Source of the DNA: Roseiflexus sp. | GTDB taxonomy: Bacteria > Chloroflexota > Chloroflexia > Chloroflexales > Roseiflexaceae | Direction: 5' to 3' | DNA length: 40,879 nt | NCBI GenBank assembly: GCA_025062325.1 | Contig: JANXAL010000033.1 | Span: 1-40,879, forward strand | Shown here: in pieces, positions 1 through 40,879 of the stretch | Position numbering within the stretch: the stretch's first letter is position 1 | Layout of the letters: the number at the start of each line of letters is the position of its first letter | Notes under the pieces: model-generated | The model's input: only the letters and a program-made list of their open reading frames with translations | Told to the model about the DNA's origin: nothing | The model's database searches: none | Translations under genes and position numbers: made by a program

Positions 1-260
1 CGAGCCAGGGTTCTCGAGAGGGAAAAGAAAGGGGAGCATGGGTGTCTCACAGCCGAATTGAACAGTCTGGCATGAGGGCTTGCCTGACAAATCGACGCAC
101 GCACGGATTCACCGCCCCAGAGGATCGCGTGCGCAGATGAAGTGCCTGCACACGAGGGGATGAGACGAGCGCCGGACAGACGCCTCATCACTCGTCACTC
201 ATCACTCGTCACTCATCACTCGTCACTCATCACTCGTCACTCATCACTCCCTCACCCCTC
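1..260. other. Intergenic stretch upstream of the iron operon
   Basis: No convincing coding frame is seen here. The first 180 bases show no recognisable signal; the remainder is mostly a short tandem repeat (annotated separately). The end of whatever gene precedes the window is not visible. Confidence 0.5.
185..249. repeat. 14-bp tandem repeat, about 4.6 copies
   Basis: The unit TCATCACTCGTCAC is repeated perfectly at 185, 199, 213 and 227, with a partial copy from 241 to 249. Each unit is itself two related heptamers (TCATCAC and TCGTCAC), so the array may have grown from a 7-bp unit. It lies just upstream of the iron-operon promoter. A copy-number-variable microsatellite is the simplest reading; a binding-site array is possible but unsupported. 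Confidence 0.9.
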
Positions 261-289
261 TTGACAGTCAGCATATCCAGGAGTATGAT
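261..289 (+). promoter_or_regulatory. Sigma-70 promoter of the feo operon
   Basis: A perfect -35 hexamer TTGACA (261-266) and a -10 hexamer TATGAT (284-289) are separated by exactly 17 bases. The expected transcription start, near 296, falls inside the DtxR-like palindrome that follows. About 95 bases of leader precede the first start codon. Confidence 0.8.
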
Positions 290-292
290 AGA

Positions 293-308
293 TTTAGGAA
301 AGCCTAAA
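293..308. promoter_or_regulatory. DtxR/IdeR-type operator overlapping the transcription start
   Basis: The palindrome TTTAGG-AAAG-CCTAAA has half-sites at 293-298 and 303-308. Its core, TTAGG-N4-CCTAA, has the same half-sites and spacing as the core of the classic DtxR/IdeR iron box. It sits immediately downstream of the -10 hexamer, where a bound repressor would block transcription. The first gene of the operon encodes a DtxR-family protein, so iron-dependent autoregulation is the natural inference. Confidence 0.75.
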
Positions 309-325
309 AAATAATTTAGTGATCC

Positions 326-367
326 CCTGCCCCGCACGACGAGTGCAACCGTCCTGCACGGGGCAGG
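326..367 (+). promoter_or_regulatory. Hairpin in the feo operon leader
   Basis: CCTGCCCCG (326-334) pairs perfectly with CGGGGCAGG (359-367) around a 24-base loop, ending just before the GGAGG ribosome-binding site at 376-380. There is no T-run, so it does not look like an intrinsic terminator. It could stabilise the mRNA or affect translation of the first gene. Confidence 0.55.
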
Positions 368-391
368 CGCGTTACGGAGGCGCAACGAAGA

Positions 392-1399
392 ATGATCGTC
401 TGGATGGTACTGCTGGCGGGATGCATCCTCTGGGTCGTTCTTCCCCGTGTCGGCTTACTGGCGCACTACCGCGCCTGGCGGGCGACCCGCGAGCGTGAGC
501 AGGTGGAAGACGCGCTCAAGCACCTGCTCAACCGCGAACACCTGGGGCGCCACGCGACGCCAGAGTCGCTTGGCGGCGCGCTGGGGCTTCCGCGTGCCGC
601 GGTTATGCGCCTCATTGCGAAAATGGAGGAGCAGGGGCTGCTCGAAACCCGCGGTATAGAACTGCACCTGACGGCGGAAGGCGAACGCTGGGCATTGCAT
701 GTGGTGCGCGCCCATCGCCTGTGGGAACGGTACCTGGCAGACGAAGCGCGCATGCCGCTGGAGCGGGTTCACGCCGAAGCGCACCGGCGCGAGCACATGT
801 TGACTGCCGATCAACTGGATGAGCTGGAAGCGGCGATGGGATACCCCCGGCGCGACCCGCACGGCGACCCTATTCCGAGCCGCGAGGGCATCCTGCTCAA
901 CTCTGTGGGAACGCCATTGACAGCGTGGCCCCTTGACACGCCGGGTCGGATTGTACACCTGGAAGATGAACCCGCCATCGCCTACGAACAGATCCTGGCG
1001 GCTGGCCTGCATCTGGGGCAGACGATCCGCGTGCTGGAGCGCACGCCGCAGCGCCTGGTCTTGAGCGACGGCGAAAATGAGTATCGTCTGGCGCCCACTG
1101 TTGCAGCGAATGTCAATGTGGCGCCGTTGACCGAAGCGGAGGCGGCGCGGAACCATGCGATGCCGTTGAGTGAACTGCCGTTACGCCAGACGGCTGAGGT
1201 TGTGGCGATTGATGATACACTGCAGGGGTTTACCCGGCGGCGTTTGCTCGACCTGGGGTTGACCCCCGGCGCTGTGGTCTATCCCGAATTGCAGAATGCC
1301 TTCGCCGATCCGCGCGCCTACCGCGTTCGCGGAACGTTGATCGCCTTACGCCAGGATCAGGCGTCGCGCATTCTGGTCCGGCCCCGATCTCTGAACTGA
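392..1399 (+). CDS. Membrane-anchored DtxR-family iron regulator fused to FeoA
   Basis: The 335-residue protein has four parts. Residues 3-25 form a hydrophobic membrane segment. Residues about 36-98 form a winged helix-turn-helix of DtxR type. Residues about 101-165 form the metal-binding and dimerisation domain, with the family sequence ending DPHGDPIP. Residues about 257-332 form a FeoA SH3-like domain, preceded by another SH3-like stretch at about 183-245. The metal ligands align with DtxR (H109, E112, H127, E134, H135), but the position equivalent to DtxR Cys102 is His131. FeoA normally binds and tunes the FeoB transporter; DtxR represses iron genes when Fe(II) is bound. The gene leads an operon with split feoB and follows a DtxR-type operator. 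The membrane segment is unusual for a DNA-binding repressor. Domain calls are firm; the joint function is inference. Confidence 0.9.
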
Positions 1400-1442
1400 T
1401 GTGCGGCGCTTTTCTCTCAAACTGGCGAGGAGGTTCGTTTCG

Positions 1443-2270
1443 ATGACCAGACTAACAACTGACAATCCATGCGCTGCCTGTCCGGCACATGCCCGTCTGG
1501 AGCAGATGGGCATCAAAATGGACAGGTACGACCGCATAGTGGCACTTGCTGGCAATCCAAACACCGGCAAGTCCACGCTTTTCAATGCACTGACCGGACT
1601 GAAGCAGCACACTGGCAACTGGCCCGGCAAGACGGTCACTCGTGCTGAGGGCGGCTATCAGTTCAACGGTGTGAAGTATAAACTGGTCGATCTGCCCGGC
1701 GCCTACTCGCTGCTCTCCACGTCACAGGATGAAGAGGTGGCGCGCGATTTTCTGCTGTTCGGACAACCTGACTGCACGATTGTCGTCACCGACGCCACTG
1801 CCCTCGAACGCAACCTGAACCTGGTATTGCAGGTGCTCGAGATTACCGATAAGGTGGTAGTGGCGGTGAACCTGATTGATGAAGCGCGTCGGAAGGGCAT
1901 AGAAGTCGATACCCGCACGCTCAGCCGTGATCTGGGGGTTCCCGCCGTGCCCATCGTGGCGCGAAGCGGAGAAGGGATCATCACCCTGCTTTCGACAGTT
2001 GCCGATGTGATCGAAGGGCGCATCATCACCCATCCGCGTCGCGTTGAAGGGACGCCAGCCTTTCAGCGGGCCGTTCAAGAACTGACACCGTTGATCGAAC
2101 AAATGGCGCCAGGCATTCCAAACGCGCGCTGGCTGGCGATCCGTCTGCTCGAAGGCGATGCGCGGGTGCAACGTGCGATTCGCAGCGGCGAGCTGGCAGA
2201 CATCGTCGCACGGCAACGTGCTGCGGAAGACCGGCTGGGCGCTACGGCGGCCCTTATGGGGAGGCAATGA
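1443..2270 (+). CDS. feoB: FeoB N-terminal GTPase (stand-alone G protein of the Fe(II) transporter)
   Basis: This 275-residue protein is the cytosolic G domain of FeoB without the permease. GNPNTGKS (37-44) is the G1 P-loop, DLPG (83-86) is G3 and NLID (143-146) is G4; a GDI-like helical region follows. A CxxC pair (CAAC) near the N-terminus could bind metal. The ATG at 1443 is preferred over a GTG at 1401 because GGCGAGGAGG lies about 10 bases upstream and the shorter form starts where FeoB conservation begins. It hydrolyses GTP to drive or gate Fe(II) uptake with the permease encoded next, whose ATG overlaps this stop codon (ATGA). Bacterial FeoB is usually a single polypeptide of about 700-800 residues; here it is split in the linker between G domain and membrane domain. 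Confidence 0.92.
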
Positions 2271-3664
2271 TGATCACGACGCCAGAAGATGTCCTTGCGA
2301 GAGCCGAGACGTTGCGCAACCGTCTGCCATCGAGTTTCCGCGACGAAATTGTTCAGTCACTCTATGCGGAGGCGGAACGCATTGCACGTCGCGCAGTCAA
2401 AACTGCGGGAAACAGACAGTACGACCTGGATCAGCGCATTGATCGCCTGGTGACTGCGCCGGTCACCGGGTTGCTGATCATGCTGCTGCTGTTGACCGTC
2501 GTCATCTGGATGACGGTTTCCGGCGCCAATGTCATCTCAGACTTGCTCTTCACGCTGCTTTTCGGTTTCGGCGATTGGGCGCGCTCCCTGTTCGTCGCGT
2601 GGGGTGTTCCGTGGTGGATCACCGGGTTTATCTGGGATGGCGTCTATCGTTGCCTGGCGTGGGTGGTGTCGGTCATGTTCCCGCCGATGGCGATCTTCTT
2701 TCCGGCATTTACACTGCTGGAAGACCTGGGATATCTGCCGCGCGTCGCATTTAATCTGGACTGGCTGTTCAAAAAGGCGGGCGCGCACGGCAAGCAGTCG
2801 CTGACAATGATGATGGGGTTTGGCTGCAATGCCGCTGGCGTCATTTCGACGCGGGTGATCGATTCGCCGCGCGAGCGATTGATTGCCATCCTGACCAACA
2901 ATTTCGTGCCGTGCAACGGGCGGTTCCCAACCCTGATCATGCTGGCGACCGTGTTCGTCGCTGCTGGCTTTGGCGGCGCGGCAGCTTCGTTAGTTGCCGC
3001 TGGCGCCGTAGTTGCGGTCGTGCTGATCGGTGTGGCGTTCACCTTTTTGATGTCGTGGCTGCTCTCAAAGACAGTGCTCAGAGGCGAGGCATCGGCGTTC
3101 ACGCTCGAACTGCCGCCCTACCGCCGCCCGAATGTGCTGCGCATCCTGTACACCTCGCTGATTGATCGGACGATCTTCGTTCTCTGGCGTGCGATGCTGA
3201 CGGCTGCGCCCGCTGGGGCGGTGATCTGGCTGCTGGCGAACATCCGGTTCGGCGATGCCAGCCTGGCGGTCGCCATTGCGCAGTGGCTGGACAGCTTCGG
3301 GCGATTGCTCGGTCTGGACGGCGCTATTCTGCTCGCGTACATCATCGCGCTTCCGGCCAACGAAATTGTTGTGCCAACAATGATGATGATCTACACGAGC
3401 GCTGGCATGATGGTCGAAGGCCCGGCAAGCGACGATGCTCTCCGCGCTCTGCTGGTGGATCAGCAGGGCTGGACGTTGCTGACGGCGATCAACCTGATGC
3501 TTTTCTCGCTGCTCCACAATCCGTGCGCCACGACGATCATTACAATCTTCAAGGAAACCCGCTCGTATAAATGGGCGGCTATGAGTGTGGCGATCACGCT
3601 AGGAACGGCGGTTCTTGTGACCTTCCTGACTGCAAGCCTGGCGCGCCTGGCGGGATTGCAGTAG
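2267..3664 (+). CDS. feoB: FeoB permease domain (Fe(II) transporter membrane subunit)
   Basis: The 465-residue protein begins with about 60 residues of cytosolic helix, then several membrane segments. FeoB hallmarks are present: the first gate region with [19 protein letters not shown] and [11 protein letters not shown], the second with LPANEIVVP, and the C-terminal [16 protein letters not shown] followed by a last pair of helices. It overlaps the G-protein gene by four bases (ATGA), with GGGGAGG just upstream, so the halves are translationally coupled and probably made in equal amounts. Two ATG codons are adjacent (2267 and 2270); either may start the protein. Role: Fe(II) passage across the cytoplasmic membrane, controlled by the separate G protein and the FeoA domain. 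Confidence 0.93.
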
Positions 3665-3723
3665 TGCTCGGTTACCCTGGCGTTGGCTGACTGAGCCTGT
3701 CGAAGCCAACGCCAGCAGAGCAC
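3664..3723. terminator. Strong hairpin between convergent feoB and rtcB
   Basis: A perfect 12-bp stem, CTGGCGTTGGCT (3677-3688) with AGCCAACGCCAG (3704-3715), is extended by GTGCTC (3664-3669) pairing with GAGCAC (3718-3723). The symmetry would work for both converging transcripts. No T-run follows, so it may act as an mRNA 3-prime end stabiliser or a rho-assisted terminator. The loop holds CTGAGCCTGTCGAAG, a short sequence recurrent in intergenic DNA of many unrelated bacteria. Confidence 0.65.
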
Positions 3724-3737
3724 GGGGCAGGTTTTCG

Positions 3738-4964
3738 CTAATCCTTATACGGATCGAACACATCCTCGCCTGCCATCGCCACACCCATGGGCTTGAGCGT
3801 GTGAACGATTCTGATCGTGTTGGCGTGGTGTTGCAGTACCTCCTGAAGGCGGCGATAGACATGCGGACTCTCGTCCGTGCCGCCGCCGCGCAGTTCAATG
3901 CCTTCGCGCCGCATCCATTCGAGCATCATCTCACGGGTGATCTTGCCCGGCTTGACCACTTCCTGCACCCGTTTGCCGTTGCGCTTTACCCAGCGCCGCT
4001 TGCCAGCCGCCTGAATGCGGCTCATGATGCGCCCGGCGCCGTGGATGGTGCTGTGCAATCCGAGCCGTGACTCCTCGCTCTCCACCCCCTCGACCACCAC
4101 GCTGATGTCGCCCATCGAACCGCCGACAAAGCCGCGCTGACCAGGCCAGGCGGGTGTTGCGCCTTTGCGCACAACGATCAGCTCCTCGCCGTTAACCCTT
4201 TCTTTCCAGGCGTAATTGTGGTGGTTGTGGACTTCTTCGGTCACTTGAGCGCCGAGAATGTCGAGCACCTGCTGCACCACAAAGTCGCGCCCAGCATACG
4301 CATAGCGTCCGGCGAGCGTCATCGCCTGCCAGTATGCCTGCCCCAGTTCGCTCTGCAGTGGGATCACCGTTGCTGGCTGCTGCATCGACTCACCCGGCGC
4401 CGGAGCGTCGAACGGTCGCTTATGCGCTAGGTTGAGGAACCCGCTCGCAATCCGATGCCCAAGACCGCGGCTGCCGAAGTGCGCCGCAACCCATACCCAT
4501 CCTTCTTCGTCTTCGAGAATATCGACCCAGTGATTGCCCGAGCCAACAGTGCCGAGCTGCTCGCGCGCCATTTGGCGCAGTTTGCCGACTTCTGGAATAT
4601 CGCGCCAGGTCGGGTCGTCGAATAGCGGATGATCGGCGGCTTTGCCGCTTGTACCGCCGACGCCGAAGACCACTTCGCGCGCCACCTGGTCCATAATCTT
4701 GCTGATATCTTTGCGAATATCATCAGCGCGCAGATTAGTGCGGACTCCTTTGATGCCGCACGAAATATCGTACCCGACACCACTGGGGCTGACAGCATCA
4801 CGGTAGGCAATGACGCCGCCGATCGGCATGCTGTACCCAACGTGCCCGTCCGCCATCAGCGCCGCCTTGACCGCCCGCGGATCGCTAGCACAGCGACGGA
4901 TCTGCTCGATCGTGGCTTCGTCGTGTTCGCCCCAGACAGGAATGCCATCAATCATCCGAAACAT
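3738..4964 (-). CDS. rtcB: RtcB-type tRNA-splicing / RNA-repair ligase
   Basis: The 408-residue protein matches RtcB over its full length. RtcB joins RNA 2',3'-cyclic phosphate or 3'-phosphate ends to 5'-OH ends using GTP and Mn(II). Visible metal-site residues are D66 and C69 (GVGYDISCG), H145 (GSGNHWVDI), H162 (HFGSRGLGH) and the HNHH cluster (246-249). H308 in the HGAGR motif is the expected guanylated histidine. ATG 4964 follows a GAAGGAAGG ribosome-binding site. No archease gene or RtcA lies next to it. It is transcribed alone, convergent with feoB. Its substrate in this organism is unknown; RNA repair after damage is typical of bacterial RtcB. Confidence 0.95.
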   Translation of the reverse strand: MFRMIDGIPVWGEHDEATIEQIRRCASDPRAVKAALMADGHVGYSMPIGGVIAYRDAVSPSGVGYDISCGIKGVRTNLRADDIRKDISKIMDQVAREVVFGVGGTSGKAADHPLFDDPTWRDIPEVGKLRQMAREQLGTVGSGNHWVDILEDEEGWVWVAAHFGSRGLGHRIASGFLNLAHKRPFDAPAPGESMQQPATVIPLQSELGQAYWQAMTLAGRYAYAGRDFVVQQVLDILGAQVTEEVHNHHNYAWKERVNGEELIVVRKGATPAWPGQRGFVGGSMGDISVVVEGVESEESRLGLHSTIHGAGRIMSRIQAAGKRRWVKRNGKRVQEVVKPGKITREMMLEWMRREGIELRGGGTDESPHVYRRLQEVLQHHANTIRIVHTLKPMGVAMAGEDVFDPYKD

Positions 4965-5349
4965 AGACGCACCTTCCTTCTTTCAAAATAAGAACCGAAA
5001 TATGGTCTACTGCGCTCCTCTCTTAGGCTACGATTTGTCCAATCGATAGATCACAAACCCATCTTCTTGAATTGATGCACGCAATCAGCGATTGCGCGCT
5101 CCTTTTTTCTGAGGGATGTCTGGTTCACAATCGGAACGTTCTCTGAACGTAGCAGCCCAATCGTTTCCCTTACGCTGCGTCGTCGCTAGCACGTTTTCGG
5201 ATTTAGAACATATTATATCCTGCCCGCACATTTTGTACACCGCGCTTTTGTGCATACTTCCGGAAGGGGGTGTCTGACAGAACACAAAGGCGCTAGGGTG
5301 CAATGACCCTGCACGACGAGTTGCCGATCCCCGGCATCCGACTCCCCGT

Positions 5350-5379
5350 TTGCAATATTCCTTCCAAAGGTGGTACTAT
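5350..5379 (+). promoter_or_regulatory. Candidate promoter upstream of the thioredoxin-like lipoprotein
   Basis: TTGCAA (5350-5355) and TACTAT (5374-5379) are separated by 18 bases. It would leave a leader of about 215 bases, which is long, so this is only a candidate. Confidence 0.35.
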
Positions 5380-5535
5380 ACCTAAGTGCAGGAACCCCGT
5401 CGATGAGCGCGGTCCAACGTATGATGGTCTTAAAGTGCTCGCCGATCCAATTCGCTTAATGAGACGGTGACTCTCCCGAATGCTCACAGGGGAAGTACAT
5501 GCTGCACGGTACTCTCATTAGAGGCGACACGTGTT

Positions 5536-5560
5536 GTCGAAGTTGTCCGACAATTTCGAC
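5536..5560. promoter_or_regulatory. Near-perfect inverted repeat upstream of the lipoprotein gene
   Basis: GTCGAAGTTGTC and GACAATTTCGAC face each other around a single base (5548), with one mismatch in 12 bp. The compact centre is more like a protein-binding operator than an RNA hairpin. It lies 42 bases before the start codon. Confidence 0.5.
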
Positions 5561-5601
5561 GTCGCGGTTGTGGGCCTGCGCGATAGTGAGGAAGAAAACG
5601 T

Positions 5602-6549
5602 ATGCGCTGGAGACTGTTGACGCTGCTCCTGGCGGCGCTGCTGATTACCGCTTGTAGTCAGCAGCAATCGGCGCGCACCAGCAGTTCCGTGACGCCGGTC
5701 TTCGCCTTTACCGAGGCGGTCGTCGGTCCGAACCGCATTGCGCTGGGACTGGTGCGCGACGGTTCGCCTGTCAATGATCCTGGAGCGAAGATTCATCTGC
5801 GCTTCTTCGATCTGAACGATACGAGTGCACCCGTCAAGATCGAAACGGACGCAATCTACTACGGTCAGGGATTGCCAGCCGCGGTCTATGTCGCCTATCC
5901 GACGTTTGATCGAGCGGGGAATTGGGGGATCGAGGTGCAGACCACGCTCAGCGGTCAGTCGGAACCGAGCGTTGCACGCCTGCGTCTCGAGGTCAAAGAA
6001 CGTTCAGATGTTCCGAATGTGGGTGATCGAGCGATTTCAGTGAAGACGCTGACGGTCCGCGATGTGCCTGATCCATCGCACCTCTCATCAGGGCGCGTTG
6101 AAGACCTGTCGATGTATCAGATTAGCCTCGATGAGGCATTGAAGAACGGCAAACCGACCGCGCTGCTCTTCGCCACGCCAGCCTACTGTCGCACGGCAGT
6201 ATGCGCTCCCAGTCTGAGCGTGATGCAGCAGTTGCAGAAGATCTACGGCGACCGCATCAATTTTATCCACGTAGAGGTTTTCCGCCATCCGTTCCGTGAG
6301 TCATTCGAAGCACAGACGGCAGTCTTCCAGAAACTGGCACAGGAGGGGCGCCCTCCTCGACCTGAAGAACGCAACGTCGGGCTTTCTGATCCGATGATCG
6401 CATGGGGATTGCAGTCGGAGCCTTGGTTGTTCCTGATCGATGCGAACGGCGTGATCGTTGCGCGGTACGAAGGCGGCATCACCCGCGAAGAAATGACCCC
6501 GGCGCTGGAGAACCTTATTGCGGGCAAGCCGCCGCTGGGCGGGGGGTGA
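5602..6549 (+). CDS. Lipoprotein with Ig-like and thioredoxin-like domains
   Basis: The 315-residue protein begins with a lipoprotein signal peptide ending in LITAC, so Cys18 would be lipidated and the protein anchored outside the membrane. Residues about 30-135 look like a beta-sandwich domain. Residues about 165-310 resemble a thioredoxin fold: beta strand LLFATPAYC, an EPWLFLIDANG strand containing the usual cis-Pro position, and a final helix. The cysteine pair is C196 and C201, a CX4C spacing instead of the usual CX2C, so classical disulfide exchange is uncertain; metal binding or a peroxiredoxin-like role is possible. GAGGAAG precedes the ATG. It stands alone, convergent with the next gene. 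Confidence 0.75.
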   Translation: MRWRLLTLLLAALLITACSQQQSARTSSSVTPVFAFTEAVVGPNRIALGLVRDGSPVNDPGAKIHLRFFDLNDTSAPVKIETDAIYYGQGLPAAVYVAYPTFDRAGNWGIEVQTTLSGQSEPSVARLRLEVKERSDVPNVGDRAISVKTLTVRDVPDPSHLSSGRVEDLSMYQISLDEALKNGKPTALLFATPAYCRTAVCAPSLSVMQQLQKIYGDRINFIHVEVFRHPFRESFEAQTAVFQKLAQEGRPPRPEERNVGLSDPMIAWGLQSEPWLFLIDANGVIVARYEGGITREEMTPALENLIAGKPPLGGG

Positions 6550-6630
6550 TTGCCTATGTGCGACGTGCAGTGTTTTGAAACGTGGCACCACAATGTCTCT
6601 GCCTGCGATGCGACCTTTGCGCCTGGCTCG

Positions 6631-6651
6631 TGGGCGCCTTCCCTGCGCCCA
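6631..6651. terminator. Small hairpin between convergent genes
   Basis: TGGGCGC (6631-6637) pairs with GCGCCCA (6645-6651) around a 7-base loop, in the 161-bp gap between two converging genes. There is no clear T-run. The same gap carries one half (TGCAACGTCTCT, 6680-6691) of a palindromic repeat found elsewhere in the window. Confidence 0.4.
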
Positions 6652-6710
6652 TTCCCACGTGCAACGTGTTACGCTGCAGTGCAACGTCTCTGTCTGCAAC
6701 CTGCGCACGT

Positions 6711-7478
6711 TCAGTCTTTGGCGCTTATCCCCGCTGCCTGCACGAACGCCTGGAATACCCGCGCCCATCGCGGATCGACGCCGTTCCACAGCATCTCAGG
6801 GTGACACTGCACGCCTACTACCCATCCCGACGACGCTGCCTCAACCGCCTCGATAATCCCATCGGGAGCGCGCGCAGTGACGCGCAGCGTTGGTGCAACG
6901 TCACGGAGCGCCTGGTGATGAAGCGTGTTAACCATCGCCTCTGTTGCGCCAAGCAGGTTGGCTAGACACGAATCAGGTTCAATGCTGATAGGATGCGCCA
7001 GATACGTCATATCCTCCCGGTCGGTCGACTCATTATGGTTCAGAGCGCCTTCGACTTCGGAAGGAATGTCCTGATACAGAGTCCCGCCGAGCGCCACATT
7101 CAGCAGTTGAATGCCGCGACAGATCGCCAGCACCGGCTTCCCATCCCGGAGAGCGCGCCGGGTCAGTTTAATCTCGACATCATCCTGCAAGGGATCGGGT
7201 TCGCCGAGTTTTGGATGGTGCGGAGCGCCGTAGTGTGCAGGATTGATATCCTCGCCGCCTGCTAGGAGTAATCCGTCAATCTGCTGATACAGCCTGTCCA
7301 GCACCTCGTCGTTTGTCGTGAGATGGATGAGAAGCGGAGCGCCGCCAGCCGCTTCGATTGCCTGGAGATAGTCGATAACATTCCCGTAGATTCTGGGAAA
7401 CCAAGAGTCGTTTCGAGCGAAGTAGGCGATGCCGAGCAGGCATGGAACGCCGATGATCGGTCGGTGCGTATGCGACAC
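6711..7478 (-). CDS. Class I glutamine-amidotransferase-type hydrolase (peptidase C26, PuuD-like)
   Basis: The 255-residue protein has the class I glutamine amidotransferase triad: nucleophile C120 in LAICRGIQLLN, and H226 with E228 in VQCHPEM. The oxyanion and substrate region LLLAGGEDINP is as in gamma-glutamyl-GABA hydrolase (PuuD) and related C26 peptidases, which cleave gamma-glutamyl bonds in the cytosol. I chose the GTG at 7478 because GAGGAG lies 6 bases upstream and the family begins with the strand RPIIGVP; a frame extending to 7604 adds 42 residues with no family match. No putrescine-degradation genes are nearby, so the exact substrate is open. Confidence 0.88.
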   Translation of the reverse strand: MSHTHRPIIGVPCLLGIAYFARNDSWFPRIYGNVIDYLQAIEAAGGAPLLIHLTTNDEVLDRLYQQIDGLLLAGGEDINPAHYGAPHHPKLGEPDPLQDDVEIKLTRRALRDGKPVLAICRGIQLLNVALGGTLYQDIPSEVEGALNHNESTDREDMTYLAHPISIEPDSCLANLLGATEAMVNTLHHQALRDVAPTLRVTARAPDGIIEAVEAASSGWVVGVQCHPEMLWNGVDPRWARVFQAFVQAAGISAKD

Positions 7479-7791
7479 AGGGAACTCCTCGATAATAAAG
7501 ATTGCTCTGCATGTATATATCGTATCATAATAGCGTCCACGCGCTGCGCTCGTGCGCCCTGACCCTGATCGTTTGCGCTCAGCGAAGAGAAGCGCGTGCG
7601 TCAACGAATGGGAAACGAATGTGGTCAGCGAATGGGGAAGCGAACAGGCGAATGGAAGCGAATGCGGTCAACGAATAAGCAAATGGTGGAGATGTTTCCA
7701 GCAAACCCTCTTTTTTGCCTCGCGCATCGATTTGACACCTGTGCCAGCGGCGGCTATGATCCGCCCGCAGTGTTTTCCAAAGGAGTGAGGC
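7479..7791. other. Divergent intergenic region with a CGAAT repeat array
   Basis: No gene is seen. From 7605 to 7676 the pentamer CGAAT or CGAAC occurs seven times (7605, 7616, 7629, 7641, 7649, 7659, 7672) at spacings of 8-13 bases, often followed by G. The array lies just upstream of the promoter of the next gene. Confidence 0.6.
7732..7760 (+). promoter_or_regulatory. Consensus sigma-70 promoter of the FAH-family gene
   Basis: A perfect TTGACA (7732-7737) and TATGAT (7755-7760) are spaced by exactly 17 bases. The leader would be about 25 bases, containing the ribosome-binding site AGGAGTGAGG just before ATG 7792. Confidence 0.85.
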
Positions 7792-8796
7792 ATGCGGTTA
7801 GTCACCTTTCGGTTTATTGATCAGCAACCGCGCGTCGGGGCAGTGCTTGGCGACACTATTATCGATCTGGCAGCGGCGGCGCCGCTGGTGTTTGACGATC
7901 CGCCTCCCCCTCCCTGGAGTCTGCTCGATGTGCTAGAAGGGGCGCCAGATGGCATGGGGCTCGATGGTGTAGCCGAAATCGTGGCGGCGGTCATCGATCA
8001 GATAGGCGGCGCTGATGAAGAGGAACTGCAAACGTCGCAGTACGGACCACTGACAATCGGCGGCGTCGAGATGCTTATCCCGCTCGATGAAGCGCGCCTA
8101 TTGGCGCCGCTGCCTCGCCCTTCGAGTCTGCGCTGTTTTGAGTCGAGCGAGCAGCACATGGCGGCGCTTGCCCGCCTCCACGGCGGCGGCGTGCCATACT
8201 ACTGGTACGAACGCCCGCTCTTCACTTTTGGCAACCACGCCGCTATCTACGGTCCCGACGCACAGATACCGCTCCCGCGCACTATAGCTTTCGATTATGA
8301 ACTCGAGGTGGGATGCGTTCTCGGTCGTACCGGTTGCAACATTCCTCCCGAAGAAGCGCATGATTACATTGCGGGGTACGTGCTGCTCAACGACTGGACA
8401 GCGCGCGATATTCAGCGCGAAGAACTGATTGCGGGGTTTGCCTTCAGCAAAAGCAAGGACGCGGCCACGTCGCTCGGACCCTGGCTGGTCACGCCGGATG
8501 AACTGCACGAATATGCGCTTGATGATGGACATTTCAATCTCACGTTGATTGCCCGTGTCAATGGCGTCGAGCGGTCGCGCGGCAATCTTCGCGATCTGGC
8601 CTACACTTTTCCACAGATGATTGCTGCCGCTTCACAGGATTGCACCCTTTATCCGGGTGACATCATCGCCTGCGGTGCGATCGGCGGCTCGCTCCTCGAA
8701 GCGACCGATGGACAGGGTCCCTGGCTCAAGATCGATGATCTGGTCGAACTTGAAGCCTCCGGTCTTGGAGTCCTGCGAAACCGTATTGTCGCCTGA
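7792..8796 (+). CDS. Fumarylacetoacetate hydrolase family protein
   Basis: The 334-residue protein has the FAH catalytic fold in residues about 105-330. Metal ligands are visible as E170 and E172 (FDYELEVG) and D201 (LNDWTARDIQ); the KSKDAATSLGPWLVTPDE segment (220-237) forms the active-site loop. FAH-family enzymes cleave carbon-carbon bonds in, or hydrate, beta-keto acids (fumarylacetoacetate hydrolase, acylpyruvase, 2-hydroxyhepta-2,4-diene-1,7-dioate isomerase). The residues around the active site resemble the fumarylpyruvate or acylpyruvate branch, but I cannot assign a substrate. It is driven by its own consensus promoter and followed 9 bases later by a membrane glycosyltransferase, to which it has no obvious metabolic link. 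Confidence 0.88.
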   Translation: MRLVTFRFIDQQPRVGAVLGDTIIDLAAAAPLVFDDPPPPPWSLLDVLEGAPDGMGLDGVAEIVAAVIDQIGGADEEELQTSQYGPLTIGGVEMLIPLDEARLLAPLPRPSSLRCFESSEQHMAALARLHGGGVPYYWYERPLFTFGNHAAIYGPDAQIPLPRTIAFDYELEVGCVLGRTGCNIPPEEAHDYIAGYVLLNDWTARDIQREELIAGFAFSKSKDAATSLGPWLVTPDELHEYALDDGHFNLTLIARVNGVERSRGNLRDLAYTFPQMIAAASQDCTLYPGDIIACGAIGGSLLEATDGQGPWLKIDDLVELEASGLGVLRNRIVA

Positions 8797-8805
8797 GGCT
8801 TCTGC

Positions 8806-10908
8806 GTGAGCAACATCTTGCGCCTCTCCTGGATCCGGTTAATGGTGATTACGCTAACAGCGCTGCTCACTGCTACAGGCGCGACCGCAGTCGCTGCTCC
8901 GCTGGTCTGCGACGTTGGCGCGGGCGAGGATGTCGGCTGTGCCCGCGGCTTTGAGACGCGCGAACGCGATGGGTACGGCTCATTTCGCTGGACGGACGGA
9001 GATGCCGGGATTGTGTTCGCCGCTGCCGGGTATGGAGGTCCGTATATCATCGACGTCGTAATGGCGGTGCCTCGTCCGCCTGATGCGCCATCACCGTCCG
9101 CCACACTCTCAATTGCCGCCGCATCGGTCGCTATTGCGCCACTGGATGCGCCCCGGCGCTACCGTCTTCTGGCGCCGCCTGGTTTTCCATCGGGGGACAC
9201 TCTTTTCATCGCAATACAGAGCGACACCTGGAAGCCGCCCCACGACCGCCGTAATCTCGGCGTGCTGGTATATCTCGCCCAGGCGAAACCGTCGAGTGCA
9301 CCGGCGCTGCCGTCAATTCAGCATACCTTCGCATTGCTGGCGATCGGTCTTGCCGCTGCGCAGGTCGGGCGTCGTCTGGCGCATCCCACACTCCAAACAG
9401 CTATTGCACTGGCAATCATTGGAATGTGCGGTACGCTGTGGGTTTGGCTTCCGGCGCGCACGGTGCCGTTTCTGCCGCTCTGCGCTCTTCTGCTGGGAAG
9501 TGCCGCGCTCCTGTTTGCCTGCACGGAACGACGCACGCCGTATCGACAACTGGCAATCTGGAGGGAGCCTGCGTGGCTGGCAGCGATTGGCGGAGTAGTG
9601 CTCGATGCGCTCTTCGTTGCAGACATCGCGCGCGGTTCGTGGGTTGTGCCAGCCATTGGCGCGCAGGCGACGCTTGCCGTGTGGGGAACGTGGAGCACTA
9701 TTGGACGCTCCTGGTCACTGACCGACCTATTCCGGATCGCGCTGGTTGTTCGTTTGCTGGCGCTGGCGACGCGACTGCTGAGCGGAGCAATCGGCAGCGA
9801 CCCGGATGTTGAACTCTTCTACGCCTACGGACGTGCAACTCTGGAATTAGGTTTGCCGATCGTTGAGTATCCGTCTGGCGCGCTCATCCCCTGGGCGCTG
9901 ATGGCGCTGCCTGCAAGCCGCGAGCTTTTCGCGCTGGCGCTGCCGCTCTGCAACACTGCCGCCGATCTGCTCGTTGTCTGGGCAATCTGGCAGGTTGGCG
10001 CTCGAAGCGATGCAGCACAAGAAGAGAATCACGTCGCTGCATTAGCGTGCTTCTATGCAGCGTCGCCGCTGTTGCTCCCCTTTTGGCACGGCAAGTACGA
10101 CTCGCTGCCAACGGCGTTTCTGGCGCTTGGACTGGCAGCATTTGCGCTACGACGCACGGGATGGAGCGGTGCAGCGCTTGGCATCGGCGGCGCGCTCAAG
10201 TGGACGCCATGGCTGGCAGCGCTGGCGCTCGCTCCTGGGATATGGCGCTCGCGTTCTACCGAATCGTTGTGGCCGTTCGCCGTCGGCGGGATCAGTGCAG
10301 TGGCAGCGACATCGATCCCATTTGCGCTAATGGACTGGAACCGCTTTCTGGCGCCGTACATGCTGCAGGGCGGGCGCGCTATAAACGGGGAGAGCCTCTG
10401 GTTCCTAGCGCTGCTGATCAGCGTGCCAGACCGCTGGTCGCGTCTGCCTGCTCCCTGGGGAGCGGCTGAGACAGGGCGCTGGTTGCTAGGGATTGCGATT
10501 ATCATTCAGGGAGCAGCGCTGGTGGGACTAATCCTAAACGCATTACGCCCGTCGCTCTCAGTGCAGTCTCTAATAGCGCTAGCAGCGTTGATGCCTGCCG
10601 CATTCCTGCTGCTCAATCGGGTCTTCAGCCCGCAGTACTTGGTAACCATAACAGCAGCGGCGCTGATTGCCAGCGCCGCTGTCGGTGCTCCTGCGGATTC
10701 TGTGCGGAGGATTATTCTGTTGTTAGCCATTTCCCAGGCTGCCAACCTCCTGGTCTGGCCCAATACCGTTTCCTGGTGGCCCCTGGCGTCGGCAGTCATG
10801 TTCGTTGTTGCACTGAGCATGCTGGGATGGCTTGTTGCACGTACAGCCCTGTTAACGTCCTATTTCCATCGCCATCGGGAAGGCGCCAATCTGCAGCAGC
10901 ATCGCTGA
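8806..10908 (+). CDS. Polytopic membrane glycosyltransferase, GT87/DUF2029-like
   Basis: The 700-residue protein starts with a signal-anchor segment, followed by a periplasmic-side beta-rich region (about 30-165) and then roughly a dozen membrane helices. The loop SDPDVELFYAYG, with its acidic pair, and the later WHGKYDSLPTAFLALGLAA helix resemble polyprenyl-phosphate-sugar-dependent GT-C transferases such as GT87. Such enzymes transfer mannose or other sugars outside the membrane. The GTG at 8806 lies 9 bases after the FAH-family stop codon, with GAGG upstream. Its 3-prime end overlaps the converging SnoaL-like gene by 57 bp. The N-terminal extracellular domain is not one I recognise. Confidence 0.75.
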   Translation: MSNILRLSWIRLMVITLTALLTATGATAVAAPLVCDVGAGEDVGCARGFETRERDGYGSFRWTDGDAGIVFAAAGYGGPYIIDVVMAVPRPPDAPSPSATLSIAAASVAIAPLDAPRRYRLLAPPGFPSGDTLFIAIQSDTWKPPHDRRNLGVLVYLAQAKPSSAPALPSIQHTFALLAIGLAAAQVGRRLAHPTLQTAIALAIIGMCGTLWVWLPARTVPFLPLCALLLGSAALLFACTERRTPYRQLAIWREPAWLAAIGGVVLDALFVADIARGSWVVPAIGAQATLAVWGTWSTIGRSWSLTDLFRIALVVRLLALATRLLSGAIGSDPDVELFYAYGRATLELGLPIVEYPSGALIPWALMALPASRELFALALPLCNTAADLLVVWAIWQVGARSDAAQEENHVAALACFYAASPLLLPFWHGKYDSLPTAFLALGLAAFALRRTGWSGAALGIGGALKWTPWLAALALAPGIWRSRSTESLWPFAVGGISAVAATSIPFALMDWNRFLAPYMLQGGRAINGESLWFLALLISVPDRWSRLPAPWGAAETGRWLLGIAIIIQGAALVGLILNALRPSLSVQSLIALAALMPAAFLLLNRVFSPQYLVTITAAALIASAAVGAPADSVRRIILLLAISQAANLLVWPNTVSWWPLASAVMFVVALSMLGWLVARTALLTSYFHRHREGANLQQHR

Positions 10909-11286
10909 ACCGTCATAACTCCACCATGCCTCGGCGATCTTACCTTCGACAAATCGCTCAATGGTTACTCCCTGCAGGGTAACGGCATTGTAGCTCGGCG
11001 GAATCGATCCATAGAACCCCGTATGCGTCCCCGTCCACTTCCAGCGGACCACGACCCGGTCGCGTTCGGCGATCATGTCCTCGATCGTCATGTGCATATC
11101 CGGGAACGCAATGCGTAATCGCTCGATCCAGCGTTTGAGCGCTCTGGCAGTGCGCACCTGGTGCGCTGACGGATCATGGTTGACAAATCCGGGAGCAAAC
11201 ACTTCGTCGATAACTTCCAGCCGACCCTGGTTCCACACGGCTTCGGCGACGTACCGCGCGATCGCACGATTTGCTTCAACATTCAT
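10852..11286 (-). CDS. SnoaL-like / NTF2-fold small protein (ester-cyclase family)
   Basis: The 144-residue protein has the cone-shaped NTF2 fold pattern of the SnoaL-like polyketide cyclase family: an N-terminal helix (NRAIARYVAEAVWNQG), FVNHDPS, a helix around LRIAFPDMHMTIEDM, and strands DRVVVRWKWTGTHTG and GVTIERFVEGKIAEAWWSYD. Members act as cyclases, isomerases or ligand-binding proteins; this one cannot be assigned. ATG 11286 follows a strong AGGAGG, so the 14-residue extension to 11328 is rejected. The last 57 bp overlap the end of the converging glycosyltransferase gene. Confidence 0.82.
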   Translation of the reverse strand: MNVEANRAIARYVAEAVWNQGRLEVIDEVFAPGFVNHDPSAHQVRTARALKRWIERLRIAFPDMHMTIEDMIAERDRVVVRWKWTGTHTGFYGSIPPSYNAVTLQGVTIERFVEGKIAEAWWSYDGSAMLLQIGAFPMAMEIGR

Positions 11287-11862
11287 TGGGAAAGCCTCCT
11301 CATCTGTGCTGACGTTGCACCTCGGCAACTTTGCCGGTCTGATTATGCGCTTTTTGCGTCTTTGGCCGTCCGTACAGCGTCGCCGGGGGTAGCGAAACGC
11401 CGCTATGTGGCGCAGCCAGCGCCGCTTGCATCAGAGGCAATTATGCGTAAGGGATGACCCTGCCGCGTTCAAGGCGGAGTCATCCCTCTATCCTTCCTAT
11501 GATACTCCACAATCCGGGGTTTTGTATAGAGTCATTATGACCAAATGTGGTATTTTCGCAACCATTCCCCGATGGTGAGCGTAGCGCTGGGAACGGCTTC
11601 AAAGCGCCATATCTGCACCTCGAAGGTAACGGGTATCGGCTCGTGGAATGCGTAGCGCTGTTGTGCATGTGATACAATGTGAGGGCCGGATTTATGCTCG
11701 CAGACAGGTAGCAGGCGCAGGGCAAGAGGCGAGAGGTGAGAGGGTTGCTAATGGCAGATGGGAAGGTCTTACCTTGCACGTTCCACGCTAAATGGGGGAA
11801 GGCGTGCCTCTCCTGACTCTCAGTTTTCACCTCTCGGTTCTCAGTTTTAGCTTCCTATCGCC
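11287..11862. other. 576-bp intergenic region with simple-sequence repeats
   Basis: No gene is supported. It holds a hairpin (11450-11487), a purine-rich stretch around 11707-11765, and a direct repeat TCTCAGTTTT at 11818 and 11839 just ahead of the next start codon. I could not identify a convincing promoter. Confidence 0.45.
11450..11487. repeat. 9-bp inverted repeat
   Basis: AGGGATGAC (11450-11458) and GTCATCCCT (11479-11487) are perfectly complementary around a 20-base loop. No gene converges here, so a terminator role is unclear. Confidence 0.5.
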
Positions 11863-14037
11863 GTGAAACGTCTTCTTCCCCTCCTCATCGTTTCAATCAC
11901 TGCCTGTTCCGTTTTGCCACAATCGCCTGTCGAAACGCTGCAGCCGTCGCCTGCGCCGCATGCGATCCCGCTGCCAACAGTTGATGCGTTTGCCGATCAC
12001 TGGGCGCGCTCCGGTGGTGAGGCGACTCTTGGCAAGCCGATAGGTGAGCCGATCATGCTCGATGGTGCGCCAACGCAAGTCTACCAGCGCGGTTTGATCA
12101 CGCTGCGCCCCGATGGTCCGGTGGCGCTGCCGCTACCATCGGGTTGGGTGAATGGTCCGCCGATCGATCTTGCACGCCTGCCCGCATCGGCGTGGCGCGC
12201 GACGCTGGCGGCGCCGCCGGACGCAACGCCGCTAATGCCGCTTCGGGTTCGGATTGCTGTTCCGGGATACGCCGGACATGCAGCGCTTCATCTCTATGAC
12301 GGACGCGCACGTCTGATTGGGAGCTGGAATGCTGAACTGACGGACGGCATTGGCGTTGTGGACGTGCAGCCGGGCGGTGCGCTTGGCGCACATAGCGCTC
12401 TGTTGGTCATTGACGGCGCAATTGCTGGCGGCGCGAGTCATCTGTACACTCTGGATGCCGAAACGATGCTGGTGACCGGTCAGGAGCGCTTCGACGCACT
12501 CTATCCGATGATCCGTCGCTTTATGGAGCAGTGCGTGCTGGAATACGCCCTCGATGGCGTTCTGGTGCGCGGATATCGCTCTCCCGACAATCCGCTGCTC
12601 TGGCTGCGTGATCACACCTATCAGGCGCGCGGGTTTCGCTACTTTGAGACCGACGTCACCAGCCTGATCGACGCTTTCCGCCGTGCACAACGACCCGACG
12701 GCAGTTTTCCCGATTTTCTGGCGCGCCCCGAACTCGGAATCATGCGTCCCGTGCGTAAGGAAGTCGAGGCGGATGTGGAGTATCTTTTCGTCCAGGCGGT
12801 GTATGAAGCCTGGCAGATGACTGGCGACGACTCCTGGCTGCGCACCAATCTCGACGCAATGCGACGCGCTGTGCGCTATACAATGAGCGACTCGTTGCGC
12901 TGGGACGCAGCGCGAGGGCTCGTCAAACGTCCCTATACCATTGACACCTGGGATTTTTCCTATGGTCCCACGACGACCGATCCAACCACCGGAAGACCGG
13001 CGCCGCGTCACTGGATAGATGATCAGACAATCTGGGGCATTTTCCACGGCGATAACACAGGGCTGGCGCACGCTCTCGAGTTGCTGGCGCGCATCGAGGA
13101 GCGGGTCGGCGATCCCGTGCTGGCGCAGCGGTGGCGTGCTGAGGCAGCTGGCATTATGGACCGGTTGAACGCATTGAGCTGGAATGGGCGCTTCTTCACC
13201 CATTTTGTGCCGCTGACGCCGTTCGATACGCCAGGTGTTGATGAGGCGTCCCAACTCAGTTTGTCGAACGCCTACGCGCTCAACCGCGGCGTGCTGCACC
13301 GCAATCAGGGGCGCGCGATTGTCGATGAGTACTTTCGGCGCGGACTGCAGCGTGGCGAGACCTTTGCCGAATGGTACAGCATCGATCCGCCGTTTCCCGA
13401 GGGAAGTTTTGGGCTTGCCGGGCGTCTTGGCGAGCGCCCCGGCGAGTATGTCAACGGCGGGTTAATGCCGCTGGTCGGCGGTGAGCTGGCGCGAGGCGCA
13501 TTCCGGTATGGCGCGGAGCGCTATGCATTCGAGATTCTGCACCGCTACTATTTTCTGATCAGCACCACCGGCGCCTCCTACCTGTGGTACTACCCTGCAG
13601 GCAATCCGGGTATTTCCGGCGCAGACACGCTGCCGACCGATGGATGGGGATCGTCGGCGATGCTTGGCGCGCTGTTCGAAGGCGCGGCCGGTATTGAGGA
13701 TCGCGAGGCGCTGTATCGAGATGTCGTTCTCAGCCCGCGCTGGATCTTCACGCGTGACGTGAACGACGTGCAGGCGGTGGCGCGCTATGCCGCTTCGGAT
13801 GGGTATGTCGCCTACCGCTGGCGGCGGATGAGCAGCGGCGTTGAACTCCAGATGACCGGGTCGGGCGAACGTATGTACGTGCGCATACCGCTGCCCGAAG
13901 ACGCTGCCGCGCCGACCGACGTATTGCTGAACGGCGCATTGCAGGAGTACAGCATCGAAGATGCGAACGGCAGCCGGTATGTTGTCTTCGATGTGCGCGC
14001 GCCGTTTGGGACGATCCAGGTGTGGTGGACGACGTAG
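11863..14037 (+). CDS. Lipoprotein with (alpha/alpha)6-barrel glycosidase-like domain
   Basis: The 724-residue protein starts with a lipoprotein signal (SITAC, Cys15). Residues about 42-88 form an LGxP-type module (GEATLGKPIGEPI... QVYQRGLITL) seen in secreted Chloroflexota proteins. Residues about 215-640 look like a six-hairpin toroid as in inverting glycosidases: LWLRDHTYQARGFRYFETD, EADVEYLFVQAVYEAW, WIDDQTIWGIFHGDN, EYVNGGLMPLVGGELARGA and DGWGSSAMLGALFEG. Acidic residues in these loops are candidates for catalysis. A C-terminal beta domain follows. It probably trims an extracellular polysaccharide at the cell surface; the linkage is unknown. The start is GTG 11863, chosen because it gives a complete signal peptide; the ribosome-binding site is weak. 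Confidence 0.75.
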   Translation: MKRLLPLLIVSITACSVLPQSPVETLQPSPAPHAIPLPTVDAFADHWARSGGEATLGKPIGEPIMLDGAPTQVYQRGLITLRPDGPVALPLPSGWVNGPPIDLARLPASAWRATLAAPPDATPLMPLRVRIAVPGYAGHAALHLYDGRARLIGSWNAELTDGIGVVDVQPGGALGAHSALLVIDGAIAGGASHLYTLDAETMLVTGQERFDALYPMIRRFMEQCVLEYALDGVLVRGYRSPDNPLLWLRDHTYQARGFRYFETDVTSLIDAFRRAQRPDGSFPDFLARPELGIMRPVRKEVEADVEYLFVQAVYEAWQMTGDDSWLRTNLDAMRRAVRYTMSDSLRWDAARGLVKRPYTIDTWDFSYGPTTTDPTTGRPAPRHWIDDQTIWGIFHGDNTGLAHALELLARIEERVGDPVLAQRWRAEAAGIMDRLNALSWNGRFFTHFVPLTPFDTPGVDEASQLSLSNAYALNRGVLHRNQGRAIVDEYFRRGLQRGETFAEWYSIDPPFPEGSFGLAGRLGERPGEYVNGGLMPLVGGELARGAFRYGAERYAFEILHRYYFLISTTGASYLWYYPAGNPGISGADTLPTDGWGSSAMLGALFEGAAGIEDREALYRDVVLSPRWIFTRDVNDVQAVARYAASDGYVAYRWRRMSSGVELQMTGSGERMYVRIPLPEDAAAPTDVLLNGALQEYSIEDANGSRYVVFDVRAPFGTIQVWWTT

Positions 14038-14448
14038 CCTTGCCATACGCGAACACTGGAGCTGTCAAGCACGGCATCAATCCGCACGAGGGAGGAAGGT
14101 CCGGATAACGGCTGAGAAAGCGGTGCGTCCCATCGATTGCCCGATCTCTCGGAAACCCGGCTATAATAACATCGGAAAAGCATGTGGAATCGGTACGATG
14201 TGCACGATTGCCTGAGAGGAAACATTGTGCAGGCAGAGGCCAATTCGTGGCGTCGGATGGCAGATGTTCAAACGATGTCGGGTTTGCAATAGCGCTCATT
14301 GAGGAGCGTCCTGCCGCGCACATAGAGGCGTCGCACGGTGTCACCGGATGCGAGATTGTCGCTTCCTGTGCACGTTTATCGGGAGATTGCAACCGCGATG
14401 CCGGAATGATCACACATCGCAAGTGACAGTACAGAAGGGAGTTCGCCA
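14038..14448. other. 411-bp intergenic leader region of purA
   Basis: No gene is supported. It contains a candidate -10 element (see next entry) and a weak 6-bp hairpin (TGCCTG at 14209, CAGGCA at 14230). I see no known purine riboswitch or PurR-box pattern. Confidence 0.45.
14137..14167 (+). promoter_or_regulatory. Candidate purA promoter
   Basis: A perfect TATAAT lies at 14162-14167. The best -35 match, TTGCCC (14137-14142), is 19 bases away, which is long. Transcription from here would give a leader of about 275 bases before purA. Confidence 0.45.
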
Positions 14449-15741
14449 ATGCCCGTCGTCGCAGTGATTGGCGCCCAATGGGGTGACGAAGGCAAAGGGC
14501 ATATTGTTGACATGCTCGCCGAACGCGCGCGGTTGGTCATCCGCTACGGCGGCGGCAACAATGCCGGTCACACTGTTGTGAACCGCCACGGAACCTTTAA
14601 GCTTCACATCGTTCCGTCAGGCGTCTTCGATCCGGGAATCGTCAACATTGTCGGCAGCGGCGTGGTGGTCGATCCCGCAGTTCTGCTGGAAGAGATCGCC
14701 AATCTCGAAGCGCGCGGCATATCGACAGCCAAACTCTTCGTCAGCGACCGCGCCCACGTGATTATGCCATACCACATTCTTCAGGATAAGTTCGATGAGT
14801 CGCTTCGCGGCGAGGCAAAAATCGGCACAACCGGGCGCGGGATCGGTCCTGCCTATGCCGACAAAATGATGCGCATCGGCATCCGCATGGGGGATCTGTT
14901 ACACGAAGAGACCCTGTTGCGGCGCCTGCGCCTGGCGCTCGAGATTAAGAACAAGATGCTAACGACGTGGTACGGCGCGCAACCGCTCTCGCTCCACGAG
15001 ATGTTCCTGAAGTACCTGGAATACGGCAGCAAACTGGAGCGCCACGTGACAGACGTATATCCAATTATCCAGCGTGCGCTTGATCGCGATCTGCCGGTGC
15101 TGCTCGAAGGCGCTCAGGGAGCGCTTCTCGATATCGATCATGGCTCCTATCCGTATGTCACGTCATCACCGCCCGGCGCCGCAGGCGCATGCCAGGGGAG
15201 CGGCATTCCGCCTTCGCGTCTATCGTCGGTCATCGGCGTTTGCAAAGCCTACGCTACCCGTGTCGGCGAGGGTCCTTTCCCAACAGAGATCGGAGACGAG
15301 ACGGCAGCTACGCTGCGTCAACTGGGAACGCCGTGGGCCGAAGTCGGCACTACCACCGGTCGCCTGCGGCGGGTGGGGTGGTTCGATGCCGTAATGGTTC
15401 GCTATGCGGTGCGAGTGAACGGTATCGATACGCTAGCGATCACCAAACTTGACGTGCTCGATACGTTGCCGCGCATCAAAGTTTGTGTCGGCTACCGGCG
15501 TCACGATACCGAGCTCGACTATCCGCCAGCAAACCCGTTCATTCTCGGACAGGTCGAACCGATCTATGAGGAACTTCCTGGCTGGCAAACGTCCACATCA
15601 CGGGCGCGCAGCTTCGATCAACTTCCGGCTGAAGCGCGCGCATACGTGGCACGCCTATGTGAGCTTGTCGGTGCGCGCCTAGGGATGGTTTCAGTGGGAC
15701 CAGGACACGATCAGATTATTGAGGTCAACCGGATTATTTGA
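14449..15741 (+). CDS. purA: Adenylosuccinate synthetase
   Basis: The 430-residue enzyme joins IMP and aspartate with GTP to form adenylosuccinate, the first committed step to AMP. Conserved elements are GAQWGDEGKG with the catalytic Asp, NAGHT with the catalytic His, GTTGRGIGPAYADK, EGAQGALLDIDHGSYPYVTSS, TRVGEGPFPTE, GTTTGRLRRVGWFD, TKLDVLD and PIYEELPGW. Two departures are visible: the usual GKGK after the P-loop is GKGH, and the usual SSNTTAGG loop reads SSPPGAAGACQGSG. These may be lineage features; the length is normal. ATG 14449 follows AGAAGGGAG. The gene ends 3 bp from a converging small gene. Confidence 0.96.
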   Translation: MPVVAVIGAQWGDEGKGHIVDMLAERARLVIRYGGGNNAGHTVVNRHGTFKLHIVPSGVFDPGIVNIVGSGVVVDPAVLLEEIANLEARGISTAKLFVSDRAHVIMPYHILQDKFDESLRGEAKIGTTGRGIGPAYADKMMRIGIRMGDLLHEETLLRRLRLALEIKNKMLTTWYGAQPLSLHEMFLKYLEYGSKLERHVTDVYPIIQRALDRDLPVLLEGAQGALLDIDHGSYPYVTSSPPGAAGACQGSGIPPSRLSSVIGVCKAYATRVGEGPFPTEIGDETAATLRQLGTPWAEVGTTTGRLRRVGWFDAVMVRYAVRVNGIDTLAITKLDVLDTLPRIKVCVGYRRHDTELDYPPANPFILGQVEPIYEELPGWQTSTSRARSFDQLPAEARAYVARLCELVGARLGMVSVGPGHDQIIEVNRII

Positions 15742-15744
15742 GCG

Positions 15745-16035
15745 TCAGCGTCGGATGTCTCCCGGTCCCCAGAGGGCGTTCCACAGATCCTGAACGGTCG
15801 TCTGCACGGCGGCGATTGTTTGTCGAACAGGATCGGGCGAGAGACGCGCGTCGAGTCGTATGCGCGCGTCCTCAATCACTTCAGTGAGCAGCGTGTGAGC
15901 ATGACGCCTGTAGAGCGCGGTCAATTCGCCGGTGTAGCGTTCGATCAGCGCCTCATGCTCATCGGTCTGTCGGGCGTCTTCCAGCATCCGTTCCAGCAAC
16001 CGACGCGCCTCAACCCGAAAGTCGTCGACTCCCAT
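15745..16035 (-). CDS. Small helical protein of unknown function
   Basis: The 96-residue protein is almost all predicted amphipathic helix and highly charged (VEARRLLERMLEDARQTDEHEALIERYTGELTALYRRH). It has no membrane segment, no cysteine and no family I recognise. A good ribosome-binding site (AGAGGAG) 5 bases before ATG 16035 supports it as a real gene. It ends 3 bp from purA on the opposite strand. A dimeric coiled-coil or adaptor role would fit the sequence but is not established. Confidence 0.7.
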   Translation of the reverse strand: MGVDDFRVEARRLLERMLEDARQTDEHEALIERYTGELTALYRRHAHTLLTEVIEDARIRLDARLSPDPVRQTIAAVQTTVQDLWNALWGPGDIRR

Positions 16036-16450
16036 ATGAACTCCTCTTTGATACGAATTGCAGGGCGCGCTCCTAGCTCACAGGTGCAGGTCGTTTCTGG
16101 CAGGCTCATACGTTATGCTGTTTGTTTTGGGCGCCGGGGCGCTCGAACTCTCCCTTCTCCCGCACATGGGAGAAGCGTCGGGATGCGGAGCGTATGCGCC
16201 GGGCGCCTACGGGGGAGCGCCCCTGTTATCACAAGGGTAGCGTTTGCAGGCGAGCCCTCATATCAGGTTGCCCGCTCTGGGCATTGGGACGCCTTACCTC
16301 CCCCTTTTCCCCCCAACCCCCCGCTCCCTGACCCGCCGCAAGCAGGGGGGATCGGGGGCGAAGGGGAGTGGGAGAAGGCTTACAGGTGTAGATTTTTCCG
16401 GCCAGACCTTCCGTTGCATCGCCCGTTTTAGGCAACAGGACGCCCCAACT

Positions 16451-16479
16451 CCCCCTTCTCCCCTTGTGGGAGAAGGGGG
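16451..16479. repeat. Perfect 12-bp hairpin of the GGGAGAAGG repeat family
   Basis: CCCCCTTCTCCC (16451-16462) and GGGAGAAGGGGG (16468-16479) flank a 5-base loop. A weaker relative (CTTCTCCC / GGGAGAAG) lies at 16154-16175. Confidence 0.8.
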
Positions 16480-16613
16480 TAGGGGGATGAGGGGCAAAAG
16501 GGCATCTGGACGCGGTAAACATCTATCGCACCCCAAAAACTCTACACTTGTGAGGTGGGAGAAGAGGGCAGGGGGAATGAGAGGACAAAGGGCGTCAGGA
16601 TGCGGCAGACATC
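16466..16613. repeat. Two diverged copies of a roughly 58-bp direct repeat
   Basis: Copy 1 (about 16466-16523) and copy 2 (about 16555-16613) share the order GTGGGAGAAG, a G-rich core, ATGAG, AAAGGGC, a GGA(C/T)GCGG block and ACATCT, with scattered substitutions and one or two indels. It looks like a small dispersed intergenic repeat rather than coding DNA. Confidence 0.7.
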
Positions 16614-16639
16614 TTGTGTTCCCTAACAATCCATAACCC

Positions 16640-17584
16640 CTAACCCCTGTCCCTCACCAACTCCTGCTTCTTGAAACGGCATTGTACACAATAACTGACC
16701 CGGTAGCCGGCCAGGCTGGTGTGTTGCAACGCCCGCCCGCAGTGCGGGCAGGTCTCTGGAGCAACGGTTGAAGCGGGGCGGGACGGCGCAGCAATAGGCT
16801 TTGGCGGCATTGGATCAGGCGATGGTTGCGATGGGCGCGCAGTGAAACCAAATGCTCGACTGATGTGTTCAACCAGCATTGCGTAGTCGATAGCGCCACG
16901 AGACTGCGGATCGTACTCATAGATCGTTTTGCCCAGAGCGGGCGCCTCAGACAGGCGCACGTTCACACGCACCGGCGGCGTCACCCGGTCGCCGTAGCGA
17001 GCGCGAAGCATTGCAAGCAACTCGCCGGACTGCCGCACCCGCGGGTCGTACATTGTCGGGATGATCATGCGCACATGCCCGGCGCTGCCCTTGATGCGTC
17101 CAAGCTGAGCTATGAGCAGCTCCAGGCTCTTTACTGCGAAGTGCTCGACCGTCGTGGGAGCGATCACATCGTGAGCGCACACCAGAGCATTGACGTTGAG
17201 CGGCGTCAGCGATCCTGCCGAATCGATCAGGACGAAATCATACGAACCGACCACTGGTTGGATCGCCTGCGCCAGCACGCGGCTCCAGTCGGGACGACGA
17301 GCGATGATCGGTTGAGCGCCGAGAAGAGTCGCATCCGCTGGCAGGAGATCGAGACCGGGTCGCGCCTCGATGATGCAGCGTTCGACCGGAGCGCCGTCGA
17401 CCAGGACGTCGTAGAGCGTGCGACGAGGATGAACGCCCAACGCCATGGCCAGATTCCCCTGCGCATCAGTGTCCACCAGTAGGACGCGCGCCCCCTTGAG
17501 CGCCAGACCTGCACCCACGTTCACGACGGTCGTCGTTTTGCCGATACCGCCTTTGAGATTTGCCACTGCGACGACCCGCGCCAC
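16640..17584 (-). CDS. Orphan ParA/Soj-family ATPase with C-terminal zinc ribbon
   Basis: The 314-residue protein has a deviant Walker A motif KGGIGKTT (11-18), a second phosphate-loop motif LLVDTDAQGN (35-44) and DFVLIDSAGSL. ParA-type ATPases dimerise on ATP, bind DNA nonspecifically and position DNA or protein cargo. After a proline-rich linker (about 255-275) comes CX2C-X16-CX2C (C279, C282, C299, C302), a zinc-ribbon pattern not part of standard ParA/Soj. No parB lies beside it, so plasmid or chromosome partition in the usual sense is doubtful. I chose GTG 17584: GGAGG lies just upstream and the protein then starts at the first core strand; a 30-residue extension is rejected. The last codons lie in a TTAGGGG-type repeat that supplies the stop. 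Confidence 0.85.
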   Translation of the reverse strand: MARVVAVANLKGGIGKTTTVVNVGAGLALKGARVLLVDTDAQGNLAMALGVHPRRTLYDVLVDGAPVERCIIEARPGLDLLPADATLLGAQPIIARRPDWSRVLAQAIQPVVGSYDFVLIDSAGSLTPLNVNALVCAHDVIAPTTVEHFAVKSLELLIAQLGRIKGSAGHVRMIIPTMYDPRVRQSGELLAMLRARYGDRVTPPVRVNVRLSEAPALGKTIYEYDPQSRGAIDYAMLVEHISRAFGFTARPSQPSPDPMPPKPIAAPSRPASTVAPETCPHCGRALQHTSLAGYRVSYCVQCRFKKQELVRDRG

Positions 17585-17620
17585 GTTTCGCCTCCGGGAG
17601 CGTCTATAATGCGCTTGCTC

Positions 17621-17649
17621 AGTGTAGCACATTCCTCCATATTCTACAA
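17621..17649 (-). promoter_or_regulatory. Promoter of the ParA-like gene
   Basis: On the minus strand TTGTAG (17649-17644) and TACACT (17626-17621) are separated by exactly 17 bases. The -35 element touches the first copy of a 22-bp direct repeat, which suggests regulation by a protein binding that repeat. Confidence 0.55.
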
Positions 17650-17692
17650 CGTGTAAGAAAATTGTCAGAGACAACGTGTAAGAAAATTGTCA
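17646..17692. repeat. Perfect 22-bp direct repeat between parA-like gene and hddA
   Basis: Two identical 22-bp copies (17646-17667 and 17671-17692) are separated by 3 bases, a 25-bp period. Each begins ACAACGTGTAAG and ends AAAATTGTCA, so the first 20 bases open with ACAA and close with TTGT. They are AT-rich against the GC-rich background and lie between divergent genes, overlapping the ParA-like promoter. An operator or a partition-site-like element is plausible. Confidence 0.9.
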
Positions 17693-17837
17693 TAGCTGCC
17701 GCTCGACTGTTTAGGGCGGCTTCATTGCTGCGTGCTACAGTGAGGACCAGTGATGACGCGGCAGCTCACGTAGCTCTAGTTTGTTGTTCCTGGCTGTGAT
17801 CGGCGCTTTTCACAGCCAAGGAGAGGAGATAGAAAGA

Positions 17838-18881
17838 ATGCTCATCGCGCGCTCTCCGGTACGGATCAGTTTTGGCGGCGGCGGAACTGATCTTGCGGCG
17901 TATTACGAGCGCTTTGGCGGCATGGTCGTCAGCGCTTCGATCAACAAGTATATCTACGGCATTGTGACCAAAAACTTCGATACCACCTTCCAAGTCATTT
18001 CTGCAGATTACCGCAGCAGCATTCTTCAGGTGCCGATCGATGGCGGGGCGGTCAGCAGCAGTCTTGAAATGCGCATGGGTCAGGTGATCTATGAGTATTT
18101 CAACCTGCGCGTCCCGCTCAACATTTTCATCGCGTCGGAGGTGCCGCCCGGAACGGGGTTGGGATCATCGAGCGCCGTCTCGGTGACGCTCTGCAACATT
18201 TGCAGCACTCTGGCGGGCGAAGCGATGAACAAACGTCAACTGGCCGAGGTGGCCTACGAGATTGAAACGAAACGTCTTGCGGCGCCGATTGGCAAGCAAG
18301 ATCAATACGCATCCGCTTTCGGCGGTCTCAACTGCTTTGAATTCAGCGCCGAAGGGGTGCGGGTCACGCCGCTCAAAATGAGCGTCAGCAACATTCGTAC
18401 ACTTGAGCGGCGTCTAATGTTGTTTTACACTGGCGCCACCCGTCAGGCGCGCGAAATCCTCAGTGAGCAGCGTGAGCGCAGCGAGCAGCGCAGCGGCAAG
18501 ACGGTTGAAGCGCTGCACCGCATCAAGGCGCTCGGATGGCAGATCAAAGCGGCGCTTGAAGAGGGGCGCTTTGACGATTTTGGCGCGATGCTCGACGAAA
18601 GCTGGCGCTACAAGAAGCAGCTTGCCAGTGGGATCTCCAATAGCGCTATTGATGAGGCATACGCCGCTGCGATTGCGGCGGGCGCTGGCGGCGGCAAAAT
18701 CACGGGCGCTGGCGGCGGCGGCTTTTTGATGATCTACTGCCGCGAAGAGCGACAGGAAGCCGTTCGCGCCGCGCTCGAACGTCTGGGATTGATCCAGGTG
18801 CGGTTCGCCTTCGAGTTTGAAGGATCCCGCATTCTGCTGCACACCAACCTGCTCAATTCACCCTACAATTGGAACGAATAA
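17838..18881 (+). CDS. hddA: D-glycero-D-manno-heptose 7-phosphate kinase (HddA-like GHMP kinase)
   Basis: The 347-residue protein has the three GHMP-kinase motifs: RSPVRISFGGGGTDL (5-19), PPGTGLGSSSA (103-113) and KITGAGGGGFL (287-297). The first motif and overall length fit HddA, which phosphorylates D-glycero-D-manno-heptose 7-phosphate to the 1,7-bisphosphate on the way to GDP-heptose; fucose or other sugar kinases of the same family cannot be fully excluded. ATG 17838 has GGAGAGGAG upstream, so the 19-residue extension to 17781 is rejected. The next gene is a heptose bisphosphate phosphatase, which supports the assignment. Confidence 0.85.
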   Translation: MLIARSPVRISFGGGGTDLAAYYERFGGMVVSASINKYIYGIVTKNFDTTFQVISADYRSSILQVPIDGGAVSSSLEMRMGQVIYEYFNLRVPLNIFIASEVPPGTGLGSSSAVSVTLCNICSTLAGEAMNKRQLAEVAYEIETKRLAAPIGKQDQYASAFGGLNCFEFSAEGVRVTPLKMSVSNIRTLERRLMLFYTGATRQAREILSEQRERSEQRSGKTVEALHRIKALGWQIKAALEEGRFDDFGAMLDESWRYKKQLASGISNSAIDEAYAAAIAAGAGGGKITGAGGGGFLMIYCREERQEAVRAALERLGLIQVRFAFEFEGSRILLHTNLLNSPYNWNE

Positions 18882-18964
18882 ACTGTTGAGTCGACCCGGC
18901 AGGTCACCAACGCATGGCCGTGCAAAGCGACAATCTGCACCCCGTTCAGTTGAAAGGCACCATA

Positions 18965-19588
18965 ATGCATACAGTATTCCTGGATCGCGATGGCGTCATC
19001 AATGAAAACCGCGTTGATCACGTGAAGTCGTGGCAGGAGTTCGTGTTTCTTCCAGGTGCGCTAGCTGCACTGCGCTGGCTCAACCTCGCCGGTTTCCACG
19101 TTTTTGTGATTACCAATCAGGCAATCGTCGGGCGCGGCATCGTTCCTGCAAGCGTCATTGAAGAGATTCACACGCGCATGCAGGTGCAGGTTGCGCTGCA
19201 TGGAGGGCAGATCCACGATATCCGCTACTGCCCGCACGACGATCACGAGAATTGCACCTGTCGCAAACCGCGTCCCGGTATGTTGCGCGATCTGGCGAAT
19301 CGGTGGCGTGTGGATCTCTCGCACGCCTACCTCGTAGGTGATGCATGGAGCGATATTGCAGCCGGGCGTGCGATGGGAATACGTAGTGTGCTGGTGCGTA
19401 CAGGAAGAGGCGCTCAGCAGATCTCGCATCCGGAGATGCAACGGCATCCGCCCGATTATGTCGCCAACGACTTGCTTGGGGCGGTTGCATGGATTATGCA
19501 CCAGGAAGAAGTCGCTCTGGCGCGACGAGGCGCTGCGCAATCGCTGTATGAGCGCTCGGTTGGCGTGCCGTTGCTTTCGATCCGCTAA
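18965..19588 (+). CDS. gmhB: D-glycero-D-manno-heptose 1,7-bisphosphate 1/7-phosphatase
   Basis: The 207-residue HAD-family protein has the catalytic aspartates in FLDRDGVIN (D7, D9), ITNQ (motif II), the GmhB zinc site C89-H91-C97-C99 (CPHDDHENCTC) followed by RKPRPGML, and VGDAWSDI (motif III/IV). It removes one phosphate from heptose 1,7-bisphosphate. The ATG at 18965 starts directly before the first strand; an upstream ATG at 18914 would add 17 residues without family match, and its ribosome-binding site is no better. It follows hddA by 83 bp, giving two consecutive steps of heptose activation. Confidence 0.88.
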   Translation: MHTVFLDRDGVINENRVDHVKSWQEFVFLPGALAALRWLNLAGFHVFVITNQAIVGRGIVPASVIEEIHTRMQVQVALHGGQIHDIRYCPHDDHENCTCRKPRPGMLRDLANRWRVDLSHAYLVGDAWSDIAAGRAMGIRSVLVRTGRGAQQISHPEMQRHPPDYVANDLLGAVAWIMHQEEVALARRGAAQSLYERSVGVPLLSIR

Positions 19589-19632
19589 GACTTGTCAGGA
19601 TAGCGCCAGTTCCTGGTCTGGAGCAACTGCCT

Positions 19633-21675
19633 ATGATGATTACTCCTGCTGAACTGATCCGTCTCCTGCGCCCGATCCTGCGCTGGTGGTGGATCATCCT
19701 TATCGCAGTCCCGCTTTCCAGCAGCGTCGCTTTTTTTGCTAGCCGTTCCGAGACGCGCTACTATGTCGCGCGCGCGACACTCATGATCGGCAACACGCTC
19801 GAAACCCCGCGACCAGATCCAATACAGATGCAGCTGGGGGCGTCATTGGGACGTTTCTACGGTCAGTTGGCGAAACGCGAGCGCATCCTTCGCCCGGTGC
19901 AGGAGAAGCTGAACCTACCGTTCTCGTGGGATGTGATCGCTAACTATATGCTGCGGACTTCGGTAGACTCGAGCGCAAATCTGCTCGAAATTTCTGTGAC
20001 GGACTCAAATCCGGTGCGTGCGGCGGCTATTGCGAATGCGATTGCCGACCAGTTGATCGCATATAGTCCGACATCACCCGACAAGATTGCTGCTGAGCAG
20101 ATGGCTATCGAGCAGCAACTGCGCGAGAGCGAGGCGCGCCTCAATGACCTGCGCGCACGCATCGAAGAAGCGACGTTTCGCCGCCAGCAGGTCGTCTCTG
20201 CCAGCGACCTTGCGGAGATCAACCAGACATTGATGCAACTTGAAAAAAGCCTGAGCGACGAGCAGGACACCTATAATCGCCTGCTTTCGTTCAAGAACAG
20301 CAGCGTGGTCAATGTGCTGGTGCCATTTGAGCCTGCCGAGCCGCCTTCCGCGCCGCTGCCCTCACGTCGCAACATGGTGATCCTCTTCGCCGGTCTTGGC
20401 GGACTCCTCATTGCAGCAGCGGCCGCCTATGTGCTGGACCGGGTCGATCCCCGTCTGCACGGTCCCGGTGATGTTCGCGATCGGATTGACATACCGGTGC
20501 TCGGAAGCGTTCCAAAGGGACCGCCAATCCGGTATATGTCCGAAGCGCAGGCGGAGCGTCGACTCGATGCCATGCGTCAGGTGCAGACCAATCTGATGCT
20601 GGCGGCGCGCGAAGAAGGCGTGCGTGCACTGCTGGTGACCAGTGCACATCCGAGCGAAGCGCGCAGTGCAGTTAGCGCCGATCTCGCTGATCTGTTCGCA
20701 CGTTCGGGACATCGCGTTCTCCTGGTGGATGCCGAGCCGACCGATCCGCATTTGTCGCGTCTGTTGAGCGCCGACCCCGGCTCCAGTCGTCCGTGGACTC
20801 GTCTCGGCGCCGGGGATCGTCAGGCATTGCAAACGTATCTTGTGCCTTCGGCCATTCCGAATGTCGCTTTTCTTCCCGTGGCGCCAACCCTCGATGCGCA
20901 ACCGGCGATGCTGAGTTCGCGCCGCTGGCACGAGTTAACCCACCTGTTCACCAGTGTCGCCGACATTGTCATTTTTGATGGACCGGCGACGATGACGGGA
21001 CCTGACGCGGCATTGCTGGCGCCCCATACGGAGGGGGTGGTCGTGGTTGTAGATCCGGCGGTTGATGAGCAGGACGCAATAGTACGGAGCAAACAACGTC
21101 TGCAGAAAGATCAACGCACTCATCTGATGGGCGCAGTGTTGCTCGAACCCTCTGCGCTCGAAACAGCACGCCGACCATTGATCAGCGCCTGGCCCTGGCA
21201 ATGGCGGCTGGCCCTGCCGGACCTTTCCGGTACCGGCACCGACTCATCTGTGCAGGAAAGTCCTGCAGGCAAGGCTTCTCACTCAACCGCCGCCAGGGAG
21301 CCGGTCATTTTTGAGGTCGATACGTCTGCTATGCCTGAAGCTCAGCGTGTGATTATCACCCCGCCGCCTGAGTCGGACGCCGATGAAGAGCGTCTGATCG
21401 CTACACCGTCTCCCGCTGCCGCCGGGCGACGGCAGGGCGAAAATTCGGCCGATCATCCCGGGCAACACAACGATGCCCACGCACCGGAGCGCGCGGTGAA
21501 TGGCGTGGAGTCGCCGACCTCCGACGGGCTGCTCTCTGCGGATCAGGCGCTACAGGCCTCTGTGCAGCCTCGACTCGATAGTGAGCGGCGTCAGATGCTG
21601 GCGCCATCCCGCGCATTAGCAAAGTTGCATCGTTCACGCAACATTCGAAATCGTAAACGCAGCGGAAAGCTATGA
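19633..21675 (+). CDS. Wzz/BY-kinase-like polysaccharide chain-length protein with degenerate P-loop
   Basis: The 680-residue protein has a Wzz-type membrane domain: helix about 18-37, an extracytoplasmic region with a coiled coil about 150-220, a PxxP-like stretch before the second helix (about 247-268), then a cytoplasmic ATPase-like domain as in tyrosine autokinases of capsule export. The Walker A position reads [13 protein letters not shown] (336-348), lacking the GKS/T lysine and serine. Walker A-prime LLVDAEP (363-369) and the IVIFDGPA strand remain. A 130-residue low-complexity tail without a tyrosine cluster follows. It probably acts as a scaffold controlling export or chain length rather than an active kinase. 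The ATG start is at 19633 with a weak ribosome-binding site. Confidence 0.8.
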
Positions 21676-22394
21676 AACAAGTCAGCCTCTACCTCTCGCG
21701 CCAGGCGTCGTCAATCCGTCGATATGTCTGGGAACAGATCGTTCAGGCGGCAGTTGGATGGATTCCGGGGATCATCGGGATTGGAGTGCGAGCGATTGTC
21801 TATCGCACGATGATGCATATGGACGGAGTAGCCGCTATTGAAGACGGCGTGCGTATCCGGTTTGCCGACAATGTGCGTCTCGGGCGCGGGGTATACCTTG
21901 ACCACGGCGTCTATCTGCACGCCTGTCCTGGCGGCATCTCGATCGGTCCTGACAGTTATGTGATGAAGAATGCCATTCTCCATGTGTACAACTTCCGCAA
22001 TCTACCGCACGCTGGCATTCGGATCGGCGCCCGCTCCCTGATCGGCGAGGCATGCATTCTGCGCGGGCAGGGCGGGATTACGATCGGCAATGATGTCTTT
22101 CTTGCACCGCTGGTGCAGATGCTGGCGGTCAACCACGTGTACCACGATACGAGCAGGCCGATCAGCCTCCAGGGGATTACCTGCCAGGGAATCATTGTCG
22201 AGGACGGAGCCTGGATCGGCGGCGGTGCAATCATCCTTGACGGCGTGCGCATCGGCAAAAATGCCGTTGTCGGTGCGGGCGCAGTCGTGACCCGCGACGT
22301 GCCCGACTACTGCGTCGCTGTCGGCAACCCGGCGCGGATTGTGCGCGATCTGCGCAGCCAGCCGGCGGCGCCGGTGAAGGTTCCGGTGTATTGA
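21672..22394 (+). CDS. Left-handed beta-helix (hexapeptide repeat) acyltransferase
   Basis: The 240-residue protein contains runs of hexapeptide repeats from about residue 55 ([21 protein letters not shown]) to 225, including [36 protein letters not shown], the closing signature of WbbJ/maltose O-acetyltransferase-like enzymes. His in AVNHVYHD is the expected catalytic residue. These enzymes move an acetyl or similar group from acyl-CoA to a sugar hydroxyl or amine. Its ATG overlaps the preceding stop (ATGA), so it is co-translated with the Wzz-like gene and most likely decorates the same surface glycan. Confidence 0.88.
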
Positions 22395-22405
22395 TGTCTC
22401 CCGCA

Positions 22406-22434
22406 GGAGAGACGTTGCGATGCAACGTCTCTCC
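22406..22434. repeat. Perfect 13-bp palindrome with 3-base loop
   Basis: GGAGAGACGTTGC (22406-22418) and GCAACGTCTCTCC (22422-22434) are perfectly complementary around GAT. It belongs to the GTTGC-n-GCAAC repeat family seen also near 6680 and 33330. It is followed by a G-run rather than a T-run. The ATG at 22420 falls in the loop and is therefore unlikely to be a gene start. Confidence 0.9.
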
Positions 22435-22491
22435 GGGGGGGAGGGCGGTAGCGCCGTTTTCACAGCGTTGTGGATTCGTTCTCCTAACGTT

Positions 22492-24045
22492 ATGGCGCTA
22501 CATCTGCAAATGTCGTTCTGTCGTCTGATTGCGCTGAGTGCTGGTGCGCTGGCGGTCGTTTGCCTTCTGTTTATCAATCAGCCGCTCTACCCTCCTCCCT
22601 GGTTCGATGAAGGTCTGAATGCGGGCACCGCCGCTACCCTCGCACGAAGCGGCCTGTATGCATTGCCCGACCCGGACAGGCCACGGGTTCTCGATCCGGC
22701 AATTCAGACGGGACCGACCGTCATTGTACCAATCGCCCTCGCATACCGTGTATTTGGTCCGAGCATCTGGCTGGCGCGCATGGTCATGCTTCCGTTTGCC
22801 GCGCTGGCGTGCGTGATGTTCATTCTTGTCGCGCGACGGCTTGTCGGGGATCGCGGCGCCGCTCTGGCAACGCTGTTCCTGCTGACAGGCACATACGATA
22901 TCTCTGCCAGTTTTGTGCCCATGGCACGCCAGGTATTGGGCGAAGTTCCTGCGCTCGCTTTCCTGCTGCTCGGTCTTCTGATCTGGTTGCGTTCGCTGGA
23001 GCGAGAAACGCAAGCTCCGCTCGCCTGGGCGTTTAGCGGCATAGCCTGGGGACTGGCAATGGTCACCAAATCGCAGGTGCTTATCCTCGTGCCTGTCGCA
23101 CTGGGGGTGATCCTGGCTCTGGACCGACTGTATTACCGTAGGGCAGGCTGGCTTGCTGTGATAGTCCCCGGCGGATTCGCGGCCGGATGCGTCGCTGTCT
23201 GGTACGCCGCGCAGATTGCTATCGTCGGCAGCAGTCGATTTCAGGACAACGCCTCGGTGTTGCGTGAGGGGTTCTGGCTCCATATTGCATCGCTTGATCC
23301 GGAACGCTGGCGCAATGCGTTAGGTGTCATCGGGCGAACGGGATGGTGGCTGTGGGGTGTCCCTGCGGTCATATGGGGCGTGTATCAGGCGCGTCAGCGC
23401 ACCTTCCAGGGATTTGTCCACGCGGCGCTGATGACCTTGCTGGTGGTCAATCTGTTGTGGTTTGCAGCGCTTTCTATCGGCTGGGCGCGCTACGCGTTCT
23501 ACTTTCTTGTGCTGACGACCATTCCGCTGGCTGGTCTTGTGCTGGCGTTCTGGAACTATGTTGCTCTCCCCGCCGTCGCCAGGAAAACGATGGTTGTTCT
23601 CCTGTGCGTGGCATATGTCGTCTCTCAGGGTCTGCCAGACAAGGTCATCAGTATTCTGCGTCCCTCAGATAATGGGTATGCGGATATGGTGACCTTTCTG
23701 CGCAATCAGGTTCCCCCGCACGCTACCATTTTGTCATGGGAATGGGAACTGAGTGTCGAGTCGAATCATCGTATCATCTATCCGCCGACGCGGGTCACAA
23801 ATGAGTATACTCGTCACCTGATCCTTCGCCAGCAATTGCCTGAGCATGTGAAGGACGATCTCCCCTCATCGCCGGACTACGTCCTGGTAGGTCGCTTTGG
23901 CGCGTGGACAAAGATTTATCACGAAATTATCGCCAGCCCCCGCGCTCAACTAGTTGCCGAGCGCGGCGTCTACCGTCTCTATCGGATAGTGAGGCAACCC
24001 GTATCTGACGCACCCCTCACGCCGCACTCTGACCGGCGTCATTAG
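22492..24045 (+). CDS. GT39-type (ArnT/PMT-like) membrane glycosyltransferase
   Basis: The protein of about 517 residues has roughly a dozen membrane helices. After the first helix the first outer loop carries PPWFDEGLNAGT, the acidic pair of GT-C enzymes of the GT39 family, which take sugars from polyprenyl phosphate donors. Later helices include QVLGEVPALAFLLLGLLIW and WAFSGIAWGLAMVTKSQVLILVPVA. The soluble C-terminal part (about 415-517) is extracytoplasmic. I start it at ATG 22492; a longer frame from 22420 begins inside a palindromic repeat, and ATG 22510 is a further option. It probably adds a sugar to a lipid- or protein-linked acceptor in this glycan locus. Confidence 0.8.
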   Translation: MALHLQMSFCRLIALSAGALAVVCLLFINQPLYPPPWFDEGLNAGTAATLARSGLYALPDPDRPRVLDPAIQTGPTVIVPIALAYRVFGPSIWLARMVMLPFAALACVMFILVARRLVGDRGAALATLFLLTGTYDISASFVPMARQVLGEVPALAFLLLGLLIWLRSLERETQAPLAWAFSGIAWGLAMVTKSQVLILVPVALGVILALDRLYYRRAGWLAVIVPGGFAAGCVAVWYAAQIAIVGSSRFQDNASVLREGFWLHIASLDPERWRNALGVIGRTGWWLWGVPAVIWGVYQARQRTFQGFVHAALMTLLVVNLLWFAALSIGWARYAFYFLVLTTIPLAGLVLAFWNYVALPAVARKTMVVLLCVAYVVSQGLPDKVISILRPSDNGYADMVTFLRNQVPPHATILSWEWELSVESNHRIIYPPTRVTNEYTRHLILRQQLPEHVKDDLPSSPDYVLVGRFGAWTKIYHEIIASPRAQLVAERGVYRLYRIVRQPVSDAPLTPHSDRRH

Positions 24046-24155
24046 ATTGTCATATCTCCATGCCACGATCTTCGCCAGTGGTACAACGTGGCTATTCCTG
24101 GAGCAGGCGTCTGATGGCGCCGGGCGACGGGTGCGTGTGAGGAGGAATGAGGCGT

Positions 24156-25388
24156 ATGACCACCTTATCGGTAGTGATTCCGGCGTACAACGAAGAAGAT
24201 GGTATTGCGGCGATTATTGAGCGTGTGCTGGCGATCGAGCCGGAATTGCCGAAGTATGGCGTTGATGCGCTGGAATGCATCGTGGTCGATGATGGCTCAC
24301 AGGATCGTACGGCAGAAATTGCGCGGCGCTATGTGCCGCGGGTGCGCCTGATTCAACAGCCGAACAAAGGCTACGGCGGGGCGCTGAAGACTGGCTTTCA
24401 GGCGGCGAGCGGCGAGTTGCTCGGATTTCTCGACGCCGACAGCACCTACCCGCCGGAATATTTTCCGCAGATGTGCAAAGTGGCGCTTGATGGCGCCGAT
24501 CTGGTGATCGGCAGCCGCATGGCGGGTGAGGCGAGCGAAATGCCGCTCGTGCGGCGTATCGGCAATTTCATGTTCGCCAACTTGCTGTCACTAGTCGCAG
24601 GTGTGCGCATCAGCGACAGCGCCAGCGGTCAGCGGGTCATCCGGCGCGAAGTGTTGCCGATCCTCTATCCTCTTCCCGACACGCTCGACTTCACGCCAGC
24701 GATGAGTACGCGCGCACTGCACGAAAACCTGCGCGTGGTCGAAATTCCAATCCCGTACAGGGAGCGCTCCGGACGCAGCAAGCTCAGCGTCGTGCGCGAC
24801 GGGCTGCGCTTCTTCAGGAGCATTGTGTGGACGGCGCTGACCTACAATCCGGTGCGGATCTTTGGTGGCGTCGGTGCGCTGCTGCTGCTCCTCAGCATGC
24901 TAGTGATGGCGCTGGCGTTCGGGATGCAAGCGCTCGGCATCGACTCGGTCGTCTCCTTCCCGCGTCTGTTCGGCGCGCTGGTGCTGGCAGTCGCCGGGGT
25001 GACGTTGTATACGACCGGCACATCGTTCAGCTATATCGTCGCGCTGTTCCACAAACGCCCGATCCGGCAGGGCATGTTCGGTCCGCGTGGCAATGGGCGC
25101 AAGATCGAGAAGCACTACTGGTGGCTGGGGATCCTGGCGGTTCTGCTCGGTATTGCAATCTACGCCGCTGCTGTCGCCTTCGACCTGACCAACCCGGCGT
25201 TGCAGGTTTCGTGGTTTGCGCCGGTGGTCAGCGCATTGCTGGTGCTGACCGGCGTGCAACTGGTGAGCGCCTGGAGCCTGGCGCGCGTGCTGGCGGAACT
25301 GAGCGTGCGCGAGGGTCTGGCGGCGCGCGATTTGAAGGGCAATCCTGCGCCTGCATCACTGGCTGATGGTCGATATGTTACGCTGTAG
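24156..25388 (+). CDS. GT2 glycosyltransferase with C-terminal membrane domain (DPM1/GtrB-like)
   Basis: The 410-residue protein begins TLSVVIPAYNEEDG, has VVDDGSQDRT and the metal-binding LDADSTYPP, as in GT-A enzymes that make polyprenyl-phosphate sugars. A cytoplasmic GT2 domain (1-215) is followed by hydrophobic segments (about 232-255, 266-290, 322-345, 358-380). Proteins of this design load a sugar onto undecaprenyl phosphate and supply GT-C transferases such as the GT39 enzyme encoded just upstream. I start at ATG 24156, which lies 4-10 bases after GGAGGAATGAGG; ATG 24147 is too close to the ribosome-binding site. Confidence 0.87.
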   Translation: MTTLSVVIPAYNEEDGIAAIIERVLAIEPELPKYGVDALECIVVDDGSQDRTAEIARRYVPRVRLIQQPNKGYGGALKTGFQAASGELLGFLDADSTYPPEYFPQMCKVALDGADLVIGSRMAGEASEMPLVRRIGNFMFANLLSLVAGVRISDSASGQRVIRREVLPILYPLPDTLDFTPAMSTRALHENLRVVEIPIPYRERSGRSKLSVVRDGLRFFRSIVWTALTYNPVRIFGGVGALLLLLSMLVMALAFGMQALGIDSVVSFPRLFGALVLAVAGVTLYTTGTSFSYIVALFHKRPIRQGMFGPRGNGRKIEKHYWWLGILAVLLGIAIYAAAVAFDLTNPALQVSWFAPVVSALLVLTGVQLVSAWSLARVLAELSVREGLAARDLKGNPAPASLADGRYVTL

Positions 25389-25434
25389 GACCGTATGTGC
25401 AATTGAGCAATTTCGCTGAAGCGGAACCAGAGGC

Positions 25435-27750
25435 ATGTCGCAATTCGAGATGTCCGCGCCTCGCCTGTCAAAGTTGCCGCCCTACGAGCTAGTCGAACGT
25501 GCGCCTATTCATCAGCCTGAGGCGCGCCTTGACTGGCTCGACGGCATCAAAGCAATCGCATTGTGTTGGATTATCGCGGTCCATGTTACAGAACGCATCT
25601 TCGGTTATCCATACATCGCCAACCCAACGTTCGATTGGCCGCCGCTTGCAGAGCGGATCGCGCAGTTGGCGCCGCTCTCGGGATATGGCGTTTGGGACAT
25701 TCCGATCAATGTAATCCGCTATGTCGGATGGCTAGGCGATCAGGGCGTACAATTGTTTCTGATCGCTAGCGGGTTTGGCCTAGTTTGGTCGTTGCTGCCG
25801 CATTATGCACAGTCATCGTTCCCGCTACGCGACTTCTACCGACGCCGTTTCTGGCGCCTCTATCCGTTATGGATAGGGGCGCATCTCGTGTTCGCCCTCT
25901 TTGGGACTTTTGTTGATTGGGGAACCTCGCTGCGCGATCCTCGGTTGTATCTGAGCATGTCTGGATTGCGCATCACGCCAGAGCTCTTTTATTACTTTTC
26001 ACCTGCCTGGTGGTATTTCGGGCTGATCATACAGTTGTACGCGGTCTTCCCATTGCTCTGGGAAGGTCTGCGTCGTCTCGGTCCTGGTCGCTTTCTCTTG
26101 CTCAGTTGCATTGTTGCCTTTTTCGCCCGAGCTATAGGTCTGTTTTTGTTTGAGACCTACCTTGATCCATGGCAACGGGGCGCAATCTTCATAACAAGGC
26201 TGCCGGAGTTTGCTTTCGGGATGAGTCTGGCCGTCTGGATGCGGCGCTCGCCCGAAGCAGTTGATGGCTGGTTACGCACCCCAGTGGTTATACTAGCGGC
26301 TTTGAGCATTTTTGTGGTCGGACTTGGACTCGCTCTGACACTGCCGGGCATGATTGTAGCGCCATTAATACTCGGCGTTGGGGCGCTCGTTCCATGCTAT
26401 GCCGTCTTGCGGCAGTTCAGCACAGGGCCGCTGCGCTGGATAGGACGTCACTCCTATGCGTTGTTCCTGGTTCACCACCCTCTCGTGTTACTGGCAGTGC
26501 CACAAGGCGATGCTGCCGGGGTCCAGCGCGCCATCCTAGGCGTGATCGCGGCGATAGGTCTCACGATCGGCGCTGCAATTGGTCTTGAGTGGCTGGTGGG
26601 CACAGCGACGACTCTGTTTGCTCACTGGCGCACGCGCTTCGGCAGCATTGGATTGGCAGGCATACTGGGAGGCGCTGTGTCCATTTTCGTGCTGCTCGCA
26701 CTTAGCGCTGAACTCGCCGTGCGGCAGATTGCGCCGCGCGAACCGCCAGAATTGGGGTGGGGCGAGCGTGCTGCTCTCATGCCCGATCCGGTCGTAGGCT
26801 GGCGCCTGAAGCCGTCGCAAACGACACGTCTGCGCTGGCAGAGCTATGACTACCTCGTAACGTCGAATAGCCTGGGTTTCCCCGGACCGGAGTATCCCGT
26901 CGCGCGTACGCCCGGCTCGTTGCGCGTACTGACAATCGGCGACGCCTTCACGAGCGCCGAGGGGGTCGATACCGATAAAGCATGGCCACGACGTTTGGAA
27001 GGCCGTTTGCGGCAACATCTGAGGAGGGACGATGTTGAGGTGCTGAACTTTGGCATCACCGGCTACGGGCCGAACCAGTACGCGGCGGTGGTTCGTCGCT
27101 ATGCGCCAGTATATCGACCAGATCTGATTGTTGTGGGAATGTTTGTCAATGATTTTGAAGATGTCTTGATCACCGATGAAGATTTCCGCCGCTCAATCGG
27201 GTTCGAATCACCGCCGCCGGACGGCTGGCGCAGTATTGCGCGCCTGAGCCATTTGCGACACATGCTGCGCACCGAGGTGTTTGAGCCGCTCCGCGAGGCA
27301 GTGCGAGGAACGCCGCGAACATATGGTTATTTTCTCGGTCAGTTTGCCAGCCTCGAGCGTGGACGCACTGACGTGATCGGTGACGGCTTCCGACGCACGA
27401 CCGAAAGGTTGCGCGAGATCAAGGACGTTGCGGATCAAATTGGCGCACGCCTTGTCATCATTATCATTCCTGCGCCAGTGCAGGTTTGCGCGCCGAACCA
27501 ATTGGCGTACTATCCGCAAAGCATCGATATAAACGATGCTGAGCGTTTTGATCTCGATCAACCGCAGCGAATGGCATTATCAATCGCAGAGGAGTTGAAT
27601 GTTCCGGCATACGATCTGCGGCAAACATTACGCCGAGCAGCGACGGGATGCGTCTATCAGCCGCGTAACATTCACTGGACAATTGCCGGGCACGAAGCGA
27701 CGGCGACATTTCTTGCGGATCAGCTTATACGCGACGGACTAATCCGCTGA
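25435..27750 (+). CDS. Acyltransferase-3 fused to an SGNH-hydrolase-like domain without catalytic Ser
   Basis: The 771-residue protein has an OafA/YrhL-type acyltransferase-3 domain (about 32-390; LDWLDGIKAIALCWIIAVHVTER in the first helix region, about ten helices) and, after a linker helix, an extracytoplasmic SGNH-like domain (about 430-771). OafA-type fusions O-acetylate surface sugars. In the SGNH domain block I reads TIGDAFTSAEG: the nucleophile Ser of GDS is Ala504. Block II (NFGITGYGPNQ) and block III (FVNDF) are present. Block V reads NIHWTIAGHE, with Asn745 where DxxH has Asp; His747 is kept. Both changes need one base. The C-terminal domain therefore looks catalytically dead by the classical mechanism. 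It sits 46 bp after the GT2 gene. Confidence 0.85.
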   Translation: MSQFEMSAPRLSKLPPYELVERAPIHQPEARLDWLDGIKAIALCWIIAVHVTERIFGYPYIANPTFDWPPLAERIAQLAPLSGYGVWDIPINVIRYVGWLGDQGVQLFLIASGFGLVWSLLPHYAQSSFPLRDFYRRRFWRLYPLWIGAHLVFALFGTFVDWGTSLRDPRLYLSMSGLRITPELFYYFSPAWWYFGLIIQLYAVFPLLWEGLRRLGPGRFLLLSCIVAFFARAIGLFLFETYLDPWQRGAIFITRLPEFAFGMSLAVWMRRSPEAVDGWLRTPVVILAALSIFVVGLGLALTLPGMIVAPLILGVGALVPCYAVLRQFSTGPLRWIGRHSYALFLVHHPLVLLAVPQGDAAGVQRAILGVIAAIGLTIGAAIGLEWLVGTATTLFAHWRTRFGSIGLAGILGGAVSIFVLLALSAELAVRQIAPREPPELGWGERAALMPDPVVGWRLKPSQTTRLRWQSYDYLVTSNSLGFPGPEYPVARTPGSLRVLTIGDAFTSAEGVDTDKAWPRRLEGRLRQHLRRDDVEVLNFGITGYGPNQYAAVVRRYAPVYRPDLIVVGMFVNDFEDVLITDEDFRRSIGFESPPPDGWRSIARLSHLRHMLRTEVFEPLREAVRGTPRTYGYFLGQFASLERGRTDVIGDGFRRTTERLREIKDVADQIGARLVIIIIPAPVQVCAPNQLAYYPQSIDINDAERFDLDQPQRMALSIAEELNVPAYDLRQTLRRAATGCVYQPRNIHWTIAGHEATATFLADQLIRDGLIR

Positions 27751-27835
27751 CACACGCCAGTGCTACATTGTGCGGAATGCCTGCTGCGCGGTTGGGGCTG
27801 TTCCGCCCAAGCATTGAGTCCGGAGGCTATGCAAC

Positions 27836-29848
27836 ATGAGATCTCTCCATCGCCAGGTTGTAACGCGCCGCCGCTTCCTGCAGGCGTGCGCATGTACGGC
27901 GGCTGCCGGGATGCTTGGCGCAATGGGGTACGTTGTCGCCAATGCTCCGCTTCCCCCACCATACTCCGAGTCATCGGCCTTTCAGACGTCGGTCGCGGAC
28001 AAACCGGCGCCTGATGCGCCTATCCTGCTGGTGACAAATCCGAAGGCGCAACCGTCGTTTGGTGCGTACCTTGGCGCCATTCTGCGTGCGGAAGGATTCG
28101 TGGCGTTTCGGGTGGCGCGTCTCGACGCGATCAATGCGGCGCTGCTGGCGCAGTTTCCACTGGTGCTGCTAGCAGCCGGTCCGCTCACCGCAGAAGCTGC
28201 TGATCTTTTCCGGGCATATGTGCTGAACGGCGGGCATCTGATCGCGTTTCGCCCCGATCCCCGCCTTGCTGACCTGATGGGAGTGCGCGTGCTGGGGGGC
28301 GAGGTGACCAATGGATTGCTGTTGGTCGCCGACCATCCGCTTGCGCGGGGCATCGTCACACGGGCGCTGCAGGTCCACACGCCAGCGGCGCAGTATGAGT
28401 TGGCTGGCGCTGAGCCAGTCGCCTGGATTGCCCGTCGTGACGGCAGCCCAACATCCTACCCTGCTGTTACAGTGGCACGCGCCGGGAAAGGCGTCGCTGC
28501 GCTCTGGTCATTCGACCTGCCCCAGAATATCGCTCTCATCCGGCAGGGGAATCCGGCAGCAGCCAACCAGGAACGCGACGGATTGGACGGGATTCGCACC
28601 ACAGATCTGTTTGTTGACTGGATTGATCCAGATGTGATTGATGTTCCGCAGGCTGATGAACAGCAGCGCCTGCTTGCAAATATGGTCCACGCGCTTGCCG
28701 ACGCGCTGCCGCTGCCACGTCTCTGGTATCTGCCAGCTGGCGCGGCTGCAGTGCTGGTAGCGACCGGTGATGCACATGGGATTTGGGCGCACCATATTAC
28801 GCCAGGGATCGAGATCGTCGAACGCTACGGCGGCACTATCTCGGTCTATTACACAACGCCCGCCGTCAGTGCTCAACGACGCACGGTACGGCGCATCCAG
28901 TGGTGGGGTGAAACGCTTCCGATCATCGGACACATCTTCGAAGAACGTTCGGGCTACCCGACGCCCCGGCTGGTTGAACAATGGCGCGAACGCGGTCATG
29001 GTTTCGGGCTGCATCCGTGGGTTGAGAAAGGTGTTGCCCGTGGCTACAACCACGCCTGGAATGATTTTGTGAAACACGGGTATGGACCTGCAGCTCCGAC
29101 AGTGCGTACCCATCGCGTCTTGTGGTCGGGCTGGGTTGACACAGCAAAAGTGCAGGCGCAATATGGCATTCGGATGAACCTGGATTATTACCACGTCGGA
29201 TCAGTGACCCGTCGCCCCAATGGTGGTTACCTTGAAGGTTACCTGGTCGGTAGCGGGTTGCCTCTACCGTTTGTCGATGAGCAAGGCAATGTGCTGCGCG
29301 TCTATCAGCAGCACACGCACATTGTGGATGAGCATCAGATCGCTGCCTTTGACCACGGATACGAGATGAATTTGAGCGTAGCAGATGCCGTGGCGCTATC
29401 GCGGCGGCAGATTGATTGCGCGGTCGAGCGATTTCCATCAGCGCTCGGATTGCAGAGCCATTTCGATCCATATGCATTTTCGCCCGAAAAGGCGGCGCTG
29501 GAACGCAACTGGCTCGACGGCATTCTGTCCCACGCCGCTGCACGTGGCGTCGCTATTATGTCTGCCGAGCAATGGCTGGCGTTCACCGAGATGCGCAATC
29601 AGGCAGAGATGCGCAGTCTGACGTGGAATGAGACGGAGGGGATGTTAGCGTTCGAGGCAATTGTTGGAGCAGAGTCGCAGCACGCGCTGCTGCTGCTGCT
29701 GCCGCTGAAGCATCGCCAGCGCTTCCTGCGCCAGGTAACGATCGACGGCGTGCTAGCGAACACGGAGCAGAAGCGCGCAGGCGGCGTGGCCTATGGAGCG
29801 GTGGCGCTTGCAGCAGGGCGGAGACAGGTGCGGGCGTACTATGGATGA
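27836..29848 (+). CDS. Tat-exported protein with amidotransferase-like and polysaccharide-deacetylase-like domains
   Basis: The 670-residue protein begins with a twin-arginine signal (TRRRFLQACACTAAAG), possibly also a lipobox (LQAC). Residues about 60-270 resemble a glutamine-amidotransferase-like or ThuA-like sandwich (LLVTNPKAQPSFGAYLGAILRAEG, FPLVLLAAGPL, GGHLIAFRPDPRLADLMGV). Residues about 300-590 look like a NodB-type (beta/alpha) barrel: VLVATGDAHGIW, GHGFGLHPWV, VRTHRVLWSGW, LGLQSHFDPYAF. A C-terminal beta domain follows. Deacetylase metal ligands are plausible (GDAHG, GLHPW) but not proven. Export by Tat and position in the glycan run suggest action on surface polysaccharide. GGAGG precedes ATG 27836. 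Confidence 0.7.
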   Translation: MRSLHRQVVTRRRFLQACACTAAAGMLGAMGYVVANAPLPPPYSESSAFQTSVADKPAPDAPILLVTNPKAQPSFGAYLGAILRAEGFVAFRVARLDAINAALLAQFPLVLLAAGPLTAEAADLFRAYVLNGGHLIAFRPDPRLADLMGVRVLGGEVTNGLLLVADHPLARGIVTRALQVHTPAAQYELAGAEPVAWIARRDGSPTSYPAVTVARAGKGVAALWSFDLPQNIALIRQGNPAAANQERDGLDGIRTTDLFVDWIDPDVIDVPQADEQQRLLANMVHALADALPLPRLWYLPAGAAAVLVATGDAHGIWAHHITPGIEIVERYGGTISVYYTTPAVSAQRRTVRRIQWWGETLPIIGHIFEERSGYPTPRLVEQWRERGHGFGLHPWVEKGVARGYNHAWNDFVKHGYGPAAPTVRTHRVLWSGWVDTAKVQAQYGIRMNLDYYHVGSVTRRPNGGYLEGYLVGSGLPLPFVDEQGNVLRVYQQHTHIVDEHQIAAFDHGYEMNLSVADAVALSRRQIDCAVERFPSALGLQSHFDPYAFSPEKAALERNWLDGILSHAAARGVAIMSAEQWLAFTEMRNQAEMRSLTWNETEGMLAFEAIVGAESQHALLLLLPLKHRQRFLRQVTIDGVLANTEQKRAGGVAYGAVALAAGRRQVRAYYG

Positions 29849-29922
29849 CCCTGGTGCGGGTGACGATCATCACAGGATTGGCGGGTATAGCACTGTATCT
29901 CATCAATCTGGTATGCGTCTGA
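29845..29922 (+). CDS. Possible 25-residue membrane mini-protein or gene remnant
   Basis: An ATG overlaps the preceding stop codon (ATGA, 29845-29848) and opens a frame for MTLVRVTIITGLAGIALYLI plus five more residues, one hydrophobic segment. Coupled translation is possible, but so short a frame could be chance or the stump of a decayed membrane protein gene. Confidence 0.3.
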   Translation: MTLVRVTIITGLAGIALYLINLVCV

Positions 29923-30189
29923 CCAGAAAGGCGGAAAGAAGCCCGAAGAAACGATACTTTTCTGATTCCAGCGTGCGGCGACGACTCCGCACGTTGCTGC
30001 ACTGAGGCGCGCTGTATCTGCGCGGAGCCACTCTTCCACGCTGGCGTCGCTTACTACAGCATTGCCAAGAGGCGTTTTCGAGGTTTTACAGAGAGTCGAG
30101 CACCGCTGTTCTGATCTGGCGGGTGCGCTGCGTGGTCGCGCCTGCGTGCGGGATCAAACAATCCACTACGACGATGAAGGAGACGAGGC
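29923..30189. other. Intergenic gap before the frameshifted gene
   Basis: About 270 bases without a gene. A 7-bp hairpin, CGTGCGG (29972-29978) with CCGCACG (29987-29993), may end transcription from upstream. AAGGAG at 30177-30182 is the ribosome-binding site of the next gene. Confidence 0.45.
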
Positions 30190-32707
30190 ATGACTGGCTT
30201 TCGCAGTTCTTCCCGGCGCAGGTATCTGGGGCTGGCGCTGGTGACGGCAAGCATTCTGGCGCTGCAGGTGATGTTCACCCGCATCTTTTCGATCATGATC
30301 TGGCACCATTTTACCTACCTGATCATCGGGGTAGCATTACTCGGCGGCGGCGCATCCGGCACGTTCCTGGCAGTGCGCGCGTGGGACGCGGCGACAATTG
30401 AACGTCGGTTGGGGAAACTCGTTGTTGTATATAGCCTGGTGGTGCTGCTCAATTTAGCGATCATTGGCAGCGTCGCCATCGATCCGTTGCGCGGCAGGCA
30501 GATCGTGCAAACCCTGATCGGACTGGCGCTCTATTTTTCTGGACTGTTTACGACGTTCTTTCTTTCTTGGCGGACTGATTGTTTCCGGTGTATTCACATT
30601 GTGGCACAAAGAAGCGCATCGTCTGTACTTCGCTGACATGCTGGGCGCTGGTGTGGCGACGCTGGCGATCGTGCAGGTCATTCAGGCAATTGGCGGTCCG
30701 GCGACAATTGTGCTGACGGCGCTGCTCACACTGGCAGGCAGTCTCCTGTTCGGCGTTGCGCCGGAGCGGCGCTGGCGTCTTGGTGCTGCCGCCCTTGGCA
30801 TCGGACAGATAGCGCTGCTTGGATGGTTCCTCTTCGGCACGCCGCTGCATCTTCCGGTACCCGGCTCGAAAGAACTCGGATGGGCGCAGCAGCACTTCGA
30901 TGCGCGCCCGGAATACACGCGCTGGAACCCGGTGGGGCGCGTTGACGTGCTGCCGACCATTCAGGTGAAGGAGCCGATGATCGTCGGCGGCATCAGCAAG
31001 GTCTATCTGGCGAGCGACGAGTTTCAGCGTATGCCGTTGTACGATCTGAAACTCGTAACGCTCGACGGCACCTCGATGACCGGTATGTATCGATTTGATG
31101 GAACGGACGAGGATCTGCAACGGTTCCGCTTCCTCGACCATGCCATTATCAGTGCGCCCTACCAAATGGGACTGAAGCACGACACCGCCCTGAAGATCGG
31201 CGTTGGCGGCGGTCTCGACATTCTGCTGGCGCGGTTGTACGGCGTGAAGCAGATCACTGCGGTTGAGCTGAACGCTGATGTCGTCGGGTTGCTGGAAGGA
31301 CCGTACCGCGAATTCAGCGGCAATCTCGCTGGGCATCCCTCCACCCGGATTGTCGTTGCCGAAGGGCGCAGTTTTCTCACGCGCGATGCTACGACCTATG
31401 ACCTCATCCAGGGGATCGGCCTCGATAATCTAGCCGCGCTCTCTGGCGGCGCATACGTTCTGTCAGAGTCATACATCTATACCGTTGACTCGTTCGCACT
31501 GATCCTGAACGGGCTCAATCCGCAGGGAGTGTTTGCCTGGATGCGCAATGTCGATCAGCCGCCGCGCGAGATGCTGCGAATCACGGCGCTAGCTGCCGAG
31601 GCGCTGCGGCGGCGCGGCGTCGCCGATCCCGCTGCGCACATTGCCATTATCGCCAATGATACCAATACCCAGGCAACGTTACTGGTTTCGCCATCGCCGT
31701 TTGCGCCGGAAGCAATCGCGCGGCTGCGGGCGTGGGCGGATGCTAATGCATTCACCCTGCTGCACGATCCGCTGCGGAGGCTCAATACTGTATATGCGGA
31801 GTATCTCCACGCACCCGATCCGCGCGCTTTCGAGGAGGCGTATCCGTTCAATATTTTCCCGGTGACGGATGACAATCCGTTCTTTTACAACTATTTCAAA
31901 TGGAGTCATCTGACCTTCGACCAGGCGTTCACCGGCAAACTCAATCGTTTCCCGATAGGGAATCTGATCCTGATCGTTATGTCTGGCTTTTCGCTGGCAA
32001 GCGCGGCAGCGTTTATTATCACGCCGTTGTGGCGGCACAACCGGCGCGGGTTGCAGTCGCCGCTAGCGCGCCCGATGCTGGTCTACTTCAGCGCCCTGGG
32101 AATCGGCTACATTTTTGTGCAGATCGTGCTGATCCAGCGCTTCACATTGTTCATCGGCTACCCCACGAGCGCAATCACTACGACGATCTTCAGCATGCTC
32201 CTTTTCTCGGCGATGGGAAGCCTGCTTAGCCGTCGATTGATCAATAGCCCCGCCCGTCTGCGGATGGTCCTGCTCGCAGTCGTTGCCGCTATTGGCATGT
32301 ATATCGTCGCTCTGCCGCCGCTGTTCCGGGCGCTGCTGCATCTGCCAGACGTTGCGCGCATGATGTTGAGCGTGCTGATCATCGCGCCGCTCGCGCTGCT
32401 CATGGGGATGCCGTTCCCCACCGGTCTGCGGCAGCTCAGCGCGCACGGCGCGGAACTGGTACCGTGGGCATGGGGAATGAATGGGGTCTTCTCAGTTGTT
32501 GGCTCAACGCTGGTGATCGTCATCAGTATGGCCAGCACGTTTACCATTGCCATGGCGTGCGCAGCACTGTTCTACGGGGTCGCTGCCGCCGTCGCTGCGG
32601 GACTCTACCGGCAGGTGGAGGTGCGTTTGCCTGGAGTGGCGGGGGCGCTTGTGAATGGTGTGGAGGGGTCAAGGGGTAGGGGTCAAGGGTTAGGGGTTAG
32701 GGGTTAA
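30190..32707 (+). pseudogene. Membrane spermidine-synthase-like protein, broken by a +1 frameshift
   Basis: Two frames together make one protein of about 837 residues: 30190-30567 gives the start and four N-terminal helices, and the reading then continues in another frame to 32707. The join falls at a triple TTCT repeat (30556-30567); removing one TTCT restores FTTFFLGGLIVSGVFTLW. The encoded family has an N-terminal membrane bundle, a Rossmann domain like spermidine synthase or methyltransferase (LKIGVGGGLDILLARLYG, ITAVELN, YDLIQGIGLDN) and a C-terminal membrane bundle (seven or so helices). Its function is unknown. As read, translation stops at 30636 after 148 residues, while a downstream frame open from 30599 has no good start. 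It may be a pseudogene, a phase-variable gene or a sequencing error. The last residues (GSRGRGQGLGVRG) come from a simple repeat. Confidence 0.85.
30556..30567. repeat. TTCT tetranucleotide repeat, three copies, at the frameshift
   Basis: TTCTTTCTTTCT at 30556-30567 is exactly where the two halves of the spermidine-synthase-like gene change frame. Two copies would give an intact reading frame. Slipped-strand change of copy number is the simplest cause. Confidence 0.9.
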
Positions 32708-32716
32708 GGGTTAGCC
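32665..32716. repeat. GGGTTAG/GGGTCAA heptamer-type simple repeat overlapping a gene end
   Basis: The region consists of imperfect GGGGTTA, GGGGTCAA and GGGTTAAG units. It encodes the last 13 or so residues of the preceding reading frame and provides its stop codon. A related stretch lies at the 3-prime end of the ParA-like gene (about 16628-16652, opposite strand). Confidence 0.8.
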
Positions 32717-32725
32717 TTTCTAACC
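32709..32725. terminator. Small hairpin after the spermidine-synthase-like gene
   Basis: GGTTAG (32709-32714) pairs with CTAACC (32720-32725) around CCTTT. A weak terminator at best. Confidence 0.3.
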
Positions 32726-33164
32726 TTCAACCTGTAACCCTCCCACCTATCATCTGTTACTTCGCAGCTTCGACCTGCACCCTTCATACCTTCGCGCCTT
32801 TGCATGATACGCGCAACGTTCAGGGCAAAGACCTTCGAGGTCAATATACGTGCGCCTCTTGCAGTTCATGCGCACCAGAGCGGCGCCCTGGCAGACTCCG
32901 GGATCACGCCTGCAACCTCAAAGGTCGGGGACGCCTCTACCGGTAACACCCTAAACTTTCAACCTGCAAACCCGCGAGGCGCCCCTGCGCATCAACACGT
33001 CACGATCCCAAGGGCGCACTGCCGGGCGCCCCTGCATTGCCTGGAACGTGCAACGCTCAACGTCAAACGTTTCGAGACATTGCGATGCAACAATGCGACG
33101 TGCAATGCAACGATGCGCTATGGTACAGGCGTTGCGGTGCAATGGCGCTACGATGCTGGGCTGC

Positions 33165-33300
33165 GGTAGAGGGGGTGGGGGGGGACCCCCCATCCACGCG
33201 GCCGCCCCGGATTGCGGGGGAAGAGCGGGGGGCGAGCAACCCCCACGGGGTCAAGGGGCGCTCGTTGGGGGGGTTGGGTTTGTGGGGGGGGGGTCCACCG
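33165..33300. repeat. G-run zone with quadruplex potential
   Basis: Several G-runs of 5-9 bases occur on the plus strand (around 33170-33183, 33267-33273 and 33283-33292), one next to a C6 run that can pair with it. The tracts could form G-quadruplexes or hairpins and are also prone to assembly error. Confidence 0.6.
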
Positions 33301-33328
33301 CCTCTACGACGCTGCGCCGCGGTATGCC

Positions 33329-33388
33329 GTGGTACAGGCGTTGCACTGCAACGCCTCTGTGGTACAGGCGTTGCACTGCAACGCCTCT
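33329..33388. repeat. Perfect 30-bp tandem duplication containing a palindrome
   Basis: Two identical 30-bp units (33329-33358 and 33359-33388) start GTGGTACAGGCG and end AACGCCTCT. Each contains AGGCGTTGC-ACT-GCAACGCCT, a perfect 9-bp hairpin. A partial third copy (TGGTACAGGCGTTGC) is at 33121-33135. It belongs to the same palindrome family as the element at 22406. Confidence 0.9.
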
Positions 33389-33668
33389 ACGACGCCGAAT
33401 CTTCGCTCTTCCCACCTACAACCTTCAACCCCTCTCGCCCCTCGCCTCTCCCCTCTTGCCTCTCGCCTTTCCCCTCCTGCCTCTCGCCTCGAATATGTCA
33501 CCTCTGTAACTTCCCTTCAACCATCATGTCAGCAGACATTCACGGTGCGCCGATATGCTGATAACGCAGTATCCGGTTCAGCGCAATCATGAGCAGGGGA
33601 ACCTCGCGGCGGCAGACCCCGCGACCCCCGACGCTATGAGCGCTGCCCACGTGGGAGGAAGAACGGAA

Positions 33669-35399
33669 ATGGCGGAGAACGAGAAGAACGCAACAAATGG
33701 GAAGCACATTGCACCCGGCGATAAGAAGCAGGGCATCAAACTGGTCGCCCCCGCCCGCGCCGACGAGCGCGCTGGCGAAATCAAGTTTGTCGAGATGCCG
33801 CGCGAGAAACCGCCGCGGCTCGATGTGCTGGTGCTCAACCCGCCGTCACCCGACGGCGACCTGTTCCTGCGCGACATTGCGCGCGTCGGGCGCCGCACTC
33901 GCGACGGCATCATCTGGCCACAGACGGCGCTGGCGCAGATCGGCGCCGTCGTGAAGCAGGCAGGCTATACCGTCGATGTGGTCGATGCCATCGGCCTGGG
34001 GATGACATGGGAAGAGTTCGAGCGCTACATGTACAAACACAAGCCGCGCTACATGATCATCCACGCCACTGCGCCGACGCTCACCAACGACATGCGCACC
34101 ACCTTCATCGGCAAAGCGGTCGGCACGATCACGATGGCAATCGGTACGCACGTGACGCCAATGAGCCGCGAGACTCTCGAGTCGTACCCAACGCTCGACA
34201 TCGTGGTGCGTGGCGAGCCGGAAATGACCATTCTCGACGTAATTCAGACGATTGATCGTCAGGTGGAACTCGAGAAGGCCACTGAGACGGTGCCGGTTGG
34301 CAACCCCGATTTGACGCCGCCGTGGCGCAAGCTGCCGTTCCCGGACGCATCGTACCTGACGACCCGCGGACGCTTCCTGGGGGTGTATCCGCAGGTCATC
34401 GCGCGCGCCCTGCGCGAGACGCGCGGCATCGCCTTCCGCAACGAGCACGGCGAAGTCCAGATCAACCCCGACCGTCCGTTCATTGAGAACCTGGACAGCC
34501 TGCCGCTGCCGTTGCACCACATGCTGCCCTGGAAGAAGTACAAAGTCCCGATTGTCGGCGGGCCATACACATTTGTACTGACAAGCCGCGGGTGCCCGGC
34601 TGGCTGCCGTTACTGCATCAAGCACGTGACCTACCAGGCGAGCGTGCGCCACCGCAGCCCGCAGCACGTGCTCGAAGAGATGTACATGCTCAAAGAGATG
34701 GGCATGCACCACATCCACTTCGAGGCCGACCTGTTCACTGTCAAGAAAGAGTTCGTCTACGACCTGTGCAACGCAATTATCAAGGACGGCATTAAGCTCC
34801 GCTGGTCGTGCAACAGCCGCGTGGACTTCGTGGATGAGGAAGAACTGGCGCTGATGAAGAAAGCCGGGTGCTTCCTGATCGCCTGGGGTCTGGAGAGCGG
34901 CAGCGAGGCAGTGCTGAAGCGCGCCCGCAAGGGTACGACGATCAAGCGCATCGAAGAGACGATTGCTGCCAGCCACAAGGTGGGTATCAAAAACTGGGGC
35001 TATTTTATCATTGGTCTGCCTGGCGAAACGGTCGAGACCATCCAGCAGACGATCGCGCTGTCGAAGCGGCTGCCGCTGGACATCGCCCTATTCCACATCG
35101 CCACGCCGTACCCCGGCACTCCCTTCTACTATGAAGCGGTCGAGAACGGCTGGATCCAGATGGAACGCTGGGAAGATTACGACATGTACAACCACACGGT
35201 GCTGAACTACCCGCACCTGAGCTCGAAGGACCTGGAGTACTGGGCGAAGCGCGCCGCGCGCGAATGGTCGCTGCGCCCCGGACCGATCATGACTTTCCTC
35301 AAGGCGGCGAGCAACCTCGAGACGCTCGGGCACCTGTGGAGAATCGGAACAAACCACATCCGCTGGATGAGCGGCAGCCTGATGGGGAGCGGGGCGTAA
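33669..35399 (+). CDS. B12-binding-domain radical SAM enzyme of unknown reaction
   Basis: The 576-residue protein has a charged N-terminal extension (1-45), a cobalamin-binding-like Rossmann domain (about 50-200; LDVLVLNPPSPDGD, WPQTALAQIGAVVKQAGYTVDVVDAIG, RGEPEMTI) and a radical SAM barrel (about 285-510) whose 4Fe-4S ligands are C309, C313 and C316 (CPAGCRYC). The GLESGSEAVLKRARKG and FIIGLPGET segments are usual for this group. No DxHxxG motif is seen, so B12 would bind base-off without a protein His or may be absent. Relatives include BchE, methylases of hopanoids and other methyltransferases; I cannot choose. I start at ATG 33669, 7 bases after GGGAGGAAG, rather than at 33555. Confidence 0.85.
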   Translation: MAENEKNATNGKHIAPGDKKQGIKLVAPARADERAGEIKFVEMPREKPPRLDVLVLNPPSPDGDLFLRDIARVGRRTRDGIIWPQTALAQIGAVVKQAGYTVDVVDAIGLGMTWEEFERYMYKHKPRYMIIHATAPTLTNDMRTTFIGKAVGTITMAIGTHVTPMSRETLESYPTLDIVVRGEPEMTILDVIQTIDRQVELEKATETVPVGNPDLTPPWRKLPFPDASYLTTRGRFLGVYPQVIARALRETRGIAFRNEHGEVQINPDRPFIENLDSLPLPLHHMLPWKKYKVPIVGGPYTFVLTSRGCPAGCRYCIKHVTYQASVRHRSPQHVLEEMYMLKEMGMHHIHFEADLFTVKKEFVYDLCNAIIKDGIKLRWSCNSRVDFVDEEELALMKKAGCFLIAWGLESGSEAVLKRARKGTTIKRIEETIAASHKVGIKNWGYFIIGLPGETVETIQQTIALSKRLPLDIALFHIATPYPGTPFYYEAVENGWIQMERWEDYDMYNHTVLNYPHLSSKDLEYWAKRAAREWSLRPGPIMTFLKAASNLETLGHLWRIGTNHIRWMSGSLMGSGA

Positions 35400-35450
35400 G
35401 TACAAGGGAGCAAGCAACCGCTGGAAAGGCGATTGACCAGGAAAAGGAAG

Positions 35451-35499
35451 AGGCGACGTCGACGCGTCGATTTGGTGCATCGGTACGTCGAGGTCGCCT
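35451..35499. promoter_or_regulatory. Inverted repeat ahead of the GC-poor GT2 gene
   Basis: AGGCGACGTCGACG (35451-35464) and CGTCGAGGTCGCCT (35486-35499) pair over 14 bp with one mismatch, loop 21 bases. A TATAAT lies five bases beyond at 35504-35509. It may end transcription of the radical SAM gene or act as an operator for the next gene. Confidence 0.5.
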
Positions 35500-35503
35500 T
35501 CGC

Positions 35504-35509
35504 TATAAT
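35504..35509 (+). promoter_or_regulatory. Candidate -10 element of the GT2 gene
   Basis: TATAAT is perfect and 20 bases before the start codon; no good -35 hexamer is found at 16-18 bases, so an activator or a non-promoter origin is possible. Confidence 0.4.
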
Positions 35510-35528
35510 CGCTAAAGGAGAGTTCAGA

Positions 35529-36311
35529 ATGTTGCTATCGGTCATCATTCCCTGCTACAACGAAGAGAAGACCATACGCGAGATTGTTGAACTGGTACAG
35601 GCAGTGCGCATCGAAAAAGAGATCATCATTGTTGATGATTGTTCTAGTGATCGAACGCCCGAAATTCTGAAGGAAATCGCCTCAAATGATCCTATGATTC
35701 GTGTCATCAGACATTCCAAAAATCGAGGGAAGGGCGAGGCTATTCGGAGCGGATTATCTGTGGTACGAGGCGAAATAGTCATTATTCAGGACGCCGATTT
35801 GGAATACGATCCGAATGATTATTACGAACTCATTCGGCCGATTGTAATGGGTAAGGTGGATGTCGTTTTTGGATCGCGCTTCCTTGGTCGTCATACTGGA
35901 ATGTATTTCTGGAATGCGGTGGGAAACAAGTTTCTCACCATGATGACAAATTTTCTGTACAACTGCTGGATTTCCGATATGGAGACCTGCTATAAGGTAA
36001 TGCGCACAGATATTATGCGTAGCCTCGACCTGCAGAGCAACGATTTTCGCATCGAGCCTGAGATCGCAGCAAAAGTACTGCGACTGGGGTATCGTATTTT
36101 TGAAGTTCCCGTATCGTATATGGGTCGCACATATGAGGAAGGCAAGAAGATCAAGAAGCGCGATGGCTTACTGGCGATCTGGACGCTGCTCCGGTACCGT
36201 AACTGGAAAGGCGTAGCGCCCAAGATGAAGCCGATTGATCCTGCCGCTGCGGAGATGGCATTGCTGGCGATGCGTGAAGCGAGGGCCATGTGTCTTTCCC
36301 ACAACGGTTGA
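35529..36311 (+). CDS. GT2 family glycosyltransferase (DPM1-like), GC-poor
   Basis: The 260-residue protein starts MLLSVIIPCYNEEKT and has IIVDDCSSDRTPEIL, the metal site QDADLEYDP (DAD), FGSRFLG and the acceptor-side YKVMRTDIM / FRIEPEIAAKVL segments typical of polyprenyl-phosphate mannose or glucose synthases. No membrane segments follow, so it is a soluble or peripheral enzyme. ATG 35529 follows AAGGAGAG; a 32-residue upstream extension is rejected. Its base composition is visibly lower in GC (near 48% by eye) than the neighbouring genes, hinting at acquisition from elsewhere. Confidence 0.88.
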   Translation: MLLSVIIPCYNEEKTIREIVELVQAVRIEKEIIIVDDCSSDRTPEILKEIASNDPMIRVIRHSKNRGKGEAIRSGLSVVRGEIVIIQDADLEYDPNDYYELIRPIVMGKVDVVFGSRFLGRHTGMYFWNAVGNKFLTMMTNFLYNCWISDMETCYKVMRTDIMRSLDLQSNDFRIEPEIAAKVLRLGYRIFEVPVSYMGRTYEEGKKIKKRDGLLAIWTLLRYRNWKGVAPKMKPIDPAAAEMALLAMREARAMCLSHNG

Positions 36312-36626
36312 GCTACGTCAGCGGTGACACGACAGCCGCAATGCTGGAAAAAACTGTGCGCATCCGCGCAGTATGTAAAACACACGCATACGTCTAGATT
36401 AATAAACAGCCCCTCCCCTATTCAGCTCAGGGATGCCGTCGAAGTGGCGGCGGACGGTATGCTGCGTAACACAGAGCCGCGAGCTAGCTCATCTCGCAGC
36501 GATTAATCGTGCAGAGCAGAGTGCTGATCGAGATGGGTGTAGAGGAACGTATCGTGCGATCTTCCGAGTGCTCACACATTTGAATATGACTACAATGCGC
36601 TGCGACAGCTTCGCCCGCTGCGATGC
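36312..36626. other. Gap with decayed glycosyltransferase N-terminus
   Basis: No intact gene. Shifts between three frames give pieces resembling one protein: AHLAAINRAEQS (frame of 36433), then VLIEMGVEERIVRSSE (frame of 36521), then FEYDYNALRQLRPLRC running in frame into the next feature, each interrupted by stops such as TAG at 36540-36542. This supports decay of the upstream part of the following glycosyltransferase. Confidence 0.45.
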
Positions 36627-37400
36627 ATGGAGGATTTTGCTCGGCTTGACGTTCATCAGGCGGTCGCCGTAGCGCGACTGGCGAAGCGCAGCGGCTATGA
36701 CGCCGTAGTGAGCCTCTCCGAGCGTGTGGGTATTCCGCTAGCACTCATGCTTGACCGGCGCATCCGGCACGTGGTGATCTTTCACCACGGGATGTCCCAG
36801 CACAAGTTGCGCCTGATCAGGGCGTTGAAGTTGCAGCGGCGCTGGGATGTCATTGCAGCCATCAGTCGCGCCGAGGCTGAGGGGATGCGAACGGCGCTTG
36901 GTCTTAACAATCAGTGCGTGGTTGCACTCCATACGCCTATCGATGTCGATTTTTACAAGCCATCACGGCCGTCAACCGGTCGTGAGGCGTTTGTTCAGAG
37001 TCTGGGGCTGTCGCACCGCGATTATCCGACGCTTATCCGTGCGATGCGACGATTGCCGCATATTCCCTGCCATATGCGAGTGGGCAATGCGTGGGTGACG
37101 CGGCGCAGCGGTCACGAAAAAGAAATACTGCCATCGAATGTGACGCTGCAACCATTCGTTCACCCCAGTATGCTGCGTCAGTGTTACGAGGAAAGTCGGT
37201 TTATCATCGTCCCCATTCGCGCATCAACGCAGTGGAGCGCGGGGTGCACCTCGGTGCAGGCGGCGCAGGCGATGGGGAAGCCAGTCGTGGCAACTTGCCG
37301 CCCTGGATTGAGCGAATATCTCATCGATAGCGAAACCGGGCTTCTTGTTGAGCCTGGCGATGACCGGGGTATGGCTGTAAGGAACTACCAGGACGCCTGA
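36627..37400 (+). pseudogene. GT4-family glycosyltransferase, truncated at both ends
   Basis: The 257-residue frame contains the middle and C-terminal half of a GT-B glycosyltransferase: a YDAVVSLSERVGIPLAL segment, WDVIAAISRAEAEGMR, TPIDVDFYKP, and the nucleotide-sugar site with QPFV, SAGCTSVQAAQAMGKPVVATCRPGLSEYLIDSETGLLVEPGD. GT4 enzymes are normally 350-400 residues. The N-terminal acceptor domain is mostly missing, and homologous-looking sequence (FEYDYNALRQLRPLRC) continues upstream in frame to a stop at 36540-36542 without a start codon. The C-terminus ends soon after EPGD, losing the usual last helices. It is probably a remnant, although a short expressed form cannot be excluded. Confidence 0.65.
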
Positions 37401-37495
37401 CGAATGGCGTCGTGAAACATTACCTGCACCAAAACAGAGGGACGCACGACCAGCGTCCCTCTGTGCCCATTGCCGCTTCCTAGAAACGGTTAACG

Positions 37496-39838
37496 TCAGT
37501 TCCCCGCTTCGCCGCGAGCAATCACCTCGATCTCTGCCAGGCTGGCGCACGTCACCCCATCGACCCGTCCGCTGACCCGGTCGATCTCGACCCGCACGAC
37601 CCGCACTCGCACATCGGCGAAGTCCACGCCAGTCCCAAAGACGGACAGCGGTCCAGTCGTCTTCCGCGCCACCTCGATTGTACCCGCTTCATCGCTGAAC
37701 AGCCGCACCGTCGCCTGATGCACCTGAAGGTCGGTGTTCGGTGTGCTGCGCGGGTTGTAGAGTCGCACCTGACGTACCGAGACCGGAACCGGAAAGGTCA
37801 GCGTCACCCACTGCCCGCTGGTTTGGTTGGCAGCGCTCCGCCAATACTGCCAGACTTCACCTTTCATCACCCGCCGATCCGTCAAACCGCCCACATAGCG
37901 CTGGTCGAACGCAGAGGAGACGCGGATTGCCGCTCCCGGCGCCAGGTTGCTCCAGCGGGCTTCCTCGTCGGTCGGCGGCACCGGGATCATGGTATGACCA
38001 GCGTGGCAGCCAACGCAGCGCTGCCGATCGCCCGGGCGCCCGAAATTCATCCCCGCAACGTGCGCAGCGCCGTCGGGATTGGATCGACTGCCTGTCAGCG
38101 GTACCATCCCGTTCGGTCCACGTAGTTGTTCAAACAGTGGTACATTCGCGGGTGCGTTCGGCTCACGCACTGAACCATCAGGTTGGACTGTCAGCTCGCC
38201 GAGCAGGATTGGCCAGTCGAGATTTGGAAACGACCCCGGACTGGTCCGCTGATGATCGATGAAGAAGCGGATAGTGCGGGCAGACCCGACTGGCGGCGCG
38301 CTCACAATGTCCATGTCGACCGGACCATTGGCATACACGTTGAGCGCATCGTAGACAAACGTGCCGTCTTTATCATATGGTCCGGCAGCCGTAGGCGGCA
38401 GCAGGCTGGGAACCTGCGTGATGCGATCCGGAATGATGGGTGGCAGCGGCCGGGGCCTGAGAAAGCGGGCACGAACCTCTGCTGTGCCAGGATGATCGTA
38501 GAGCAGGCGAAGGCCAGAGCCATCGGTCCGCGCCAGATAGAGACCGTAATCCTGATTAATATCGCGCGCCAGCGATACGACCATCTGGTCGCCCGCCACG
38601 TCGGGATCCGTCACATACTGACCCTTGAAAATGCCGAAGGAGGTGGGGTTCTGCGGATTGACATAGTCAAGGGTGAGCGTGGTGATTCCCATCACAGGCC
38701 TGTAGCGGCCCGCGCCGCGTTTATAGCGTCGCAACCCGCCAAATCCGGCAGCTTCGGTCATGTTGTACATCGGAAAGTAGTTCGCAATCAGGTCTCCTTC
38801 GGGAGTAAAGGCCCCGCCATAGATGTGATTGGCCTCCTCGTCACGGAAGAACCCGGTCCACATTGCCAGGTCGGTGCCATCAGGATTGATGGTGGCCGCA
38901 TGCCAGGCGTTGCGGAACATCGTCTCGCCACCGACCGGGTTGCTCCGATCCGCAGTCAGCCCATCGCGTTGAATGTAGCCGCCGTTCGGGTCTGGAATGG
39001 TGGACATGTCATTGACGGGGAACCGATGATTGCGCCACCAACGCGCATAAACAATTTTCCCGGTGATCGGATCGATGAGCGGACGATCAGCGCCATTGCG
39101 CTCCGAAGTGATCCGACGCAAATTGCTGCCATCGGCGTTCACCACGAACAGATTGGAGACGCGGACGCCGCTGTAATGTGCGTAGGCGGGCCAGCGCGTT
39201 GAGGAGAAGACGATCCGGCCATCCGGCAGCCATGCCGGATCAGTGTCGTCATAGGCCGCCAGGCCGCCAGCCGCAGGTCCGAATTGCGAGAGGTCGAGGT
39301 TTTGGTCGGATGTCGTGACCTGCCGGAGGCCGCTGCCATCCGCCTTGATAGTGTAGATGCGCCAGGCGCCCGGATTGGTGACGGGTCCTGAGGGATGTCG
39401 CCCTTGCGGGAGACCGGCAAACACAATAGTTGTTCCGTCGTATGAGACATCGGGGGCGTTGACGTCGATCAGGTAGTAGGGCGCGGTGGACGCTGGATTC
39501 GATCCGTCAACCAGAACGCGCAACCGGCCATTGGGCTCGTACACCATCAACTTTCCTGGCGCCGCGACTGCAAACCGGCTATACGGACCGACGCCTGCCA
39601 GGCCTTTGGGAACGTTCCAATAAATGCTGCCCTGGGGCATGATCTGCCTGGATACGAAGACGATAGGCGGTAAGGTCTGAGCGGGCGGTGGATTCTGACT
39701 CGAAATGAGCGGCAAATAGACAGTATAGGTCGATCTTGCAGCGCTGTATGGGGATGGCGTGAGCGTTGTCAGGGCCGTGATGATAAGCAACACAGCGAGC
39801 GCCCTGAGAGCATAATGTCGGTGCTTCCTCTGTGACAC
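37496..39838 (-). CDS. Secreted beta-propeller protein with one c-type haem motif and a C-terminal discoidin-like domain
   Basis: The 780-residue protein has an N-terminal signal or anchor helix (RALAVLLIITALTTLTP). Residues about 60-470 contain TolB/WD40-like propeller repeats (IYTIKADGSGLRQVTTSD, LFVVNADGSNLRRITSE, LYLARTDGSGLRLLYDHPG). A CVGCH motif (608-612) is one covalent haem site, placed as in hydrazine-synthase-alpha-like propeller cytochromes. Residues about 630-775 resemble an F5/8 type C (discoidin) sugar-binding domain (NLAPGAAIRVSSAFD, VWQYWRSAANQTSGQWVTLTF). It probably sits at the cell surface and could bind glycan and carry electrons; no partner is obvious. GTG 39838 follows GAGGAGG, so the 37-residue extension to 39949 is rejected. 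Confidence 0.82.
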   Translation of the reverse strand: MSQRKHRHYALRALAVLLIITALTTLTPSPYSAARSTYTVYLPLISSQNPPPAQTLPPIVFVSRQIMPQGSIYWNVPKGLAGVGPYSRFAVAAPGKLMVYEPNGRLRVLVDGSNPASTAPYYLIDVNAPDVSYDGTTIVFAGLPQGRHPSGPVTNPGAWRIYTIKADGSGLRQVTTSDQNLDLSQFGPAAGGLAAYDDTDPAWLPDGRIVFSSTRWPAYAHYSGVRVSNLFVVNADGSNLRRITSERNGADRPLIDPITGKIVYARWWRNHRFPVNDMSTIPDPNGGYIQRDGLTADRSNPVGGETMFRNAWHAATINPDGTDLAMWTGFFRDEEANHIYGGAFTPEGDLIANYFPMYNMTEAAGFGGLRRYKRGAGRYRPVMGITTLTLDYVNPQNPTSFGIFKGQYVTDPDVAGDQMVVSLARDINQDYGLYLARTDGSGLRLLYDHPGTAEVRARFLRPRPLPPIIPDRITQVPSLLPPTAAGPYDKDGTFVYDALNVYANGPVDMDIVSAPPVGSARTIRFFIDHQRTSPGSFPNLDWPILLGELTVQPDGSVREPNAPANVPLFEQLRGPNGMVPLTGSRSNPDGAAHVAGMNFGRPGDRQRCVGCHAGHTMIPVPPTDEEARWSNLAPGAAIRVSSAFDQRYVGGLTDRRVMKGEVWQYWRSAANQTSGQWVTLTFPVPVSVRQVRLYNPRSTPNTDLQVHQATVRLFSDEAGTIEVARKTTGPLSVFGTGVDFADVRVRVVRVEIDRVSGRVDGVTCASLAEIEVIARGEAGN

Positions 39839-40180
39839 AAGCGCCTCCTCATCGATGTTGGTCAAACACGTACGGTCGGAACGGGTATCAGTTCTCCCGC
39901 TCAAGAGCGAATGATCGTCGCAAACTGTAGGCAGATGCAGGTCATGCATTGACTGATCGAACGATCTCCTGTACGCATCTGGGATTATAGTTAGTTCCTG
40001 GCCGCATTCGCATCTCTATCTGATGACAATTCCATCTCAAAAGCAACATCTTGAGGCTGGCACAGACCTCCGAATTTCAGAATTGTCAGAATTCGTGCGT
40101 GCAACGCTTCATCACGGCGTCATCAGCATAGACGATGATAGGCGCGTACCGCATAGACAGGACAGCTACGGAGCGCACGT
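39839..40180. other. 342-bp divergent intergenic region
   Basis: No gene is supported. The section from 39950 to 40100 is relatively AT-rich and should hold promoters for both flanking genes. CAGAATT occurs twice in close order near 40077-40092. I could not place a convincing -35/-10 pair. Confidence 0.45.
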
Positions 40181-40879
40181 ATGACCATACCAGCCTCGAC
40201 GACGGTGATCAGCGCAAAGATTGAGCGACCAGTTGCACAATCACAGGAACGCATCACCGCCATCGACGCGCTGCGCGGCGTGGCGCTGACGCTGATGGCG
40301 CTCACCCACGCCGCGTTCTTCATCGGCGTCGGGATGCAGGCCGAGTCCTACGGCGGGCAGCCGGTCTACTTGCAAAGCCCGCCCTACTGGCTCTCCGGCT
40401 TGCTCACCACCCTGGCGTCGCCCATTTTCTTCTGCGTCGCGGGCGTCAGCCTGGCCCTGCTCGAACAGGCGCGCATCCGCAAAGGCGCATCGAATTGGGC
40501 CGTCAGCCGCTTCATCCTGGCGCGCGCGGGCGTGATTATGGCGCTCGACCTGACAGTCTGCGCCTGGCTGTGGCTGGGGAAGACGCCCTACGTCCACGTG
40601 CTGACGGCGATGGGGCTGGGGATGATTGTCCTGTCAGCTCTGCGTCTGCTGCCGACACGCGCGATCCTGGCGGTCGCTGTCGGGACGCTGCTGGCGCACC
40701 AGGGGATTATCGAAATCCTGCGCCCGCAACTCGAAGCGGGGGCGCCGCAGAGCCTGGCGCAGGCGCTGTTCCTGACCTACAGCTACGAGACGCAACCGCC
40801 ATTCGGGTTCCCGCTGCTGGGGTGGGGTCCGGTGATGTGGCTGGGGTTTGTGCTGGGGCGGAGTCTGAGCCAGCCGATG
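40181..40879 (+). CDS. Partial membrane acyltransferase, DUF1624/HGSNAT-like (3-prime end outside window)
   Basis: From ATG 40181 an open frame runs to the window end (233 codons, no stop). After about 22 polar residues it reads ERITAIDALRGVALTLMALT, the opening of DUF1624 / heparan-alpha-glucosaminide N-acetyltransferase-like membrane proteins, with His in the first helix (ALTHAAFF). At least five membrane segments follow. ACGGAG lies about 7 bases upstream. Related proteins transfer acetyl groups to sugars across the membrane; this would add to the glycan-decorating set, but the substrate is unknown. Confidence 0.75.
   Translation, partial: MTIPASTTVISAKIERPVAQSQERITAIDALRGVALTLMALTHAAFFIGVGMQAESYGGQPVYLQSPPYWLSGLLTTLASPIFFCVAGVSLALLEQARIRKGASNWAVSRFILARAGVIMALDLTVCAWLWLGKTPYVHVLTAMGLGMIVLSALRLLPTRAILAVAVGTLLAHQGIIEILRPQLEAGAPQSLAQALFLTYSYETQPPFGFPLLGWGPVMWLGFVLGRSLSQPM

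Follow-up and report, generated by a model that had tools for sequence, protein, structure and literature searches.

DtxR-family repressors are normally soluble proteins that act on DNA, and FeoA is a partner of the Fe2+ transporter FeoB. The feo locus near the start of contig JANXAL010000033.1 of Roseiflexus sp. (assembly GCA_025062325.1; the 40,879 nucleotides analysed are referred to here as the window) encodes a protein predicted to be both, and to be tethered to the membrane. The question raised is whether this protein regulates its own operon, as the original prediction had it, or serves the transporter.

Domain layout and membrane anchor

The features of the locus are listed by window coordinates and strand, with the evidence for each in brackets.

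261-289, + strand: sigma-70-like promoter, TTGACA-17-TATGAT, 11/12 (motif scan of 1-3900)
293-308, no strand assigned: palindromic operator TTTAGG-N4-CCTAAA, TTTAGGaaagCCTAAA (recurrence before soluble dtxR genes)
376-380, + strand: ribosome-binding site GGAGG (sequence; GGAGG or a close variant before the start in many orthologs)
392-1399, + strand: TM-DtxR-FeoA fusion protein, 335 aa (ORF, Pfam, hydropathy, AlphaFold2)
395-445, + strand: N-terminal transmembrane (TM) helix, residues 2-18 (hydropathy in 25/25 orthologs; AlphaFold2 helix 2-16; likeness to the last helix of ABC-3 permeases)
455-541, + strand: continuous helix, residues 22-50, a basic juxtamembrane linker running into DtxR helix 1 and carrying D40 (AlphaFold2; D40 and K43 invariant)
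500-670, + strand: winged helix (wHTH), residues 37-93, without a PF01325 match (Pfam, AlphaFold2, structure match)
587-625, + strand: diverged recognition helix, residues 66-78 (paired comparison with the soluble paralog)
671-877, + strand: DtxR metal-binding and dimerisation domain, residues 94-162 (PF02742, E 3e-22; ligand conservation)
938-1126, + strand: SH3/FeoA-like domain 1, residues 183-245, with clade-specific HxEDEP (189-194) and Q200 (Pfam, AlphaFold2, ortholog alignment)
1160-1384, + strand: C-terminal FeoA domain, residues 257-331 (PF04023, E 3e-24; 37-52% identity to sister standalone FeoA)
1443-2270, + strand: feoB-N, the separate G-protein half of FeoB, 275 aa, with an N-terminal CxxC (ORF, Pfam)
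2267-3664, + strand: feoB-C, the separate membrane half of FeoB (Gate/FeoB_C), 465 aa (ORF, Pfam; split alike in homologs)

The proposed joining of DtxR to FeoA was confirmed by Pfam matches above the curated cut-offs, Fe_dep_repr_C (PF02742) covering residues 94-162 (78.7 bits, cut-off 27) and FeoA (PF04023) residues 257-331 (85.4 bits, cut-off 23). A second, weaker FeoA-type stretch, N-terminal to residues 257-331, corresponds to the SH3 domain, and the protein is hence built as a DtxR core followed by two FeoA stretches, as in twin-FeoA DtxR proteins of the PgMntR type. The AlphaFold2 model, for which 25 orthologs were used (mean pLDDT 88.7), agrees with this order and includes a helix at residues 2-16, a continuous helix at 22-50, the winged helix, the metal/dimer domain and two small SH3/FeoA barrels. 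A structure search with this model, which mostly probes residues 32-246, returned 5zr6 as the top PDB match (Z 24.1, residues 37-246, 206 residues, 28% identity), and DtxR/IdeR entries were also matched by the DtxR part.

Residues 2-18 are strongly hydrophobic, the best 19-residue Kyte-Doolittle value being 2.27, with at most 1.01 in the rest of the protein. In orthologs drawn from five other Roseiflexus genomes, Anaerolineae and other Chloroflexota, a hydrophobic N-terminal helix is present in 25/25 full-length sequences (1.58-2.75, and at most 1.82 elsewhere), including L065, the most diverged of those compared (31% identity). W4 and P18 are nearly invariant, and every ortholog carries K/R on the C-terminal side of the helix (2-7 per 20 residues), which implies a cytoplasmic body. 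An origin of the helix in a wrongly placed start codon was rejected, since the helix occurs in 25/25 orthologs. Within the first 80 codons, further in-frame starts occur only at codons 5, 38, 72 and 78. Several orthologs have no start codon at all behind the TM helix; in L046, for example, the sole in-frame start ahead of helix 1 is the one that precedes the TM helix. GGAGG lies 11 nt upstream of the ATG here, and GGAGG or GGAG is found a few bases ahead of the start in many orthologs. Named beforehand as evidence against an anchor, homologs starting after residue 30 were looked for among the orthologs and did not occur. The protein is thus membrane-tethered as proposed, as judged by the hydropathy of all 25 orthologs, the basic flank and the modelled helix at 2-16. 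A lipoprotein signal (LAGC, residues 8-11) was also considered and was rejected because the n-region is not basic and the Cys is not conserved.

The split FeoB and the place of feoA

FeoB is encoded in two genes in nearly all homologs, the exception being G387, the most distant member, in which FeoB is one frame. In the window the two genes (1443-3664) overlap by 4 nt. Wherever an ortholog locus extends far enough to show it, as both loci of family f29 do, the fusion gene adjoins or lies near feoB-N; in this family (genome G093), feoB-N accompanies the fusion gene, and feoB-C is located on another contig.

Among 400 Chloroflexota genomes, 22 include a feoB-C of this type, and 16 of the 22 are exactly the genomes that carry the fusion. 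The remaining six have a standalone feoA (75-90 aa) in the fusion gene's place before feoB, which is split in five of these operons and unsplit in one. The FeoA domain of the fusion is 42-52% identical to the feoA products of three sister operons, compared with 28% and 22% for the two FeoAs that contig C77 of its own genome encodes as part of the classical Feo system. Given this shared place and closer identity, the fusion is, as far as sequence and gene order can tell, the FeoA of this split transporter with something added. The predicted functional link to FeoB is therefore supported, both by the constant linkage to feoB-N and by the replacement of standalone FeoA in sister operons. By analogy with FeoA (PMC8980893, PMC10353542), the fusion would be expected to bind FeoB and to be needed in Fe2+ uptake.

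In a tree of DtxR proteins the fusion clade is monophyletic (support 100/99), and its members score at least 398 bits as compared with at most 169 for other sampled DtxR proteins (full or two-thirds-length matches). The nearest neighbours of the TM clade are the soluble twin-FeoA protein L101 and C67 of the genome studied here (support 97/88). In a tree of FeoA domains, the domain of L064 resembles standalone FeoAs (0.53) more than it does the other fusions, and that of L065 groups with L101; the domain is too short for this tree to fix the history of the fusion. The TM + DtxR + FeoA architecture was not found outside Chloroflexota in the plasmid collection, where the best match was a Prevotella record (residues 33-330, 30%), and a scan of genome contigs, which picks up close relatives only, returned only Chloroflexota-type records.

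Winged helix, operator and metal sites

No PF01325 match was obtained for the fusion at E<=1, only weak generic wHTH matches, whereas the soluble DtxR paralog of the same genome (C58) matches PF01325 at 63.3 bits. The fold is present and intact in the AlphaFold2 model. Fusion and paralog were compared region by region, using mean pairwise identity, in 20 genomes that have both. Identity in the recognition helix (residues 66-78) was 0.49 for the fusions and 0.76 for the paralogs, and all other regions were equally or better conserved in the fusions, with values (fusion/paralog) of 0.81/0.67 for helix 1, 0.78/0.63 for helix 2, 0.70/0.70 for the wing, 0.80/0.74 for the metal/dimer domain and 0.76/0.43 for SH3. 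The recognition helix is the lowest window in the whole alignment, and only 1/20000 random column sets was as low. The S-V-T-G-M sequence at residues 70-74 is invariant in 20/20 paralogs and variable in the 20 paired fusions, which keep the buried positions L64, L74 and M78 and in which the helix is often still basic (R68, K70, R73). The winged helix of the fusion is thus probably no longer what reads the operator. As DNA readout by IdeR is largely indirect and the Q43A change is tolerated (PMC8464063), a changed recognition helix makes DNA binding less likely and is no proof of its loss.

The TTGACA-17-TATGAT site is the only promoter-like site in 1-3900, where 1.1 would be expected by chance. 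The palindromic operator at 293-308 lies 3 bp after it and 84 bp before the start of the fusion gene. Five Roseiflexus genomes each include two exact copies, one before the feo operon and one at the start of the soluble dtxR gene (227-235 aa in Roseiflexus genomes), and in the genome studied here a third copy, with one mismatch, precedes a metal ABC operon on C64 by ~20 bp. Exact or with one mismatch, the operator also precedes soluble dtxR in most of the loci from Anaerolineae and in several scanned relatives that lack the fusion gene, as well as two feoA-feoB-N-feoB-C operons without a fusion (L165, L168). It precedes the fusion gene itself in Roseiflexus and family f29, and none was found within 300 bp of the fusion gene in most Anaerolineae, where soluble dtxR lies just upstream of that gene; in Roseiflexus the two genes are not adjacent. 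The soluble paralog was present in 7/7 fusion genomes checked and also in the five paired Roseiflexus genomes. Since near-operator sites per genome are not above a reversed-pattern control (2-3 vs 3-6), the argument rests on position, namely the recurrence of the operator at the same promoters across genomes.

Because the operator stands before the paralog's own gene, in genomes without a fusion as well, and before the metal ABC operon, its putative reader at 293-308 is most likely the soluble paralog (G000:C58). The assignment of this site to the fusion was not borne out: the operator tracks the paralog, and the part of the fusion that would have to recognise it is the part specifically diverged. 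A perfect 14-bp tandem repeat (CTCATCACTCGTCA, 4.7 copies, 184-249) was also observed just upstream of the feo-operon promoter.

The residues D40, H108, E112, H127, E134 and H135 are invariant in the 25 orthologs, down to 31% identity, as is K43. Residue 131, which corresponds to Cys102 of DtxR, is Gln in 14 orthologs, His in eight, Glu in two and Ser in one. The replacement of the Cys102 ligand by His131 that had been pointed out is hence true of this protein but not general, and a fixed ligand swap was rejected. The Cys, Glu or Asp usual at this position of the primary site, seen in 20/20 soluble paralogs, is represented in the fusions only by Glu (2/25), and metal sensing itself may therefore be weakened; the remaining ligands are present. 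The ancillary-site ligands are invariant in the fusions. H189-x-E191-D192-E193-P194 and Q200 of the SH3 domain are invariant in 25/25 fusions and not conserved in the soluble paralog. In DtxR/IdeR the ancillary metal site is completed by residues of the SH3 domain, and the invariant SH3 residues of the fusions are therefore candidate ligands.

Possible role, origin and related systems

The reading that we consider somewhat better than even is that the fusion is the FeoA subunit of a split FeoAB transporter, joined to a membrane-anchored, DtxR-derived metal-sensing dimer, in an operon run by the soluble paralog. The TM helix would keep the fusion at the inner membrane, next to FeoB-C, and the C-terminal FeoA domain would bind the detached FeoB-N GTPase. 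Binding of Fe2+ to the cytoplasmic DtxR dimer and SH3 domain might then alter the geometry of the fusion and so promote or block the action of FeoA on FeoB-N, giving local feedback on transport, with transcription of the feo operon being controlled at 293-308 by the soluble paralog. Since FeoA, on binding NFeoB, stabilises it in the GTP form (PMC8980893), a membrane-held, metal-sensing FeoA could pass iron status straight to the GTPase. FeoB-N binding, metal sensing and gating of FeoB are functions that we infer for the fusion. Sister split systems run with soluble FeoA, and the anchor is therefore not mechanically required. The more specific proposal that a repressor module has been turned into an iron-sensing allosteric subunit of FeoB, anchored in the membrane, with the metal dimer kept, operator reading lost and transcription left to the paralog, is held tentatively, at a little short of even.

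Other readings use the same evidence differently. The intact fusion might act as a tethered one-component repressor that, while held in the membrane, binds 293-308 and controls the feo operon to which it belongs, as membrane-anchored LacI or full-length YtgCR would. The intact wHTH fold, the often basic recognition helix and the operator 84 bp ahead of the start are in line with this. However, base-reading positions vary, genomes without a fusion also have the operator, ahead of the soluble paralog and of feoA operons, the paralog accompanies the fusion in all of the genomes checked, and most Anaerolineae have no operator near the fusion gene, making this reading unlikely. Less probable again is sequestration, in which the dimerisation domain would pair with the soluble paralog and, in one metal or transport state, retain it at the membrane, so that Feo activity and transcription would be coupled. 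Few cytoplasmic parts are as well conserved as the dimer/metal domain (0.80), and in most Anaerolineae the genes for the two proteins lie near each other, but in Roseiflexus they are not adjacent, and the two proteins are only ~30% identical.

The loss of Cys/Glu/Asp at residue 131 and the fact that FeoB-N is a free protein in this system would both suit a pure assembly scaffold, in which a metal-blind DtxR part dimerises FeoA at the membrane and docks FeoB-N on FeoB-C. Against this stand the invariance of D40 and the five other canonical ligands down to 31% identity and the sister split systems that work with soluble FeoA, and we regard a scaffold as more doubtful than sequestration. Cleavage after the TM helix, releasing a soluble DtxR-FeoA protein as for Chlamydia YtgR, has precedent (PMC6504234, PMC5599777) and an anchor that resembles the last helix of an ABC-3 permease, but the modelled helix 22-50 runs unbroken from close to the membrane into DtxR helix 1, and the recognition helix that would be released is diverged. 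This is the least probable reading, and a very improbable one.

That resemblance came from weak N-terminal matches in relatives, which turned out to be ABC-3 metal permeases ending in a winged helix. When a profile was built from residues 1-97 of the fusion clade, it aligned with these permeases over the last TM helix, a PRG motif, the basic linker and the winged helix (E ~4e-7), the alignment crossing the membrane boundary and spanning fusion residues 9-97. The permease score was reached by 0/1000 free shuffles of the TM + linker segment and by 2/2000 shuffles in which the hydrophobic and basic halves were kept apart, and composition is therefore an unlikely cause. Compared by profile on its own, the winged helix resembles soluble DtxR more than the permeases, and the fusion, with a single TM helix, has no full ABC-3 permease domain and no PF00950 match in Pfam. 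In genome G064 the gene immediately upstream of the fusion gene encodes a winged-helix ABC-3 permease. An alignment that survives these shuffles is consistent with a truncated permease-DtxR fusion, and descent of the protein from one of the YtgCR kind is plausible. The winged-helix ABC-3 permeases share those elements with the fusion but have a whole permease in front and neither a metal/dimer domain nor FeoA. They are widespread in Chloroflexota (L104-L133; L194 373-1518), and as no description was found in the literature searched, the family is apparently undescribed.

While DtxR proteins are indeed normally soluble, permease-DtxR fusions such as YtgCR of Chlamydia trachomatis are nonetheless known and are said to occur in 11 phyla (PMC6504234, PMC5599777). 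In YtgCR, too, the DtxR domain is covalently held in the membrane at its N-terminus, but by a full ABC permease from which the repressor is released by cleavage, whereas the fusion has one TM helix left, an added C-terminal FeoA and FeoB as partner. PgMntR of Porphyromonas gingivalis, a DtxR protein with two C-terminal FeoA domains (PMC4805248), has the same order of wHTH, metal/dimer domain, SH3(FeoA) and second FeoA, and an Asp at the helix-1 ligand position. Unlike the fusion, it is soluble and DNA-binding, keeps Cys108 and has no TM helix; as judged by hydropathy, Pfam and the paired comparison, the fusion is not a soluble protein with a canonical HTH. Standalone FeoAs (G037, G055, G057, G028, G276) share the place before feoB-N and feoB-C and 37-52% identity, but are soluble, 75-89 aa long and without a DtxR part. 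FeoC is a gammaproteobacterial winged-helix Feo subunit that binds NFeoB. It may be likened to the fusion, by analogy only, as a winged helix tied to the Feo transporter rather than to DNA, though it is small, separate and without a DtxR metal domain.

FeoA-FeoB fusions are known, and DtxR-FeoA fusions were deliberately removed from a survey of FeoA fusions (PMC8980893), so that the class may have been overlooked. No published description of a TM-anchored DtxR-FeoA arrangement was found in the literature searched. The component parts (permease-DtxR, twin-FeoA DtxR and FeoA-FeoB fusions) are known, and their combination appears, on sequence grounds, to be new. The role of FeoA for FeoB is an open question on which the fusion bears, and how Feo is shut off at sufficient iron is, beyond transcription, unexplained in the literature surveyed. 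With FeoA fused to a putative dimeric iron sensor and an anchor beside a split FeoB, metal, FeoA and GTPase become separable as pieces. If the repressor was indeed converted, iron feedback would act directly on the transporter, and the soluble paralog would run transcription.

Several further observations were made at these loci. Genome G387 carries, as well as the membrane-anchored version, a soluble PgMntR-like twin (DtxR-FeoA, 327 aa, canonical HTH; L101 194-1177 / L172) beside a second feoB. The CxxC(P) motif at the N-terminus of feoB-N (1443-1500) is also present in several homologs and might serve as a metal or redox site. In several Anaerolineae (L045 6059-6655; L042 4372-5004), soluble dtxR and the fusion gene have as a neighbour a gene for a membrane protein that resembles phospholipid/isoprenylcysteine methyltransferases. 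In the window, an RtcB RNA ligase gene (3738-4964, - strand) is convergent with the feo operon, and a perfect 30-bp direct repeat occurs as two tandem copies at 33329-33388.
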